From the NCBI GenBank assembly GCA_002878375.1, contig NIRF01000010.1, forward strand, positions 1-64,000: a stretch of 64,000 nt of DNA, written 5' to 3'. Position numbers and translations under genes: made by a program. Below the pieces are notes generated by a model. That model ran no database searches and had not been told where the DNA came from. It saw nothing but the letters and a program-made list of their open reading frames with translations. The stretch is from Dictyoglomus sp. NZ13-RE01. GTDB taxonomy: Bacteria > Dictyoglomota > Dictyoglomia > Dictyoglomales > Dictyoglomaceae. This document shows positions 1 to 64,000 of this stretch, piece by piece. Every line of letters starts with the position of its first letter. Position 1 is the stretch's first letter.

Positions 1-189
1 TTGTAGGCTCATAACTCCCTAATGCTTGCTTTATATTTCCAAATACCTTCCTCTTTTCCCCTTCTTTTTTTCTTCTCTATTTCTTTCATTAATATCTATC
101 GTTCTCATCCTCATATTACATTATTTTAGCTTATTTCCTTTAGCAAAAAATTTTAAAGCAAATTCATTCCTAAATCAAAAAAAATTTTC
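1..189. other. AT-rich stretch without a supported gene
   Basis: I find no coding region here that I can support. On the minus strand a short open frame reaches the left edge, but it has no convincing start codon with a ribosome binding site. A neighbouring gene may begin just outside the window on that strand. The stretch is pyrimidine-rich on the plus strand from about 45 to 90 and AT-rich up to the promoter at 190. Confidence 0.5.
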
Positions 190-218
190 TTGACAACAAT
201 CATTTTTTGTTTTAAAAT
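190..218 (+). promoter_or_regulatory. Sigma-70 promoter of the DeoR/FGGY operon
   Basis: TTGACA at 190-195, a 17-base spacer and TAAAAT at 213-218 form a near-consensus housekeeping promoter. The predicted transcription start is near 225, leaving about 45 bases of leader before the DeoR ATG at 270. Confidence 0.8.
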
Positions 219-269
219 GAGCGTAAAGCAATCAATTTTTGAACATAAATATGTTTGAAAGGTGAGCAA

Positions 270-1034
270 ATGAATAAAAATGAGAGACTTTCAAAAATAT
301 TGGAGATCTTAAGAGCAGAAGGAAATGCATCTACGAAATATTTGGCAAATATCTTACAAGTTTCTGAAGCAACCATAAGAAGGGACCTATATAAACTCTC
401 TTTAGAAGAAAATCTTCCTGTGAAAAGGGTTCATGGGGGAGTAATTTACTCCTTAGAAAAAATAGGATTAGAACCTATGTTTGACATCAAACTTTCCCAA
501 AGGGTAGAGGAAAAAAAGAAATTAGCAAAGCTTGCCTCCAGTTTGGTAGAAGATGGAGATACAGTAATTTTAGACTCTGGAACTACCTGTTATTATCTTG
601 CGAAAGAATTAGCCCAAATGAAGGGATTAAAGATTGTGACTGTAGATGTAAAGATAGCAGAAGAACTTGCAAGATATCCATCGATACAAACAATCTTAGT
701 AGGAGGAGAAGTGAGACCTGGATATTTTAGTATTGGTGGGGAGATGGCTACAAAGTATTTATCTGAAATTCGAGCAGAAAAAGGGTTTTTAGCTACAGAT
801 GGTTGGGACATTGAAGGTACTTATAATGCGTCTATGTTTGAAGTAGGAGTAAAAAGGGCTATTATCAAAAGCTCTATAAAAACTTATCTTATTGCGGATC
901 ATACCAAGTATGGCAAGATTGCTTTTATTAAAATTGCTGATCTGAGTTCATTTGAAGGAATTATTGTAGATAGAGAATTACCTGAGGATGTAATGAAAAT
1001 TCTTAAAGAGAAAAATATAAAAATAATTTTTTAA
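270..1034 (+). CDS. DeoR family transcriptional regulator
   Basis: A DeoR-type repressor of sugar or polyol catabolism. The first 55 residues form the winged helix-turn-helix (LSKILEILRAEGNASTKYLA, then SEATIRRDLYKL). The rest is the sugar-isomerase-like sensor domain, with a DSGTT phosphate-loop motif near residue 98 and IADHTKYG near the end, as in family members that sense a phosphorylated sugar. An in-frame TTG exists at 255, but ATG 270 has the better ribosome binding site (AAAGGTGA, 4-5 bases upstream), giving 254 residues. It is the first gene of the operon behind a strong promoter and is likely autoregulatory. The inducer is unknown. Confidence 0.9.
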   Translation: MNKNERLSKILEILRAEGNASTKYLANILQVSEATIRRDLYKLSLEENLPVKRVHGGVIYSLEKIGLEPMFDIKLSQRVEEKKKLAKLASSLVEDGDTVILDSGTTCYYLAKELAQMKGLKIVTVDVKIAEELARYPSIQTILVGGEVRPGYFSIGGEMATKYLSEIRAEKGFLATDGWDIEGTYNASMFEVGVKRAIIKSSIKTYLIADHTKYGKIAFIKIADLSSFEGIIVDRELPEDVMKILKEKNIKIIF

Positions 1035-1050
1035 AGAAAGGAGATAAGTC

Positions 1051-1851
1051 ATGGATATTGAAAAAATTTTTGGTAAGAAAAAGGTGATTATTGGAATGGC
1101 TCATTTCCCACCACTTCCTGGTTCTCCTCTTTATGATGACTCAAAAGGATTAAAACACATTATTGAATGGGTGAGGGAAGATGTAAGAAGCCTTCAAGAG
1201 GGTGGAATTGATGCCATTATGTTTTGTAACGAAAATAACAGACCTTATAAATTGGAATCAGACTATATAACTGTAGCTGTAATGGCAAGAGTAATAGGGG
1301 AAATTATAGATGAAATAGAAGTTCCCTTTGGTGTTGATGTTCTTTGGGACCCTATAGCTGCTATATCTCTTGCAAAGGCAGTAGGGGCTTCCTTTGTTAG
1401 AGAAATTATTACAGGAGTTTACGTCTCAGATATGGGACTTTGGAATACGAATGTAGGCGAAGTATATAGATATAGAAAATTAATTGATGCTAATAATATT
1501 GCCATCTTTTTCAATATTTCTGCAGAATTTGCATACAACTTAGATAGAAGACCCATAGAAGAAATAGCAGAAAGCGTAGTTTTTTCATCCTTAGCGGATG
1601 TAATTTTAATATCAGGTCCAAGAACAGGCTCTGCCCCATCTATTGAGATGCTTCAAAGGGTGAGAGAAAAAGTTAAGGATGTTCCAGTCTTTGTTAATAC
1701 TGGGTTGAAACCAGAAAATGCCAAAGAACTTTTAAGTATTGCGGATGGAGCTATAGTTGGAACAAGCCTAAAAAAGGATGGAATTACATGGAACCCTATA
1801 GATAAAGAGAGAGTTAAAAGATTAATGGATATTGTTGAGGGGTTAAGATGA
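1051..1851 (+). CDS. BtpA/SgcQ family protein
   Basis: A 266-residue TIM-barrel-like protein of the BtpA family. The family signature is visible in the N-terminal GMAHFPPLPGSPLY, the central GVDVLWDP segment and the C-terminal NTGLKPENAKELL and DGAIVGTSLKKDG phosphate-loop region. BtpA was named for photosystem I biogenesis in cyanobacteria. The relatives in non-photosynthetic bacteria, such as E. coli SgcQ, sit in sugar-catabolic clusters beside DeoR regulators, as here, and probably act on a sugar phosphate. The ribosome binding site GAAAGGAG is well placed, and the stop overlaps the start of the next gene by 4 bases. Family assignment is firm; the reaction is unknown. Confidence 0.85.
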   Translation: MDIEKIFGKKKVIIGMAHFPPLPGSPLYDDSKGLKHIIEWVREDVRSLQEGGIDAIMFCNENNRPYKLESDYITVAVMARVIGEIIDEIEVPFGVDVLWDPIAAISLAKAVGASFVREIITGVYVSDMGLWNTNVGEVYRYRKLIDANNIAIFFNISAEFAYNLDRRPIEEIAESVVFSSLADVILISGPRTGSAPSIEMLQRVREKVKDVPVFVNTGLKPENAKELLSIADGAIVGTSLKKDGITWNPIDKERVKRLMDIVEGLR

Positions 1852-3320
1852 GGAACTTAGTTCTCGGTATAGATATTGGAACCACAGGAGTGAAGGCTAT
1901 TTTGATTAATGAAGAGGGATCTATTGTATGGGAATCCTATAGACCATGTGACTTGATATCTATAAAACCAGGATTTGCAGAAGAGGATCCTATAAAGTGG
2001 TGGAACAATGTGGTTTCCATTTTGGAAGAGCTAAAAAGTACCAATTACAGGGATAAAGTAGGAGCAATAGGAGTTTCAGGTATGGTTCCCACCCTTATAT
2101 TATTAGATAAAGAAGGGAATCCAATAAGATATTCTATTCAACAAAATGACGCCAGGGCTGTATCAGAGATTGAGTACTTCAAAAAAATTATTGATGAAGA
2201 AAAATATTTTGAGGTAACGGGGAATACCATAAATCAGCAGGTAATTTTTCCTAAATTTCTCTGGCTAAAAAAGAATGAACCTGAAAACGTTGCAAAAGCA
2301 AGATATATAATGGGCTCCTACGATTTTATATCCTATAAACTTACAGGCGTAATCCATACAGAATTAAATTGGGCTTTGGAAAGTGGTTTATGGGAAATAA
2401 AGGAAAGAAGATGGTATAAAGAGATTTTGGAAAAGGCAGAAATTCCAGAAGAGATGCTTCCTCCTGTGTATGAGCCTATCCAAATTATTGGAGAGACCAA
2501 AGATATTATTCCAGGAATACCTGTAATAGCAGGTTCTGCAGATCATATTGCTTCCGCTCTTGGAATGGGACTAAGAGAAGAAGGAGATCTTTTACTAAAA
2601 ATTGGTGGAGCAGGAGATATTCTCTTTGTTATTGATAGATTAACCATAGATAAGAGGCTCTTTATTGATTATCACGATATCCCTTCCAAATTTGTACTTA
2701 ATGGATGTATGGCTTCCAGTGGATCGATAGTAAAGTGGTTCAAGAATAATTTTGTTAAAGAGCTATCCTATGATGATCTTACAAGTCTTGCAGAAAATAG
2801 TAGTATTGGTTCCAATGGTTTAATTCTTCTTCCCTACTTCTTAGGAGAGAAAACACCAATCTTTGATCCCATTGCTCGAGGAGTAATTTTGGGGCTTGGA
2901 CTTCACCATAATATAGGGGATATATTCAGAGCAATCTTAGAAGGGGTAGCCTATGGATTTTTGCATCACGTAGAAGTGATTAAGGAACTTAGCTTCTCCG
3001 TTAAGAGAGTATTTATATCAAACGGTGGAGCAAAGAATACTTTATGGCGACAAATTATAGTTGATGTCATAGGGAAAGATGCCATTTACATAGAAAACCA
3101 TCCTGGCTCATCTTTGGGCGCTGCTTTTATAGCAGGAAAAGCTATAGGCTTATTTAAGGACTGGAAAGACATTGATCTATTCTTAAAAGAATCAAAGAAA
3201 GTGATCTATAATCCAGAGAATCACGAGAAATATAAGGAATTTTACAAGATATATAGAGATTTATATCCTATTCTAAAACCTTTTTATCAAAAACTTTATC
3301 AGATATCAGGAGGGAAATAA
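1848..3320 (+). CDS. FGGY family carbohydrate kinase (xylulokinase-like)
   Basis: A 490-residue ATP-dependent sugar or polyol kinase. The N-terminal ATP-binding motif is LGIDIGTTGVKAILIN. QQNDARA near residue 100 holds the presumed catalytic Asp, as in xylulokinases, and the second domain has GSADHIASALGMG and SNGGAKNTLWRQIIVDV. Length matches the family. The start overlaps the BtpA-like gene by 4 bases (ATGA), which suggests translational coupling. Together with the SDR dehydrogenase downstream it suggests oxidation plus phosphorylation of a sugar alcohol or ketose, but FGGY substrate cannot be read from the sequence. Confidence 0.88.
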   Translation: MRNLVLGIDIGTTGVKAILINEEGSIVWESYRPCDLISIKPGFAEEDPIKWWNNVVSILEELKSTNYRDKVGAIGVSGMVPTLILLDKEGNPIRYSIQQNDARAVSEIEYFKKIIDEEKYFEVTGNTINQQVIFPKFLWLKKNEPENVAKARYIMGSYDFISYKLTGVIHTELNWALESGLWEIKERRWYKEILEKAEIPEEMLPPVYEPIQIIGETKDIIPGIPVIAGSADHIASALGMGLREEGDLLLKIGGAGDILFVIDRLTIDKRLFIDYHDIPSKFVLNGCMASSGSIVKWFKNNFVKELSYDDLTSLAENSSIGSNGLILLPYFLGEKTPIFDPIARGVILGLGLHHNIGDIFRAILEGVAYGFLHHVEVIKELSFSVKRVFISNGGAKNTLWRQIIVDVIGKDAIYIENHPGSSLGAAFIAGKAIGLFKDWKDIDLFLKESKKVIYNPENHEKYKEFYKIYRDLYPILKPFYQKLYQISGGK

Positions 3321-3322
3321 AT

Positions 3323-4105
3323 ATGAAAAGATTTCAAGATAAAAATATTTTTATTACAGGTTCAGCTCAAGGAATAGGAAAAGCAATCGCAACAGCCTTT
3401 GCTAAAGAAGGAGGAAATTTAGCCCTAACAGATATAAATCTTGAAAAATTAGAGGAGACAGCAAAAGAACTAAGAGAATTTGGCACTACTATAAGGACTT
3501 ATCAACTCGACGTTACAAAGGAAGCTATGGTCAAGGAAGTAGTAGCACAGGCTATTAAAGATTTTGGTACCATTGATATCTTAGTAAATAATGCAGGAGT
3601 TTCCACTATGAATTGGTTTTGGAACTTAACGGAGGAAGAATGGGACTTTAATATGAATGTTAATGCAAAGGGAGTTTTTTTAGTCACAAAACACATAGTT
3701 CCCCATATGATGGATAGAAAAAATGGAAAAATTGTGAACATAGCATCTATGGCAGGAAAGATAGGAGCACCTCTTCTTGCTCACTATTCAGCATCAAAGT
3801 TTGCAGTAGTAGGATTTACCCAAGCTATAGCTAAAGAGTTAGCTCCATATGGGATTAATGTTAATGCAGTATGTCCAGGATTTGTTAAAACATCTATGCA
3901 GGATAGGGAAGTAGTTTGGGAGGCAAAACTAAGAGGTATTGACGATCCTGAAAAAGTTAGAGAGGAGTATATAAAACAGACCCCCCTTGGGAGACTTTGT
4001 TATCCAGAAGATGTAGCAAAGGTTGTTTTGTTCTTAGCTTCAGAAGATGCAAACTTTATGACAGGACAGGCTATAAATGTAACAGGTGGAGCCTGTATGC
4101 ATTAA
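3323..4105 (+). CDS. SDR family NAD(P)-dependent oxidoreductase
   Basis: A classical short-chain dehydrogenase of 260 residues. It has the Rossmann glycine motif TGSAQGIG near residue 12, NNAGVS near residue 90, catalytic Ser142 and Tyr155/Lys159 in YSASK, and the GGACMH-type C-terminus seen in polyol dehydrogenases. An Asp in the ALTDIN segment after the second strand favours NAD(H) over NADP(H). The gene starts 2 bases after the FGGY kinase, so the two probably act in one pathway, likely oxidation of a sugar alcohol. The exact substrate is inference. Confidence 0.88.
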   Translation: MKRFQDKNIFITGSAQGIGKAIATAFAKEGGNLALTDINLEKLEETAKELREFGTTIRTYQLDVTKEAMVKEVVAQAIKDFGTIDILVNNAGVSTMNWFWNLTEEEWDFNMNVNAKGVFLVTKHIVPHMMDRKNGKIVNIASMAGKIGAPLLAHYSASKFAVVGFTQAIAKELAPYGINVNAVCPGFVKTSMQDREVVWEAKLRGIDDPEKVREEYIKQTPLGRLCYPEDVAKVVLFLASEDANFMTGQAINVTGGACMH

Positions 4106-4129
4106 TTCTAAATTAGAAGGTGGAGAAAA

Positions 4130-5200
4130 ATGCAAAATGCAGTTGAGATTATTAATGTGACAAAGCGTTTTGGAGAGGTTACTGCAGTAAATAATGTATC
4201 CTTAGAGATTAAGGAGGGTGAGCTTGTTACTCTACTTGGTCCCAGTGGCTGTGGAAAAACTACTCTCTTAAGAATAATAGCAGGCTTTGAAAGGGCGGAT
4301 AGCGGTATTATTAAAATCTTTGGAAAGATTGCTAATAATATTTCTCCTGAAAAGAGAGAGGTAGGAATGGTTTTTCAAAATTATGCTCTTTTCCCAAACA
4401 TGAACGTGGAAAGGAATATTGCTTTCCCCATGAATATTGCCAAAAAACCAAAAGAAGAGATAGATAGAAAAGTAAAAGAGCTTTTAGATTTAGTTAAGCT
4501 TCCAGGATTTGAAAAAAGAAAAATTACAGAACTTTCAGGAGGGCAAAAACAAAGAATTGCCCTTGCAAGAGCATTAGCAAGAGAGCCTAAAGTTTTACTT
4601 TTGGATGAGCCTTTAGCAGCCTTAGATGCAAAGGTGAGATTAGAACTTAGGGTTGAAATAAAAAAGATACAGCAGAAAATTGGAACAACAATGGTCTATG
4701 TTACCCATGATCAGGAAGAAGCCCTTTCCATCTCTGATAGGATCGCAGTTATGAATCATGGAGTTATATATCAGGTGGGTACACCAACAGAAATTTATAA
4801 TAATCCTTCCCATCCTTTTGTGGCACATTTTGTAGGTATCATGAACTTTCTTAATGGTAAAGTATCAGAAAATGGGGATGGAATAATATTAGGAGGAAAA
4901 TTCTTTGCTTTCAAAGATGAAAAAATTAAGAATTTGAAAAATAAAGAGGTCCTTGTTGCTATAAGACCTGAAAGAGCCTATCTAAGTAATAGAGTTTCAA
5001 ATTCTTTGGATATATTTATACCTGGAAAAATAACTGTGGTTAACTTTATAGGTTCCATCGTAAGAGTAGAGCTGGAACTCCCAGAAAATCAAGTATTCAC
5101 TATAGACATGAGACCCGAAGAATTTTCAAGGGTAAATATATCTGAGGATCTTTATGTAGTTTTCTCTCCAAGCTCCACTATTATTTTTGAAAAAGAGTAA
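4130..5200 (+). CDS. ABC transporter ATP-binding protein (PotA/AfuC type)
   Basis: The ATPase of a complete importer whose other parts follow immediately. Walker A is GPSGCGKTT near residues 38-46, the signature is LSGGQKQR, Walker B is VLLLDEPLAALD, and the H-loop follows in VYVTHDQEEAL. The C-terminal third is a TOBE-like regulatory region. The 356-residue length fits the spermidine/putrescine, ferric and AfuC-type group. The genetic setting with a sugar kinase and dehydrogenase argues for a carbohydrate or sugar-phosphate substrate over iron or polyamine. It is the only sugar-type transport ATPase in the window. Confidence 0.9.
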   Translation: MQNAVEIINVTKRFGEVTAVNNVSLEIKEGELVTLLGPSGCGKTTLLRIIAGFERADSGIIKIFGKIANNISPEKREVGMVFQNYALFPNMNVERNIAFPMNIAKKPKEEIDRKVKELLDLVKLPGFEKRKITELSGGQKQRIALARALAREPKVLLLDEPLAALDAKVRLELRVEIKKIQQKIGTTMVYVTHDQEEALSISDRIAVMNHGVIYQVGTPTEIYNNPSHPFVAHFVGIMNFLNGKVSENGDGIILGGKFFAFKDEKIKNLKNKEVLVAIRPERAYLSNRVSNSLDIFIPGKITVVNFIGSIVRVELELPENQVFTIDMRPEEFSRVNISEDLYVVFSPSSTIIFEKE

Positions 5201-5275
5201 GGGGGGTGATATAGAAAAAAATGGAAATTTTCCGTTTAGAGCTTCAAAATAATAAAAAAGGAGGGAAAAGGAAAA

Positions 5276-6385
5276 ATGAAAAAGCTAATATTAATTACCA
5301 TTTTATTAGTTTCTCTCATTGTTTTTAGTTCCTCTGGTCAACAATGGACGTGGGATCAGATTTCAAAAGATCTACCTGAGGAGTTAAATACTCCTATCAT
5401 TCGTGCTCTTTGGGAGAAAGCTATAAAAGAAGGAGGAGTAATTTTCTCCTATGGTATGCCCGATATATGGGCAAATTATGGAGGAATATTTGCAGAGTTT
5501 AAGAGATTATTTAAGATAGAGCACTCAGACATTGATATGGGAAGCTCCATAGTACTTGCAAGAATGACAGAAGAAAATGCAAGCAAGAATGATATTGCAG
5601 ACTTGAAGCCATCTCTTGCTCAAGAATTGGCAAAAAGAGGATTAACTTCCAACTACAAGCCTCGTTTATGGTACCTAATCCCTTCAAATCAGAGGGGACA
5701 AGCAGATAATGGCAGTGTATGGCAAGCTGGATATAGAGGAACCTTAGGCTTCATTGTTAATACAACTATTGTAAAGAAAGTTCCAAGAAGATGGAAAGAT
5801 CTACTGGACCCTCAATATAAAGGATTGTTAGAATATCTTGACCCAAGAGCTACAGGAACAGGAGTAAATACAGTAGAAGCAATATCATACGCAGTAAGTG
5901 GTGATCCATATAACTATCAAGCAGGAATAGACTTTTTGAAGAAACTACACGATATGGGAGTTGTACTTTCTGTGGAACCTAAGGTAGAAGTGGCAAAATT
6001 CCAAAGAGGAGAAACAGGAATATTAGTCAACTTTGACTATAACTTAATGAAATGGAAGAATGAGTTAGGGGTTCCATCAGAAATTGTAATTCCTGAAGAT
6101 GGAACTGTTGCTTCTGGTGGAGGAATAATTATGGCAAAGAATGCTCCCCATCCAAATACAGCAAAGTTATTCATGGAATTTATCTTCTCAAAGTATGGGC
6201 AATCATTATTCTATGAAGGATATGTAACTCCAATTATACCTAATATTCCTGTACCTGAGAGATTAAAAGATAAATTACTACCTCCATCCGCTTACAAGAA
6301 AGTAGTATTTGTAAATTATACCAAAGATGCAGAAATAACTCCAAAACTTCAAGAATACTATAACAAAGTGATTGGAGGTAAATAA
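5276..6385 (+). CDS. ABC transporter solute-binding protein (AfuA/PotD-like)
   Basis: An exported 369-residue binding protein. Residues 1-20 form a signal peptide (LILITILLVSLIVFSSSG) with no lipobox Cys. The mature part resembles family 1/6 periplasmic binding proteins of the ferric and AfuA class (YRGTLGFIVNTTIV, RWKDLLDPQYKG, then KNAPHPNTAKLFMEFIFS). AfuA of Actinobacillus binds hexose phosphates although its transporter class was first annotated as ferric; that known case and the sugar genes here make a sugar or sugar-phosphate ligand plausible. A second SD-like sequence, GGGGGGTG, lies at 5201-5207. A terminator-like hairpin follows the gene. Confidence 0.88.
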   Translation: MKKLILITILLVSLIVFSSSGQQWTWDQISKDLPEELNTPIIRALWEKAIKEGGVIFSYGMPDIWANYGGIFAEFKRLFKIEHSDIDMGSSIVLARMTEENASKNDIADLKPSLAQELAKRGLTSNYKPRLWYLIPSNQRGQADNGSVWQAGYRGTLGFIVNTTIVKKVPRRWKDLLDPQYKGLLEYLDPRATGTGVNTVEAISYAVSGDPYNYQAGIDFLKKLHDMGVVLSVEPKVEVAKFQRGETGILVNFDYNLMKWKNELGVPSEIVIPEDGTVASGGGIIMAKNAPHPNTAKLFMEFIFSKYGQSLFYEGYVTPIIPNIPVPERLKDKLLPPSAYKKVVFVNYTKDAEITPKLQEYYNKVIGGK

Positions 6386-6395
6386 TCAGAAGTTT

Positions 6396-6427
6396 GGGAG
6401 GGGAATTTTTCCCCTCCCTTATTTTTC
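6396..6427 (+). terminator. Attenuator hairpin between binding protein and permease genes
   Basis: A perfect 10-bp stem, GGGAGGGGAA (6396-6405) pairing with TTCCCCTCCC (6409-6418), with a three-base loop, is followed by TTATTTTTCT. This is a textbook intrinsic terminator shape, but it lies inside an operon, only about 30 bases before the permease ATG. It probably acts as a partial terminator or a 3' stabiliser, so that the binding protein is made in excess of the membrane subunits. Confidence 0.8.
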
Positions 6428-6446
6428 TAAGGAGGCCTTTAGAATT

Positions 6447-7277
6447 ATGTTAAAAAAATCATTATTAATATTTCTTCTCTCTCCAATAGTTATATTTATA
6501 TTGCTTTTTATCATCTATCCATACATAAATATACTTGTAAATAGTTTTAAAACGCAGTGGACAAATGAATGGACTTTGAAAAACTGGAAAAATGTTTTTA
6601 CCTATCCTCAGTATATTAATGCATTAAAAAATTCTATCCTTTTTGCAGGAAGTTCTACGCTAATTTCCGCCATATTTGGATCTTTAATAGGGTGGATCTC
6701 TCTTAGACTTTCTGATAAGAGTATAGATACCATAAGGTCCATTTTTTCAATTCCCATGACCCTTTCAGGACTTGTAGTTGCTTTCTCCTTTATGGTGCTT
6801 TTGGGTAGATCTGGAATATACAATACTCTTGTCTCTCTTTTAGGATTAGAATTTCTACATTTCAATCTCTATTCATGGGAGGGACTTTTGGTTGTCTACG
6901 CTTTTTATAACATTCCTCTTTTCTCTATAACAATGATAAGTATATTTAGAAATTTGGATATAAGTTTAGTAGAGGCTGCAAGAAATCTTGGTGCTAATAG
7001 AATACAAACATGGATTCATGTTATAATTCCCAATTTAGCTCCTGGATTTGTAGCTGCAACAGCATTAGTTTTTGCAAGTATGATGGGAGCCTTTGGAACT
7101 GCCCTTGCTCTAACAGGTCTTTCTAAGATTCTACTTTCTCTTCTTATCTGGTCTACCGCCTCGGAAAGTAATTTTAACATTCCTCAGGCAAATGCGTTAG
7201 CCATTCTTTTGGGCTTAACCATTTATATTACTCTCTATATCTTCATGAAAATTGAGAAAAAATTAAAAGGGGAATAA
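6447..7277 (+). CDS. ABC transporter permease (first subunit)
   Basis: A membrane subunit of the PotA/AfuC-type importer with about six hydrophobic segments. The EAA loop near the C-terminus (EAARNLGANRIQTWIHVIIP) docks the ATPase. The open frame extends back to 6372, but that part overlaps the preceding gene and encodes the hairpin. The correct start is ATG 6447, preceded by AAGGAGGCC at 6428-6436, giving 276 residues that begin with a membrane segment. The next permease follows 3 bases after the stop. Confidence 0.9.
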   Translation: MLKKSLLIFLLSPIVIFILLFIIYPYINILVNSFKTQWTNEWTLKNWKNVFTYPQYINALKNSILFAGSSTLISAIFGSLIGWISLRLSDKSIDTIRSIFSIPMTLSGLVVAFSFMVLLGRSGIYNTLVSLLGLEFLHFNLYSWEGLLVVYAFYNIPLFSITMISIFRNLDISLVEAARNLGANRIQTWIHVIIPNLAPGFVAATALVFASMMGAFGTALALTGLSKILLSLLIWSTASESNFNIPQANALAILLGLTIYITLYIFMKIEKKLKGE

Positions 7278-7280
7278 AAT

Positions 7281-8063
7281 ATGAAAAGTAGATTTCTGGA
7301 CTATATAATAGTTTTATTAGCAATTTCCTATGTTTTAATCCCATTATCCATGCCAATTATTTATTCCTTTAGTGTTTTCTGGCAAGGGCTCTTTCCACAA
7401 GGGTTTACTTTAAAATGGTATTCTTTCTTGTATAATAACCCAAAGATTACGCCATCTTTAACCATCTCACTAATAGTTGCTATAAGTGCTGTTATCCTGA
7501 ATATTATTGTTGTAGTTCCTGGTGTTTACGGAATTAACCATATCCCAAACCAAAGATTAAAATATTTGTTTAGACAGTTATTTTCTATTCTACCTTTGAT
7601 ATTTCCTCCATTAATTATAGGTTTGGGGCTTCTCCAAAGCTTCAATAAGCCTCCATTACAAATTTCAGGCACAATCTATATGGTTATAATTGCCCATTCT
7701 CTTTTAGGATTTCCCTTTATGTTTAGAAATGTTGATGCAGCCCTTAGAACTATAGATGAGGTTACACTTTCTGAAGCAGCAGCAAGTTTGGGTGCAAATT
7801 TTTGGCAAAGAATGAGACACGTAATAATACCTAATATAATGCCTGGAATCCTTTCGGGCTCTCTTCTTGTATTTGCCATATCTTTTGGAGAGTTCGAAGT
7901 AACAAGCATGGTAGCAGGTTTTAACACAAGAACTCTTCCTTTGGTTCTTTTCCAACAACTTAGAGATGATTTCAGAGTTGCAAGTGCCATGACCGCCTTT
8001 CTTGTGTATATCTCTCTTCTTGCCTTTACTTCCATAACTATCATAGGAAGAAAATTTAAGTAA
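7281..8063 (+). CDS. ABC transporter permease (second subunit)
   Basis: The second membrane subunit of the same importer: 260 residues, about six transmembrane segments and the EAA motif (SEAAASLGANFWQRMRHVIIP) that contacts the ATPase. It resembles PotC/AfuB-type permeases. It starts 3 bases after the first permease, which indicates translational coupling. With the genes at 4130, 5276 and 6447 it completes a four-component transporter. Confidence 0.9.
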   Translation: MKSRFLDYIIVLLAISYVLIPLSMPIIYSFSVFWQGLFPQGFTLKWYSFLYNNPKITPSLTISLIVAISAVILNIIVVVPGVYGINHIPNQRLKYLFRQLFSILPLIFPPLIIGLGLLQSFNKPPLQISGTIYMVIIAHSLLGFPFMFRNVDAALRTIDEVTLSEAAASLGANFWQRMRHVIIPNIMPGILSGSLLVFAISFGEFEVTSMVAGFNTRTLPLVLFQQLRDDFRVASAMTAFLVYISLLAFTSITIIGRKFK

Positions 8064-8075
8064 GGAGTTTTAAAG

Positions 8076-8789
8076 ATGCCGGATGTATATGCTCATATTA
8101 TATGTGCAGATTTAGTAGCAAAGAATTTTAAATTAAAGTTGGATGACATGGAGAAAAAACTTTTATACTTTGGTTCCCAAGGACCAGACATAATAAGCTT
8201 TATATATCCAGATCTTTCGGAAAAAATGCACGGATATTATGAAGATTTCTTAAAAATTATGTTATCAAAATCAGAATTTCTACCTCTTTATATAGGATAT
8301 CTATCCCATTTCAATCTTGATAAGATGTGCCATCCTATAATTGAATCCTATTCTGATTCTATGGAGGATCATCTTGCAATAGAAGCCTATTTGGATCAGG
8401 TCATAGTTAAACTATATTGGGATAAAGATATTAAAGATTTAGATCTTTCCCATTATATCCCATACGAAATACCATCTAATATAGCTTCCTTTATTTCACA
8501 AGTTATATATGATATCTATGCCTTCAGATTGCCTTTAGGATTCTGGGAGAATGCCCTGAGGAATTATCATGAGATATATAAAGAAGCCTCAAAAGGAAGA
8601 AGTAATCTAATTAAGTATTCTGAAAATCCGTTAAGCTCACTGGAGGAGATTTTAGGGAAAAAAGATACAAAGTGTATTTTATTATCCTTTAGAGATGCTG
8701 TGAAAAATACAGTGTACGCTCTAAATAGTACATTCAAATTAACTCTTTTTAAGGGAGTGAAAATTAAAGATGAAAAAATTGAGTTCTAA
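8076..8789 (+). CDS. Zinc-dependent phospholipase C-like protein
   Basis: A 237-residue protein of the bacterial zinc-dependent phospholipase C/S1-P1 nuclease fold group. The N-terminus MPDVYAHII, the GSQGPDII motif and the HFNLDKMCHP segment supply the His and Asp residues that usually bind zinc. There is no signal peptide, so it is probably cytoplasmic, unlike the secreted toxins of the family. It starts 12 bases after the second permease and overlaps the next permease gene by 20 bases. It bridges two transport cassettes, so it may process an imported phosphodiester; that role is inference. Confidence 0.75.
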   Translation: MPDVYAHIICADLVAKNFKLKLDDMEKKLLYFGSQGPDIISFIYPDLSEKMHGYYEDFLKIMLSKSEFLPLYIGYLSHFNLDKMCHPIIESYSDSMEDHLAIEAYLDQVIVKLYWDKDIKDLDLSHYIPYEIPSNIASFISQVIYDIYAFRLPLGFWENALRNYHEIYKEASKGRSNLIKYSENPLSSLEEILGKKDTKCILLSFRDAVKNTVYALNSTFKLTLFKGVKIKDEKIEF

Positions 8790-9591
8790 GAAAAAATGGA
8801 ATGTATTTGCTCATTTAATTTTAATAGTTTTCTCCCTTGCTATTTTATTCCCAATTTTTTGGGTATTTAGAACATCCCTTGCTCCAGAGGTTGTAGCTTA
8901 TCAGTCAAAACTTAACTTCTCCCCAACCTCGGACAATTACAAAGATCTTTTTAATCGCAACAAATTTGGTAGAAATATAGTTAATAGTTTAATAGTCTCT
9001 ATAGTATCTACCATTTTAACAATAATTTTCTCTGCACCAGGAGCCTATGCCATAGTAAGGTATAGACCTGGAGGAAGTATAACACAATTTCTAATTTTAG
9101 GCACCGATCTGCTTCCACCCATAGTTATAGTTATCCCTCTTTTCACCCTATTTAGAAGCTTAAAATTAGTTAATACCCTTAGTGGTCTCATTTTATCATA
9201 TTTTGCCTTTAATATTCCTTTCCTTTTATGGATGCTTATGGGATATTTTGAAGGAATTCCTAAGGATTTGGAAGAAGCAGCTCTCATAGATGGGGCAAAT
9301 AGACTCCAAACCTTTATAAGGGTAATATTTCCTTTAGCAGCACCAGGAATTATGGCAGGAGCTGTTTTAGGTTTTATTATAAGTTGGAACGAATTCCTTT
9401 TTGCTTTAGTGTTATCAAGTGGAAAAACATCCACTATTCCTGTGGCTTTGGCAGCTCTCCAAACCTCTGCAGGTGTAAGGATTGGTAATGTCTCAGCAGG
9501 GGTAATTATTGCAATTTTACCCATGCTCCTAATTGGTCTTTCTATGCAGAAATATTTAGTCAGAGGGCTTACCTTTGGTGCCATAAAGTAA
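8770..9591 (+). CDS. Carbohydrate ABC transporter permease (MalG type)
   Basis: A 273-residue CUT1-family inner-membrane subunit. It has an N-terminal membrane segment, the MalG-type FRTSLAPEVVAY region and the EAA loop (EEAALIDGANRLQTFIRVIFP). It overlaps the phospholipase-like gene by 20 bases; GGGAGTG upstream of ATG 8770 supports this start. The cassette order (MalG-like permease, binding protein, MalF-like permease) is unusual, since the binding protein usually comes first, and no ATPase gene accompanies it. Confidence 0.9.
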   Translation: MKKLSSKKKWNVFAHLILIVFSLAILFPIFWVFRTSLAPEVVAYQSKLNFSPTSDNYKDLFNRNKFGRNIVNSLIVSIVSTILTIIFSAPGAYAIVRYRPGGSITQFLILGTDLLPPIVIVIPLFTLFRSLKLVNTLSGLILSYFAFNIPFLLWMLMGYFEGIPKDLEEAALIDGANRLQTFIRVIFPLAAPGIMAGAVLGFIISWNEFLFALVLSSGKTSTIPVALAALQTSAGVRIGNVSAGVIIAILPMLLIGLSMQKYLVRGLTFGAIK

Positions 9592-9663
9592 AATGAAGGG
9601 AGGTGGTAAATATATTAAGTAATTTTAAGAAAAATAAAATAATCAAAAAAGGAGGAAGAAAGT

Positions 9664-10953
9664 ATGAAAAAGGGTCTTAAATATTTCCTTATCTCATTAG
9701 TTTTTTCCCTATTAATAATTGGATTTTCCTTCTCACAAGGTATCACTTTACACATGCTAATGGAAGATGTTCCCGAGACCCACATTATCCAACAACTTCT
9801 TCCAGATTTTGAAAAAAAGACAGGAATTAAAGTAGAGTTTGAGACTATTTTATACTCAGATATGCATCCAAAATTAGTACCACAACTTATGAGTCCTAAC
9901 TGCCAGTATGATGTTCTTGAAGTTGATAATTACTGGGCAGGAGAGTTTCCAGCAGCAGGATGGTTGGAGCCTTTAGATGAGTATGTTAAGAGAAGCAATT
10001 TTGATCTTTCAGTATATATACCTTCCTCATTGGAAATGACTGGCTATTATAAGGGCAAACTTTATATGATTCCTATGTATAACTATGCTATGGCTTTAAT
10101 CTATCGTACCGATATCCTAAATGATCCGAAGATAAAGGCAAAATATAAAGAGATTAAAAAGAAAGACTTAACTCTACCTAAGACATTAGATGAATATGTG
10201 GACCTTGCAAAGTTTTTGAAAAAGTATTTCGGAATTGATGGCTCCGCTATGCAAGCCCAAAGAGGAGATCCAATAGTAATGGAGTGGACCAATTATCTAT
10301 ATGCCTTGGGCGGAAGCTATTATGATAAGAATTGGAAAACCACAATCAATGATTATCTTGGAGTAAAAGCCACAAATTTATATATTGATTGTTTAAAGAA
10401 TGCAGCTCCATTAGGTGCTCTTTCCTTTAATTTGGATGATGCCTTTAGGGTAATGTCGCAAGGTAAGGCATTCAGCTATATAACTTATTGGTGGATGCTT
10501 CCTCAGCTTCAAGATCCTGAAAAGTCGGTAGTAGCAGGAAAGGTTGCAATAGCCCCAGTTCCTGGGAAAGGTGGTTTAAATGGTGGTTGGGGATGGGCAA
10601 TTCCTAAGAATCTACCTAAGGAAAGAAAAGAAGCAGCATGGAAGTTCATAGAATGGGTTGAATCTTTTGAAATAGCAAAGAAGAGGGCATTAATGGGAGG
10701 AGCTCCAACAAGATATGATGTCTTTAAAGATCCTGATGTTTTAAAGAAATATCCAGAATATAAAATAGTTATGAAGGTTATAGAAACTGCAAGACCAGTC
10801 CCTGAATTTCAATATTCTGCAGAAATGATTGAGATAGTAGGAAGAGAACTCTCCTTAGCAGCAACAGGTGAAAAGGATGTAAAGAAGGCTTTAGATGATG
10901 CTGCCAAAGAATTAGATCAATTGGCTGTAAAGGCAGGTTTGAGAAAGAAATGA
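9664..10953 (+). CDS. Sugar ABC transporter solute-binding protein
   Basis: A 429-residue exported family 1 binding protein. The signal peptide covers residues 1-26 (FLISLVFSLLIIGFSFSQG) and there is no lipobox Cys. The mature part follows the maltose-binding-protein pattern: LLPDFEKKTGIKVEFE, YDVLEVDNYWAGEFPAAGWLEPLDEY, GKLYMIPMYNYAMALIYRTDIL, and GGWGWAIPKNLPKERKEAAWKFIEWVES near the end. The ligand is probably an oligosaccharide. GGAGGA at 9651 is the working ribosome binding site; an orphan GGGAGGTGG lies upstream at 9598. The stop overlaps the next start by 4 bases. Confidence 0.9.
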   Translation: MKKGLKYFLISLVFSLLIIGFSFSQGITLHMLMEDVPETHIIQQLLPDFEKKTGIKVEFETILYSDMHPKLVPQLMSPNCQYDVLEVDNYWAGEFPAAGWLEPLDEYVKRSNFDLSVYIPSSLEMTGYYKGKLYMIPMYNYAMALIYRTDILNDPKIKAKYKEIKKKDLTLPKTLDEYVDLAKFLKKYFGIDGSAMQAQRGDPIVMEWTNYLYALGGSYYDKNWKTTINDYLGVKATNLYIDCLKNAAPLGALSFNLDDAFRVMSQGKAFSYITYWWMLPQLQDPEKSVVAGKVAIAPVPGKGGLNGGWGWAIPKNLPKERKEAAWKFIEWVESFEIAKKRALMGGAPTRYDVFKDPDVLKKYPEYKIVMKVIETARPVPEFQYSAEMIEIVGRELSLAATGEKDVKKALDDAAKELDQLAVKAGLRKK

Positions 10954-11876
10954 GCGTGAAAATTTTTAAGAAAAAAGGGGGAGAGGGGAACCTCTCCCCC
11001 CTAAAAAGAGCAGAAAAGAGAGCAGGAATTTTCTTCCTTCTTCCTTCTCTATCCATATTGCTTCTTGTTATTATATTTCCATTAGCCTTTTCTCTTATTG
11101 TTAGTTTTTATAACTATACCTTTATAGAACCAGGATTCAATAAATTTGTGGGCTTTAAAAATTACTTAAAGATTTTTTCAGACCCATACTTTTGGAACTC
11201 TTTATGGGTTACTTTTAAATTCGTCTTTTTGGTTGTCTCCTTAGAGTTTTCTATTGGTTTCCTTATAGCATTAATGCTAAATAGAGATATTGCTTTTAAA
11301 GAAGTATACTATACTATTCTTACAATTCCTATGGTTATGTCTCCTGTTGCTGTAGCTCTTATTTGGAAAATGCTCCTACATCCTAACCTGGGAATAATAA
11401 ACTTTCTTTTAGAAAAGATAGGTCTTTCTCCTATAGATTTCTTGGGAGAGAAAAATAATGCCTTTTGGTCTGTTCTTTTAGTAGATATATGGCAACAGGT
11501 ATCCTTTATGATATTGATGCTTTTAGCAGGGCTTGTTTCTCTTCCTACTGATGTTTTTGAGGCTGCTGAGATTGATGGCACTTCTGAAATACAAAAGTTC
11601 TTCTATATCACCCTTCCCCTTATGAAACCAGTAATCTTTGCTGCTATAACCCTAAGAATCATTTTTGCCTTTAGAACTTTTGACTTAGTTTATATTCTTA
11701 CCAGAGGGGGACCAGGGGTTGCAACAGATGTTCTAAGTTACTACGTATATAGACAGACCTTTATGGGACTTGATTTAAGCACGGCATCATCTGCATCCTA
11801 TATACTATTAGGAATAGTAATGATCTTTATCGTGCTAATCTTTAAAACTATTTTTAGAAGAAGCTTTGAATATTAA
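10950..11876 (+). CDS. Carbohydrate ABC transporter permease (MalF type)
   Basis: A 308-residue CUT1 permease. RAEKRAGIFFLLPSLSILLLV leads into the first membrane segment, and the EAA loop is EAAEIDGTSEIQKFFYITLP. The start codon ATGA overlaps the stop of the binding-protein gene. The first 20 codons (MSVKIFKKKGGEGNLSPLKR) are odd because they encode a perfect GC-rich hairpin at 10977-11000. The last gene of the plus-strand cluster, it faces the convergent GH31 gene with a hairpin between them. Confidence 0.9.
   Translation: MSVKIFKKKGGEGNLSPLKRAEKRAGIFFLLPSLSILLLVIIFPLAFSLIVSFYNYTFIEPGFNKFVGFKNYLKIFSDPYFWNSLWVTFKFVFLVVSLEFSIGFLIALMLNRDIAFKEVYYTILTIPMVMSPVAVALIWKMLLHPNLGIINFLLEKIGLSPIDFLGEKNNAFWSVLLVDIWQQVSFMILMLLAGLVSLPTDVFEAAEIDGTSEIQKFFYITLPLMKPVIFAAITLRIIFAFRTFDLVYILTRGGPGVATDVLSYYVYRQTFMGLDLSTASSASYILLGIVMIFIVLIFKTIFRRSFEY
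10977..11000 (+). promoter_or_regulatory. Hairpin embedded in the permease N-terminal codons
   Basis: GGGGGAGAGG (10977-10986) and CCTCTCCCCC (10991-11000) form a perfect 10-bp stem closed by GGAA, a GNRA-type tetraloop. It occupies codons 10-17 of the MalF-like permease. It is in the place where the other cassettes carry an intergenic hairpin between binding protein and permease. No T-run follows, so RNA stabilisation or reduced permease translation is more likely than termination. Confidence 0.75.
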
Positions 11877-11881
11877 AAAAG

Positions 11882-11905
11882 GGGATAGTCTAAAAAGACT
11901 ATCCC
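11882..11905 (-). terminator. Terminator after the GH31 gene, between convergent operons
   Basis: GGGATAGTCT (11882-11891) and AGACTATCCC (11896-11905) form a perfect 10-bp stem with an AAAA loop. Read on the minus strand the stem is followed by a run of T (complement of the A-run at 11875-11880), so it is a good intrinsic terminator for the GH31 operon. On the plus strand the following sequence is only weakly T-rich, so it may also stop the plus-strand operon less efficiently. Confidence 0.8.
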
Positions 11906-11919
11906 TAAATTTAAAGTCT

Positions 11920-14232
11920 CTACTCTAAGATTATTTCAATATTTCCATTATCCTCTATCTCTATAACTTTCCCCTTCAGAGGAACTATCCTAAATATTTT
12001 TCTTTCTGATTGATAACCCTTATGGATATACTCTATCTTTAAATTACCTTCCTTTTTCAAGGAGAACTTTACTAAGTTGAATTTTCCCTTTTCATAATCC
12101 CAGGTTACTCCATCATCCTCATAATATATAAATTCTCCTTCTCCTGGAAAAACCCTTAATTCTAAAACATCCTGTTTTTCTTCTCCTACATAATTTTGGC
12201 TTTTCCAGAGAGGAAGAATGGTTCCTGCCTTTACAAAAATAGGAATAAGTTCTATAGGGGATGATACAGATATATAAGCTGGTCCCTCTAATTTTTCTTC
12301 TGTCCAGAAGTTATACCATTCTCCATGAGGAAGGTAAACAAGTCTTGCTCTTGCCCCCTCCCTATATATGGGCGCCACTAAAAGATGTGCTCCAAGCATA
12401 AACTCATCATCATTATGAATTGCTTCCTTATCCTCTGGATATTCCAAGATTAGAGCCCTCAAAGGAGGAATACCCTTCTCCTTTGCTTCCCAGAAAAGAG
12501 AGTAAAGGTAAGGTATAAGTTGATACCTAAGGGTTATATATTTTCTTGCTATTTTCTCCGCCTCCTCGGAAAAAGACCATGGCTCCTGTCTTCTTGTATT
12601 AATAGCGGAATGATTTCGGAAGAAGGGATAGAAAATGCCTGCCTCAATCCATCTTATAAAAAGCTCTTCTGTGCAATCTTCCCCAAAGCCTCCTACATCA
12701 GCCCCAATAAATGGTACCCCTGATATACCAAGGTTTTGGAGCATAGGAAAGGACATATAAAGGTGCTCCCACCAACTTTTATTATCTCCTGTCCATACTG
12801 AGGAATATTTTTGCACTCCAGAAAAGCCAGCCCTTGTAATTATTAGGGGGCGTAAATTGGGTCTTGCCCTCTTCCATCCTTCAAAGCTTGCCTTTGCCAT
12901 CAAAAGACCATACACATTGTGGATCTCGTCATGAGTAAATCTATCCCCTTTTCCATGGAGCACATCTTGAGGGAAGGTCTTTAAATAGTACTTTGATTCT
13001 TCTGGATCTTGGGTTTTTCCCCAAAAAGCGGAGGCATTTTCAAAGGATGCTGGCTCATTCATATCATTCCATATCCCAGAGACTCCCTTTTCAATCAAGC
13101 TTTTTTGTTTTTCTCCCCACCATACCCTTACCTCTTCTCTTACAAAATCGGGAAAGGCGCACTCTCCAGGCCAAACATGTCCAATATATACGGTTCCATC
13201 AGATCTTCTACAGAAATAATCCTTCTCCACCCCCTCTTTATAAACATCGTAATTTACATCCCTTTTTACGCCAGGATCTATTATAGTTACAATCTTAAAA
13301 CCTTCCCTATTCAAATCATTAATCATCTTTTCAAAGTTTGGAAATCTTTCACAGCTCGTGGTAAATACCCTAAATCCCTCCATGTAATCTATATCAAGAT
13401 AAATTACATCACAGGGAATTTTTCTTTCTCTAAAGTTTTTAGCAATCTCCCTTACCTCTTCCTCTGAGGCATAACTCCATCTGGACTGTTGATATCCCAA
13501 TGCCCAAATAGGTGGAAGATAGTATCTTCCTGTAAGATAGGTATACTCCTCTATCACATCCTTAGGAGTTGGTCCATAAAAGAAGTAATAGTCTAATTCT
13601 CCATTCTCTGCATAAAAATAGTAGTATTTATTACTCTCTTTCCCCATATCAAAATAACTTCTAAAGGTGTTGTCAAAGAATATTCCATAACTTTTTTTGG
13701 GATTCCAGGCAATAAAGAATGGATGGGACTGATACAAAGGATCTGTCGTAGGATAATGATTGGGATCATCAGTATTCCAATTTATTAATCTTTTTCCCTT
13801 CTTGTTTAGACCTCCCACCCTTTCTCCAAATCCTAAAAATGCCTCTTCATTTCTCAATTCTTTATATGAAAATACCTTATTCTTAAATCTTCCATACCCT
13901 AAGTTCTCATAATCAGAGAGGATTAAATCACCCTCTTTATCAAAAATACTTATCTTTCCTTTCTCTTTATTTATGGCTACAACTAAAAATGCAGTAGAAA
14001 GAACTATTTCTCCATCCTTCTCCGTTACAGTAAAATCTTTAAGAGGAGGAAATTTTTCTATGACAAAAGAATAATTATGATTCCAATTCTTATTTTTTGA
14101 ATAATGAAATCTAACAGTTCTTTCAGATAGCACATCAATCCTTAAATCTTCCTCCTCTCCGAAGACAAAAAGTGATTTATCCCTTTTTTCAAAACCTACC
14201 ACTTTTCCCCATGGCTTTATCCTTGAGACCAT
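11920..14232 (-). CDS. Glycoside hydrolase family 31 alpha-glucosidase
   Basis: A 770-residue GH31 enzyme without signal peptide, so intracellular. The domain order is a beta-sandwich N-terminus, a TIM barrel and a C-terminal beta-domain. The catalytic nucleophile is Asp390 in WNDMNEPASF; the first conserved block is DVIYLDIDYMEGF, and the acid/base region is WTGDNKSWWEHL with GADVGGF after it. It would release glucose from imported alpha-gluco-oligosaccharides. It is the last gene of the minus-strand LacI operon, 45 bases after a MalG-like permease. GH31 also contains alpha-xylosidases, so alpha-glucosidase is the likely but not the only reading. Confidence 0.9.
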   Translation of the reverse strand: MVSRIKPWGKVVGFEKRDKSLFVFGEEEDLRIDVLSERTVRFHYSKNKNWNHNYSFVIEKFPPLKDFTVTEKDGEIVLSTAFLVVAINKEKGKISIFDKEGDLILSDYENLGYGRFKNKVFSYKELRNEEAFLGFGERVGGLNKKGKRLINWNTDDPNHYPTTDPLYQSHPFFIAWNPKKSYGIFFDNTFRSYFDMGKESNKYYYFYAENGELDYYFFYGPTPKDVIEEYTYLTGRYYLPPIWALGYQQSRWSYASEEEVREIAKNFRERKIPCDVIYLDIDYMEGFRVFTTSCERFPNFEKMINDLNREGFKIVTIIDPGVKRDVNYDVYKEGVEKDYFCRRSDGTVYIGHVWPGECAFPDFVREEVRVWWGEKQKSLIEKGVSGIWNDMNEPASFENASAFWGKTQDPEESKYYLKTFPQDVLHGKGDRFTHDEIHNVYGLLMAKASFEGWKRARPNLRPLIITRAGFSGVQKYSSVWTGDNKSWWEHLYMSFPMLQNLGISGVPFIGADVGGFGEDCTEELFIRWIEAGIFYPFFRNHSAINTRRQEPWSFSEEAEKIARKYITLRYQLIPYLYSLFWEAKEKGIPPLRALILEYPEDKEAIHNDDEFMLGAHLLVAPIYREGARARLVYLPHGEWYNFWTEEKLEGPAYISVSSPIELIPIFVKAGTILPLWKSQNYVGEEKQDVLELRVFPGEGEFIYYEDDGVTWDYEKGKFNLVKFSLKKEGNLKIEYIHKGYQSERKIFRIVPLKGKVIEIEDNGNIEIILE

Positions 14233-14277
14233 AGCATCCTCCCTTTCCTCTTTTTTCCATTTATTATGATTGAAATA

Positions 14278-15111
14278 TTAGAACTTTAAGCCTGTCATTG
14301 CAATACCCCTTATTACATACTTTTGAGCAACTAAAAAGACGATCAAAATAGGTAAAACAACAACAGTAGAACCCGCAAGAATTGTTCCTATATTTTCCCC
14401 ATACTGACCTGCTATTATAGATACAGCCACAGGCAATGTATACATCCTCTCATCGGTAGCAATGATAAGAGGCCAAAGGAAAGAGTTCCATGCACCAATA
14501 AAGGCAAAAACGAAAGAAGTTACAAGGAAAGGAGTAGAAAGAGGCAAAATGATTCTAAAATAAATATGGAGTTCTGATGCACCATCAATCTTGGCAGACT
14601 CTATAAGATCGTTGGGAATTCCGTTTATAAATTGTCTCCAGAAAAATATGCTTCCTGCCCCTACAAGTCCAGGAATAATAATCCCTCTATAGGTATTTAA
14701 CATGTTTAGAAATCTTACTATAAGATACGTTGGTATTAATGTCATTTGTCCTGGTATCATCATAGTGGCAAGAATTATTAGGAAAATAGCATCCCTTCCC
14801 TTGAATTTAAATTTAGAAAAGGCATACCCTGCCATAGAATTAAGAAGTATAGAGAGAGGTGGAGCAACAAGGGCAATTATTATGGTGTTTAATAATGGTC
14901 TCCCAAAATTCACCCCTTTAAAAAGATCTATGTAGTTTTTCAAAGTGATTTCTGAGGGGATAAATTTGGGGGGAATAGTGTATATTTCTCTTGGTGTTTT
15001 AAAGGATGTGGATATCATCCAAAAGAATGGAGTTGCAGTCACAATAGAAGCCAAAATTAGAAATCCATGTACTAATATTTGTTGAATGGGACTTACTTTT
15101 CTTTTCCTCAA
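14278..15111 (-). CDS. Carbohydrate ABC transporter permease (MalG type)
   Basis: A 277-residue CUT1 permease. It shows the MalG-type N-terminal signature FFWMISTSFKTPREIYTIPP and the EAA loop ESAKIDGASELHIYFRIILP. It has about six membrane segments and ends in the usual RGIAMTGLKF. It lies 12 bases downstream of its MalF-like partner and is followed by the GH31 gene. No ATPase is encoded in this operon. Confidence 0.92.
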   Translation of the reverse strand: MRKRKVSPIQQILVHGFLILASIVTATPFFWMISTSFKTPREIYTIPPKFIPSEITLKNYIDLFKGVNFGRPLLNTIIIALVAPPLSILLNSMAGYAFSKFKFKGRDAIFLIILATMMIPGQMTLIPTYLIVRFLNMLNTYRGIIIPGLVGAGSIFFWRQFINGIPNDLIESAKIDGASELHIYFRIILPLSTPFLVTSFVFAFIGAWNSFLWPLIIATDERMYTLPVAVSIIAGQYGENIGTILAGSTVVVLPILIVFLVAQKYVIRGIAMTGLKF

Positions 15112-15123
15112 TTTCTTCGCCCC

Positions 15124-16005
15124 CTATTCTTGATATATTCTTAACTTCATCTGAATGTAGGTTAATGCGAAAATCATAAGGAATAGAATAAAAGCAACGG
15201 AGGAAGCATATCCAAATTCAAAGGCTCTAAATCCTTTTTGGTAAAGATACAAAACTATGGATAATGTGGAGTTTAATGGACCTCCTCCTGTAAGCATATA
15301 AGGTTCTTCAAAGAGTTGAAGATAACCAATTCCAAGCATTACAGATACAAAAAGAAGAACTGGTCTAAGACCGGGAAGAGTTATATGCAAAAATTGTTGC
15401 CATCTATTAGCCCCATCAATCTCCGCAGCCTCATAAAGTTCTTCAGGTATTCCTTGAAGCCCTGCAATAAAAAGAAGCATGTTAGGACCTATCGCTTTCC
15501 AAACTACAAGGGACACAACTGCAAGCATTGCCCATCTTGTATCAGAAAGCCATTCCTGTGGAGGAATGCCAAAAAGTCCTAAGAACCAGTTTAGAAGTCC
15601 ATATTTTGGATTCAATATCCAGGACCAAACCACAGCAATAGCTATGGTACTTGTTACTGAAGGTAGATATATAAGAAGGCGAAAGAAGTTCTTAAAGTAA
15701 GTTTCTTCTCTATTTAGCAGAAAGGCAAAAAGCAAGGAGAAAAATATAGTAGTAGGATAAGCCAAGATGAAGGCGTAAAAGGTGTTTAAAACGGCTTTCC
15801 AAAAAAGATCATCATGAAGGACATCAATAAAGTTTTGAAACCATACGATTTGGGTTCTACTCCAATCCATAAAGGAGTAGGCATTGAAATCTGTTATGCT
15901 TAGAAAAAGGGAAGTAATTACAGGAAGAACTGTAAAAACTAGAAGAAGAAGTAAAGATGGTCCAATAAATAAAATTATCTCTTTAAAGGTATTTTTCATG
16001 TACAC
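15124..16005 (-). CDS. Carbohydrate ABC transporter permease (MalF type)
   Basis: A 293-residue CUT1 permease. The N-terminus has the FIGPSLLLLLVFTVLPVITS membrane segment, and the EAA loop EAAEIDGANRWQQFLHITLP lies in the last third. The start at 16005 has AGGAGGTG a few bases upstream on the minus strand. A terminator-like hairpin at 16023-16048 separates it from its binding-protein gene. Confidence 0.92.
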   Translation of the reverse strand: MYMKNTFKEIILFIGPSLLLLLVFTVLPVITSLFLSITDFNAYSFMDWSRTQIVWFQNFIDVLHDDLFWKAVLNTFYAFILAYPTTIFFSLLFAFLLNREETYFKNFFRLLIYLPSVTSTIAIAVVWSWILNPKYGLLNWFLGLFGIPPQEWLSDTRWAMLAVVSLVVWKAIGPNMLLFIAGLQGIPEELYEAAEIDGANRWQQFLHITLPGLRPVLLFVSVMLGIGYLQLFEEPYMLTGGGPLNSTLSIVLYLYQKGFRAFEFGYASSVAFILFLMIFALTYIQMKLRIYQE

Positions 16006-16013
16006 CTCCTCCT

Positions 16014-16048
16014 AAATAAAAAAAGCCCAGTGGATAACCACTGGGCTT
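16014..16048 (-). terminator. Attenuator hairpin between binding protein and permease genes
   Basis: AAGCCCAGTGG (16023-16033) and CCACTGGGCTT (16038-16048) form a perfect 11-bp stem with a four-base loop. On the minus strand the stem is followed by TTTTTATTT, so it has full intrinsic-terminator form, yet it lies only about 18 bases before the permease start. It probably reduces expression of the permeases and GH31 gene relative to the binding protein. Confidence 0.8.
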
Positions 16049-16054
16049 TAATAC

Positions 16055-17257
16055 CTACTTCTTCAAAACTTTTCTTAGGTCTTCATATAAAAGTTCTACA
16101 GCCTCTTTTACATCTCTTTTTCCAAGACATGCTTCCTCTACTCTTCTTCCTAAGGCTGATTCAATTTTATCCCACTCTGGCACGATTGGTGTTGATTTTG
16201 CATCCTTTAACTGTTCTCCAAACACTCTTGTAAAGGGATCATTGGCAAGCTCAGGACTATTCCAAGTTTCTTTTACTGCAGGAAGATTCCTTAAAACCCT
16301 ATACCACTCCAACTGATTTTCAGGTTTTGACATAAACTCTATAAATTTCCATGCAGAATCCTTCTCTTTTGATGTGGTAAATATTACCCAGTTTGATCCT
16401 CCTACAAAGGATGTTCTCGTCTTTTTCTTTGGCATTACAGCAACTGCCCATTTTCCTGTAATCTTAGGAACCTGCTCCTTTATCATGGAGACCATCCAAG
16501 GTCCAGAAAAGAACATGGGAAGAAGCCCGGATTCAAAATCTACGAATACATTGGCTCCACCTTTTGCCACAAGATTTTCTCTATAAAATCTTGCATAGAA
16601 ATCAAGAGCTTCAACAAACTCAGGGTTCTTTACAAGAATGTTTTTATTCTTATCTATAACATCCCCACCATTCTGCCAAACAAAAGGCATAAAGTTGGCA
16701 GCTTCTGTAGGACTTAAGCCCAAGCCACAATTTCCAAGACCATACTTTTGGGCAAGCTTCTTAATTGCGTCATAAAGCTCATCCCATGTATCTGGAGCCT
16801 TTTCGTATCCTACCTCCTTAAGCATATCCGTTCTATAGTATAAAACTCTCACATCTACATACCATGGTACTCCATAAACCTTTCCGCCATAAACAACTGT
16901 TTCCCAAGAGCCTGAAAAGAATTTATCAGGTTTTACTACATTAGATTTTGATATATATTTACCAAGGTCCTCAAAAGCTCCCATAGCAGCAAAAGGTGCC
17001 ATCCAAGTGGTTCCCATCATAGCCATATCTGGGAGCTGTCTACCTGCAATACCTGTTAAAATCTTACTGAAAGCTGCAGTCCAAGGAAGTGCTTGAACCT
17101 CTACCTTTATTCCTGTCTCTTTTGTAAATTTATCCGTCATTACACTTAGATTCTTCGCCTCTTCTCCCATTGCCCAAATTCTTATGGTTTTAGTTTGGGA
17201 AAAGGAAAGAGAAGAAAGAAGCATTAGAACCAGAAGAATTATAGCTATTTTCCTCAT
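16055..17257 (-). CDS. Sugar ABC transporter solute-binding protein
   Basis: A 400-residue exported family 1 binding protein. The signal peptide is residues 1-20 (IAIILLVLMLLSSLSFSQ). Motifs include FTKETGIKVEVQALPW, DMAMMGTTWMAPFAAMGAFEDL, YGVPWYVDVRVLYYRTDML and DSAWKFIEFMSKPENQLEWY. It sits between a secreted glycoamylase-like enzyme and two permeases, so it probably binds the oligosaccharides that enzyme releases. The AGGGAGGTG ribosome binding site is close behind an intercistronic stem-loop at 17280-17300. Confidence 0.9.
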   Translation of the reverse strand: MRKIAIILLVLMLLSSLSFSQTKTIRIWAMGEEAKNLSVMTDKFTKETGIKVEVQALPWTAAFSKILTGIAGRQLPDMAMMGTTWMAPFAAMGAFEDLGKYISKSNVVKPDKFFSGSWETVVYGGKVYGVPWYVDVRVLYYRTDMLKEVGYEKAPDTWDELYDAIKKLAQKYGLGNCGLGLSPTEAANFMPFVWQNGGDVIDKNKNILVKNPEFVEALDFYARFYRENLVAKGGANVFVDFESGLLPMFFSGPWMVSMIKEQVPKITGKWAVAVMPKKKTRTSFVGGSNWVIFTTSKEKDSAWKFIEFMSKPENQLEWYRVLRNLPAVKETWNSPELANDPFTRVFGEQLKDAKSTPIVPEWDKIESALGRRVEEACLGKRDVKEAVELLYEDLRKVLKK

Positions 17258-17279
17258 CTTTTTACACCTCCCTAATTTT

Positions 17280-17300
17280 GGGGCAGGATTAACCTGCCCC
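17280..17300. repeat. Intercistronic stem-loop between the glycoamylase-like and binding protein genes
   Basis: GGGGCAGG (17280-17287) and CCTGCCCC (17293-17300) form a perfect 8-bp stem with a five-base loop, six bases after the stop of the giant hydrolase. On the minus (coding) strand the stem is preceded by an A-run and followed by AAAATT, so it is not a terminator in the sense direction. It would work as one for antisense transcription. A role in mRNA stability is inference. Confidence 0.7.
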
Positions 17301-17306
17301 TATTTT

Positions 17307-20300
17307 TTATTTCAATTCCAATGTGCCCCAAAGTTCTGGATGAGCCCATATATCTCCAAGAGGTATCCAAGAAAGCATGTTCTCTCTTACATAGGCTCCA
17401 ATAGCTGCATCTTTCTTATTGGAGTTATGAATGGTATAGCAGAAGCCAAGCTTCAAACCTTCCTGAGGTGTTACACCTAAGTATTCAAAGGGTATTGCAA
17501 CTTCTATGTCATAACCATAATCTGTCCTCTTGGAAGCTACTTTAACTTCTGGTGCTACATCCTTAATATTTCCAGGTTTTGCATCCTCATGTCTTACCGC
17601 TTGAACATTGCCTGCAGTATCAAAAGGTAGAACTGCAAGTTTGAAGACTCCTGCATTAGAGCCTGCTATTTGAGGATTGAGATAAAACTCTATAGAGTCT
17701 GTTCTGTAGAAGGCTCCAATGTCATTAGGTGCAATATTAATAACTACATACTCGTCATATACCTTGGCAAATAGATACAGATATTTATCATCCCACATAG
17801 CATAGAACTTGCTATGGAGTATCTGAGATTTCTTATCTACTTTAGTAAATCCTGGGACATTCATATCTTCGGTTACTTCATTCTCTTGTGCCTTGTTCCA
17901 TGTCTCCTCAAATAGACCATCAATAACAGGAGGAGTATCAGTTTTTATCGCTACTGCAACCTTTTGTAATGCCTCTAAAGCTTTCTTCTCATACTGTTGT
18001 TTATACCATGGAGTAACAGCATAATCCGCCCTCTTATAAGTAAATCCTATTTTTCTCATAGCCTTTTGTACATACTTGTTCTTCATAAAGTACTTCCAAA
18101 CCATTCCTGTTCTGTAATTTTCTATCATTAGAATGATTGTTCCTTGATCAATTCCTACATATTCCTTAGAGAACCAATTTTCATCTACATTAAAGCCACT
18201 TACAAATCCGTATTTGCCCCAGATTAGTGGACCATACTTACTTAGCATCCCTCTTATTGCCTTCATAGCAAGATCTGGTACAAAGGGGAGAGAGCCTATT
18301 GATGCGTATGGTGCTATCGTGCCGTCATGGTTTCCTTCAGAAGCTCCATAGGCTCTGTATCCTCCAGGTCCATCACAGGCGGAAAGTCCCCATATATCCT
18401 CATCGTAGGTTTTGTATTCACCTTTTCTCAAGAAGGTAAACATCCAGTTGTATCTTGCTGCAGCTGCTGCATTATTGAAATAGTTTGCATATTTATCCTC
18501 TTTATTCCTAAAGTCTATCCAAATATTAGGATATTGGTATACGAAAAGTACCTCGTTAGGATAGGAAATATAAGTATCATTTATAGGTCTTGTAATCTCA
18601 TCCCAAGAGGATGCAGGGATTGGATATGTAGGAGATCCTATAGCAAGAATGTAGGCAAGAAGACCCTCATCAAAGGTATCTCCCCATCTTCCTCCGAGGA
18701 ATCCACCTTCTGGCTTCCAACCCATAGAAAGTTTCTTTCCACCAGCAAGCATCCATTGCCAATTGACTTCTCTATAAATCTTATCCGCAAGTTTTTCTAT
18801 TTCTGTCCCTTTGAAGTACTCTCCTACAAATATTACTCCTGCAAGAAGAAGGGCTGTGTCTATAGAGGAAAGCTCACAGTTCCAAACTCTCTTCCCTGTT
18901 TTCATATCTACAAAGTGATAGAAGAAACCATTATATCCTTCCACTTTTCCTTCTGCGAAGCTCTTTAAAGTAGTTAAAACCCTATTGTATCCCTCTGTCT
19001 TTGTGATCCAACCTCTTTCAATAGCAATAGGGATAGCTGTTAGTCCAAAACCTACAGCTGCAATACTTGAAGGAGAATCTGCAGTGCTCCTATCTTTGAT
19101 AAGCCCGTTTTCTGGATTTGCTTCCTCCCAGAAGTATCTAAAGGTCTTTTTCTGTATTTCGTCTAAGAGGGCATTATCACTTAGATCAAGTAGTCTTGCT
19201 ACCTCTGCCTTTATAGCTGGATCTGCCTTCTGAAGTAGATCCTCGAGAGTAAGCTTCTTTTTCTCAAGCTTCATGTAAAGTCCATCAATATAGAAGGGCT
19301 CTGTAAGAGGTATTTTGTTCCTGTTTTCATCATAAGCTGCAAAGGCAAGATAAACCATGTATTTTCCGCCTGGTTCTGGTCTTGTCATCTCTCCTGCAAG
19401 CTCAAAGGTTATAGCATTCCATCCATCAGTAGGCTTTGTTTGAGAGAATACTCCTCCTACCCATCTCCATTCTTTGGTTACATCCGCCATTCCAAGGAAG
19501 AACATCTCTGGCTTATGCTTCATATCTGGAGGAATATATACATTCATAATAATCTTGTTGCCTTTATTCCATGTCTCAATCTTATCCTGTGGTATAGGCA
19601 TTGCCACTTTTGTTTCAACACTATTCCCACTTGGAATTACCTTCATAGAAGCTTTACCTTCAATTACATATTCAGTGTTTAATTCAAAGGTGGCGCCTGT
19701 GTTGTCATTACCAAAGGTCTTTATCTCATCCTCTGTATCCATGCTCCAAATATAGGCGTATTCTCCAACAAAGTTTACATAAAGCCCATCAATATAGAAG
19801 GGTTCTGTAAGAGGTATTTTATTCCTATTCTGATCAAAGCCTGCAAAGGCAAGATAAACCTTGTATTTTTCATTTTCCTTAAGAGATTTCATGTTAGGTG
19901 TTAGTACAAATTCTATATCATTCCATCCATCAGTAGGCTTTGTTTGGGAAAATACTCCATCCACCCATTGCCAATCCGATGTTACATCCGCCATTCCCAT
20001 AAAGAACATCTCTGGTTTTGTTTTCATCTCTGGTGGAATATAAACCTTCATAACTACTTTATCCGCCTGATTCCATGCATCAATCATATTTTTGGGAATA
20101 GGAAGAGCCACTTTTGTTTCTAAACTCTTTCCATTAGGGATTACCTTCATTGAATTAGTACCATTTGCCACATAGATATCACTTAGCTCAAAAACTGCAC
20201 CAGTGTTGTCATTATCAAAGGTCTTAATTTCTGCTAAGGAATCCATGCTCCATATGTAGGTCTCCTGAGGTTCATCAGGATTTTCAATAATTATCCTATC

Positions 20301-20822
20301 TACATAGAAGGGATCTTTTATTGGAACTTTCTTTCCATCCTTTTCGTAAATGAAGGCGAAGTATAGCATATATTTTCCATCGGTTTTAACCTCTCTCATC
20401 TTAGGAGAGAGCTTAAACTCGACCACATTCCATCCATCTTTTGATTTAGTATCTGAGAATACTCCATCTACCCATTGCCAGTCCGATGTTACATCCGCCA
20501 TTCCAAGGAAATATTTTGTTGGTCTTGTTTCTGCATCCTTCTTAATGTAGACAGAGATCTTTAGAGATTCCTTTTCTGCCCACTTTGATAAAATATCTCC
20601 TGAAATTTGAAATGCCATCTTTGTCTCGTCCGCTGTTCCTGATGGAATAACCTTTATAGAGTATTTTCCACTTGCCACATATTCTGTAGATAATTCAAAT
20701 TTTGCTCCTGTGTTATCGTTGCTTATTCCCTCTAATTTCTCCATAGGATTCACTACTTCATAGGAAAAAGCCAAAGTTAACAGGAGAAAGAGAGAAATTA
20801 AGATACCTAAAAGCTTCCTCAT
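17307..20822 (-). CDS. Secreted glycoamylase-like (PF10091/GH144-related) glucanase with triple N-terminal module and CBM9-like C-terminus
   Basis: An 1171-residue exported enzyme. The signal peptide is residues 1-20. Three tandem beta-rich modules of about 165 residues follow (around 22-185, 190-355 and 356-525), each with DNTGA, FFxGMADVTxxWxWV and a DPFY/EPFY plus YIDGLY ending. They look like carbohydrate-binding jelly rolls. The catalytic alpha/alpha-barrel spans about 545-945 (TFRYFWEEANPENGLIKDR, ERGWIT, ELSSIDTALLLAG, GPGGYRAYGASEG). The last 200 residues are a CBM9/DOMON-like module (PPVIDGLFEETWNKA, FYRTDSIEFYLNPQ). Relatives in this superfamily act on beta-1,2-glucan. The block typical of characterised GH144 enzymes, as I recall it, is not exactly reproduced here, so linkage specificity is open. 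Confidence 0.8.
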   Translation of the reverse strand: MRKLLGILISLFLLLTLAFSYEVVNPMEKLEGISNDNTGAKFELSTEYVASGKYSIKVIPSGTADETKMAFQISGDILSKWAEKESLKISVYIKKDAETRPTKYFLGMADVTSDWQWVDGVFSDTKSKDGWNVVEFKLSPKMREVKTDGKYMLYFAFIYEKDGKKVPIKDPFYVDRIIIENPDEPQETYIWSMDSLAEIKTFDNDNTGAVFELSDIYVANGTNSMKVIPNGKSLETKVALPIPKNMIDAWNQADKVVMKVYIPPEMKTKPEMFFMGMADVTSDWQWVDGVFSQTKPTDGWNDIEFVLTPNMKSLKENEKYKVYLAFAGFDQNRNKIPLTEPFYIDGLYVNFVGEYAYIWSMDTEDEIKTFGNDNTGATFELNTEYVIEGKASMKVIPSGNSVETKVAMPIPQDKIETWNKGNKIIMNVYIPPDMKHKPEMFFLGMADVTKEWRWVGGVFSQTKPTDGWNAITFELAGEMTRPEPGGKYMVYLAFAAYDENRNKIPLTEPFYIDGLYMKLEKKKLTLEDLLQKADPAIKAEVARLLDLSDNALLDEIQKKTFRYFWEEANPENGLIKDRSTADSPSSIAAVGFGLTAIPIAIERGWITKTEGYNRVLTTLKSFAEGKVEGYNGFFYHFVDMKTGKRVWNCELSSIDTALLLAGVIFVGEYFKGTEIEKLADKIYREVNWQWMLAGGKKLSMGWKPEGGFLGGRWGDTFDEGLLAYILAIGSPTYPIPASSWDEITRPINDTYISYPNEVLFVYQYPNIWIDFRNKEDKYANYFNNAAAAARYNWMFTFLRKGEYKTYDEDIWGLSACDGPGGYRAYGASEGNHDGTIAPYASIGSLPFVPDLAMKAIRGMLSKYGPLIWGKYGFVSGFNVDENWFSKEYVGIDQGTIILMIENYRTGMVWKYFMKNKYVQKAMRKIGFTYKRADYAVTPWYKQQYEKKALEALQKVAVAIKTDTPPVIDGLFEETWNKAQENEVTEDMNVPGFTKVDKKSQILHSKFYAMWDDKYLYLFAKVYDEYVVINIAPNDIGAFYRTDSIEFYLNPQIAGSNAGVFKLAVLPFDTAGNVQAVRHEDAKPGNIKDVAPEVKVASKRTDYGYDIEVAIPFEYLGVTPQEGLKLGFCYTIHNSNKKDAAIGAYVRENMLSWIPLGDIWAHPELWGTLELK
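19268..20760 (-). repeat. Three tandem coding repeats of about 490 bp
   Basis: The N-terminal half of the giant hydrolase is three direct repeats, at about 20760-20270, 20262-19770 and 19760-19268. Repeats 2 and 3 are clearly closer to each other than to repeat 1: both carry IWSMD, GVFSQTKPTDGWN, YLAFA and NRNKIPLTEPFYIDGLY. This points to a later duplication of the inner unit. Confidence 0.85.
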
Positions 20823-20881
20823 ACTAAAACCTCCTTTAAAAATTTTTAGGAGAGAAAAAGTTTTTTATCTTATCACCCCCT

Positions 20882-23245
20882 TCAAATATACACTTCTACC
20901 TTTACCACATCTTTAGGACCTTGATAGTTAACAATATCGCCCTCTATCCTCTCACCTTCTAAAAATATCTCGAATTTTCCCAATCTTTTAATGCTAATCT
21001 CATAAACCTTTCCTCTAAATAATCTTTTTACTTTTACCTCATTCCAATCCTCTGGAAGATTAGGGTCTATCTTTAATCCTTCCCAAGTAGGTATAATTCC
21101 TAAGATTCCCTCCATTGCTGAGATAAAGTACCAGCATGCAGAGCCCGTATACCAGCTCCAACCCCCTCTCCCAAAGTATTTGGAATCAGGACCATCCACA
21201 TTACCACAAGTTACATAAGGCTCCGCCTTATAAAGGTCTGGCTCCAATCCCCTATAAATAGGCATAAAACTTTTATAAATCTTATAAGCATCTCTATCCT
21301 TCATCTTGCAGGAAGCCAAAACTGCCCAACATCCAGCATGAGTATATAAACCGCCATTCTCCCTAACCCCAGGAGCATACCTTGTGAGATAACCAATCTC
21401 AGGATCCGGAGAAGTATATGCAGGATAGAAAAGTAAAGGACCAAACTCCCTAAAAAGGTAATTTTTAGCAGAATTATAGGCTTTCTTCTTTCTTTCCTCT
21501 GGAGCTGTATCATTAAGAATTGCCCAGGTTTGAGCATTTAAAAATATTTTCCCCTCCTTGCAAGCTTTACTTCCAATAGGCTCTCCACTATCTTTGAAGG
21601 CTCTTATATACCATTCCCCATCCCATCCATAACTATTTATCGCCTCTTTAAGCTCTTCCGCTCTTTTCAAATAGTAATTAACCCTCTCATAATCCTTATG
21701 CTTTTCAGAAACCTTTGCAAAATCTATTAATATTCCATATAGGAAGTGGGCAAGCCATATACTCTCACCTTTACCACCTGTTCCTACCGCATTCATCCCG
21801 TCATTCCAATCCCCATCCCCTATAAGAGGAAGCCCCCTATTACTAAATTTCTTTAGGCTCAAATCTATAGCTTTACAGCAGTGTTCATATAAAGTTCCAC
21901 TTCTACCATCCAAATAGGGAATCATCTCGTGAAGAATAGACCAATCATCCGTATTTTTTAGATATCTAATAACTAAGAAGGGAAGCCACAATCTGTTATC
22001 AGAAATCTCGTTTCTATGTCCTATTTCAGAGATAGGATGCCACCAGTGATACACATATCCGTCAGAAAACTGATGTCTCGCATGAAGCTTTATCTGATCT
22101 TTGGTTCTTTCCGGATTAAGATATAAAAATATTTGACTATCCTGAAGCTGATCTCTAAATCCGTAAGCTCCTCCCAACTGATAATAGGCAGTTCTTGCCC
22201 AAAGTCTCCCTGATATTGCTTGATATTTTAGCCAGTAATTATTCATGATGTTGAAGGCAGGATCTGGAGTTTCCACCATTGTTTTTGAAAGAAGATCTTC
22301 CCACATCTTTTTAACATCAATTAAGGCTTTTTCCACCTTATCTTCAGTATTGTATCTTTCAACTATCCTCTCAATAGACTCATCGGAGTTGTTTTTAATA
22401 GCTCCCAATGCAAAAACAATAGTTTTTTCCTCTAAGGGATTAAGGGTAAGATCAATTCTCAAAGAAGCAATATCGTCCTCCCACTTTCCAAAGGTATTTG
22501 TTAATCTTCCTTCAATAAGAGCCTTAGGAGACTTTAAATCTCCAAACATTCCAATAAATTCCTCTTTAGAACCTTCCGCCTCAATGGCAGGAATATTTGC
22601 CCAATGAAAGGCAGTGTACTCCCAATCTCTATTCCAATGTTGTCCCTTCTCATTAGGAATCTCCCATAACCTTTTTTTAGAAAATATGTAATTCCCCTCT
22701 TTATTAAAATAAGTTTCTATAAAGGTTTTATGAAACTCTCTATGCCAATCAGGAGAAGCACCAAGATTCCATTCCAAATAGGTAAAGAGTGAAAGATGCT
22801 TAGTTTTTGAAGATTCATTCTTTATCCTTAGAAGCCAAATTTCAACGGGATCATTTATGGGTACAAATATGGTAAACTCAGACCTTATTCCATAATATTT
22901 TGTATTAAATATGGAATAGCCAATACCATGAATAAGTTCAAAATCCTCGTAATCCTTACAGACTGGTTTCCATGGTATAGACCAAAATTCTTTAGTTTCA
23001 TTATCTCTTATATAAATATACTTTCCCCAATCATCCTTTATAAGGTCTTGATTCCAACGAGTTATTCTATTTAGGGAAGCATGGGTTCTAAAACTATAAG
23101 AGGAACCAGTATTTGAGATCACAAGACCATAATCACCATTAGATATAACATTAACCCATGGTCTTGGAGTTTTTGGTGTTTTTATAACATACTCTTTTCC
23201 ATTATCTTTAAAATAACCATATTTTGTCTCAAATAATCTTTCCAT
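20882..23245 (-). CDS. Glycoside hydrolase family 94 oligosaccharide phosphorylase
   Basis: A 787-residue intracellular phosphorylase that would split a beta-glucoside with inorganic phosphate to alpha-glucose 1-phosphate. It has the GH94 architecture: an N-terminal beta-sandwich (PWVNVISNGDYGLVISNTGSS), a linker, and an alpha/alpha-barrel with YGFRDQLQDSQ and GDGDWNDGMNAVG, where Asp482 is the expected general acid. The length is typical of cellobiose or chitobiose phosphorylases (about 800), shorter than 1,2-beta-oligoglucan phosphorylases (about 1100). There is no signal peptide. It lies directly behind a LacI-type operator and upstream of the secreted glucanase. Beta-gluco-oligosaccharide is the likely substrate; the linkage is unknown. 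Confidence 0.9.
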   Translation of the reverse strand: MERLFETKYGYFKDNGKEYVIKTPKTPRPWVNVISNGDYGLVISNTGSSYSFRTHASLNRITRWNQDLIKDDWGKYIYIRDNETKEFWSIPWKPVCKDYEDFELIHGIGYSIFNTKYYGIRSEFTIFVPINDPVEIWLLRIKNESSKTKHLSLFTYLEWNLGASPDWHREFHKTFIETYFNKEGNYIFSKKRLWEIPNEKGQHWNRDWEYTAFHWANIPAIEAEGSKEEFIGMFGDLKSPKALIEGRLTNTFGKWEDDIASLRIDLTLNPLEEKTIVFALGAIKNNSDESIERIVERYNTEDKVEKALIDVKKMWEDLLSKTMVETPDPAFNIMNNYWLKYQAISGRLWARTAYYQLGGAYGFRDQLQDSQIFLYLNPERTKDQIKLHARHQFSDGYVYHWWHPISEIGHRNEISDNRLWLPFLVIRYLKNTDDWSILHEMIPYLDGRSGTLYEHCCKAIDLSLKKFSNRGLPLIGDGDWNDGMNAVGTGGKGESIWLAHFLYGILIDFAKVSEKHKDYERVNYYLKRAEELKEAINSYGWDGEWYIRAFKDSGEPIGSKACKEGKIFLNAQTWAILNDTAPEERKKKAYNSAKNYLFREFGPLLFYPAYTSPDPEIGYLTRYAPGVRENGGLYTHAGCWAVLASCKMKDRDAYKIYKSFMPIYRGLEPDLYKAEPYVTCGNVDGPDSKYFGRGGWSWYTGSACWYFISAMEGILGIIPTWEGLKIDPNLPEDWNEVKVKRLFRGKVYEISIKRLGKFEIFLEGERIEGDIVNYQGPKDVVKVEVYI

Positions 23246-23259
23246 TTTTCTCTCCTTTC

Positions 23260-23271
23260 TTAACCGGTTAA
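23260..23271. promoter_or_regulatory. LacI-type operator in front of the GH94 gene
   Basis: TTAACCGGTTAA is a perfect 12-bp palindrome with the central CG typical of LacI-family sites. On the minus strand it lies directly after a candidate -10 TAAAAT (complement of 23271-23276) and before the GAAAGGAG ribosome binding site, so a bound repressor would block initiation. It matches the operator at 24335-24348 in the half-site TTAAC. Confidence 0.8.
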
Positions 23272-23313
23272 TTTTAAATCAAAAACCAAAAAATAATGCA
23301 AGGAAAGAAAAAT

Positions 23314-24330
23314 TTAAATTCTACTACATGACCTGCGCTCAATAAGTTGCGTCTTCAAGAAGTATTTCTTTTGCTCTAAAACTTCACCTGAAAGTAGTCT
23401 TATAAGAATCTTTGCAGATACTTCCCCTAATTGATAGATAGGCTGCATTATTGTAGTAAGGGGAGGATTACTTAATACGCTTGCCTCAATATTATCAAAG
23501 CCTATAACAGAAACATCCTCTGGAACCCTTAATCCTTCTTCCTTTAATGCCTTAATAGCGCCCAATGCCATATGGTCATTGGCAGAAAAAATAGCAGTAA
23601 ATTTTTCGCCAGTGCTAAGAAGGGATTTTACCGCTTTATATCCTCCCTCTCTTGTAAAATCACCCCTTAAAACAAGCTTCTCATTAAAAGGAATATTATA
23701 TTTTTCCAATGCCTTAAGATATCCTCTAAATCTAAACTCGCTATCCCATGCCTCCTTAGAACCATGAATAAACGCAATTTCCCTATGTCCCAAGGATATA
23801 AGATATTCTGTTGCCTTAAAACCACCATCCTCATTATCTACAACAACAGAATAAATATTTTCACCATCATAGGGATAATCAATAAAAACGAAGGGTATTT
23901 TTGAATCTATAATTTTATTTATAAAGCCTTCATCGATGTGGTAAGCCATAACAATTACTCCATCTACAATACCCATATTTAGAAAATCAAAAACTTGATG
24001 TTCTTTTTCTGGATTAGCATGAGTACTATAAAGGTTCAAAAAGTATCCATGTCTACTTAAGGTTTTTTCAACCCCTTTTATTATTTTTGCATAAAAGACA
24101 TCACTTATATCCGGTATTACAAGGGCTATAAAATTAGTTTTCTTTCCAGCAAGGGCTTGTGCCAGCTTATTAGGTTTATACCCATATTCTTCTATAATAC
24201 GAAGAATTTTTTCTCTGACCTCTTCACTAACCCCTGGTTTGTTATTCAATACATAGGATACAGCCCCTTTAGAGACCCCCGCCAGTTTAGCAATATCATT
24301 AATTGTAAGCTTATTCTTCTCTCTCTTCAT
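23314..24330 (-). CDS. LacI family transcriptional regulator
   Basis: A 338-residue LacI/GalR repressor. The N-terminal helix-turn-helix is TINDIAKLAGVSKGAVSYVL, with the YKPNKLAQALAGKKT hinge helix near residue 60. The rest is a periplasmic-binding-protein-like sensor (IALVIPDISDVFYAKIIKGVE, GVIVMAYHI, AIFSANDHMALGAIKAL, VIGFDNIEASVLSNPPLTTI). The gene heads the minus-strand operon behind a strong promoter that overlaps a matching operator, so it is likely autorepressed. It probably also controls GH94 through the operator at 23260. The inducer is presumably an oligosaccharide or sugar from the pathway. Confidence 0.92.
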   Translation of the reverse strand: MKREKNKLTINDIAKLAGVSKGAVSYVLNNKPGVSEEVREKILRIIEEYGYKPNKLAQALAGKKTNFIALVIPDISDVFYAKIIKGVEKTLSRHGYFLNLYSTHANPEKEHQVFDFLNMGIVDGVIVMAYHIDEGFINKIIDSKIPFVFIDYPYDGENIYSVVVDNEDGGFKATEYLISLGHREIAFIHGSKEAWDSEFRFRGYLKALEKYNIPFNEKLVLRGDFTREGGYKAVKSLLSTGEKFTAIFSANDHMALGAIKALKEEGLRVPEDVSVIGFDNIEASVLSNPPLTTIMQPIYQLGEVSAKILIRLLSGEVLEQKKYFLKTQLIERRSCSRI

Positions 24331-24334
24331 ATTA

Positions 24335-24348
24335 CTTAACCGTTTAAG
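24335..24348. promoter_or_regulatory. LacI-type operator in front of the lacI-like gene
   Basis: CTTAACCGTTTAAG is a 14-bp palindrome with one mismatched pair and a central CG. It lies between the predicted transcription start (about 24355 on the minus strand) and the ATG at 24330. It shares the TTAACCG half with the site at 23260-23271, which supports autoregulation. Confidence 0.8.
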
Positions 24349-24361
24349 TTACTCTGGGGAA

Positions 24362-24390
24362 ATTTTATATTAAAAAATTTTTAATGTCAA
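24362..24390 (-). promoter_or_regulatory. Sigma-70 promoter of the LacI/GH94 operon
   Basis: On the minus strand, TTGACA (complement of 24385-24390), a 17-base spacer and TAAAAT (complement of 24362-24367) make a near-perfect promoter. Transcription would begin near 24355, immediately upstream of the operator. The short leader has no clear Shine-Dalgarno before the ATG. Confidence 0.85.
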
Positions 24391-24440
24391 TACCCCTTTC
24401 CCCCTGACGAAAATTTTTAAAAGTGATCCATATTAAATTG

Positions 24441-24452
24441 TGTTAATTAACA
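24441..24452. promoter_or_regulatory. Palindrome TGTTAATTAACA upstream of the alpha-glucan operon
   Basis: A perfect 12-bp palindrome about 100 bases upstream of the MalE-like gene. A second TTAATTAA core occurs at 24525-24532. It lacks the central CG of the two LacI-type sites nearby, so it may bind a different regulator. No consensus promoter for the rightward operon was found in this interval. Confidence 0.4.
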
Positions 24453-24549
24453 TGTGTTAGTAAAGGAGGTTGGGAAAGAAAAAATAAAAAGTAAACATAT
24501 TTCTCCAGGTTTCCTTCCTCTATTTTAATTAATTTGAGGAGGTGCTTTT

Positions 24550-25794
24550 ATGAAAAAGTTTGGTTTGATTCTTTTGTTACTTTTAGTTTCCGTTTTTGTA
24601 ATGACTCAAATCAATGCCGCTTCTCCAATTAAAGTAGTAATATGGGAACAAGACGATCCAACAGGCGATGAACTCATGGACAAATGGGCACAAGAAATAA
24701 ATAAACTCTATCCTGATATTGTAGTTGAGAGAGTACATTATAGCACCGAAGATCTAAGAAGCAATTTCCAAACTGCCGCTTTAGCTGGAAAAGGACCTCA
24801 TTTAGTTTATGGACCTTATGATAACATTGGGCCTTTTGTTACAATGGGAATTATTCAGCCCTTGGATAATTTCGTTCCAAAGGACTTCTTAGCAAAATTT
24901 GATCCCACTGCCTTAAAAGGAAATATGTATCAAGGAAAACTTTGGGCACTTCCTGATAGAATTGGAAATCACCTCTGCCTCCTTTACAACAAGAAATTAG
25001 TAAAAGTTGTTCCAAGAGATATGGATACCTTTATTAAATTAGCTAAATCCTTAACTAAGGACATCAACAAGGATGGTAAGATAGATCAGTGGGGATTAGT
25101 ATACAATCTAAATGAACCCTATTGGCTTCCACCATTCTTAGGAGGATTTGGTGGATGGGTAATGGATGATAACGCAAACCCCACTTTAAATACAGATGCA
25201 ATGGTAAAAGCATTGCAACTTGTACAAGACTTTAAATTTAAGCATAAAATTGTACCCCCAGATTGCGATTACAACTTAGCAGACACATTATTCAAAGAAG
25301 GGAAAGCAGCATTCTTGATAAATGGTCCTTGGTCCTTTGCAGGATATGTGGAAGCAAAAGTAGATTTTGGCGTAACTCGTATTCCTAAGATTAACGAGAC
25401 AGGTTTATGGCCTACTCCAATGAGTGGTATGAAAGGATACAGTGTTTCTAAAATAGTAACCGATCCAAAAGAAAAAGATGCTGTTCTTAAGGTTTTAATG
25501 TACTTTACCGATGAGAAGGCTCAGAAAGAGATGCTTAGAAAAGTTAAATGGCTACCTACCAATAAGAACGCCTTAAAAGACCCATTTATAAATGAAGATC
25601 CAATACTTAAAGGTTCTGCATATCAGTTAGAAGTTGCAAAACCTATGCCCATTGTTCCTGAAATGAGAGCTATTTGGGATGCTATTAGAGGTCCTCAAGA
25701 ATTAGTTATGGCAGGAAAGATGACTCCAAAAGATGCTGCAGAAGCAATGCAAAAGGATGCTGAGAAGAGAATTAAAGAAATGCTAGGAAAGTAA
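24550..25794 (+). CDS. Maltose-type ABC transporter solute-binding protein
   Basis: A 414-residue exported family 1 binding protein. The signal peptide is residues 1-23 (FGLILLLLLVSVFVMTQINAA). The maltose/maltodextrin-binding pattern is strong: VVIWEQDDPTGDELMDKWAQEI, GKGPHLVYGPYDNIGPFVTMGIIQPLD, KAAFLINGPWSFAGY, GYSVSKIVTDPKEKDAVLKVLMYFTD and a KPMPIVPEMRAIWD ending. Its operon contains an amylopullulanase, so maltodextrin is the likely ligand. GGAGGTG lies 8 bases before ATG 24550; an orphan GGAGGT occurs upstream at 24465. Confidence 0.92.
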   Translation: MKKFGLILLLLLVSVFVMTQINAASPIKVVIWEQDDPTGDELMDKWAQEINKLYPDIVVERVHYSTEDLRSNFQTAALAGKGPHLVYGPYDNIGPFVTMGIIQPLDNFVPKDFLAKFDPTALKGNMYQGKLWALPDRIGNHLCLLYNKKLVKVVPRDMDTFIKLAKSLTKDINKDGKIDQWGLVYNLNEPYWLPPFLGGFGGWVMDDNANPTLNTDAMVKALQLVQDFKFKHKIVPPDCDYNLADTLFKEGKAAFLINGPWSFAGYVEAKVDFGVTRIPKINETGLWPTPMSGMKGYSVSKIVTDPKEKDAVLKVLMYFTDEKAQKEMLRKVKWLPTNKNALKDPFINEDPILKGSAYQLEVAKPMPIVPEMRAIWDAIRGPQELVMAGKMTPKDAAEAMQKDAEKRIKEMLGK

Positions 25795-25805
25795 TGATTT
25801 TAAAG

Positions 25806-25834
25806 GGAGGGAGGATAGCTCCCTCCTTCTTTTA
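25806..25834 (+). terminator. Attenuator hairpin between MalE-like and MalF-like genes
   Basis: GGAGGGAG (25806-25813) pairs with CTCCCTCC (25819-25826) across a GATAG loop, followed by TTCTTTT. This is terminator-like but lies between two genes of one operon, as at 6396 and 16023, and would limit permease expression relative to the binding protein. Confidence 0.78.
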
Positions 25835-25852
25835 AGAGGAGGATAATTAGAG

Positions 25853-26725
25853 ATGCAAAGAAAAAAAATTATACCATATCTTCTCATTGCTCCAGCCATG
25901 CTAATAATGATAGCAGTAACTTTTTATCCTTTGGTTTACAGTTTTTATATTGCAATGACCAATATGAGTATGTACAGTTTCTTTAATCCCAAATTTATTG
26001 GCTTAGAAAACTTCAAAAAGATATTTTCCGACATAGAATTTTATATTTTATTTTTTAGAACTGTAATTTGGACTGTTGTAAACGTCTTTTTCCATGTGGT
26101 TATTGGAGTTATGTTAGCCTTATTGCTAAACAAAAGACTTCCTGGGAGCGGATTATTTAGAATTCTCTTGATCCTTCCATGGGCAACTCCCCAATATATA
26201 GTGGCACTAACCTGGAGAAATATGTTTAATTTTAGATATGGAGCCATCAATTTATTATTAGAAAAGATAGGTCTGCAGCCTATTCCTTGGCTTTCAGATC
26301 CATTTTGGGCTTTTGTTGCCGTAATAATAACTAATATTTGGCTTGGATTTCCATTTATGACAGTTGTAACCCTTGGAGGGCTTCAAGCTATACCTCCTCA
26401 ACTTTATGAGGCTGCAGATGTGGACGGTGCAAATCCAAGGCAAAAATTATTTAAGATAACTTTACCATTATTAAAGCCTGTTTTAATACCCGCTATCACA
26501 TTAGGTGTGATTTGGACCTTTAACATGTTAAACGTTATTTTCCTAATAACTCGTGGAGGACCTGGAGAGAAAACCCATATATTGGTAACTAAGATGTATA
26601 CTTCTGCTTTTGATTTTTATAGATACGGATATGCATCCGCACTATCAGTCGTAGTATTTATAATTCTCCTTATATTCTCCGCTTTCTTTATAAAACTAAG
26701 TCAAAGTAGGGAGGTAGCAAGATGA
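25853..26725 (+). CDS. Maltose-type ABC transporter permease (MalF type)
   Basis: A 290-residue CUT1 permease. It starts IIPYLLIAPAMLIMIAVTFYPLVYS, carries the EAA loop EAADVDGANPRQKLFKITLP, and shows the FNVIF-like NMLNVIFLITRGGPGEKT segment common in MalF. Its last codon overlaps the MalG-like start by 4 bases. The long periplasmic P2 domain of enterobacterial MalF is absent, as in most thermophile homologues. Confidence 0.93.
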   Translation: MQRKKIIPYLLIAPAMLIMIAVTFYPLVYSFYIAMTNMSMYSFFNPKFIGLENFKKIFSDIEFYILFFRTVIWTVVNVFFHVVIGVMLALLLNKRLPGSGLFRILLILPWATPQYIVALTWRNMFNFRYGAINLLLEKIGLQPIPWLSDPFWAFVAVIITNIWLGFPFMTVVTLGGLQAIPPQLYEAADVDGANPRQKLFKITLPLLKPVLIPAITLGVIWTFNMLNVIFLITRGGPGEKTHILVTKMYTSAFDFYRYGYASALSVVVFIILLIFSAFFIKLSQSREVAR

Positions 26726-27573
26726 ATAGCAGTATAAAAAGAAGAAAAATCATATCTAACATCTTTGCTTATTTAATTCTCATTCTATTCTCTCTTATTT
26801 CCCTATATCCTATTTTAAATGTACTTTCAGTCTCACTAAGACCTTACAATAGAGTATTTGTAACCTCCCTAAGGATCATTCCTGAGGACGCATCCCTTGA
26901 AAACTATTATGTTCTTTTTACCAAAAGACCTTTCTTAAGATGGATGCTAAACAGTATCATCGTATCTGTTTCTGTAAGTATAATAGGAGTTGCAGTTGCA
27001 TCCTTAGCTGCCTATGGATTTTCCCGTTTCAAGTTTATTGGAAGACAAATTAGCCTACTTTCCTTTTTGGTAACCCAAATGTTTCCTCCTGCCATGTTTC
27101 TAATTCCTATATATCTCTTATTAAATAAGTTTAACCTTTTGGACAGTTTTAGAGGCTTAATAATTCCATACATTCCTTTAGTTCTACCTATGGCAGTTTG
27201 GATTTTAAAAGGATATTATGATTCTATCCCTATAGATTTAGAAGAGGCAGCACGCATTGATGGAGCAACCTTATTAGGAGCCTTTTATAGAATAGTCCTT
27301 CCTTTAGCATCTCCAGCTTTGGTAATTACCTTTCTCTTTTCTTTTATGAGTGCATGGTCTGAGTATATTATTGCAAGAGTGGTTTTAAGTAAAGTAGAAC
27401 TTTTTACCCTACCTTTAGGACTTGCGAACCTAATAATTAATGAATTTCAGACAGATTGGGGAACATACTCTGCAGGAGCCTTAATTGTAACTATCCCAGT
27501 TCTAATAATATTCTTAAGTATTTCCAAATATATTGTAGGAGGTCTTACCTTAGGTGGAGTTACAGGAGAATAA
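26722..27573 (+). CDS. Maltose-type ABC transporter permease (MalG type)
   Basis: A 283-residue CUT1 permease with about six membrane segments. LYPILNVLSVSLRPYNRVFVTSLRIIPEDASLENY follows the first segment, and the EAA loop is EEAARIDGATLLGAFYRIVLP. The C-terminus is IVGGLTLGGVTGE. It is translationally coupled to the MalF-like gene. After it come 95 bases of AT-rich leader with an orphan GGAGGTGAG at 27577-27585. Confidence 0.93.
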   Translation: MNSSIKRRKIISNIFAYLILILFSLISLYPILNVLSVSLRPYNRVFVTSLRIIPEDASLENYYVLFTKRPFLRWMLNSIIVSVSVSIIGVAVASLAAYGFSRFKFIGRQISLLSFLVTQMFPPAMFLIPIYLLLNKFNLLDSFRGLIIPYIPLVLPMAVWILKGYYDSIPIDLEEAARIDGATLLGAFYRIVLPLASPALVITFLFSFMSAWSEYIIARVVLSKVELFTLPLGLANLIINEFQTDWGTYSAGALIVTIPVLIIFLSISKYIVGGLTLGGVTGE

Positions 27574-27668
27574 AAAGGAGGTGAGATCCTTAAAAAACCT
27601 GTTAAAATTTTTAATTTTTATTCCTTTTTTAAATTTTCTTACAAAATTTTCAATGAGGAGGTAAAAAG

Positions 27669-29168
27669 ATGCGTAAGTTATTAGTTCTTTTAGGTATTTT
27701 TATCTTTGTTCTCTTCTCTCTTTCTTATGCACAAGAAGTAACTTTATACGGTTATAGTGAGATAGGAGTAAAAAGCGAATTTTTAAAGGACGCTAATGGG
27801 AATTACACAAACACTTTAGGACCTGTAACCTTACAATATTGGAATACATACTTCAAAATAAAGGCAGAGCCATCAAGCTGGCTTGAAAGCTACTTTGAGT
27901 TAAAAATGTATCCAAGTTATTTGAATAATTATTCTTTCACATATACTTGGAAAGATGATTCGGGTAACACCCATACAGATACATTTTCAGTAAATGTATT
28001 TTATCCTGGGATTGAGATTCAAAAAGCACACCTTACTGCAAAAAGCTCCCTCTTAAATGTAAGAGTCTATTACAAAGAGGATGCAACTCCCTTTGATGAT
28101 CCATTACAGTTAAATAAGCCTGGAGATCTTCCTGGTTCCTCTTGGATTTGGGGTAATGGTATTGAGCTTTCTGGAAAGGTATTTGATACAAACTTCTTAG
28201 CAGGAATCAACTCATCTGATCAGATCTCCTATCTAAGATTAAAGAGAGCTTTACAGCCTCTTACCGTTGGATTTACCGCAATGGGAACAAATTGGGGAGA
28301 GGCAAATAAGGGTAAGAGCCTCTTTGCAGTAGATGCTACTGGAAAAGTAGGACCAGTAGATCTAAAAGCAGAGGGAATTTATGGTAAATGTGTATGGGGA
28401 CCAAATCCAGAAGATTCTGAAGGTGGAATGGTTCTTTATGCAGATCTTTCCTCTCAGGTAACACCAATGGTTAAGGTCTATGGTACTGCAAAGAAGGTAG
28501 ATCTTGGATATATGCATCAATTCAACTGGTTCAAAACAGATCAAACCCAATTAATCCCTGGAACAAGTGGTTCTGCAGGTACATACCTTAAAGTAGGAGC
28601 AGTAGTAACACCTCTTTCCAATCTTTCTGTAGAACCTATTGTAGAGCTAATTAATAGAGAGGATACAACAGAAAAAACAACTAAACTTACAGGAATTGTA
28701 ACTTTCAATCCAACAAAACAAGTATCCCTGAAAGGAACCTTAGTAAACTCAAAAGTAAATGATAATGAACCTTCCACAAATATAACAGGAGAAGTAACAG
28801 TAACACCAGCTTCTAACGTAACATTATATGGAAAGGTATATTATCCATTTGGTGGAAAACCATCCTTATATGGAAATGCAACAGTTACTCCTCTTACCAA
28901 TTTAACATTATATGGAGCAGTATCCGCTGATCTAAGCGGAAGCACCACTTGGGTATTTCTAAAGCCAAGCTATAAATTAGCAAAAGATGTAACACTAACA
29001 GGAATATATCAATTGAAGAAGATTGGAGATACCGAAACTCACACCACCTACTATGCAGATCTAACCTTCAACAATGCCACTATTTACTTTGGATCTGCAC
29101 CATCTGAAGAAGGTGCAACCCAAGACTTCGTAAAACAGATTGGAGCAAGAATTTCCTTTGATTTCTAA
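27669..29168 (+). CDS. Outer-membrane-type beta-barrel protein, putative maltodextrin porin
   Basis: A 499-residue exported protein. Residues 1-21 are a signal peptide (LLVLLGIFIFVLFSLSYAQ). The mature part consists of alternating-hydrophobicity beta segments separated by polar turns, starts with TLYGYSEIGV as many porins do, and ends in ARISFDF with the C-terminal Phe of the outer-membrane assembly signal. Residues about 315-430 repeat a VTPxxNxTLYG hairpin unit. It lies between the maltodextrin transporter and the secreted alpha-glucanase module genes, so it could pass oligosaccharides through an outer membrane. I recognise no named family; porin function is inferred. Confidence 0.7.
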   Translation: MRKLLVLLGIFIFVLFSLSYAQEVTLYGYSEIGVKSEFLKDANGNYTNTLGPVTLQYWNTYFKIKAEPSSWLESYFELKMYPSYLNNYSFTYTWKDDSGNTHTDTFSVNVFYPGIEIQKAHLTAKSSLLNVRVYYKEDATPFDDPLQLNKPGDLPGSSWIWGNGIELSGKVFDTNFLAGINSSDQISYLRLKRALQPLTVGFTAMGTNWGEANKGKSLFAVDATGKVGPVDLKAEGIYGKCVWGPNPEDSEGGMVLYADLSSQVTPMVKVYGTAKKVDLGYMHQFNWFKTDQTQLIPGTSGSAGTYLKVGAVVTPLSNLSVEPIVELINREDTTEKTTKLTGIVTFNPTKQVSLKGTLVNSKVNDNEPSTNITGEVTVTPASNVTLYGKVYYPFGGKPSLYGNATVTPLTNLTLYGAVSADLSGSTTWVFLKPSYKLAKDVTLTGIYQLKKIGDTETHTTYYADLTFNNATIYFGSAPSEEGATQDFVKQIGARISFDF

Positions 29169-29177
29169 TAGAATAAT

Positions 29178-29199
29178 CGGGGAGGGCTCTCCCTCCCCG
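29178..29199. repeat. Intercistronic stem-loop after the beta-barrel gene
   Basis: CGGGGAGGG (29178-29186) and CCCTCCCCG (29191-29199) form a perfect 9-bp GC-rich stem with a CTCT loop, ten bases after the stop codon. The plus strand has AAATTTC after it, so it is not a standard terminator. It probably protects or separates the upstream mRNA segment. Confidence 0.75.
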
Positions 29200-29222
29200 A
29201 AATTTCAAAGGAGGTTATTAGG

Positions 29223-30026
29223 ATGAAAAAGATTTTGATTTTTGTATTTCTCCTTCTTCTTTCCACATTTATTTTTGCAGAGCCTGTTAAGTATCCATTA
29301 GTTTTCAATGATCCTACAAATGATGATAAAGGACCTGGAACATACACTTACCCTACAGATGCAGTTTTTAAGCCAGGATGTTTTGATCTAACCAAGGTAG
29401 TTATAGATGCAGACAATGATAATGTATACTTTAAAATCTCCTTTAGAGCACCAATAGAGAATCCATGGGGAAGTGCTTTAGGACTCTCTGTACAAACAAT
29501 CCACATCTATATTGATAAAGATCATAAAGAAAACTCTGGATTTAGGGATTTTATTCCAGGAGTTAGGGCTCAAACAACTCCTGAAAGTGCATGGGATGTA
29601 GCTATATTAGTAGAAGGATGGCAAACAGAGCTTAAAAGTGCTGTAAAATCAGCAGCTCCTGAAATGTATAAGGCATGTATTTTCCCAACAAAAGGAGTAT
29701 CCGTAGAAGGAAATACCATAGTAATTCCTGTTCCCAAAAAGAGCTTAGGAGGAGATTTTGAGAAAGGATGGGGCTTCCAAGTATTCATCTTAGGGCAAGA
29801 AGGCTTCCCTACTCAAGATCCTGTCTCCTGCAGAATCAGAGAAGTAGTATCTACATCCCAGCAATGGAGATTTGGTGGTGGAGATGATTACTATGGAGAT
29901 CCCAATATTATTGATCTATTAGATTATGAAGGAATAAATCAATTTGAGGTTCTAAGCAAGTATAAGAGTGATGCAAAATTTGAAAAGAATGTTTATGCAC
30001 AGGTACCATTCGTATACGTCAAGTAA
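29223..30026 (+). CDS. Exported glucodextranase-C-type module protein
   Basis: A 267-residue exported protein: a signal peptide (residues 1-19) and then one complete module of the type found at the C-terminus of glucodextranase and amylopullulanases. Key blocks are NDPTNDDKGPGTYTYPTDAVFKPG, GSALGLSVQTIHIYID and QWRFGGGDDYYGDPNIIDLL. The same blocks recur at the C-terminus of the next protein. It has no catalytic domain, so it may bind alpha-glucan or the cell surface on its own, or assist the amylopullulanase. GGAGGT precedes the ATG. Confidence 0.85.
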   Translation: MKKILIFVFLLLLSTFIFAEPVKYPLVFNDPTNDDKGPGTYTYPTDAVFKPGCFDLTKVVIDADNDNVYFKISFRAPIENPWGSALGLSVQTIHIYIDKDHKENSGFRDFIPGVRAQTTPESAWDVAILVEGWQTELKSAVKSAAPEMYKACIFPTKGVSVEGNTIVIPVPKKSLGGDFEKGWGFQVFILGQEGFPTQDPVSCRIREVVSTSQQWRFGGGDDYYGDPNIIDLLDYEGINQFEVLSKYKSDAKFEKNVYAQVPFVYVK

Positions 30027-30044
30027 AAAGGAAGGTGAAGGAGC

Positions 30045-33000
30045 ATGAGGGGTAGAAAATTACCCTACCTTATCACAATAGTTCTTCTTATTCTTTTGAC
30101 CTTTGGATTCTCACAGGAGATGCTTCCTGTGGGAGAGCCTCCTGTTAAGCCATATATATCCTCTACACAAAAAGTAGAAAAACCTCTGTATCTTGCTATC
30201 TTCTGGCATCAGCATCAGCCCTTCTATTATGACTCTTCCAAAAATATGATGCTTCTTCCATGGGTTAGGATGCATGCCATAAAAGACTACTATGATATGG
30301 CAAGCATCCTTCAAAATTATCCCCAAGTAAAGGCAAACTTCAACTTAGTTCCATCACTTCTTTATCAATTGGAGCTTTATTTAAAGCATGGAGTAAAAGA
30401 TAAGTATTTAGTATTAACAGAGAAATCTGCAGATGAGCTTACTGATGAAGATAAAGATTTTATTCTAAGAAGATTTTTTGATACTAATTGGGATAGGATA
30501 ATAAAGAGATTTCCAAGATACTGGGAGCTTCTCCAAAAAAGAGGAGCATCTGCCACCGACGACGTAATTTTAAAGGCTATAAAAAGCTTCACTGTACAAG
30601 ACTTTAGAGATCTACAAGTTTGGTTTAACTTAGCCTGGTTTGATCCTGATTTTCAAGAGAACGATCCAGACTTAGCAAGATTAATTGAAAAGGGGAAAGA
30701 CTTTACCGAAGAAGATAAAAAGATCGTAATAGCTAAACAATACTACATAATGTCACAAATAGTGAGTATCCATGAAAAATTACAGAGGAAAAAACAGATA
30801 GAAGTTACCACAACTCCTTTCTTCCATCCCATTCTACCTCTACTTGTAGATTCAAAGTCCGCCCGAATTGCTATAGAGGACATTCCTCTTCCCAAAGCTA
30901 CTATAAGTTATCCTGAGGATGCACTCGCTCAATTAAAGATGGCAGTAAACTATTATAGGGCGAATTTTAAACAAGATCCTAAGGGACTCTGGCCTTCAGA
31001 AGGTTCTGTAAGTAAAGATATTATCCCTTATGTGGCTCAGGCTGGAATAAAGTGGATGGCAAGCGATGAGGAAGTTTTATCAAAATCCTTAGGAGTTCCC
31101 ATAGTAAGAGACTCTAAAGGAAATGTACTAAATCCTGAAGTACTATATCAACCTTACTATGTAGAAAAAGATGGTAAGAAAGTAGCAATGGTATTTAGGG
31201 ACAAAAATCTATCAGATAAAGTAGGATTTGTTTACAGTGGAATGAAAGGGGAAAATGCTGCAAAAGATTTCATGGGTTATTTGGAAAGGATCTATGAGAA
31301 AGTGAAAGATAAGGATGAGCCATATCTTGTAACAGTAATATTAGATAGAGAAAACTGCTGGGAATGGTATGAAAAGGATGGAAAAGAATTTCTACATACA
31401 CTATATAAACTCCTAAGCGATAGTCCCTATATTGAGACAGTCCGTTTAAGTGACTACTTAGAAAAATATCCACCTAAAAAAACTATAGAGAATTTACATG
31501 CAGGATCATGGGTAGATGGAACCTTCTCCACATGGATAGGAGAGGATGAAGAAAATAGGGCATGGGATCTATTAGATACTGCACGCAAGGAATTAGTTTA
31601 TGCCACTTTAAAGGCTCGCCAGGCAGTTTCTCCCGTCCTAAATCCTGATAAATTAATGAATAATTTCCATAAGGCATGGTTTGAATTATACGCAGCAGAG
31701 GGAAGCGATTGGTTCTGGTGGTATGGAGATGATCAGGATTCAGGAAACGATCTTGGATTTGATCAACTTTTCAGACAACACTTAACAAATGTATATAACT
31801 TAATAGGGAAAGAGCCACCTCCCGCCTTATCCTTACCCATCGTAAAGATTGGAGAAGAAAAACCGGTCCAAGCTCTACAGGCAAAATTCACTCCCAAGAT
31901 TGATGGAAAAGTAGATCCTGAGGATGAATGGAAGAACTCTGCAATTTACGAGGCTAAGAAGGGAGTAGGGCTTTTTGCTCAACCTGCAGAATACATTGAA
32001 AAACTATACATGGGAATGGATAACGACTCTCTCTATTTCTTAGTTGAATCTAAAAAAGATCTAAAAGAATTCTTAGGAAAACCCTACTATCTCGCCATAT
32101 ACTTCTCCCATCCTACATGGGACATGATAAATGTTTATCCCAGAAACTCTAATGAATCCTTAGGCTATCCTATCTCCTACGAGGTAATATTAGATCTTTC
32201 TAAAGTATCAGAGTTTGGAGTGGTAGATGCAGTTGTAAATCAAGCCCAAGGAAATAACAAATGGAAAGAAGTTGATAAAGTCAAAGCAGGAATCTCCTCA
32301 AAATATATAGAAATAGGAGTACCATTTAAAGTTCTTGGATTAAAAGGAAGAGAAAGGGTATCCCTCAATGTAGTATTTGGGAAAGAAAAGCCTGAGGATG
32401 TAGTCCCTTATTATATACCTATATCTGTCACCGTACCTGAAGCAAAATTAGAAGTAGTTTACTTTAGCATCGATGATCCTGTGGGAGACGATTATGGATG
32501 GGGCGGAATAGTTTATCCTACAGCACCTGTATTTAAGCCAGGAGTATTTGATATAACCCATGTAGAAATGGGAAAGAGCAAGGATCAGATAGTATTCAAA
32601 GTAAAGATTAGAGGAGATCTTGAAAACTCTTGGGGCTCTCCAACAGGATTATCTGTCCAAACTATTGATATTTACATTAATGATGGGAAAGGAGGACCCC
32701 TCTACTATAAAGCACTACCAGGAAGAAATGCGGATATACCTGAAGGATGGAACAAAGCTATATGGGCAGAGGGATGGTATCCTTCCTTTGTAGAACCCGT
32801 TATAGATGAAAAAGGAAAGTTAACTCTAAAGGATACAAAAGGAATAGTACAGGTAACGACCGAGCCCACAGAAAAAACAATAATTATATCCGTACCAGAA
32901 AAGGTTTTGGGTACTCCTAATCCAGATTGGAAAATCCTCATAATCCTCTGTGGACAAGAAGGATATCCAAGACCTGGAAGCTGGAGAGTAAGAGAAGTTG

Positions 33001-33194
33001 AGGAAATGGCTTCCCAGTGGAGATTTGGTGGCGGAGATGACTACTACGGAGATCCCAACATCATTGATATGATTGTTCCACCAGGACAAAGGCAAGAAGA
33101 TATTCTTTCTGGTTGGGTAAGTAGTGAGAATGAAGAAGAAAACGTATATGTGAAACTCCCCTTAATCCCCCTTAGGGACCTGCTAAACCAATAA
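30045..33194 (+). CDS. Secreted GH57 amylopullulanase with CBM9-like and glucodextranase-C modules
   Basis: A 1049-residue exported enzyme for hydrolysis of alpha-1,4 and probably alpha-1,6 linkages in starch or pullulan. The signal peptide is residues 1-24. The GH57 domain (about 45-580) has HQHQPFYYD, the nucleophile Glu319 in GLWPSEGSVS, and the acid/base Asp434 in LDRENCWEWY, matching the GMWPSEGS and DGEN blocks of Thermococcus amylopullulanase. A CBM9-like module follows at about 605-800 (TPKIDGKVDPEDEWKNSAIY). The C-terminal 230 residues are a glucodextranase-C module (VGDDYGWGGIVYPTAPVFKPG, QWRFGGGDDYYGDPNIIDMI). It ends the operon before a strong hairpin. Confidence 0.92.
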   Translation: MRGRKLPYLITIVLLILLTFGFSQEMLPVGEPPVKPYISSTQKVEKPLYLAIFWHQHQPFYYDSSKNMMLLPWVRMHAIKDYYDMASILQNYPQVKANFNLVPSLLYQLELYLKHGVKDKYLVLTEKSADELTDEDKDFILRRFFDTNWDRIIKRFPRYWELLQKRGASATDDVILKAIKSFTVQDFRDLQVWFNLAWFDPDFQENDPDLARLIEKGKDFTEEDKKIVIAKQYYIMSQIVSIHEKLQRKKQIEVTTTPFFHPILPLLVDSKSARIAIEDIPLPKATISYPEDALAQLKMAVNYYRANFKQDPKGLWPSEGSVSKDIIPYVAQAGIKWMASDEEVLSKSLGVPIVRDSKGNVLNPEVLYQPYYVEKDGKKVAMVFRDKNLSDKVGFVYSGMKGENAAKDFMGYLERIYEKVKDKDEPYLVTVILDRENCWEWYEKDGKEFLHTLYKLLSDSPYIETVRLSDYLEKYPPKKTIENLHAGSWVDGTFSTWIGEDEENRAWDLLDTARKELVYATLKARQAVSPVLNPDKLMNNFHKAWFELYAAEGSDWFWWYGDDQDSGNDLGFDQLFRQHLTNVYNLIGKEPPPALSLPIVKIGEEKPVQALQAKFTPKIDGKVDPEDEWKNSAIYEAKKGVGLFAQPAEYIEKLYMGMDNDSLYFLVESKKDLKEFLGKPYYLAIYFSHPTWDMINVYPRNSNESLGYPISYEVILDLSKVSEFGVVDAVVNQAQGNNKWKEVDKVKAGISSKYIEIGVPFKVLGLKGRERVSLNVVFGKEKPEDVVPYYIPISVTVPEAKLEVVYFSIDDPVGDDYGWGGIVYPTAPVFKPGVFDITHVEMGKSKDQIVFKVKIRGDLENSWGSPTGLSVQTIDIYINDGKGGPLYYKALPGRNADIPEGWNKAIWAEGWYPSFVEPVIDEKGKLTLKDTKGIVQVTTEPTEKTIIISVPEKVLGTPNPDWKILIILCGQEGYPRPGSWRVREVEEMASQWRFGGGDDYYGDPNIIDMIVPPGQRQEDILSGWVSSENEEENVYVKLPLIPLRDLLNQ

Positions 33195-33195
33195 A

Positions 33196-33228
33196 GAGGA
33201 GAGGGGGATGGCCCCCTCCCCTCTCCTC
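33196..33228. terminator. Hairpin between the GH57 and GT2 genes
   Basis: GAGGAGAGGGG (33196-33206) can pair with CCCCTCTCCTC (33218-33228). It lies between two convergent genes, two bases after the GH57 stop and eight bases before the GT2 stop. Neither side has a long T-run, so termination strength is uncertain; position and stability suggest a shared transcript end. Confidence 0.65.
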
Positions 33229-33235
33229 CAGATTA

Positions 33236-34489
33236 TTAATTCCCATTTCTAAACCTTGGCGTTTTCTCCCAAGTTATATTTCTCCTGAAGATTAGCCAAG
33301 TAAGAGCATCCCAAAAACCTAAGGAAATATAGTACATGTTAAAAAAGAATACAAATAAAATTAAAGGGATTAACCTTATTCTATAGATTGCTCCATCTAA
33401 AAAAGAGGCAAGTACTATTTGATAGAAAGGAGCAAAATTTCCAAAAGTATTTGTGGAAGATATAAAAAGAAAGAAGAAGATAGAAGAAATTATAGCCATT
33501 TCACCTGCAAAAAACAAAAAAAGAGAATCAATAATACCTAATAGTAACAAAAATGGAATTAAATAAACACATAAAAGAAGTACTCCATCGACCTTTTCCC
33601 AAATATTAAGATTTTTAGATCTTATCAATGGTATAATATATTTAAACATTACCTGATTATGTCCTCTGGACCATCTTCTTATTTGTCTTCCCCTTATCCT
33701 CCAATCTTCCGGTACTTCCTCATAACATTCTGTCCTATTGGAGTAAGCTACTTTCCAGCCATTTATGTATAAACGAAAAGTAAGTTCGGTATCCTCTGCT
33801 AAAATATTTTCATCAAAGTATCCATACTTTTCCAAAAGGTCTTTCCTCACTCCTCCCACAGTTCCCCCATATTGGGGAATTAATCTCAAGTTAAATCTTG
33901 CCTGCTGATCAACCTGATATCCCGCAGTTCTTTCCAAATCGAGTATTCTCGTTAAAAAATTCTTATCTGTATTTAAAGGTACAACTCTACCCATAACTGC
34001 TCCCACTTCTGGATTTTTGAAAGCAACCACAAGATCTCTAATTATTCCCTTAGAAGGTAAATAGTCTGCATCAAAAACCAATATTATCTCTCCTTCTGCT
34101 ATTTTAATGGCATCATTTAGGGCAGATGGTTTCCCACGCCTACCATTATTTCTATGAAGAGGTTTTATAAAAGGATACATAAGGGTGTAGGTTTCGAGAA
34201 TTTCTGGGGTTGAATCTTCGGAGTGATCATTTATAGGTATGATTTCTAACTTTTCCTTAGGATAATCAACATTTACTAAAAGATCCAATATATCCTTAGC
34301 TACATTTTCTTCGTTATGCATAGGAATCAAGATTGATACATATGGAAGCTCACTGTCAATTATATCATGATAAAAGATCCTCTGTCTTCCAAAAGCTCTA
34401 TTTATAGTAAAGATAAGATGCCTTATATAATATATAGTTAAAATAACTGCAAGGAAAAATATATAAAATTTTCCAACTAATATAGCCAT
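33236..34489 (-). CDS. Processive family 2 glycosyltransferase
   Basis: A membrane-bound polysaccharide synthase of 417 residues (419 if ATG 34495 is used; ATG 34489 fits AGAGGT better). The N-terminal membrane segment is followed by the GT-A domain with SILIPMHNEE, INDHSEDST, the DxD-type FDADY, LAEDTEL and the QxxRW-type RQIRRWSRGHNQ. Three to four membrane helices follow. This motif set defines processive beta-glycosyltransferases (cellulose, hyaluronan, poly-N-acetylglucosamine). With a deacetylase in the same operon, a deacetylated amino-sugar polymer is plausible. It overlaps the upstream membrane-protein gene by 13-19 bases. Confidence 0.88.
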   Translation of the reverse strand: MAILVGKFYIFFLAVILTIYYIRHLIFTINRAFGRQRIFYHDIIDSELPYVSILIPMHNEENVAKDILDLLVNVDYPKEKLEIIPINDHSEDSTPEILETYTLMYPFIKPLHRNNGRRGKPSALNDAIKIAEGEIILVFDADYLPSKGIIRDLVVAFKNPEVGAVMGRVVPLNTDKNFLTRILDLERTAGYQVDQQARFNLRLIPQYGGTVGGVRKDLLEKYGYFDENILAEDTELTFRLYINGWKVAYSNRTECYEEVPEDWRIRGRQIRRWSRGHNQVMFKYIIPLIRSKNLNIWEKVDGVLLLCVYLIPFLLLLGIIDSLFLFFAGEMAIISSIFFFLFISSTNTFGNFAPFYQIVLASFLDGAIYRIRLIPLILFVFFFNMYYISLGFWDALTWLIFRRNITWEKTPRFRNGN

Positions 34490-35226
34490 TTCCATACCTC
34501 TAACTTATTTTTATAACGATTTGCCAAAATACTTACATAAAAAGAATAAATTCCAATTACATAAACAAAATCCAGAAGAGGACCAAAGTTGAAGAAGAAC
34601 AAGGGCATTACCAGATAGGATAATTTCTTAAGAAGGAAGAGAAAAAGAGTATATCTAACCGCAGAAAAAACAATAGAATAAGTGAAAATGCCAAGAACTA
34701 CGATAAAATCTAAAAATATAGGAGATGGAAGAATCGAAAGTCCAATTCCTAAAGAAATAATACTAAATAATATTATGCCTATTTGCATCTTTATATATAA
34801 TTCTGAAAAGGTCTTTATATCATAGGGAAATCTTTCTTTAAAGAACAAAAAGTAAAGAGCGGAGATTAAAAGTATTATAAAATTGTAAGAGATAAAAAGA
34901 TAAAAGGGAATGGGAATATTTACTTTTCTAAGAAGTATTATAAATAAGATGCTTACTACTATGGCGAATAGACAGAGAGAGTTTGTTGGATATGGAGCAC
35001 TAAACTCAATTAGCTTAAGCCTCCAAAATAAGAAATTAATTTGTGTTGTACTTACATAAAAATAAGAAGAAAGATGGTATAAAGAAAAATCAGAAATAAA
35101 ATCTATAATTTTTTCTAAAAAAAGAAGTATTATCGTTAGAAATGGCGAAGTAAGAAGGATAAACTCAATAATAAGATCTTTATAAGACTTACCAATTTTC
35201 CTGTAAGATCTATGGTATTCTATCAT
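34477..35226 (-). CDS. Polytopic membrane protein of the exopolysaccharide operon
   Basis: A 249-residue integral membrane protein with about seven hydrophobic segments and short charged loops. I recognise no family. It is translationally coupled to the deacetylase gene (4-base ATGA overlap) and overlaps the GT2 gene at its end, so it is very likely part of the same polysaccharide synthesis or export machinery. Confidence 0.75.
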   Translation of the reverse strand: MIEYHRSYRKIGKSYKDLIIEFILLTSPFLTIILLFLEKIIDFISDFSLYHLSSYFYVSTTQINFLFWRLKLIEFSAPYPTNSLCLFAIVVSILFIILLRKVNIPIPFYLFISYNFIILLISALYFLFFKERFPYDIKTFSELYIKMQIGIILFSIISLGIGLSILPSPIFLDFIVVLGIFTYSIVFSAVRYTLFLFLLKKLSYLVMPLFFFNFGPLLDFVYVIGIYSFYVSILANRYKNKLEVWKWLY

Positions 35227-37016
35227 AATCTTCTAAAGCTTAGCTCAATACTTTTTATTTTTTTATTAATTATTATATAATACCAATCATCATCTTTATC
35301 AACCAAAAGATTAGGATTCTTTAAATCAAAAGTAAATCTTTCCTTTGGTATTGCTATGGATATACCATACAGATCTATAGGATTTGAAAGCTTTACATTT
35401 AGACTATCATTTTCAAAACTAAATCTATAAGTTGTTTTCAAAAATCTCAATATAAAGTCAGCAAAAAATCCCATAGATTTAACCAAAACTTTTGATTCTC
35501 CAATATCTTTTATTAATCTTGTGTTAAGTAATTTAACTGCCCTTGGATATGTTGATAATATATCGTAAGGGTGAGAATATATAAGCCTTATAACTCGATT
35601 CCTTTCCACATAATCAACGATGCCCAGTAGCCATTTTTCAACCTTTTCCTCACTAACCTTCTTTTTCTTCATTTCATAAAAGGATGCGCTGTTCTCATAA
35701 GGGAGAATTGGGAAAGCCAAAACCTTATCTGAAACCATTTTTTCATTAAAGAAGGTTCTATTGGGAGATGATCCTGAATCTCCTGTATAATAATAACTAT
35801 TGAAGCCTAACTCTTCCAAAATTTTGGTTGTTGTAGGTTGTGGATGCACTCCATTTGGAGCAGAATATTCTCTAATTTTATAATTTACAATCTTTTCAAG
35901 AGCGTCCTTATTCCTTTTGATAAAATCCTTTATCTGTTCATATGAAAATTTGTTTTTTATGAGACCATCAGAAAAATAATTATGAGCCCATCCCCCATGA
36001 CATCCTATCTCTCCAAAGTCTTTCAAGATCGATACAAAGTTTCTCCCTTTACCTTCTGCATCAAAGCCTAAATTATCTCCTGGTACATCTCTAAAATCTC
36101 CTGCAGTAATATGAATGGAATATGGGATGTATTTTGAGAAGTAGTTTTCATTAACCAGTATTGGTATATTCTTCCATTCTATACTGGAATCTACATGCCA
36201 ATTTATTACAAGTCCACCTTTTGCAAAAAAGGTATTTTGTAGATGAGGAATTTTCAATACTTTGAATAGATAAAATCTTAGGATTAATCTTAAAGGTAAG
36301 TCATCAGAATATGCTTTTAAATATCCTAATGGCAAGTTTACATAAAGTATCTTAGAATTATTTTTGCTACTTTTCAAAACAACAATAGGGATTTTATTAT
36401 TCCTACCAGGCATAGCGTAACCATAAATATTGTAATTACTATCTTTTTGTATAACATTAGCTAAAGGATAAATGAGGGGACCATAAAAATAGCCAGAAAG
36501 TAATTTACCATCCTTCTTCTTACCTGGTGGGACCTCCAATTCATCCATAAAATATAGAAAACCATAAGTATAAACACTATCCTTAAAAGTGTTGTAAGGG
36601 CAATAATTAATGCCAACGATATCTGAAAATAGAGGCTCTTCTAAGAAATTTCCTCTCTTATCCTTTATACCTGCATCATAAATTATCGCAACATTTCCTC
36701 CCCAATTAACAAATTCCTCAATAAATAACTTCGCATCTCTTGGGAGTATTTGACATTCCCCATCAGGAAAAATAATAGCAGGGTAATTTTGAGCTATAAT
36801 CTTAGGAGAAAGGGACAAAAGCTCATAAGGGTCCATAATCTTAAAAGGCACTCCCTCTTCTTCCAGAACACTTTTATAAGCCCCTAAAACATTAGAACCA
36901 ATTTTATTAGATGAAACTAAAATTACACAGAAATCATCATTCCTACCATAAGAGGTAGATAAAAAAAGGAGAAGTAACAAGATTATTAGGATTAAAATTT
37001 TATTCAGTTTTACCAA
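35223..37016 (-). CDS. Exported polysaccharide deacetylase-like protein
   Basis: A 597-residue protein with an N-terminal hydrophobic export segment (residues 4-24). Residues about 25-230 form a beta/alpha domain resembling glutamine-amidotransferase-like folds (VILVSSNKIG, YPAIIFPDG, WGGNVAIIYD). The middle is a NodB-like deacetylase barrel with NWHVDSS (catalytic Asp and metal Asp), GCHGGWAHN (metal His), EYSAPNGVHP and IYSHPYD. The C-terminal 90 residues are beta-rich. It probably trims acetyl groups from the polymer made by the GT2 product. The start is TTG 37016 inside the end of the preceding gene, a 17-base overlap. Confidence 0.8.
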   Translation of the reverse strand: MVKLNKILILIILLLLLFLSTSYGRNDDFCVILVSSNKIGSNVLGAYKSVLEEEGVPFKIMDPYELLSLSPKIIAQNYPAIIFPDGECQILPRDAKLFIEEFVNWGGNVAIIYDAGIKDKRGNFLEEPLFSDIVGINYCPYNTFKDSVYTYGFLYFMDELEVPPGKKKDGKLLSGYFYGPLIYPLANVIQKDSNYNIYGYAMPGRNNKIPIVVLKSSKNNSKILYVNLPLGYLKAYSDDLPLRLILRFYLFKVLKIPHLQNTFFAKGGLVINWHVDSSIEWKNIPILVNENYFSKYIPYSIHITAGDFRDVPGDNLGFDAEGKGRNFVSILKDFGEIGCHGGWAHNYFSDGLIKNKFSYEQIKDFIKRNKDALEKIVNYKIREYSAPNGVHPQPTTTKILEELGFNSYYYTGDSGSSPNRTFFNEKMVSDKVLAFPILPYENSASFYEMKKKKVSEEKVEKWLLGIVDYVERNRVIRLIYSHPYDILSTYPRAVKLLNTRLIKDIGESKVLVKSMGFFADFILRFLKTTYRFSFENDSLNVKLSNPIDLYGISIAIPKERFTFDLKNPNLLVDKDDDWYYIIINKKIKSIELSFRRL

Positions 37017-37920
37017 TTCCCTCAGTTAAAACTTGACCATATATCAAAATATTGCTTTTTAATACTACCCCCTCCGCCCCTATAACAGATTTAATTTTTC
37101 CTTCATCACCTATTTTTACTCCATCAAGAATAACCTTTCTTTGTGAAAAAATATCTCCATTTACTTCTATATCTCCCCTTAAAGATACGTCTCCTTCTGC
37201 AAATATGTTCCCATTGATAATTAATCCTTCCTCCATATCAAGATTTATCCTACCATCTATTTTAACACTACCATTTATCTCATTTCTAATCTCTTCCCTT
37301 TTTCTTTTCTTACTAAATCCTGAAGCTAAAATTACCGGTTTTCCAAAGAGCCTTTTAAAAGTAACTCTTCTTCCAAGGCTAATAGACCTTTCAGAAGTTA
37401 GACTAAGCCCAAGTGAACAATTATCATTAACCTTTACATCCCCCAAAGCATCCGCCCATCTTATTATTCTTGTTCCTCTTCCCAAATCCAAATTTCCATC
37501 TACAGCTATTGCTCTAATTGTATTAAAAGGTCCTATCTTAGCATTGCCTCTTACATAGATTTCCTTATTAAATGTTGTAAAAGGCTTAGTTTTTAAATTT
37601 TTAGCTACTACAATATGGTTAATCTCCAAGCTCTCAGGTATATATTCCTCTTTTATTGAAAATTCTAATTTTTCTTTTTCATCTCTCTTAATATTTACCT
37701 CAAAAATTTGGTCTGAATCTAAATTCTCCTCTGAAATACCCAGAACCTCAATAGTCTTTCCTATAATATTTCTAAAGGATTTTCCAAAGTATCTAACATC
37801 CTTGGAATAATTTAAGTCAATAAAAAGAGGCTTTGTATCCCTCGGTCTTTTCAGCTCAAAAAAAGAAGGGATAAAAGGTAAAGTTAATAGTATTAAAAAA
37901 ATGCCAAATATTGTTAGCAT
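37000..37920 (-). CDS. Bactofilin-like membrane-anchored beta-helix protein
   Basis: A protein of 306 residues when started at ATG 37920. A single N-terminal membrane anchor (LTIFGIFLILLTLPFIPSFF) is followed by a linker and then a right-handed beta-solenoid pattern from about residue 115: ring-like runs such as VRGNAKIGPFNTIRAIAVDGNLDLG and IDGRINLDMEEGLIINGNIFAEGDVSL. This matches bactofilin/polymer-forming proteins. The longer frame begins at ATG 37944, but a promoter lies between the two ATGs, so only the inner start can be used from it. First gene of the exopolysaccharide operon; it may scaffold the synthase. Confidence 0.75.
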   Translation of the reverse strand: MLTIFGIFLILLTLPFIPSFFELKRPRDTKPLFIDLNYSKDVRYFGKSFRNIIGKTIEVLGISEENLDSDQIFEVNIKRDEKEKLEFSIKEEYIPESLEINHIVVAKNLKTKPFTTFNKEIYVRGNAKIGPFNTIRAIAVDGNLDLGRGTRIIRWADALGDVKVNDNCSLGLSLTSERSISLGRRVTFKRLFGKPVILASGFSKKRKREEIRNEINGSVKIDGRINLDMEEGLIINGNIFAEGDVSLRGDIEVNGDIFSQRKVILDGVKIGDEGKIKSVIGAEGVVLKSNILIYGQVLTEGIGKTE

Positions 37921-37927
37921 GGTTATA

Positions 37928-37957
37928 ATTATATCATGATACATAAAACTTTCTCAA
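37928..37957 (-). promoter_or_regulatory. Promoter of the exopolysaccharide operon, predicted leaderless
   Basis: On the minus strand, TTGAGA (complement of 37952-37957), an 18-base spacer and TATAAT (complement of 37928-37933) precede ATG 37920 by only 7 bases (TATAACC). Transcription should start at or next to the A of the start codon, leaving no room for a ribosome binding site. Confidence 0.75.
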
Positions 37958-37982
37958 GCTTAAACTAAAGGAGGCTTGAAAG

Positions 37983-38843
37983 ATGAGTATGGGAAAGCTA
38001 ATTTTAGTAATTCTTCTTTTCTCCCTCATTTTTTCTATGGGTCTTGCACCAAAGTATAAGGATGCCTTTATTTTGAATAAGCCATCCTCTGGAGATATAA
38101 AGACTAAAAATCTTCCCCTTACTATGGAGCTTAATTTTTGGAATATTGCTACATACGAAGGGGAAACTTGGATGGCTTTTTATGAAAAGGATGATGCTAT
38201 AAAATACTATGCGGATATAAAGAATATTGTACTTAGAAGTCCAAGCTCCTGGGTGCATGGGTATCCTGAAGTTTATTATGGATACAAGCCATGGTCTTCC
38301 CACGGTATTTCACTTCCAAAGCTTCCTCTTCCTGTGAAGGTTTCAGAATTTCCAGAAGCCAATTTTGTAATGAAATATTCCCTATGGTACGAAAAAAATC
38401 TTCCTATAAATTTTGCTATGGAAACATGGATTACAAAGACTGAAAAACCAAACACTGTAACAAATGGAGATATTGAAATGATGGTATGGTTATACGCCAA
38501 TAATTTGGGTCCGGCTGGGAAAATTGTTGATACTGCCAAGATTCCTATTATTTTAAATGGAAAAGAAAAAGAATTAATATGGGATATATACTTCTCACCT
38601 GGAGGATGGGATTACATTGCCTTTAAATCAAGAGAGAATATAAAGGAAGGAGAAGTTAAGATTCCTATAAAGCTTTTCTTGGTAAAATTGAAGGATGTAA
38701 TTTCCAAATATTCATCTAAGGTTACCGATTACGATAACATGTATGTTTTAGATTGGGAAATAGGAACAGAGTTTGGAAGTCCTTACATAAAGGATGCCAA
38801 ATTTGGTTGGATCTTTTCTAATTTTGATATTGAAGTAAAGTAG
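37983..38843 (+). CDS. Secreted glycoside hydrolase family 12 endo-beta-1,4-glucanase
   Basis: A 286-residue exported cellulase close to Thermotoga Cel12 enzymes. The signal peptide is residues 1-20. Family blocks are LPLTMELNFWNIATYEGETW, SWVHGYPEVYYGYKPW, LPINFAMETWITK, the nucleophile Glu165 in GDIEMMVWLY, and DWEIGTEFG, where Glu263 is the expected acid/base. It would cut soluble beta-glucans and amorphous cellulose outside the cell. AAAGGAGG precedes the start. The stop codon directly abuts that of the convergent mgsA. It is not in an operon with a transporter. Confidence 0.94.
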   Translation: MSMGKLILVILLFSLIFSMGLAPKYKDAFILNKPSSGDIKTKNLPLTMELNFWNIATYEGETWMAFYEKDDAIKYYADIKNIVLRSPSSWVHGYPEVYYGYKPWSSHGISLPKLPLPVKVSEFPEANFVMKYSLWYEKNLPINFAMETWITKTEKPNTVTNGDIEMMVWLYANNLGPAGKIVDTAKIPIILNGKEKELIWDIYFSPGGWDYIAFKSRENIKEGEVKIPIKLFLVKLKDVISKYSSKVTDYDNMYVLDWEIGTEFGSPYIKDAKFGWIFSNFDIEVK

Positions 38844-39302
38844 CTACTTTTTAAATCTTTCCCTGTAGCTTGTATAGTCTGGAACAAGCCTTTTATATTC
38901 ACCCTCCATAAGAGGAGAGGAAATAAGGAAGTCCGCAGTAGATCTATTACAAGCTACAGGGATATTCCATACTACTGCCAATCTAAGAAGAGCCTTAACA
39001 TCGGGATCATGAGGCAATGGCTCTAAAGGATCCCAGAAAAAGATTAGAAAGTCTATCTCTCCCTCCGCAATCTTTGCACCAATCTGCTGATCCCCTCCTA
39101 AGGGACCGCTTTGAAGTTTTGTTATTTGAAGACCAAGTTCCCTTTCAAGGATCTCCCCTGTGGTGCCTGTTGCATAGAGCTTATGCTTCGAAAGGGTTCC
39201 CTGGTTAAACCTTGCCCACTCTAAAAGCTCCTGCTTTTTATTATCATGGGCAATAAGGGCAATACTTTTTTGAGGATACAAAGGCACCTCTTTATAATTC
39301 AT
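38844..39302 (-). CDS. mgsA: Methylglyoxal synthase
   Basis: A 152-residue cytoplasmic enzyme that converts dihydroxyacetone phosphate to methylglyoxal and phosphate, a bypass when phosphate is scarce or sugar phosphates build up. Diagnostic blocks are [28 protein letters not shown], the phosphate-binding [14 protein letters not shown] with the catalytic Asp, and [39 protein letters not shown]. The start has a GGAGGTGG ribosome binding site. It follows the arginase-like gene by 23 bases and is probably co-transcribed with it. Confidence 0.96.
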
Positions 39303-39325
39303 ATTTCCACCTCCAAATATATATT

Positions 39326-40000
39326 TTATGCAGAAACCCTCACATCTTTCTCTTCCCTCATTATCTTTATAATCTCTAAGTTTATCCTTTCGCTTTTTTC
39401 ATATTCTAATATATTAAAGGCTGGTTCTCCACATACATCTATACCAACTATCTTCTCTCTTGGAACATGAGAAAGAATATGGTAAAGATCAAGAATCGAT
39501 AAATCTCCTTGCTTCCAGCTTGTCCTTAAATATTTCTCAGAAAGTATATCCTTATCAATACTTATATAGATGGGATAGGGTTGGGATATTACAAAAAATA
39601 GATTACTTTCTATTTTTTCTCTGGAATTGATAAATACTATATTTTTAACATTTTTTAGTTTTTTCACCTCTAAGATCCAGGACCCACAACTTATATAATT
39701 TTCAAAGGTCTCAAAGCCATCCCAGTGATTATCTATTACTAATAGGGAAATGGGATACTTTATTCTTTTTACAAATAGATAGGTCAAATAATGATAATCT
39801 CCTCTTCCTAAAAAATTTATACTACTTTTTAGGCTTGGAATTTTCTCATCAAGCATTTTCAACCTATCAAAGGAGCACATATACCTTATTTCAGAGAAGC
39901 TCCTAAGATCTATCTCCCTTCCTATGGAGCAAAGATTGGGCTGGTAAAAGTACGTATCATCAAAATGAAGAATCAAAATATCTAATTTATAACTTTGCAT
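39326..40000 (-). CDS. Arginase/ureohydrolase-fold protein
   Basis: A 224-residue protein started at ATG 40000, which has GGGAGGG upstream; the open frame running on to 40225 lies inside the divergent gene and is not used. It resembles shortened arginase-family proteins: [24 protein letters not shown] in place of the usual DAHxD, and YISIDKDIL in place of SxDxDxxDP, which keep several of the manganese-binding Asp and His residues. The enzymatic role is unknown, and a true arginase or agmatinase would be about 70 residues longer. Confidence 0.65.
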
Positions 40001-40036
40001 CTCACAACCCTCCCTCTTTATATAGTATAATATAAT
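39995..40036 (+). promoter_or_regulatory. Promoter of the alcohol dehydrogenase gene, predicted leaderless
   Basis: TATAAT at 40026-40031 ends 6 bases before ATG 40038. The best -35 candidate is TTGCAT at 39995-40000, with an 18-base spacer to the overlapping TATATA at 40019-40024. Either -10 gives a leader of 0-7 bases and there is no ribosome binding site. The whole divergent intergenic space is 37 bases; TATACT on the minus strand (complement of 40024-40029) could serve the arginase-like gene. Confidence 0.6.
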
Positions 40037-40037
40037 T

Positions 40038-41066
40038 ATGAGAGCAATGATTTTAAAAAGTATTAAAGATCTTTCAAAAGAAAGAAATCCTCTTGAACTT
40101 GAGGAAATCCCTATTCCTACTCCAAAGGAAAAAGAGATCTTAATTAGAGTACATACATGTGGGGTTTGTAGAACTGATCTTGACATTATTGAGGGAAGAA
40201 CTCCTCCTTCCAAGCTTCCTATCATTCTTGGGCATCAAATCGTTGGAACTGTTGAAAAATTAGGGGAAGGGGCAGGAAGGTTTAAAATAGGGGATAGGGT
40301 AGGAGTTGCATGGATAAATTATGCTTGTGGAAAGTGCAAATATTGTCTTTCGGGACAAGAGAATCTATGTGAACATTTCAAGGGGACAGGAAGAGATGCA
40401 GACGGTGGATATGCAGAATACACAGTAGTTTTAGAGGATTTTGCCTATAAACTGCCAGAAAACTACAAAGATGAAGAATCAGCTCCCCTTCTTTGTGCAG
40501 GAGCTGTAGGATATAGGGCACTAAAATTATGTAATTTACAAGATGGAGAAAATATTGGGCTTTGTGGATTTGGTGCATCTGGTCATTTGGTACTAAAAAT
40601 GATTAAGGCAAAATATCCAAACTCAAAAATTTTCGTCTTTACAAGGAACAAAGCAGAGCAGGAGTTTGCAAGCAAGCTTAGAGCATATTTTGTTGGAAAC
40701 ATAGAGGATGAACCACCTGAAAAAATAAAGGCAATTATAGATACAACTCCAGCATGGAAACCAGTAGTAGAGATGCTAAAAAACTTAGAAAAGGGAGGAA
40801 GATTAGTAATAAACGCCATAAGAAAGGAGGAAAAAGACAAGGATTATCTCACAAGAATAAGCTACGAGAGGGATCTTTGGATGGAAAAGGAGATAAAATC
40901 TGTTGCCAATGTAACAAGAAAAGATGTAATAGAATTTCTTGAACTTGCCAGCAGAGTGGATTTAAAACCTGAGGTGCAAATTTACCCCTTAGAATCTGCA
41001 AACACAGCCTTATTAGAGTTAAAAGAGGGAAAGATAAAGGGAGCTAAAGTCCTTAAAATTTTATAG
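40038..41066 (+). CDS. Zinc-dependent alcohol dehydrogenase family protein
   Basis: A 342-residue medium-chain dehydrogenase. The GroES-like catalytic domain has CGVCRTDLDIIEG (catalytic-zinc Cys), GHQIVGTVEKLGEG (zinc His) and the structural-zinc set CGKCKYCLSGQENLC. The nucleotide-binding half follows (IGLCGFGASGHLVLKMIKA). It resembles the AdhP-like zinc ADHs that reduce or oxidise small aldehydes. The neighbour mgsA makes methylglyoxal, so an aldehyde-detoxifying role is possible but is inference. The gene has no Shine-Dalgarno and starts immediately behind a -10 box. Confidence 0.9.
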   Translation: MRAMILKSIKDLSKERNPLELEEIPIPTPKEKEILIRVHTCGVCRTDLDIIEGRTPPSKLPIILGHQIVGTVEKLGEGAGRFKIGDRVGVAWINYACGKCKYCLSGQENLCEHFKGTGRDADGGYAEYTVVLEDFAYKLPENYKDEESAPLLCAGAVGYRALKLCNLQDGENIGLCGFGASGHLVLKMIKAKYPNSKIFVFTRNKAEQEFASKLRAYFVGNIEDEPPEKIKAIIDTTPAWKPVVEMLKNLEKGGRLVINAIRKEEKDKDYLTRISYERDLWMEKEIKSVANVTRKDVIEFLELASRVDLKPEVQIYPLESANTALLELKEGKIKGAKVLKIL

Positions 41067-41169
41067 ATTTGAGATAATGTCACTTTAAAATTTTGTAATT
41101 TCCATCATATTAGAAACCTTTAGGGGATACCATCTTCCTTCCGTGTTCCAAATACATAAAAATCTCCCA

Positions 41170-41198
41170 TTGTTTTTATTTTTCTGTTGTGATATAAT
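41170..41198 (+). promoter_or_regulatory. Promoter of the TrmO/CooC/FecBCD-type operon
   Basis: TTGTTT at 41170-41175, a 17-base spacer and TATAAT at 41193-41198. Transcription should begin near 41205, inside the dyad at 41203-41214, and the leader contains the 18-bp palindrome at 41217-41234. AAAGGAG lies just before ATG 41256. The upstream stretch 41067-41169 holds nothing else that I recognise; I see no B12-box sequence. Confidence 0.75.
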
Positions 41199-41202
41199 CT
41201 TT

Positions 41203-41234
41203 TACCAAATGGTAGCACTTTTTTTAAAAAAAGT
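41203..41234. promoter_or_regulatory. Two dyads at the start of the metal-uptake operon transcript
   Basis: TACCA-AA-TGGTA (41203-41214) has perfect 5-bp arms and overlaps the predicted transcription start. It is followed at once by ACTTTTTTTAAAAAAAGT (41217-41234), a perfect 18-bp palindrome. The position fits a repressor operator or a 5' leader hairpin. The binding factor is unknown; metal-dependent control is inferred from the operon content. Confidence 0.5.
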
Positions 41235-41255
41235 AATACTTAAAGGAGTATCCTT

Positions 41256-41699
41256 ATGAGAGAGGATATAAAATTATTCCCTATAGGAGTTATACATTCT
41301 CCATATAAGGAAAGGGGACTATATCAGGGAAGATTTAGCGAAGAGGTATCAGAGATTGAAGTTTTTGATGAGTACAAAGAGGGGCTAAAGGATGTAGAAA
41401 CATGTTCTCATCTTATCATTCTCTATTGGCTCCATAGAGCAAGAAGGGATATTCTTTTAACCCATACCCCCCATGATAGTGAGATTCATGGTGTATTTGC
41501 CACGAGATCTCCTAATAGACCAAATCCTATAGGTTTTTGTGTGGTTGAGCTTTTGGAGATAAAGGGAAATATTTTAAAGGTTAAAGGGCTTGATGCCTTA
41601 AATGGGACTCCTCTTATAGATATTAAGCCATATTCTTCTGCCATTGATGCTGTAGAAAATGCAAAGATTGGATGGTATGAAAGGAGGAATAGGGAATGA
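41256..41699 (+). CDS. trmO: TrmO-type tRNA methyltransferase (TsaA/YaeB family)
   Basis: A 147-residue one-domain member of the TrmO family, which in E. coli uses S-adenosylmethionine to methylate N6-threonylcarbamoyladenosine at tRNA position 37. The beta-barrel signature is complete: IGVIHSPYKERGLYQGR, ILYWLHRARRD, and GVFATRSPNRPNPIGFCVVELLEI, followed by LDALNGTPLIDIKPY. It lacks the C-terminal domain of the 235-residue E. coli enzyme, like many archaeal and thermophile homologues. It overlaps the CooC-like gene by 4 bases and leads a metal-transport operon, so its role here may differ from tRNA modification. Confidence 0.85.
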   Translation: MREDIKLFPIGVIHSPYKERGLYQGRFSEEVSEIEVFDEYKEGLKDVETCSHLIILYWLHRARRDILLTHTPHDSEIHGVFATRSPNRPNPIGFCVVELLEIKGNILKVKGLDALNGTPLIDIKPYSSAIDAVENAKIGWYERRNRE

Positions 41700-42454
41700 A
41701 AATATTAGTATTAGGGAAAGGAGGAGCAGGAAAGAGCACTGTCTCCGCTCTTCTTGCCAAAAGTTTTGCAAAGAAGGGATTTAAGGTTTGGGTTTTGGAT
41801 GGGGATGAGTCTAATTTTGGATTATATAGACATTTAGGAATTAATCCCCCTGAAGAACTCATGAATCTATATGGAGGTAAAAAGGGAATAAGTGAGAAGT
41901 TAAGAAGATTTTTTACAGAGAGGGAATCTGTAAAAATCACTGACACTGTAAGTAAAGAGGAGATTCCAAAGGAATATATAGCGGAAAAAGATGGAATAAG
42001 TTTATCTGTTATAGGTAAGATAAAGGATTTTGGGGAAGGTTGCGCATGCCCTATGGGTGCTCTTCTTAGAAATTTCCTTAAAAGTCTTGTATTAAAAGAG
42101 AAAGAGATCGTTATTGTAGATACTGATGCTGGAATTGAACATTTGGGAAGAGGGGTAGAAGAGGGTTGTGACCTTTGTATTTTTGTAATTGACCCCACCT
42201 ATGAATCCATAATGCTCTCTAAAAAAGTAAAAGAAATGCTTAAGGAAACGGGAAAAGAACTGATTATAGTATTAAATAAAGTTAATGATGAAAATAAAGA
42301 GATACTGTTAAAACATTTAGAAGATGAGATTTCCTGTATTATTCCTCAAAATAAGGAAATACTTGAGTCAGGTTTGAAAGGAGAGGAAATAAACATTCAT
42401 CTTCCAGAGATAGATAATTTTACTTCAACCCTAATTGAAAAATTTATAAGCTGA
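41696..42454 (+). CDS. CooC-like MinD/ParA-type ATPase
   Basis: A 252-residue deviant-Walker ATPase. The N-terminal KGGAGKST loop (residues about 8-15) carries the signature Lys. VWVLDGDES and VDTDAGIEH provide the switch and Walker B residues. The [13 protein letters not shown] block has the paired-Cys CxC pattern seen in CooC, the nickel-insertion ATPase for carbon monoxide dehydrogenase. It may deliver nickel or another metal brought in by the transporter genes 11 bases downstream. No carbon monoxide dehydrogenase gene is in the window. Confidence 0.85.
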
Positions 42455-42465
42455 GGAGGAGAAAA

Positions 42466-43548
42466 ATGAAGGGTATAAAGATATTTTTAGTTTTTGTTCT
42501 ATTATTGTTACTTTTTTCATCTTTCTCTGAGAGTAAAACAAAAAAGATAGTAGATATGGCAGGAAGAGAGGTAGAGGTGCCTATAAATGTAAAAAGAATT
42601 GTGGCTGGAGGACCTGGAGCCTTACGCCTCATATGCTATATGAAGGCTTGGGATAAAGTGGTAGGGATAGAGCAGGCGGAGAAAAACTGGGGACCTTCTG
42701 GAAGACCTTACGCTTTAGCACATCCAGAGCTATTAAATCTACCTCCAATTGGATTAGGAGGACCTGGAAATATAGGAAATGGTCCAGATCCAGAGCTGGT
42801 GACAAAACTAAATCCTGATGTAATCTTTATGACCTATATGGAAAAAGGGAGAGCGGATGATTACCAGGCAAAGGTAAAGATTCCTGTTGTTGTTCTTTCC
42901 TACGGTGTTCTTGCAAGTTTTGAAATGGATGAGATCTTTGGATCCCTTCGAGTAATTGGTAAGGTTTTAAATAATGAAAAAAGGGCAGAGGAAGTTATAA
43001 GATTTATAAGGAGCTGTTCCAATGAGCTTAATATTAAAACAAAGTATATTTCTGAGAATAAAAAGCCGAAGGTTTATGTAGGAGGGCTTGGTTCAAGAGG
43101 AAACCATGGTATAACAAGTACTTCATGCAATTTTCCACCCTTCATGGCAGTAAATGCTAAAAATGTAGTAGATTCTCTAAATAAAGAGGGACAACTTTTC
43201 ATAGATAAAGAACAGTTACTTATCTGGGATCCTGACTACATTTTCATAGATGCAGGTGGATACGACTTAGTAATGCAAGACTTAAAGGATCCATTATTTA
43301 AATCCCTAAAGGCGATAAAAAATGGCAATCTCTATGTAATTCTTCCTTTTAACTTCTACACTACAAATATAGATACCGCTCTTTGTGATGCCTACTATAT
43401 TGGTAAGGTTTTGTATCCTGAAAAGTTTAAGGATTTAGATCCTGAAAAGAAAGCGGATGAGATTTACGAATTTTTGGTAGGCAAACCCGTTTATCAGGAG
43501 ATGAAGAAGAGTTATGGAGGCTTTAGAAGAATACAAATTACAGAATAA
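42466..43548 (+). CDS. FecB/BtuF-type ABC transporter solute-binding protein
   Basis: A 360-residue exported binding protein of the iron-siderophore/cobalamin class. The signal peptide is residues 1-23. [27 protein letters not shown] opens the fold, [13 protein letters not shown] closes the first lobe, and [32 protein letters not shown] is a block I associate with a subgroup of uncertain metal specificity. It could bind chelated iron, cobalamin or nickel. The CooC-like neighbour favours nickel. It overlaps the permease gene by 35 bases. Confidence 0.88.
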
Positions 43549-44626
43549 AATCTTAGAGGGATATCTAAAATATACGAGGAGAAAGCTTTTGTTTATTAGC
43601 TTTCTCCTTGTATTTCTCCTAATTTTCTCATTATATGCCCTATGCATTGGCACATATAATTTAACTATTGGGGAGGTTATCTCCTCCCTTTCTTTCTCCA
43701 AAATATCCGCCTTTATAAATAATAGGGATGTAGATAGTAAAAGTTTGATCCTTTTGAATGTAAGACTTCCCAGAATAATTTCCGCAATCATTGCTGGGAT
43801 AATCCTTTCTATATCTGGAGCAGTAATGCAAAGCATATTAAGAAATCCTTTAGCCTCTCCCTTTACCTTAGGAATATCACAGGGTGCTGCCTTTGGTGCC
43901 GCCTTTGCAATTGTAGTACTAAATGCGGGCTCTGTACATTCCCATAGTAGTGATGCCATATTAATAAACAATCCATACCTTACAACTACCTTTGCCTTTA
44001 TTGGCTCCCTTATCGGTACCATTACTATTCTTCTCTTAGCAAAATGGAGAGGGCTTTCACCTACATCCGCCATCCTTGCTGGAAATGCCTTAGCTTCCCT
44101 TTTCAATGCAGGAACTACTCTTCTTCAAACCTTTGCCACTGATGTTAAGGTAGCATCCATTGTTTTTTGGCTTTTTGGAGATTTAGGAAGAGTTAATTGG
44201 AGAGATATTGGGATCATGTCCATTGCATGTATTATTGGACTTTTATATTTTCTTAAGAATCGCTGGAATTATAATGCCTTAGAGGAAGGAGAAGATACTG
44301 CAAAAAGCTTAGGCGTTAATACTCAGAGATTAAGAATTGAGGGTATGCTAATCTCATCCTTTATTACAAGTGTAGTAGTATCCCTTATGGGAGTAATAGG
44401 ATTTATTGGCCTTGTAGCTCCCCATATGGTGAGAAGACTCATAGGAAATGATTTTAGGTTTTTACTTCCAGCATCCGCCCTTTTAGGGGCACTATTATTA
44501 CTAATTTCAGATACCCTATCACGCACCATTATATCTCCTATAATCCTACCAGTGGGAGTAATCACATCCTTTATGGGAGCACCCATATTTTTATATCTCC
44601 TGATAAGGAGCAAGAGATGGTCTTAG
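43514..44626 (+). CDS. FecCD/BtuC-type ABC transporter permease
   Basis: A 370-residue permease with about ten membrane segments. It has the family blocks [47 protein letters not shown] and [18 protein letters not shown], the latter being the ATPase-docking loop. An insertion after the third segment contains [10 protein letters not shown] with two His residues, unusual for the family and possibly metal-related. The start lies inside the preceding gene and its stop overlaps the ATPase start. Confidence 0.92.
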
Positions 44627-45372
44627 AAGTGAAGAATTTAGAATTCTCATATGATGGAAAGCCTGTTCTAAAGGGAGTAAACTTCTCCGTAGATAGAGGA
44701 GATTTTGTTTCCATCCTTGGTGTAAATGGGGCTGGAAAATCTACCCTCTTAAAGTGTATAAATGGAATTCTAAAGCCAAAGAGAGGAAAGATCTTAGTAA
44801 ATAATATGGAAATAAATAAGCTATCTCAGGAGGAGATTGCAAAAATAATTGCCTATGTCCCCCAAAGAGCAGAACAATCTCATCTAATAGTTTTTGATGG
44901 CATCCTTTTGGGAAGAAAACCCCATATAAAATTTGATGTTACAAAGAGAGACTTAGAGATAACTAAAAACATAATAGAGATGCTTAATCTTGAGGAGTTT
45001 TCTTTAAGATATATGACGGAGTTAAGCGGGGGAGAGCTTCAGAAAGTAGTTATAGGTAGAGCTCTTGCCCAAGAGCCTCTAATTATGCTTTTAGATGAGC
45101 CTACAAACAATTTGGATCTAAAAAATCAAATAGAGGTAATGAGTTTAATTAAAAAGATCTGTAAGGAACAAAACATAGCGGTATTAACTGTTATGCATGA
45201 TATAAATCTTGCCCTTAGATTCTCCGACAAATTCATTCTCTTAAAGGATGGAAGGGTTTATGCCATGGGAGGTCTTGAAGTAATTACATCAGAAAATATA
45301 GAGAAAGTTTTTGGCGTATCAAATATTATAGAAAAAGTAAGAGGAAAACCAGTAATGATTATAATGGATTAG
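44617..45372 (+). CDS. FecE/BtuD-type ABC transporter ATP-binding protein
   Basis: A 251-residue ATPase of the siderophore/cobalamin class. Walker A is GVNGAGKST, the signature is LSGGELQKVVIGRAL, Walker B is LIMLLDEPTNNLDL, and the H-loop is in VMHDINLALRFSDKFILLKDG, typical of FecE. AAGGAG lies before ATG 44617, within the permease gene. Its stop codon overlaps that of the convergent metallophosphoesterase gene by three bases. Confidence 0.93.
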   Translation: MVLEVKNLEFSYDGKPVLKGVNFSVDRGDFVSILGVNGAGKSTLLKCINGILKPKRGKILVNNMEINKLSQEEIAKIIAYVPQRAEQSHLIVFDGILLGRKPHIKFDVTKRDLEITKNIIEMLNLEEFSLRYMTELSGGELQKVVIGRALAQEPLIMLLDEPTNNLDLKNQIEVMSLIKKICKEQNIAVLTVMHDINLALRFSDKFILLKDGRVYAMGGLEVITSENIEKVFGVSNIIEKVRGKPVMIIMD

Positions 45373-46121
45373 TTTTCTAAAGGAATCATTTTATCCTCAA
45401 TTCCATCATCGGTTACCTTAATAAGTATAAAGTGGGGTTTACCATTAATAGTCTCAGGGGATACATAGGGGGAGGCTCCTGCAACCCCAGAAATTATATA
45501 GACAACTTTATTTATAACCTTTCTATAATACATATGTATATGTCCAGCAAAAACATAGTTTACTTTTTCCTCCTCAAAAATCTTCATCAATCTTTTTGAC
45601 TCTGATGGATCCGCCTTATGGAAGGAGAGGAAAAAATTTGGAGCAATTACAGGCTGATGCATAAATACAAATTTATACTTTCCTTTTGCAGACCTAAGCA
45701 CTTCTATAAGCCAATTTATCTGCTCCTCTCCCAATTTTCCAAAAGCATTATTAAGTATAATAAATCTTGCATTTTTATAGTCAAAATAATAATATAAGGG
45801 CTTTCCTGTAAAATCTTTAAAGGCTTTAACAGCCATATCCCCCTTTATATCATGATTTCCTGGAACAAAATATATAGGTAGCTTTGTCTTGCTAATCTGT
45901 CTCTTTAAAAATTCATACTCCTTTGGATCGCTATTATTCAAAAAGTCCCCCAAGTGGATTATAAACTCTGCATTTGTTTTAGATATCTTCTCTAAAAGGG
46001 ATTCAAAAACAAGGGGAGCTCCTCCCTCCGCCCTACTGTCTCCAAGCACTGCAAACTCAAAGGAGTAAGCATAAGTTATAAGAAAGATTAAAAGAAAAAT
46101 TATTAAAGTTCTAATCTTCAT
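45369..46121 (-). CDS. Exported calcineurin-like metallophosphoesterase
   Basis: A 250-residue exported phosphoesterase (signal peptide residues 1-18). Metal-site motifs are FAVLGDSR, IIHLGDF, FVPGNHDI, FMHQPV and FAGHIHMY. The first motif lacks the usual DxH His, which is common in this GDS/GDT subgroup. It is a close paralogue of the gene at 56190-56954 and shares KDFTGKPLYYYFDYKNARFIILNNA with it. It lies 4 bases downstream of the serpin gene, so the two are probably co-transcribed. Substrate unknown. Confidence 0.88.
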   Translation of the reverse strand: MKIRTLIIFLLIFLITYAYSFEFAVLGDSRAEGGAPLVFESLLEKISKTNAEFIIHLGDFLNNSDPKEYEFLKRQISKTKLPIYFVPGNHDIKGDMAVKAFKDFTGKPLYYYFDYKNARFIILNNAFGKLGEEQINWLIEVLRSAKGKYKFVFMHQPVIAPNFFLSFHKADPSESKRLMKIFEEEKVNYVFAGHIHMYYRKVINKVVYIISGVAGASPYVSPETINGKPHFILIKVTDDGIEDKMIPLEN

Positions 46122-46125
46122 AAGA

Positions 46126-47337
46126 TTATTCTAAGGGATTCACGATCCTCCCTATAAAAAGAATTATTCCCGTCCTCCTATCTCTTATGAGAAAGATAAA
46201 GGGTCTATCCGCCTTAAAAACTATAGGCTTATAAACTGCCTTTAGCTCAAGAATAACAGCTGTTGCTGCGGATGCCTCTGTCCCCTCCTCATTCACCTCT
46301 ATATAGGTTTTGTGAATCATCTTACTAATTACTAAGTCCTTATCCCCTGTTATCCCTGAGAAGTCCGCCAAATTCCTATCAAAGGGGTCTATCATTCCCA
46401 AATCTTTCAAAGGCTCATTTAATAAATATCTCTTCTCTGTTTTAAACTTTGGAAAATATACATCCAAATAGTTTTCCCTTAAATCTGAGATTAACTTATT
46501 TATTTCCTCTAAGGATAAATATTTTTCTGCTACCTCCAAGCTTTTTTCCTTTTTTGGAAGTATAATCAACATGGATAGATCCCCTCCTGCATAGGGCAGT
46601 TCTAATACCTGTATATCATCATTCTCTGTATAATTGAATTTGTTCTTTTGGTGCATCATTGGAACAGTTAATTTTTTATCCTTAGACAGGTAAAAGTCCA
46701 TGGGATTTGTTTCCTTAGGATCAAACTTATACTCCCAGTTTCCTTTAAAGTATAGAGCATTGACTAAAACAAGCCTTGTTAGATAGGTTAAATCATCGGG
46801 AAGAATTAGATCTTTTATCTTATTATTTGTATTATCTTCAACCCATTTATTTATCCTTAATCTTGTCTTCTCCCTATTTTCTTCATTAATAAAGTCAACC
46901 TCATAAAAACCTGCCCCATAATTTTCCTTTATAAGATCTACAAAATCTTTTTTAAAAGGATAGTCAATTTGTCCCCAAAGAGAGTTTGCAATAGCAAGCT
47001 GATAATTCTTGTTAGGAGCATTAAATAGATTATTAATTTCTGAGAAGGTTTTATGTAGATGCTCATCCTCTAAATTGAAGTGCAAAACCTTCTTCATTTC
47101 AAACTTTGTGTTTCCTCTTGCTCCAGCATAGGTCATTGCCAATGCAGAGGAAATACTGTAAGGTGAGACTAAAATATTTCCCTCTTTTCTTGCCAAAACC
47201 TTGTATAGATCAAAGGCAAAAAGATTATTTCCATCCGCCAAAACTTTCACATTATCATTAGCAGGATATATTAGAAAAAGACCAATGGAAAATAGGAAAA
47301 TAAGGGAAAAAACCAATATATATAATATTTTTCTCAT
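46126..47337 (-). CDS. Membrane-anchored or exported serpin
   Basis: A 403-residue serine protease inhibitor. Residues 5-24 form an uncleaved anchor or signal peptide. Serpin blocks are complete: NILVSPYSISSALAMTYAGARGNT, LAIANSLW, LVLVNALYFKGNWEYKF and RPFIFLIRDRRTGIILFIGRIVNP. The reactive-loop hinge EEGTEASAATA has the small residues required for inhibition. Counting from P14 Thr353 places P1 at Lys366 (then Ala, Val, Tyr), though the loop appears about two residues longer than in antitrypsin. A thermostable inhibitor of trypsin-like proteases at the cell surface is the likely role. Confidence 0.93.
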   Translation of the reverse strand: MRKILYILVFSLIFLFSIGLFLIYPANDNVKVLADGNNLFAFDLYKVLARKEGNILVSPYSISSALAMTYAGARGNTKFEMKKVLHFNLEDEHLHKTFSEINNLFNAPNKNYQLAIANSLWGQIDYPFKKDFVDLIKENYGAGFYEVDFINEENREKTRLRINKWVEDNTNNKIKDLILPDDLTYLTRLVLVNALYFKGNWEYKFDPKETNPMDFYLSKDKKLTVPMMHQKNKFNYTENDDIQVLELPYAGGDLSMLIILPKKEKSLEVAEKYLSLEEINKLISDLRENYLDVYFPKFKTEKRYLLNEPLKDLGMIDPFDRNLADFSGITGDKDLVISKMIHKTYIEVNEEGTEASAATAVILELKAVYKPIVFKADRPFIFLIRDRRTGIILFIGRIVNPLE

Positions 47338-47413
47338 AATTTTCTCCTTCTATTGAAAAACTTTTTATAATATTATAAACCTAAATTAATGAAATTGCTA
47401 AGTTTAGGCAAAA

Positions 47414-47446
47414 AAGGTTTACTAACCTTATATTATCATGTATAAT
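47414..47446 (+). promoter_or_regulatory. Promoter with overlapping dyad before the DUF262 gene
   Basis: TTTACT (47418-47423), a 17-base spacer and TATAAT (47441-47446) form the promoter. The -35 box lies inside the dyad AAGGTT-TACT-AACCTT (47414-47429), perfect in both 6-bp arms, where a repressor could bind. A normal leader with AAGGAG precedes ATG 47480. Confidence 0.6.
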
Positions 47447-47479
47447 TTTTTTAGATAATGTTTTAAGGAGATTTTTATT

Positions 47480-49216
47480 ATGTGTCCATTGAAAACTGCT
47501 TTAACATTCAATAATAAGAGTTTCACCATTGAGAACTTATTAAATGATATTGAAACGGGACTTATTGCATTACCCGATATTCAGAGACCTTACGTTTGGG
47601 ATACCACTAAAGCACGAGATTTAATAGACTCTATATATAAGGGTTTACCTACTGGATCTATTGTTTTATGGGAGATTTACCAAGCGGATAGTGTAAGACC
47701 TATTTATCCTGATGCTAAGGTAAGTCCTAAGTACTTGGTAATTGATGGACAACAAAGGTTAACATCTCTTTTTTCAATTATTAAAAATAAAGAAATATTA
47801 TCAAAAAGTGGTAAAAGATTTAAGATAAAAATTGCATTTAACCCTATTGAGGAGAGATTTGAGGTTTCTAATACTGCTATAGAAAAAGATGTAAAATGGA
47901 TCTCAGATATAAGCTTGATATTTTCTGGTTCTACCTTTAGTTTCACAAAAGAATATCTTGAAAAACTGAAAGAAAAAAATTTAGAAGTTGATGAGAATGA
48001 AGTAGCAAGTAGAATTGAAAGATTAGCTCAGATTAAAAATTATCCATTCTCTGTAATAGAACTGTCTCCAGAATTAAACGAAGAACAGGTTGCCGAAATT
48101 TTTGTGAGAATAAATAGTAAAGGACAAAATCTTTATTGGAAAGATTTCATATTAACTCTTTTGTCTATATATTATCCTGAAGGAAGAGATAAACTTGAGG
48201 AATTTTACGAAAAATCCTTAAAACAGCCAATAGATAATAAGCCATCCCCTTTTAATATTATGAAGATGCCTGCAGCTCCTGAACATTTACTAAGGACAAT
48301 TATAGGACTTGCCTTTAGAAGAGGCAGACTCATGTCTGGTTATGCTCTTTTAAAAGGAAGGGATTTTGAAAATAAAATTACAAGCGAGGAAGTAAGAAAT
48401 CAAAATATTGAAAAGTTTAAAATTGCACAGGAAAAGGCTTTAAACCTTACAAATTGGCATGACTATATTAAAATAATTCACTCTGCAGGTTTTGTAAATA
48501 AAGACTTAATTAGTAGCCATATAGCATTTTTTATAACTTACTGCTTTTATCTAATAGGAAAAGAGTATAATGTAGATTATAAATTATTAGAATCTTACAT
48601 TAAAAAATGGTTTGTTTTTTCCATTTTAACTCAGAGATATACAGGCTCTCCTGAATCTGTAATTGAAAATGACCTGAGCAATTTATCAAAATACGATTTT
48701 ATCTCTTACATTGAAAATCAATTGAAAGTAAACTTAACAGAAGACTATTGGAATATTCAGTTGCCAGAAGTATTACAAACTTCCAGTGTGACAAATAATG
48801 CTTATTTAGTATATCTTGCTTCCTTAATCAATAGTGACATAAAAATTTTGTTTTCTAACATAAAACTCAAAGATTATTTGAATCCTTTTATTGTACAAAA
48901 GAAGAAACAAATTGATATACATCATATATTCCCTAAAGCTTATTTAGCAAAATTAGGAATTACCCAAAAAACTGATGTAAATCAGGTTGCTAATTATATT
49001 TATTTAGAATACAAAGATAATATAAAAATTACTGATAAATCTCCTTCTGAGTATTTCCCCTTATTAGTAGAGAAATATGAAAATGGTGATTTTAATAAGG
49101 TCTATCAGACCTATGACTTACCATATGAATTTTGGAACATGAATTATTTTGATTTCTTAAAGGAAAGAAGAAAGTTGATGGCAAAGAGGATAAGAAATTA
49201 TTTTGAAAGCTTATAA
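47480..49216 (+). CDS. DUF262/DUF1524 (GmrSD-like) HNH nuclease
   Basis: A 578-residue protein with the GmrS-GmrD domain pair fused. The N-terminal DUF262 part shows LPDIQRPYVWDTTKARDLIDSIYKG and the ParB-like VIDGQQRLTSLFSI, which bind or split nucleotide. The C-terminal DUF1524 part has the HNH-type DIHHIFPKAYL, QVANYIYLEYKDNIKI and DKSPSEYFP. Such proteins restrict modified phage DNA (GmrSD) or phosphorothioate-linked systems (SspE). It stands alone between metabolic genes with its own promoter, without a methylase or other defence gene, as expected for a single-gene type IV restriction system. Confidence 0.85.
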   Translation: MCPLKTALTFNNKSFTIENLLNDIETGLIALPDIQRPYVWDTTKARDLIDSIYKGLPTGSIVLWEIYQADSVRPIYPDAKVSPKYLVIDGQQRLTSLFSIIKNKEILSKSGKRFKIKIAFNPIEERFEVSNTAIEKDVKWISDISLIFSGSTFSFTKEYLEKLKEKNLEVDENEVASRIERLAQIKNYPFSVIELSPELNEEQVAEIFVRINSKGQNLYWKDFILTLLSIYYPEGRDKLEEFYEKSLKQPIDNKPSPFNIMKMPAAPEHLLRTIIGLAFRRGRLMSGYALLKGRDFENKITSEEVRNQNIEKFKIAQEKALNLTNWHDYIKIIHSAGFVNKDLISSHIAFFITYCFYLIGKEYNVDYKLLESYIKKWFVFSILTQRYTGSPESVIENDLSNLSKYDFISYIENQLKVNLTEDYWNIQLPEVLQTSSVTNNAYLVYLASLINSDIKILFSNIKLKDYLNPFIVQKKKQIDIHHIFPKAYLAKLGITQKTDVNQVANYIYLEYKDNIKITDKSPSEYFPLLVEKYENGDFNKVYQTYDLPYEFWNMNYFDFLKERRKLMAKRIRNYFESL

Positions 49217-49238
49217 AACTAATATATATTCCTACCCT

Positions 49239-49288
49239 CCTAATTACAGATTAGGATATTAAACTCTGCCCCTATAAAAAATTATAGG
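49239..49288. terminator. Two hairpins between convergent genes
   Basis: CCTAAT-TACAG-ATTAGG (49239-49255) and CCTATAA-AAAA-TTATAGG (49271-49288) fill the gap between the DUF262 gene and the convergent epimerase-like gene. On the minus strand the second hairpin would act after the epimerase-like gene. Neither has a long T-run, so they are weak terminator candidates. Confidence 0.5.
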
Positions 49289-49292
49289 TCTT

Positions 49293-49748
49293 TCAGTCGT
49301 TTTCCAAAAGTTCTATTATAAACTTTAGCTTCTCAAAAGTATCTATGTAGGCGTATCTTCCACCTTCGTACTCTCCTTTTTGTGCCACTTCAAAGCCTAA
49401 GTTTTTAAATTGCTCAATTTTTTCCTTCATTCCCTTAATCTGGAAGGCTAAGTGGTGAACTCCCTCCCCATGGGTATCTAAAAATTCTCTCCAAGTAGAT
49501 GAGTTCTCATCAGGCTCTATCAATTCAATAACCACATTCTTAAAGTTGTTGAAGAATGCAAGTTTTGCCCTTGCCTTTGTGGGACTTCCCTTATACTCGG
49601 TTTTTGCCTTCTCATATTCATCTGTAATTATGATCTCTGGCTTTTCCACATTGAAAATTCTTGCAAAATCCTCACAAGCTTTTTCTATATCCCTCACTAC
49701 AATACCAATTTGTACAACCAAATCGGTCCCTAAAATCTCATTTGCCAT
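49293..49748 (-). CDS. VOC family protein, methylmalonyl-CoA epimerase-like
   Basis: A 151-residue protein of two beta-alpha-beta-beta-beta modules. GIVVRDIEKACEDFARIFNV, the RAKLAFFNNFKNVVIELIEP strand, GVHHLAFQI and YIDTFEKLKFIIELLE follow the methylmalonyl-CoA epimerase pattern. The metal-binding His in the usual DHIG start is replaced by Gln (VVQIG); GVHH and the late Glu are kept. VOC proteins can use Gln as ligand, but the change and the absence of mutase or carboxylase genes nearby make the epimerase name provisional. AGGAGGT precedes the start. Confidence 0.75.
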   Translation of the reverse strand: MANEILGTDLVVQIGIVVRDIEKACEDFARIFNVEKPEIIITDEYEKAKTEYKGSPTKARAKLAFFNNFKNVVIELIEPDENSSTWREFLDTHGEGVHHLAFQIKGMKEKIEQFKNLGFEVAQKGEYEGGRYAYIDTFEKLKFIIELLEND

Positions 49749-49837
49749 ACCTATTACCTCCTAATGGAAAATTTTTATTTTAATGATAATATATTTATAG
49801 GTATAATAAAACAAAAAATTAAAAAGGGGAATTTAAT

Positions 49838-50734
49838 ATGAGTGAAATCTTAACAGAATCTATAAATCCAAATTCAAGAAATATAGATGAAAAAAGTACT
49901 GAAGAGATCCTAAGGATAATAAATGAGGAAGATAAAAAAGTCCCCTTAGCTGTTGAGAAAGAGATTCCAAAGATAGCAGAAGTTGTTGATGAGATTGTAA
50001 AAAGAATTGAAAAAGGGGGAAGAGTATTTTATGTAGGAGCAGGGACCAGTGGAAGATTAGGAGTGCTTGACGCATCAGAAATTCCTCCCACCTATGGAGC
50101 GGATCCTAACCTTTTCCAGGGGATAATAGCAGGAGGAGATTTTGCTTTAAGATTTTCCGTAGAAGGGATAGAGGATGATGAGGAGAGAGGGAGAAGGGAT
50201 TTAGAGGAAAAGGGCATAAATGAGAAGGATACTGTCATTGGTATAGCTGCAAGCGGTAAAACACCATATGTTCTTTCCGCACTGAAATTTGCAAAGGAGA
50301 AAGGTGCTTTTACAGTTGGTATTGTTTGTAATGAGAATACTCCCATGGAAAAGATCTGTGATAAAACTATTAAAGCCTTGGTGGGGCCAGAGGTAATTGC
50401 CGGCTCCACAAGAATGAAGGCTGGAACAGCCCAAAAACTTATTCTCAACATGATATCTACAAGCGTTATGATAAAATTAGGAAAAGTTTATGATAATCTC
50501 ATGGTAGATGTACAGGTATTAAATAAAAAATTAAAAGAAAGAGCAAAAAGGATATTAAATATAACATGTAATTTGGGGGAAAAGGAAGCAGAAGAAATAT
50601 TAAAAAAGGCAAATAACAATGTAAAATTGGCAATAATAATGGCAAAATCAGGTGTAGACTATAACACCGCCAAAAATCTTTTAGAAAAACACAAAGGTAG
50701 AATAAGGGATGTATTAAAAGAGATTGGGGGATAA
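49838..50734 (+). CDS. murQ: N-acetylmuramic acid 6-phosphate etherase
   Basis: A 298-residue SIS-domain enzyme that cleaves the lactyl ether of MurNAc 6-phosphate to GlcNAc 6-phosphate in cell-wall sugar recycling or use. Diagnostic blocks are LTESINPNSRNIDEKST, YVGAGTSGRLGVLDASEIPPTYG, the catalytic Glu region (IIAGGDFALRFSVEGIEDD) and GPEVIAGSTRMKAGTAQKLILNMIST. A TATAAT at 49802-49807 and AAGGGG support the start. The stop lies 2 bases from the stop of the convergent GH2 gene. No MurNAc kinase or phosphotransferase gene is adjacent. Confidence 0.96.
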   Translation: MSEILTESINPNSRNIDEKSTEEILRIINEEDKKVPLAVEKEIPKIAEVVDEIVKRIEKGGRVFYVGAGTSGRLGVLDASEIPPTYGADPNLFQGIIAGGDFALRFSVEGIEDDEERGRRDLEEKGINEKDTVIGIAASGKTPYVLSALKFAKEKGAFTVGIVCNENTPMEKICDKTIKALVGPEVIAGSTRMKAGTAQKLILNMISTSVMIKLGKVYDNLMVDVQVLNKKLKERAKRILNITCNLGEKEAEEILKKANNNVKLAIIMAKSGVDYNTAKNLLEKHKGRIRDVLKEIGG

Positions 50735-50736
50735 AC

Positions 50737-52509
50737 CTACTTCCTCCCCCATCTTTCTTTTAAATAATGGGCTACAAGTTTTGGTTGTCTCTGTCTTGTA
50801 AATACTCCCTTTCTATTGCCCATAACCCTTCTTACTTCCTGCTTTGTGGCAAAATCCGCAAAATTCCATACATGCTCACCTATAATAAAATCCAATCTAT
50901 CTAAGACATTATTAAATCTTTTAATCATTTCTAATTGATACTCCTCAGAAAACATCTGGGGAGGGTCTGAATGAAACCCCGCTATGGTATCCGCTCCATA
51001 CTCCGTTAAAAATACAGGCTTTTTATATCTCTCATACCACTTTTTTAAATCCTTCTCCAACTGAAACTCTATGATCTCTAAATTTCCAGGATCTGTATAC
51101 CAGGAGTAATACCTATTTACACATATAACATCTACGTATTTTGTTACCTTTGACTCAAAGGGATCCTTTTCATGGGGTGAAAAACAGTCCACAATAGTAA
51201 CAGGTCTTGTTGGATCCATCTTCTTTGTTTCTTCAATAACCCTTTTGAAGTAGTCCTCCGCTTCTTTTTCAAAAGATGCAGGCTCATTTGCCACACTCCA
51301 CATTACTACAGAAGGATGATTCTTATCCCTATCAATTAGCTCCCTCATTACCTGAATATGGTATTTTAGTGTTTCCTCACTTATCCTCTCAGGACAGAAA
51401 GTCTTTTTGCTTCCCCACAAGTTTAATCCTACTGCTGGTGCCTCATCAATAATCAATATACCAAATTCATCCGCAAGATCCATTATCTCTTCTGCATAAG
51501 GGTAGTGGGAAGTTCTAAAGGAATTAGCATTTATCCATTTTAGAAGATAAAAATCCTTTAGGGCAATAACAGGATCATACCCTTTTCCCCTTATATCCGC
51601 ATCCTCATGCTTTCCAAACCCCTTAAAATAAATAGGTTTACCATTTAACAGGAATTTACTCCCTTTTACCTCAACAGTTCTTATTCCCACCTTCAAAGAG
51701 TAGCAATCTTCCAAATTATCATTGAATAATTCCACTTTGAAGTTATAAAGATAGGGGTTTGAAGGCTCCCAAAACTTTGCATCCTCTACTATTAAGGTCC
51801 CCCTTTCTCCCTCCATTTCTAAGATTTTTTCCCCTTTATCCCATAAGGATACTAAAATTTTTTCCGCCTTTCCTACTATCTTTACCTCGTAGTTTATGAT
51901 CCCTTTTCTTTTCTCTATATCCGTTACAACTTTTATATCAGATATATAGTTTTGTGAGAGTGCATAAATATAGACAGGTCTATGAATTCCAGCATAGTTA
52001 TAGAAATCAAAGTAGTACTCCTGAAATTTGTAATGGGGAGGATGGAAGGGATCATTAAGCTCAACCAACTCTCCAGGAGGAAGAAGAGTCCAATCCAGTA
52101 TATTACTAACTGCAATAGTAACTCTATTTTCTCCTGAAAAGGAAACAAGGGAAGTTATTTCTCCCTCAAAGGGCAAAAATCCGCCTTTATGCTCAAAAGC
52201 CTTTCTTCCATTGATCCAAACAATAGCACTATGAGTAGCACTTCCAATCCTCAGAAAAATCCTCTTACCCTTCCAATGCTCCGGTATATAAAACTCCCTT
52301 TCATACCACACATACCCAATATGATCCCTAATTGATGGATCTTGGGTTATATCGTTGTAGCTTGATGGAACTGGCATAGGGATTGCATCTTCTAATGGTT
52401 TCTCATACCATCTCTCCTCTATCCCTCTATTACTCTTATCAATCTTAAATCTCCAAATACCAGATAAATTTTTCAACTCTCTCTTTTCATTCTCCTTAGG
52501 GTATAGCAT
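50737..52509 (-). CDS. uidA: Glycoside hydrolase family 2 beta-glucuronidase
   Basis: A 590-residue intracellular enzyme that aligns well with E. coli beta-glucuronidase (603 residues, catalytic Glu413 and Glu504). The jelly-roll and immunoglobulin-like domains come first, then the TIM barrel with SFRTSHYPYAEEIMDLADEFG. Acid/base Glu409 is in WSVANEPAS and nucleophile Glu503 in LTEYGADT. The GNRKGVFTR segment keeps the Asn and Lys that bind the glucuronate carboxylate. GEHVWNFADFAT is also conserved. It follows the UroD-family gene by 18 bases and is likely co-transcribed. Confidence 0.92.
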   Translation of the reverse strand: MLYPKENEKRELKNLSGIWRFKIDKSNRGIEERWYEKPLEDAIPMPVPSSYNDITQDPSIRDHIGYVWYEREFYIPEHWKGKRIFLRIGSATHSAIVWINGRKAFEHKGGFLPFEGEITSLVSFSGENRVTIAVSNILDWTLLPPGELVELNDPFHPPHYKFQEYYFDFYNYAGIHRPVYIYALSQNYISDIKVVTDIEKRKGIINYEVKIVGKAEKILVSLWDKGEKILEMEGERGTLIVEDAKFWEPSNPYLYNFKVELFNDNLEDCYSLKVGIRTVEVKGSKFLLNGKPIYFKGFGKHEDADIRGKGYDPVIALKDFYLLKWINANSFRTSHYPYAEEIMDLADEFGILIIDEAPAVGLNLWGSKKTFCPERISEETLKYHIQVMRELIDRDKNHPSVVMWSVANEPASFEKEAEDYFKRVIEETKKMDPTRPVTIVDCFSPHEKDPFESKVTKYVDVICVNRYYSWYTDPGNLEIIEFQLEKDLKKWYERYKKPVFLTEYGADTIAGFHSDPPQMFSEEYQLEMIKRFNNVLDRLDFIIGEHVWNFADFATKQEVRRVMGNRKGVFTRQRQPKLVAHYLKERWGRK

Positions 52510-52527
52510 AAGGTTTCCCTCCTATAA

Positions 52528-53622
52528 TTAAAGTCTACAGAATTTATCTACTGCCCACATATAAAGCTTAATATTTTCCAAAGGAGTTCCTGAAGCTACA
52601 CTGCCCGCAGTACACTCTACAAAATTTCCATCCCCTCCTAAACACTCCATATCCCTTTTTACAATACTAATAATCTCCTCATAGGTACCATTTCTTAATG
52701 TAAAGGGAGGCATCTGTCCATAAATCTTAGCCTTTGGCATTGCGGTTCTAATCTCCTTAGGATGAATCTCAGGTCCAAAGTTCACCTCATTTATTCCTAA
52801 GTCATTTAATATGCCCATTAAGTGTTTCATATTACTATCGGAGTGCTGATATCTTAAGTGATGAGGAAGAGGAGCAAACTCCTTGAATATCCTTTCTAAA
52901 AAGGGAGCACAAAACTTCAAATATTTCTTTGGAGGAAACAAAAAACAATTATCATCCATAATAGAAAAACCATACTCCTGGTTTTTTGTTGCCTTTCTCA
53001 ATACTCTGCAGTACTCAATCAATTTTTCACATAAAACATTGTAAAATTCTAAGAGCAATTCCTCCTCTTCCATCATAAAAATGCATAAGTTTTCTGTTCC
53101 TAAAATGCTCGTAGCTAAAGTAGCAGGACCTCTACTTGAGCTTCCCAGTTTAATCTTTTTCCCTGTCTCCTTCTCATAAAGTTCCTTTTTCTCATAAAAA
53201 TCCTCTGGAAGAGCACATTCTTCCATATTAACCTTTTCCATTTTCTTTATCAATTCTTTCACATCATCAATATCTCTAACTTCGGAAACAAGCCAAGGAG
53301 TCCCTCCCTCTGTTAACACATACTTTGCTCCCATTAGTACCTCAAAACGGTTGGGAGATGGAGGTTCTACAGGATCTTCTGGATAAAATTTTCTGCCCAA
53401 TGCTTTTTCCAAAATTTGATTTGCCCTTTTATGGCAATCCAATCTATAGTTATAGTCAGTATAATATCTTATCGTGGATTCAATATCTATTAATTCAAAA
53501 AGGAAATGGTCATCAAGCCAATAAAAAATAGGAATCCTGGTTTTATTTTGAAAATTCCTTAAACAGTAATCGTTTTCTTCCCAAAACTCTTTTAGGTCAA
53601 AATTTTCAAGATCTATTTTCAT
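52528..53622 (-). CDS. Uroporphyrinogen decarboxylase (UroD) family protein
   Basis: A 364-residue TIM-barrel protein of the UroD/corrinoid methyltransferase superfamily. The C-terminal half has the family pattern (RYQHSDSNMKHLMGILNDLGINEVNFGPEI, then KIYGQMPPFTLRNGTYEEI). It is not a standard haem-pathway HemE: the N-terminal substrate block of HemE is absent. Relatives include methyltransferases acting on corrinoids and many uncharacterised proteins beside sugar genes. It precedes the beta-glucuronidase gene. A -10-like TATCAT ends 7 bases before its ATG with no ribosome binding site, so its mRNA may be leaderless. Confidence 0.8.
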   Translation of the reverse strand: MKIDLENFDLKEFWEENDYCLRNFQNKTRIPIFYWLDDHFLFELIDIESTIRYYTDYNYRLDCHKRANQILEKALGRKFYPEDPVEPPSPNRFEVLMGAKYVLTEGGTPWLVSEVRDIDDVKELIKKMEKVNMEECALPEDFYEKKELYEKETGKKIKLGSSSRGPATLATSILGTENLCIFMMEEEELLLEFYNVLCEKLIEYCRVLRKATKNQEYGFSIMDDNCFLFPPKKYLKFCAPFLERIFKEFAPLPHHLRYQHSDSNMKHLMGILNDLGINEVNFGPEIHPKEIRTAMPKAKIYGQMPPFTLRNGTYEEIISIVKRDMECLGGDGNFVECTAGSVASGTPLENIKLYMWAVDKFCRL

Positions 53623-53629
53623 AGGATTA

Positions 53630-53659
53630 ATGATAACATATAAGAAATTTTGGTGTAAA
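53630..53659 (-). promoter_or_regulatory. Promoter of the UroD/GH2 operon, predicted leaderless
   Basis: On the minus strand TTTACA (complement of 53654-53659), an 18-base spacer and TATCAT (complement of 53630-53635) precede ATG 53622 by 7 bases (TAATCCT). No Shine-Dalgarno can fit in the transcript. Confidence 0.65.
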
Positions 53660-53694
53660 GAGAAGAACTTTCCATTAGTAAATTAACTTTTTTG

Positions 53695-53723
53695 TTCATA
53701 AAAATCTTTTCCATTGATATAAT
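53695..53723 (+). promoter_or_regulatory. Promoter of the SDR/GH20 operon
   Basis: TATAAT at 53718-53723 with TTCATA at 53695-53700 (17-base spacer) or TTGTTC at 53692-53697 (20-base spacer). A normal leader of about 35 bases follows, with AAAGGAGG before ATG 53766. Confidence 0.6.
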
Positions 53724-53765
53724 ATAAAAAGATAGTTTTTAAAACAAACAAAAGGAGGATTTGTT

Positions 53766-54461
53766 ATGTACAATGTGCTTATCACAGGTGCCTCAAAGGG
53801 TTTAGGTTTTTCCCTCACAAGGATATATCTTGAAAGAGGTCATAAAGTTATTGCCACTTATAGACAGAATTTAGAGTATTTAGAGGAGATAAAGGATAAA
53901 TATGAGAATCTGATATTGTATCCCATGGATGTAGCCTCTGAGGAGTCTGTGAGAACCGCCTATAATTTTATAAGCAGTAAAGTGCCTGCCATAGATATAC
54001 TCATAAACAATGCAGCGATATATATTGAGGATAGAACAAGGACCATAGAAAATATAGATATTGATAGAGTGGTTTGGACTCTTAATGTAAATGCAGTGGG
54101 ACCTCTTAGAGTACTAAAGTATTTCTATCCTTTAGTGGAAAAGGGGAATAAAAAGCTCATAATAAATGTATCATCTGAGGCAGGAAGTATAGGAAACTGC
54201 TGGAGAGATAGGGAGTATGGATACTGCATGTCAAAATCCGCTCTGAATATGGCATCCGCCATATTACAAAATTATGGAAAGGAGAAAAACATTAAGGTCC
54301 TTGTAATACATCCAGGATGGATGAGAACCGATATGGGTGGAAAAGATGCAGATATCTCACCCGATGAGGCAGGGGAAGGCATATATTCTTTGTCTATGAA
54401 GGATTGGAAGATCGATAAAGATATTTATATGGATTACAAAGGAAATAAAATGCCCTGGTAA
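53766..54461 (+). CDS. SDR family oxidoreductase
   Basis: A 231-residue short-chain dehydrogenase. It shows the glycine motif LITGASKGLG at residues 4-13, NNAAIY in the fourth-strand position, INVSSEAGSI with the catalytic Ser, and YCMSKSALNMA with the Tyr and Lys. An Arg after the second strand (ATYRQN) suggests NADPH. The substrate is unknown. The gene lies 18 bases upstream of the GH20 gene, so it may act on a sugar that enzyme releases. Confidence 0.85.
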   Translation: MYNVLITGASKGLGFSLTRIYLERGHKVIATYRQNLEYLEEIKDKYENLILYPMDVASEESVRTAYNFISSKVPAIDILINNAAIYIEDRTRTIENIDIDRVVWTLNVNAVGPLRVLKYFYPLVEKGNKKLIINVSSEAGSIGNCWRDREYGYCMSKSALNMASAILQNYGKEKNIKVLVIHPGWMRTDMGGKDADISPDEAGEGIYSLSMKDWKIDKDIYMDYKGNKMPW

Positions 54462-54479
54462 AAAAGGGAGGTATTTTTT

Positions 54480-56204
54480 ATGAGTGAAAGAATTTACATT
54501 GTTCCTGAGCCAAAAAGGATGAGTTTTTCTGGAAGATGGTTTCCCTTTGATGGCTTTGAAAATTTACCAGATTTTATCTCAAGGGAGTTTAATATTCCAA
54601 AAGGAAGCTGGAGAATTGAAAAGATTGATAGAGAAGGGATAGGAGTAGAAATAAAGGAAAAAATTGTGAATATATGGGGAAACGAACATATTTGCTATGC
54701 TACTCTCATTCAAATCCTAATGCAAAAAAAGAATATAATGCCTGAGGTAGAGATTGAGGAGGAATTTTCATTCTCCTTTAGAGGATACCACTTGGATATT
54801 GCAAGAGGAGGAGTACCAAAGGTAGAAACCCTAAAGAACTTACTAAAATGGCTCTTTTTATTAAAATATAACTATTTTGCGATATACTTTGAAGATCTTT
54901 TCCCATGGAGAAAATATCCACAAATTGGAAGATTAAGAGGAAGAATGACGGAAGAAGAGCTAAAAGAGGTCATATATTTTGGGAAAAATCTTGGGATAGA
55001 GGTTTTTCCATCCTTGGAGCTTTGTGGACATATGGAGCATATCTTATCTCTTCCCGACTTTAGGACCTTTAGTGAGTGGCATAGACCCCAAGAGGGATGT
55101 CTAAACGTTTCCAATGAATCAGCAAGATCCTTTGCCTATGACCTATTGAAAGAAGTTTTAGATTTCTTCCCATCAAAGTACATATTAATAGGGGGAGATG
55201 AAACCTGGGCTTTGGGAAGAGGAAGGAGCCTGGATAAAAAAGGTATTTTTGAGGGACCATCCCTTTATGAGATGCATCATAGAAACATGGTAAATATTGT
55301 GAAGGAGAAAAATAAGGAGCCCATCCTATGGGGAGATATGCTTACAGGTATGTATCTCACAGAAGAGGAGAGAGAAAGATGGAAGGTGGCTTTAGAGAGC
55401 GAAATATGGGATGAGGTGATAATCGCCAATTGGGACTATAGTGCTAACTCCATAGAGCATTTTAGAAATAAGATAAATCTATTTGGGAAAAGAAAGGCAA
55501 AGGAGCTTGCATGTCCAGGGCTTGCCAACTGGAATAGGTATTATCCAAACTTTGATATGGCACTAACAAACTTGAAAAACTTCTTGCTCCCTGCAAAGGA
55601 GGAAAAACTGCCAGGTTTTCTGGTTACTGCCTGGGGAGATGATGGGGAGGAGTGTTTATTCTCCTTCTTAGACCCTCTAATTCTTGCCAGCATGGAAATA
55701 GCGGAAGGGGATGGAAACTGGGAGGATAAATGGGTTGCCCTTACAGGTGAAGAGAAAGAAGTTTTAGATTTAAGAAAGGATTTTGGAAATACTATAATCT
55801 CAGAAACTTTAAAGCATGTTCTCTTTAAGGATTTTACCTATAGGTATTACACAGAAATAGTGGCAAGTAAAGCATCTGAGAGGAAGAAAACAGGGGACTT
55901 TTGGATGGACTATTACATGAGCTTACTTGATAACTTAGCTAATAAGGAAAAATTAATAGAAATTTATGAAAAGGTGTATGAAAAGGCAAACAAACCCAAT
56001 CTTCCTGAGGATCTATCCTTAATAAGGGATCTAATTGGGATAGGTATTAATAGATTAAAGAATAAAAATAATTCAGCGGAGTTTATTGCAGTCTCCTATA
56101 AGTATAAAAAGCTATGGCTTTCTGAAAGGAAAGAAGAGGGCTTAGAAAATATTATTACAAGGTTTTGGGGCTCTGCAGGAAGGGCGGACTTAGAGATCAT
56201 CTAA
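54480..56204 (+). CDS. Glycoside hydrolase family 20 beta-hexosaminidase-like protein
   Basis: A 574-residue intracellular GH20-type protein. A short N-terminal GH20b-like domain ends near residue 95. The TIM barrel begins SFRGYHLDIARGGVPKVETLKNLLKWL, and YILIGGDETWALGRG holds the catalytic pair Asp240-Glu241. LGIEVFPSLELCGHMEHIL is also characteristic. It has no signal peptide and carries an extra alpha-helical C-terminus of about 140 residues. It would remove terminal N-acetylhexosamine; murQ 4 kb away suggests use of amino sugars. Its last 15 bases overlap the convergent metallophosphoesterase gene. Confidence 0.82.
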   Translation: MSERIYIVPEPKRMSFSGRWFPFDGFENLPDFISREFNIPKGSWRIEKIDREGIGVEIKEKIVNIWGNEHICYATLIQILMQKKNIMPEVEIEEEFSFSFRGYHLDIARGGVPKVETLKNLLKWLFLLKYNYFAIYFEDLFPWRKYPQIGRLRGRMTEEELKEVIYFGKNLGIEVFPSLELCGHMEHILSLPDFRTFSEWHRPQEGCLNVSNESARSFAYDLLKEVLDFFPSKYILIGGDETWALGRGRSLDKKGIFEGPSLYEMHHRNMVNIVKEKNKEPILWGDMLTGMYLTEEERERWKVALESEIWDEVIIANWDYSANSIEHFRNKINLFGKRKAKELACPGLANWNRYYPNFDMALTNLKNFLLPAKEEKLPGFLVTAWGDDGEECLFSFLDPLILASMEIAEGDGNWEDKWVALTGEEKEVLDLRKDFGNTIISETLKHVLFKDFTYRYYTEIVASKASERKKTGDFWMDYYMSLLDNLANKEKLIEIYEKVYEKANKPNLPEDLSLIRDLIGIGINRLKNKNNSAEFIAVSYKYKKLWLSERKEEGLENIITRFWGSAGRADLEII

Positions 56205-56954
56205 AGTAATCTTCTTATCAATTATTTTATCGTTAACCTCTATAAGGATAAAGTGAGGATTTCCAGCCTCATAAATGGAGGTGTGGGGGATACTTCCCCC
56301 ACTCCCCGATATTATGTATGTTACATTTCCAACCCTTTTCCTAAAATATAGATGAATATGTCCTGAGAATACATATTTTACTTTCTCTCTCTCAAAAAGA
56401 TCCATGAGAATTTTTGTCTCTTTTAAATCGTGTCCTAAATAGGGATAAAATCTTCTGAAAAACTCCAATATAGGTGGAAGGACAAGTGGTCTATGCATAA
56501 AAACAAACTTAACTTTATCCCCCGAAGAACTTAAAACCTCCTTTAGCCAATTTATCTGCTCCTCTCCCAATCTTCCCAAAGCATTATTAAGGATGATGAA
56601 TCTTGCATTCTCAAAGTCAAAATAATAATATAAAGGTCTTCCTGTAAAATCCTTGAAATTTTTACCACCATCCTTTGATATATCATTATTCCCAGGCACA
56701 AAATATATAGGGATTGGAGAAGAGGAGAATTGTTTCTTAACTAATTCAAGTTCATTTCCTTCCCAGCTATTTATAAAATCTCCTAAGTGAATTATAAAAT
56801 TAGCGGATGTGCTATATATTTTATTTAGAAGAAGAGCTGTTATGCTTGGTATTCCATCATAACCCTCACTATCCCCTATAACCGCAAACTCAAAGGCATA
56901 GGAGTAGGAAGTAAAAATCAAGCAAAATATAAAGATAATTAGAATAAATTTCAT
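56190..56954 (-). CDS. Exported metallophosphoesterase with altered GNHD motif
   Basis: A 254-residue exported protein (signal peptide residues 1-20), paralogous to the gene at 45369-46121. Motifs are FAVIGDSE, IIHLGDF, FVPGNNDI, FMHRPL and FSGHIHLY. The third motif reads GNND, with Asn90 replacing the invariant His that acts in catalysis; the paralogue keeps GNHD. It may therefore have reduced or altered activity. Its start overlaps the stop of the GH130 gene by 4 bases, so the two are coupled. Confidence 0.88.
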   Translation of the reverse strand: MKFILIIFIFCLIFTSYSYAFEFAVIGDSEGYDGIPSITALLLNKIYSTSANFIIHLGDFINSWEGNELELVKKQFSSSPIPIYFVPGNNDISKDGGKNFKDFTGRPLYYYFDFENARFIILNNALGRLGEEQINWLKEVLSSSGDKVKFVFMHRPLVLPPILEFFRRFYPYLGHDLKETKILMDLFEREKVKYVFSGHIHLYFRKRVGNVTYIISGSGGSIPHTSIYEAGNPHFILIEVNDKIIDKKITLDDL

Positions 56955-58966
56955 AGCTCCTTAGGAACTAAATCTCCAATCCTTCCTTCTGCAAGAGCCA
57001 TTACCTCATCCGCTCCACCGTAATAAACAAGGATCTCATCATTCTCATCCAATATTTCTGTAGAGTCTTTGTACTTTGGTACAACCCCACAGGTAAAGAC
57101 TACTTCAGGCACCCATCCCTCTACCTCATAATATTCCTCAGGCTCTAAGATGGGATATGGAGAGCGATATATTACCTTTTCTGGATTTTCCAAAGAGGTA
57201 ATCACTATACCTAAGGCATATGCCTTTTTCCCTTTCCATCTTCCTACCCCATGATAGATATGTAGCCATCCAAACTTAGTCTTTAGAGGGGGTGCTCCTG
57301 CCCCTATTTTCTCGCTATCCCAGTAGTTTGGACGTGGCATTAAAAAGGTTCTTCCCACAGTTGCTCCTTTATATGGGATCTCGTGGGTAAATAAGATCTG
57401 CATATCAGGAGGAATCCTATGGATCAAAGCTACCTTCTGATGGTATAGTTCTGGGAAAAGATTTATAAAGTTTCCTTTATACTCCTTCTCTCCCAATTTT
57501 ATATCATCTTTTCTCTCCTCAACGGGGAATAATACTGCATCCTTATCATCAAGCCCCTTAAAAATAGGACCATTTCTCTCCCAAACCCTTTTCCACTCCT
57601 CATAGGATTTGAATTCCTTTACACCCCTTAAAAAGTCATCTATATGGATCTTTGTTAGAGAAAGCTGAATTAAATCTCCATAGGATGTATAAGTCATATA
57701 TAGATAGTTGTTTATTAGGTAGATTCTTGGGTCCTCTGTTCCTCCAAGCTCCCTTAACATGCCTAAGTGCTTCAACTGCCAATCCTTTCTTTTCTGCAAT
57801 CTCTTAGGAGACTCATACTCTTCTTCTGGTCCAAAAATTGGGAAAGGAAGTCTTCCATCCTCCTTGTATCCATCTCTACTCCACCAAAGCCCAATTCTTG
57901 AGAAACCGTCCTCTCCCAATGCCCTGTAAAAAATATAGGTAACTCCGTTTAATCTAATGGCTCCTGCATTGTAAACTAATCTCTCCCAATGAATCTTTTC
58001 TCCCTTTACATCAATGGTCAAGTCGTATCTCGCCTTAAACAAGGGATTACCAGTAAAGCGCTTTAATTTTCCTCCTCGAGGATAACTCTTTGGATTTAGA
58101 ATCTCATCAAAGATGTATAAAAACTGACTTCCTACCCTCTCTGGTGAATGTCCATAGGCAATACCTTGATAATACTTTAATATATCCTCTCTTTCTTCCC
58201 CATTTCTCAATAACTCTTTGACCTTATCTACTATGTTATCCTCATTATATCTTAGACTTTCAAGATACTCATATTTTAACCTGCCTACATCTCTTACAAG
58301 AACTACCGCTCCTCCTGTAATTACCTGATAAAAAAGTACAGGATATTCCTCCTCCTTCTGATACAAAATTACCAGTTTTGCAGATTGAGTATACTTAACA
58401 ATATCCTTCCAAGAGTTAACAACCCTAAAATCTATTTCAATATCCTTAAATTCCTCTCTTAACTTATTCTCCTCCTCCAAAGAAAAGCAAATCCCCAATA
58501 AATATATGGATGGGTCCTCCTTCAAGATCTTTATTTTACCTTTTAACGGAGAATAATCACCTAAAAGAATAATAATATTTTTATCCTGGGGAAGATTAAG
58601 CTCCCTTACTATCTCCTCCTTAGAATACTCTTCTACACTATAATAGGGAATTTCTACTTTATAAGTTCTTTTATCCTCCGATGGAACAAAGGATATTATG
58701 GCGGACCAAATAGATGAATAAAGGGCACTATACTCTTCTCCCCAAGGATTTAGGAGAATCTTTTTTGAACTAAATTTTTCTAATTCTTTTAGAATATTAT
58801 CCCAATCTAAATCTTTCTTCCCCAAAACCAAAAAAATACTGTATCCTTCTTCCCCCTTATAATCGAAAGAGACCTTAACTTTATACCCCTCTTTTTCCCA
58901 CCAATCTAATATAGGTACCAGGTAATCTTCCTTACCTAAGACTAAAATTCCGCTCCCCTTCTCCAT
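56951..58966 (-). CDS. GH130 mannoside phosphorylase/hydrolase with N-terminal glycosyltransferase-like domain
   Basis: A 671-residue protein; ATG 58966 is preferred over GTG 58972 because GGAGGA is correctly spaced from it. The C-terminal 370 residues are a GH130 five-bladed propeller: LVYNAGAIRLNGVTYIFYRA, GGTEDPRIYL with the catalytic Asp, KDAVLFP, IGAGAPPL, YHGVGRWKG and VVFTCGVV followed by YYGGAD. GH130 enzymes phosphorolyse beta-mannosides. The first 290 residues look like the C-terminal half of a GT-B glycosyltransferase (NIIILLGDYSPLKGKIKIL, VITGGAVVLVRDVG). No signal peptide. Confidence 0.8.
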   Translation of the reverse strand: MEKGSGILVLGKEDYLVPILDWWEKEGYKVKVSFDYKGEEGYSIFLVLGKKDLDWDNILKELEKFSSKKILLNPWGEEYSALYSSIWSAIISFVPSEDKRTYKVEIPYYSVEEYSKEEIVRELNLPQDKNIIILLGDYSPLKGKIKILKEDPSIYLLGICFSLEEENKLREEFKDIEIDFRVVNSWKDIVKYTQSAKLVILYQKEEEYPVLFYQVITGGAVVLVRDVGRLKYEYLESLRYNEDNIVDKVKELLRNGEEREDILKYYQGIAYGHSPERVGSQFLYIFDEILNPKSYPRGGKLKRFTGNPLFKARYDLTIDVKGEKIHWERLVYNAGAIRLNGVTYIFYRALGEDGFSRIGLWWSRDGYKEDGRLPFPIFGPEEEYESPKRLQKRKDWQLKHLGMLRELGGTEDPRIYLINNYLYMTYTSYGDLIQLSLTKIHIDDFLRGVKEFKSYEEWKRVWERNGPIFKGLDDKDAVLFPVEERKDDIKLGEKEYKGNFINLFPELYHQKVALIHRIPPDMQILFTHEIPYKGATVGRTFLMPRPNYWDSEKIGAGAPPLKTKFGWLHIYHGVGRWKGKKAYALGIVITSLENPEKVIYRSPYPILEPEEYYEVEGWVPEVVFTCGVVPKYKDSTEILDENDEILVYYGGADEVMALAEGRIGDLVPKEL

Positions 58967-59006
58967 AAACACTCCTCCAAAATTACATTTTTTACTAACC
59001 CACTAA

Positions 59007-59034
59007 ATTATATGAAATGGCATAAATAAATCAA
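59007..59034 (-). promoter_or_regulatory. Promoter of the GH130/metallophosphoesterase operon
   Basis: On the minus strand TTGATT (complement of 59029-59034), a 16-base spacer and TATAAT (complement of 59007-59012). A leader of about 35 bases with GGAGGA before ATG 58966 follows. No equally clear promoter for the divergent nth gene was found. Confidence 0.6.
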
Positions 59035-59045
59035 GGGGAAAATCT

Positions 59046-59753
59046 ATGTCTTTTTATTGTCTACAATTCTTAAATGAAATAGAATATAGATCTATGAAGG
59101 GTGCATTGGATTTTGACTATGTTATTCCAAAAATTGAAGAAGAGGTATCCAAATTTACTGATCCTGTAATTACAAGGGTAAGAAAAAAGGATAAGGATCC
59201 TTTTAAGATCCTTATTGGAACCATCTTAAGCTTAAGAACAAAGGACAAAACTACCGAGGAGGCAGTTGAAAGACTTTTTAATGTAGTAAAAGGACCTGAG
59301 GATCTTCTGAATCTACCCACAGATGTTATTGAAAAACTCATATATCCTGTAGGTTTTTATAAAAGGAAGGCAATTTTAATTAAGGAGATTGCAAAAACAA
59401 TAATAGAAAATTATGGAGGGATGGTACCGAGAAGCATTGATGAGCTTATTAAGATAAAAGGGGTAGGGAGAAAAACTGCAAACTTGGTAATCACAGAAGC
59501 CTTTGATGATTATGGAATATGTGTGGACACCCATGTGCATAGGATTTCAAATAGAATTGGCTGGGTTAGGACAAAAACTCCTGAAAAAACAGAGCTGGAG
59601 CTAAGAAAGGTCCTTCCCAAAAAATATTGGAAAAAGATTAATCCAATTCTTGTTTCTTTTGGGCAAAATATATGCAAGCCTATAAGTCCCCTTTGCTCCT
59701 CATGCCCCATTAACGACATATGTCCTAAAATTGGCGTAAAAAATCATAGGTAA
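59046..59753 (+). CDS. nth: Endonuclease III family DNA glycosylase/lyase
   Basis: A 235-residue base-excision repair enzyme acting on oxidised pyrimidines. Its helix-hairpin-helix is [12 protein letters not shown] with the catalytic Lys nearby, and the catalytic Asp is in [16 protein letters not shown]. The C-terminal [17 protein letters not shown] carries four Cys for a [4Fe-4S] cluster with the usual 6-2-5 spacing. AAGGGG before ATG 59046 supports the start. The N-terminus is about 20 residues longer than in E. coli Nth; an inner ATG at 59097 is possible. Confidence 0.93.
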
Positions 59754-59758
59754 AAAAC

Positions 59759-59787
59759 TTTTCTTTATAAATAAGATTTTGTATAAT
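59759..59787 (+). promoter_or_regulatory. Promoter of the dehydratase-like operon, predicted leaderless
   Basis: TATAAT at 59782-59787 ends 7 bases (TTTTGCT) before ATG 59795, with another ATG at 59798. The -35 is weak (TTTTCT, 59759-59764, 17-base spacer). There is no ribosome binding site before either ATG. Confidence 0.65.
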
Positions 59788-59794
59788 TTTTGCT

Positions 59795-60790
59795 ATGATG
59801 GGGGAAATAAAAGAGCTTTATAATGAAAGTAAAATAGAAAATATAAATTCAAGCTCATCAGTCTTTTATTTTTGTGCCTATGTGCCCCAGGAGCTTATCC
59901 ATTCTGCAGGATACAATCCTTTCCGTTTTATACCAACTCCCACATACTTTGAAAGGACCGATGAGTACCTACCAAAATATCTATGCCCATACCTCAGAGC
60001 TACAACCGAAGAAATATTAAGAAGAGAGATAAAAATTCCAAGAGCAATATTTACCGATGCCTGTGACTCCTCTAAGAGGATATATGAGGTATGGAAATTC
60101 CTAAATATGGCGGAAGAGATCTTTTTCCTTCAAGTGCCCTTTGGAGAAGAAGAGGAAGACATTTTATATTTCTCAGAACAACTGAAAAGACTATTTTTTA
60201 GCCTTAATGAGAATGGAAAGATCGAGGATATAGAAAGATCAATAGACCTTTATAATTTAGGGAGGAAGAAAGCCCAAAATATGCCCTTTTCCCACATATT
60301 ATTTCACTCCATGAATATCAATGATTTTTTAAATATATCTTGGGAATGGAAAGAAAATAAGCCTAAGTTTTATCTTTACTCCACCATGTATCCCTTAGAG
60401 CTTATTGAATATATTCATGATATGGATATAAACATAGTTTTTGACGATTCATGCTTTGGAATTAGAACATTGGAAGAGATTAAGCCAGTATCTAAAGATC
60501 CCTTCTATAATCTTGCCTATTATTACATGAAAAGAGAAGGATGCGTAAGAAGGAGAAATCTAAAGGATAAGGTCTCTCAGATTAAGGAGAGAATATTAAA
60601 AGAAAAAGTTAAAGGCGTTATATTTTACTCATTAAAATTCTGTGATCCCATCCTTTTCTATATACCTCTATTAGTGAGAGAACTAAAAAAAGAAGGAATT
60701 CCTACCCTTTTATTGGAGGATGACTATACCTTAGGGATAAAAGAGCAGATTAGAACGAGATTAGAAGCTTTTCTGGAGATGGTATTATGA
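59795..60790 (+). CDS. 2-hydroxyacyl-CoA dehydratase family protein (HgdB/BcrC type), smaller subunit
   Basis: A 331-residue iron-sulfur protein of the 2-hydroxyacyl-CoA dehydratase/benzoyl-CoA reductase family. Three conserved Cys for a [4Fe-4S] cluster are visible in LCPYLRATTEE, FTDACDSS and LKFCDPILFY. The C-terminus LLVRELKKEGIPTLLLEDDY and EQIRTRLEAFLEM is the family hallmark. It overlaps the second subunit gene by 4 bases (ATGA). No CoA-transferase or amino-acid gene is adjacent, so an acyl-CoA substrate is not implied by context. Translation seems to start at the very 5' end of the mRNA. Confidence 0.85.
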   Translation: MMGEIKELYNESKIENINSSSSVFYFCAYVPQELIHSAGYNPFRFIPTPTYFERTDEYLPKYLCPYLRATTEEILRREIKIPRAIFTDACDSSKRIYEVWKFLNMAEEIFFLQVPFGEEEEDILYFSEQLKRLFFSLNENGKIEDIERSIDLYNLGRKKAQNMPFSHILFHSMNINDFLNISWEWKENKPKFYLYSTMYPLELIEYIHDMDINIVFDDSCFGIRTLEEIKPVSKDPFYNLAYYYMKREGCVRRRNLKDKVSQIKERILKEKVKGVIFYSLKFCDPILFYIPLLVRELKKEGIPTLLLEDDYTLGIKEQIRTRLEAFLEMVL

Positions 60791-62019
60791 ATATAGAAGT
60801 CTTAGACCATGTGAATACTATTAGAAAGGCACTAAAAATCCCTATAGTTTATCCTATTGCCAGTCTTGTATTGAAGACAAAATATAGAAAGGATAAAGTA
60901 ACAAGAATATCCTATGAGTATGCCTTAGACCTGGTTAGGCACAACTACCAGGGAAGAAAAAAGGTTGTCATGACAAATATACTAATGCCTTCTGAAATCC
61001 TTTTTGCATTAGACCTTTTTCCAGTCTTTCCTGAGGTTGCATCAGGATTTACATCCGCCTTAGGGTGGGCAGAAAAAACCCTTTTTGATAGCGAAGAGAT
61101 CCTTTATTCAAAGGACCTTTGTAGCGTACATAGAAATATTATAGGGCTAATAAAGGACAATATACTTCCCATTCCAGATTACATGGTTACCACTTCTCAT
61201 CCTTGCCATTCCGCTCTCCACTCCTTCTTTATTGTCTCTCAAATCTTTGGAAGCGAATATTTTCCCATAGATTTACCTCTAAAGGATAACAATTTTCTCC
61301 AATATACTGCCAAAAAGCTCGAAAATCTATTCTTCAATCTATCTAAAAAGCTTGCCATTAAAGATCCATTAAAGGGACTTAAAAAAGCAGTAAGATACTC
61401 TAACATTGCAAGAGATTATCTGATAGAGATAAATGAGCTGAGAAAGGAATATGTTGTTATAGATGGAAAGAATTTTTTAGATTATGCTGGAATGATCTTT
61501 TCAACCTTTGGATCCCTTTGGGGGGTTAGATTTTTTAAGGCATTAAGGGACGAAATATTAGATAGAATCAAGAAGAAGAAATTCTTAGATTGTAAGATAA
61601 GGGTTTATTGGCTCCATTTAGGACCATATTTTAAAACGGACTTTTTTGATTTTTTGAATAAAAAATCTTGTTGTATTGTTTTTGAAGAGAGCAGTAATGT
61701 TTATTGGGAAAAGTTAGATGAGGATGAGCCCTTTATATCCCTTGCAAAGAAGATCATTAATGCAAGAATATTTTCAGATGTGGAAGATAGGTTCAAGCTG
61801 GCATTGGAAGGAGTAAGAAATTACAAGGCGGATGGTGTAATAATCTTTAATCATTGGGGATGCAGGCAAGGCTCAGGCAACTCCTATATCTTGAGAAAAA
61901 AACTTATAGAAAATGGCATTCCAGCATTAGTTATTGATGGAGATCTAATAGATCCTACTAATTTTCCTGTTGAGCAGGCAAAAACAAGATTAGAAGCCTT
62001 TTTGGAGGTGCTATCATGA
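60787..62019 (+). CDS. 2-hydroxyacyl-CoA dehydratase family protein, larger subunit
   Basis: A 410-residue partner of the preceding subunit. ILMPSEILFALDLFPVFPEVASGF is the family N-terminal block, and candidate cluster Cys are in SKDLCSVHR, TSHPCHSAL and NHWGCRQGSG. It ends with IPALVIDGDLIDP and EQAKTRLEAFLEVL, as in HgdB-type proteins. The length is close to double-cubane-cluster proteins, which work with one activase, but here two different subunits are present. It overlaps the activase gene by 4 bases. Confidence 0.83.
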   Translation: MNIEVLDHVNTIRKALKIPIVYPIASLVLKTKYRKDKVTRISYEYALDLVRHNYQGRKKVVMTNILMPSEILFALDLFPVFPEVASGFTSALGWAEKTLFDSEEILYSKDLCSVHRNIIGLIKDNILPIPDYMVTTSHPCHSALHSFFIVSQIFGSEYFPIDLPLKDNNFLQYTAKKLENLFFNLSKKLAIKDPLKGLKKAVRYSNIARDYLIEINELRKEYVVIDGKNFLDYAGMIFSTFGSLWGVRFFKALRDEILDRIKKKKFLDCKIRVYWLHLGPYFKTDFFDFLNKKSCCIVFEESSNVYWEKLDEDEPFISLAKKIINARIFSDVEDRFKLALEGVRNYKADGVIIFNHWGCRQGSGNSYILRKKLIENGIPALVIDGDLIDPTNFPVEQAKTRLEAFLEVLS

Positions 62020-62792
62020 GCTACTACTTAGGTGTAGATATAGGTTCTGTTACTACAAAGGTTGTTTTAATATCCGATAAGAGAGAAATCAAGGGGTATA
62101 GGATTGGAAAAACAGGGATTGATGGGAATAAGAGTGCCAAAGACCTAATAATGGAGCTATTAAAAGATTTAAATATAGAGCTTGGTGATGTTAAAAAGAT
62201 ATCTGCTACAGGTTATGGAAGGGTAAGGGTTGACTTTACAGACTTCACAAAAACAGAGATCTCCTGCCATGCAAAGGGGGTAAACTTTCTTTTCCCATCC
62301 GCAAGAACCATAATTGATATTGGTGGACAGGATAGTAAAGCAATAAAGGTGGGGAAAAATGGAGCAGTATTAGATTTTGTTATGAATGATAAGTGTGCTG
62401 CAGGTACCGGAAGATTTTTGGAGGTAATGGCAAAGGTTTTGGAAGAAGATTTAGAAAATTTTGGTAGAATTCATATGCAAGAAAAGGAAGTCATTGAAAT
62501 TACAAATATATGTACTGTTTTCGCAGAATCGGAAATAATAACCCTTTTATCCCAAGGTAAAAATAAAAATAGTATAATAAAGGGATTAAACTATTCTATT
62601 GCAAAGAGGGCGGTCTCCTTAGTAAAGAGGATAGGAGCAGAAAAAGACGTGGTTATGACAGGAGGAGTAGCCAAAAATCAAGGAGTTAAAATGGCTATAG
62701 AGGACCTATTGGGATTTAATATTCTTCTTCCTGAGGATCCACAAATTATGGGAGCATTAGGAGCAAGCATTTTTGCTTTGGAAGGAGCTTAA
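62016..62792 (+). CDS. Acyl-CoA dehydratase activase (HgdC/BcrAD/BadFG type ATPase)
   Basis: A 258-residue ASKHA-fold ATPase that injects a low-potential electron into a dehydratase or reductase partner. Motifs are YLGVDIGSVTTKVVLI, SATGYGRVRV, IIDIGGQDSKAIKV, and the two Cys that bridge the dimer cluster, in NDKCAAGTGRFLEVMA and NICTVFAESE. TGGVAKNQGV follows. The length and motif order match HgdC. Coupled to both subunits by overlapping start and stop codons, so the three probably form one enzyme system. Confidence 0.92.
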   Translation: MSYYLGVDIGSVTTKVVLISDKREIKGYRIGKTGIDGNKSAKDLIMELLKDLNIELGDVKKISATGYGRVRVDFTDFTKTEISCHAKGVNFLFPSARTIIDIGGQDSKAIKVGKNGAVLDFVMNDKCAAGTGRFLEVMAKVLEEDLENFGRIHMQEKEVIEITNICTVFAESEIITLLSQGKNKNSIIKGLNYSIAKRAVSLVKRIGAEKDVVMTGGVAKNQGVKMAIEDLLGFNILLPEDPQIMGALGASIFALEGA

Positions 62793-62805
62793 AAAGGAGG
62801 TAAAA

Positions 62806-64000
62806 ATGTTAAGAATTGCAATTTCGCAGATTAATCCAATCATTGGAGACTTAAGAGGAAATACAGAAAAAATATTAAAATATATTGAGAAGGCAAAGAA
62901 AGAAAATTGTGACCTTATTATATTTCCTGAGCTTTCCCTAATAGGTTATCCTCCAAGGGATATACTTTTGAGAAAAGATTTAGCTAAAAAGATTAAAGAG
63001 ACTATAGAGGAAAAGATCATTCCTCAAAGCAAAGATATAGGTATTTTATTAGGAACTCCCTTCTATGATGACGATAAAATATATAATTCCGCCATCCTTC
63101 TTTACAAAAATAAGCTATTAGGCTACCAGCACAAAACACTACTTCCAAGTTGTGATGTCTTTGATGAAACAAGGTATTTTAAACCTGCAAAACATAGGCA
63201 CCCAATAATGTTTAAACTCGCCAATTTGGGAGTTACCATATGTGAGGATATCTGGAATGATAAGGATTTTTGGAATAGAACCATCTATGAGATAGATCCT
63301 GTAGAAGAACTTGTATCTCAAGGGGCGGAGATTATAATAAACATATCCGCATCCCCATACCACTATGGAAAGATAGAATTAAGATCCAACATGCTTATAC
63401 ATTTAGCTAAGAAATATAATAGATATATAGTTTATGTGAACCAGGTTGGTGGAAATGATGAGCTAATCTTTGATGGCTTTAGCCTTGTAATCTCTCCAGA
63501 AGGGAGAATAGTTTGGAGCGGAAAAAGGTTTGAGGAAGATTTTGGCGTAGTAGATCTCAAGGAAGAAAACTTATCAAAATATGTAGGGATAAAGGAAAGT
63601 ATTGAAGATATTTATAATGCCTTAATTCTTGGAATAAGAGATTACTTCTATAAATTGGGATTTAAAAAGGCAGTGATTGGACTAAGTGGAGGAATAGATT
63701 CATCGGTGGTAGCTTGTCTTGCCACTTATGCCTTGGGAAGAGAAAATGTGCTTGGGGTATCTATGCCCTCCATCTACTCTTCAGAAGGAAGTGTAAAGGA
63801 TGCAAAAATGCTTGCCCAAAATCTGGGTATAGAATTTAGAATTATCCCTATAATAGATATATTCAAGTCCTATTTAAAAATATTAAATCCTGACGGAAAT
63901 CCTCTTATTGATCTTGCAGAGGAGAATCTTCAGGCAAGAATAAGAGGTAATATCTTAATGTTCATATCCAATAGAGAAGGTTACTTGGTTTTAACTACAG
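62806..64000 (+). CDS. nadE: Glutamine-dependent NAD+ synthetase (3' end outside window)
   Basis: A partial gene with 398 codons visible. The N-terminal nitrilase-fold amidase has the Glu-Lys-Cys triad in FPELSLIGYPP, HKTLLPS and VTICEDIW. The C-terminal ATP-pyrophosphatase domain starts near residue 275, with VIGLSGGIDSSVVACLA and the EENLQARIRGNILMFISNR block. It amidates nicotinate adenine dinucleotide with ammonia from glutamine. AAAAAGGAGG precedes ATG 62806, which follows the activase by 13 bases, so it is probably in the dehydratase-like operon. The window ends inside the synthetase domain. Confidence 0.95.
   Translation, partial: MLRIAISQINPIIGDLRGNTEKILKYIEKAKKENCDLIIFPELSLIGYPPRDILLRKDLAKKIKETIEEKIIPQSKDIGILLGTPFYDDDKIYNSAILLYKNKLLGYQHKTLLPSCDVFDETRYFKPAKHRHPIMFKLANLGVTICEDIWNDKDFWNRTIYEIDPVEELVSQGAEIIINISASPYHYGKIELRSNMLIHLAKKYNRYIVYVNQVGGNDELIFDGFSLVISPEGRIVWSGKRFEEDFGVVDLKEENLSKYVGIKESIEDIYNALILGIRDYFYKLGFKKAVIGLSGGIDSSVVACLATYALGRENVLGVSMPSIYSSEGSVKDAKMLAQNLGIEFRIIPIIDIFKSYLKILNPDGNPLIDLAEENLQARIRGNILMFISNREGYLVLTT

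Follow-up and report, generated by a model that had tools for sequence, protein, structure and literature searches.

The main outcome of this analysis was the identification of a three-gene cassette (positions 59795-62792, plus strand) in the window, that is, the whole 64,000-nucleotide stretch of DNA from Dictyoglomus sp. NZ13-RE01 that was analysed. The cassette encodes a beta subunit, an alpha subunit and an ATP-dependent activase, and we propose that these proteins form one enzyme system, an ATP-driven, multi-electron, low-potential alpha-beta iron-sulfur reductase together with its ATP-driven electron donor. Judged from sequence, this reading is given a somewhat better than even chance (about 55%). 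What is newly found is that, by alignment, all six cysteines of beta are the double-cubane ligand positions of BzdN. The features of the locus are the following:

59046-59753: endonuclease III-like gene, upstream of the cassette (PF00730)
59782..59787, plus strand: TATAAT -10 element, 7 nt 5' of the beta start codon; same element in 6/6 Dictyoglomaceae genomes
59795..60790, plus strand: beta subunit (P0001), 331 aa; HGD-D 177.7 bits; predicted holder of the double-cubane [8Fe-9S] cluster
60787..60790, plus strand: ATGA shared by the beta stop and the alpha start, read from the sequence
60787..62019, plus strand: alpha subunit (P0002), 410 aa; HGD-D 201.3 bits; predicted to bind the catalytic [4Fe-4S]-OH2 cluster
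62016..62019, plus strand: ATGA shared by the alpha stop and the activase start, read from the sequence
62016..62792, plus strand: ATP-dependent activase (archerase) (P0003), 258 aa; TIGR00241 268 bits, PF01869 200.8 bits
from 62806: NAD synthetase, downstream of the cassette

The coordinates and the ATGA at both junctions confirm the two iron-sulfur-type subunits and the activase, linked by 4-base overlaps, that the initial annotation had described, and the flanking genes that it had named, endonuclease III before and NAD+ synthetase after, are in place. The HGD-D scores of beta and alpha exceed the Pfam cut-off of 28.4 bits, the activase exceeds those of BcrAD_BadFG (PF01869; 31.5) and TIGR00241 (125), and fold searches agree with the assignment of the cassette to the BCR/HAD/DCCP superfamily (HGD-D plus archerase). 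At E < 0.001, the confident AlphaFold2 models of beta and alpha (pLDDT of 90.5 and 89.9, respectively) matched no folds other than those of dehydratases, benzoyl-CoA reductase and DCCP; the best match of beta by E-value was DCCP, and alpha was nearest in fold to HadB (3O3M; TM 0.82). The source organism is a thermophilic sugar-fermenting bacterium. As for transcription, the distance from TATAAT to the beta start codon is 7 nt in G000, G001 and G002, 9 nt in G004 and 8 nt in G003 and G005. The element is kept in these six Dictyoglomaceae genomes while the surrounding sequence has diverged, and the short gap contains no Shine-Dalgarno sequence. With this spacing of 7-9 nt, the mRNA of the cassette is likely leaderless, in support of what had been noted earlier. 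A scan with the full sigma-70 consensus did not call this element, since no good -35 is present.

The six cysteines of beta (27, 64, 90, 220, 250 and 283; there are no others) align one-to-one, in alignments at about 20-25% identity, with C36, C73, C100, C263, C293 and C327 of BzdN, which in this benzoyl-CoA reductase subunit bind the [8Fe-9S] double-cubane cluster (PMC11971306). At the same positions, HadC has four Cys and MbdN three. All six are conserved across the complete Dictyoglomaceae betas, and C220 is missing in an Atribacterota-like sister group, whose betas have five cysteines. Beta is predicted to hold a double-cubane [8Fe-9S] cluster. This six-Cys pattern is absent from the aligned alpha subunit, where C112, C140 and C359 align with C95, C128 and C380 of BzdO, the three ligands of the [4Fe-4S]-OH2 site, and where the Glu of that catalytic site is kept as Glu70; alpha is predicted to hold the catalytic open-site [4Fe-4S]-OH2 cluster. 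The catalytic His131 of BzdO, three residues after the second ligand, corresponds to Ala143 in alpha, and HadB likewise has Ala at this position (PMC11971306). The clade signature of alpha is CSxHR plus WGC[RK]Q, present in P0002 as CSVHR and WGCRQ. The activase aligned over its length with the HAD activators 4EHT (its nearest match) and 1HUX and with MbdQ (the second-best); DKCAAGTG (C127) and NICTVF (C166) match in these alignments, and its Cys and nucleotide motifs agree with those of solved activators. It is the only PF01869 match in the genome that carries the KCAAG motif, and the longest other PF01869 frame has only 518 aa; therefore, no fused PlsA/Ger is seen in the genome.

We hypothesize that the three proteins work together as follows. 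Reduced ferredoxin would load the [4Fe-4S] cluster of a homodimeric activase, and ATP hydrolysis would bend the activase and drive an electron into beta. Two or more electrons would be stored on the predicted double-cubane cluster, held by the six Cys, and would pass to the three-Cys cluster of alpha, where Glu70 and perhaps His115 would assist in the transfer of electrons and hydrogen to the bound substrate; the outcome would be a net reduction and not a redox-neutral dehydration. The clusters, the electron path, the direction in which the reaction runs and the part given to His115 are inferred in this scheme. Compared with what the initial annotation could see, the case for a reductase is stronger, because the complete set of double-cubane ligands found in beta is known from BzdNO and DCCP, both reductases, and not from HadBC, a dehydratase. 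The number of Cys does not strictly separate reductase from dehydratase, since MbdNO carries 3/6 of these positions and is still a net reductase. The low-potential reductase of the initial annotation is partly supported, by the six ligands, by a position outside the characterised acyl-CoA clades and by the absence of four CoA-pathway families, and its clusters and catalysis are predictions.

The initial annotation had named placement in a characterised acyl-CoA dehydratase clade, or acyl-CoA pathway genes elsewhere in the genome, as evidence against its reading, and both checks spoke against such a refutation. In the joined tree, the alpha-beta pair falls outside HadBC, BzdNO and MbdNO (100/99), and joining it to the characterised enzymes (HAD/BCR side) was rejected by the AU test (p = 0.008). 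Pathway genes were looked for one family at a time, and none of the four families covered (AMP-type acyl-CoA ligase, class I CoA-transferase, class III CoA-transferase and acyl-CoA dehydrogenase) was found in five Dictyoglomaceae genomes, this one and four relatives. In this organism the substrate is unlikely to be an intermediate from the catabolism of amino acids or aromatic CoA esters; it may be a CoA thioester of another kind. The genome has no HGD-D genes besides beta and alpha. The cassette is no isolated oddity, since relatives occur in Thermotogota-like and Atribacterota-like genomes, at least two other phylum-level groups. In the Thermotogota-like relatives beta is fused to the activase in one protein, which argues that electron donor and acceptor function as a single unit. 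When the Dictyoglomaceae profile was run against genome contigs and viral contigs, the former yielded two close loci and the latter none, whole-genome searches being more productive; a plasmid search with alpha returned remote homologues only.

Some more distant relatives are adjoined by CoA-ester genes. An AMP ligase, an enoyl-CoA hydratase or a thioesterase lies next to the cassette in part of the relatives that share its alpha type, so that these may still act on a CoA ester. Ysc84/SYLF is a lipid-binding family, and a gene of this family lies with an AMP ligase upstream in the Atribacterota-like loci; no lipid-type neighbours were seen at Dictyoglomaceae or Thermotogota-like loci. The idea that the cassette works together with NadE or endonuclease III was discarded because neither gene adjoins the cassette in relatives, even within the genus; when the Nth/NadE pair was sought in relatives as an empty site, the best Nth matches were just 39-42% identical and NadE did not adjoin them. 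DNA glycosylase neighbours (Nth in the window, a methyladenine glycosylase beside L060 and L062, and an HhH-GPD gene beside L065) were taken as chance, as they were absent from 20 further loci fetched as a check. Genes of tRNA t6A synthesis were also observed, with TsaC/Sua5 overlapping the cassette in four loci and TsaD near L065, in one lineage or single loci only.

Four other readings were weighed. One is a 2-hydroxyacyl-CoA dehydratase (HAD), in which a single electron supplied by the activase would give a ketyl radical that expels water from a 2-hydroxyacyl-CoA, the electron then being reused for many turnovers. The alpha-beta-activase layout is the same, alpha is nearest in fold to HadB, the activase is nearest to the HAD activator 4EHT, and there is a C-terminal DGD motif in common with HadB. 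We nevertheless consider a dehydratase unlikely: beta has all six double-cubane Cys and not the reduced [4Fe-5S] set of four of HadC, the NCBIfam scores are 40 for HadB (cut-off 750) and 94 for HadC (cut-off 700), the AU test speaks against placement with characterised HAD, and the genome contains none of the CoA-transferases, ligase and dehydrogenase listed above. The six Cys and the best fold match of beta are shared with DCCP, which reduces acetylene, hydrazine and azide (PMC11971306), and no substrate-pathway genes were found nearby or among the families tested, as might be expected of a DCCP-like enzyme that acts on a small molecule, e.g., in detoxification or in a nitrogenase-like reduction of small compounds that contain triple or double bonds. 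This is improbable too, given that each half of the DCCP homodimer carries a double cubane, whereas alpha lacks that pattern and keeps the open-site cluster, that the scores with the NCBIfam double_cubane model (NF040772; cut-off 350) are 111 and 56, and that the physiological role of DCCP itself is unknown.

The ligand sets are also the same as those of BzdN and BzdO, six plus three, which would suit a class I benzoyl-CoA or aryl-CoA reductase; with Ala143 for the catalytic His131, a single activase and not two types, NCBIfam scores of 52, 23, 59 and 63 against cut-offs of 421-487 and no AMP-type aryl-CoA ligase in the genome, such an activity is hardly to be expected. PlsA and Ger turn glycerol esters into ethers, as shown for T. 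maritima Ger by expression in E. coli (PMC11150832, PMC13274423), and offer a precedent within the superfamily for a lipid ester reductase that converts a phospholipid ester carbonyl to a vinyl or alkyl ether. This step needs a multi-electron net reduction, the genome has no fused PlsA/Ger, and the Ysc84/SYLF gene and AMP ligase of the Atribacterota-like loci point in the same direction. However, P0001 and P0002 lack DUF2229, the mark of PlsA/Ger (198.6 bits in a PlsA-like control), similarity to the PlsA-like protein is marginal, cultured D. thermophilum and D. turgidum yielded no branched tetraethers (PMC3705189), and lipid-type neighbours are confined as described, which makes this role quite improbable. 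Membership in PlsA/Ger itself was rejected, as comparison with the plasmid-borne PlsA-like protein and a split DUF2229 cassette gave remote similarity only.

Returning to the low-potential reductase, we tentatively raise the possibility, at well under even odds, that the cassette represents a distinct functional class of archerase systems, in which one heterodimer combines a double-cubane electron store with an open [4Fe-4S] active site, performs the net reduction of a substrate that has no relation to acyl-CoA catabolism and has been kept in Dictyoglomota, Thermotogota and Atribacterota. Such a class would follow a nitrogenase-like logic (ATP-gated, multi-electron) without nitrogenase ancestry. 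The cassette offers a small heterodimer from thermophiles with the same predicted ligand set as BzdNO, and since it occurs in genomes without AMP-type acyl-CoA ligase, class I/III CoA-transferase and acyl-CoA dehydrogenase, it allows the function of the clusters to be considered apart from the catabolism of CoA esters. In the Thermotogota-like beta-activase fusions, donor and acceptor are locked together at a one-to-one ratio, which suits structural studies, and the Atribacterota-like versions with five cysteines are naturally occurring counterparts in which the role of a single ligand can be compared.

Among the known systems, BzdNO (PDB 8S02; PMC11971306) is likewise a heterodimer with ATP-driven activation, the six aligned double-cubane ligands in its small subunit and the three catalytic [4Fe-4S] ligands in the other. 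It has two activase subunits, whereas the cassette has one activase gene, Ala143 in place of His131 and the clade-specific His115 and WGC[RK]Q instead; identity in fold searches is about 18-20%, and no aryl-CoA pathway was found for the cassette. The (R)-2-hydroxyisocaproyl-CoA dehydratase HadBC and its activator (PDB 3O3M, 4EHT) share the alpha and beta folds, the single homodimer-type activase, the catalytic Glu and the three-Cys site, but HadC retains 4/6 Cys (a [4Fe-5S] remnant) against 6/6 in beta, and HadB has the motifs RSCKL and CAYAR where the cassette has WGCRQ and CSVHR. DCCP/DCCP-R (PDB 6ENO, 7YYL) resembles the cassette in the six ligands, found here in at least one subunit (beta), and in the ATP-driven single reductase, and differs in being built from one subunit type, whereas the cassette has two different subunits, one of them open-site. 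The 3-methylbenzoyl-CoA reductase MbdONPQ (PDB 9G87, 9GAI) has the alpha-beta fold and, in MbdQ, a homologue of the activase, together with 3/6 Cys in MbdN and two activase subunits, unlike the cassette. PlsA and the glycerol ester reductase Ger combine PF01869 with DUF2229, absent here, and weak HGD-D similarity; they share the superfamily and the activase domains with the cassette, and they show that such systems can take substrates other than CoA esters.

The set of three genes with 4-base overlaps claimed in the initial annotation is real, with two ATGA junctions joining genes that all lie on the same strand:

59795-60790, + strand, beta subunit, HGD-D domain (Pfam)
60787-62019, + strand, alpha subunit, HGD-D domain (Pfam)
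62016-62792, + strand, activase, BcrAD_BadFG domain (Pfam), domain model TIGR00241 (NCBIfam)

None of the three products reached an NCBIfam equivalog cut-off. The genome has no HGD-D genes other than alpha and beta, and only one of its six PF01869 matches, the cassette activase, carries the KCAAG cysteine motif. The order beta-alpha-activase is the same in all four complete loci of other Dictyoglomaceae (G001-G004), and the incomplete loci in G005 and G006 are compatible with it. The flanks vary, being nucleotidyltransferase-like and NUDIX-like in G001/G002 and sugar-kinase-like and LacI-like in G003/G004 (names assigned by eye from sequence). Ahead of the cassette (window 54480-58972) a GH20-like gene lies together with a metallophosphoesterase gene and one encoding a C-terminal GH130 domain, an array that fits a glycan-degrading fermenter. 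Three kinds of base-excision DNA glycosylase gene adjoin the cassette in separate lineages (window 59046-59753; L060 10053-10589; L062 8617-9255; L065 9252-9884). A further 20 loci did not show this adjacency, so it is probably due to chance.

In the window and in five related genomes (G001-G005) a TATAAT element stands 7-9 nt upstream of the start codon, while the sequence between this element and the start, and around both, has diverged among the six genomes, one of which starts with GTG. The usual distance from a -10 element to the 5' end is about 7 nt, and this spacing would place the mRNA 5' end at the start codon or no more than about 2 bases away. The transcript is therefore likely to be leaderless, as predicted from sequence. 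A consensus promoter scan upstream of beta did not call a full promoter.

The pair falls outside the characterised enzymes, as the initial annotation had supposed. In the alpha, beta and joined trees it lies across the main split from the 2-hydroxyacyl-CoA dehydratase subunits HadBC, 3-methylbenzoyl-CoA reductase MbdNO and class I benzoyl-CoA reductase BzdNO, which together with HAD-like relatives form one side of the joined tree (100/99). The window pair groups first with Atribacterota-like genomes (100/99) and next with another group from that phylum (92/97); a Thermotogota-like fused group belongs to the same side, its precise branching point not being settled. Forcing the Dictyoglomaceae rows onto the reference side cost 37 log-likelihood units (p-AU 0.008), for a grouping chosen after the tree was seen. 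These trees have long branches and few characterised references, and the double-cubane cluster protein (DCCP) served as both halves of the concatenation; the phylum labels Thermotogota (G198 group) and Atribacterota (G147 group) are putative assignments from gene content. Close alpha homologues occur in 27 of 103 genomes of the former phylum and 26 of 50 of the latter. A single protein of about 560-630 aa, HGD-D followed by BcrAD_BadFG, combines beta with the activase at the Thermotogota-like loci examined and also in G052 and G201, both activase cysteines being present in the copies checked. That donor and acceptor are physically fused there lends support to the idea of the three window genes acting as a single machine. 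The fusion directly follows alpha in L061 (6341-8032), L066, L067, L068 and L138-L147, and in one family (L068, L143, L146, L147) its 3' end shares a few bases with a gene for Sua5/TsaC (threonylcarbamoyl-AMP synthase).

The lack of CoA partners noted beside the cassette extends to the genome for the four families tested: AMP-binding ligases, CoA-transferases of class I and of class III, and acyl-CoA dehydrogenases are all absent from this genome and from G001-G004, whereas 12, 6, 5 and 9, respectively, of 14 control genomes score for them. The usual catabolic routes that make or consume 2-hydroxyacyl-, enoyl- or benzoyl-CoA are thereby removed. Other CoA thioesters may still be the substrate, the search having covered these four families and not ADP-forming ligases or enoyl-CoA hydratases. 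Most Atribacterota-like loci carry an AMP ligase and/or Ysc84/SYLF gene upstream, and the relatives L069 and L064 have enoyl-CoA hydratase and 4HBT thioesterase genes next to the pair, which counts against a blanket non-CoA claim. The HAD-like positive control L077 is surrounded by AMP ligase, enoyl-CoA hydratase and 3-hydroxyacyl-CoA dehydrogenase genes, so the neighbourhood method detects CoA pathways where present.

A rival reading is that the cassette converts glycerol esters to ethers, as do the superfamily members PlsA and Ger (PMC12838417, PMC13274423, PMC11150832). Fused PlsA/Ger was not seen in the genome, where the longest other PF01869 frame is 518 aa, so that no archerase system other than the cassette was observed in it. 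However, DUF2229 is missing from the window proteins, which resemble PlsA only marginally in comparisons with single-sequence templates, and Dictyoglomus cultures had no branched tetraethers in a study that does not report on mono-ethers (PMC3705189). Split DUF2229 systems at L163 (4998-8215, Monoglobus plasmid) and L137 (14023-15501) are possibly split relatives of PlsA/Ger; they equal the window cassette in gene sizes and order (in L163 about 330 aa, 408 aa, activase) but differ in domain family.

In alpha, C112, C140 and C359 align with C95, C128 and C380 of BzdO, and Glu70 aligns with the conserved Glu of HadB, MbdO and DCCP, the BzdO segment compared stopping short of Glu65. BzdO His131, in contrast, has no counterpart (Ala143 in alpha). 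The alpha clade has its own near-constant His115 within CSxHR, which we would guess to be the proton donor, and a motif WGC[RK]Q. Confident AlphaFold2 models of alpha and beta (pLDDT 89.9 and 90.5), a kind of model that cannot display metal clusters, matched only the BCR/HAD/DCCP superfamily at E < 0.001.

The six cysteines of beta (C27, C64, C90, C220, C250, C283), its full complement, align one to one with the double-cubane ligands C36, C73, C100, C263, C293 and C327 of BzdN (PMC11971306) and are kept in all complete Dictyoglomaceae betas. Relatives with a WGC-type alpha have all six positions, except an Atribacterota-like core without C220; the betas of the Atribacterota-like loci L058, L059 and L128-L134 have five, with E, Y, I, M, T, R or L at that position. 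HAD-like relatives with an alignable beta have three or four, except L072 (aligned frame, none).

HAD reuses one electron over many turnovers (PMC8473912, PMC11574389), and its beta cluster has been described as a double-cubane remnant; BzdNO requires two electrons for each turnover and is proposed to accumulate at least two on its [8Fe-9S] cluster (PMC11971306). Because six beta ligands survive long divergence and alpha retains the open-site pattern, the window system is, from comparative anatomy, best read as a net reductase. The cassette is genuine and conserved, and it falls outside the characterised enzymes. Of the new facts, the most useful is that these genomes have the six-plus-three ligand pattern in full but lack the tested acyl-CoA partner families. 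Among known systems, HadC has four of the six positions, the C27 and C220 equivalents being gone; MbdN has three, and since MbdNO is a reductase the six-ligand rule is not strict; DCCP, like the window beta, has all six.
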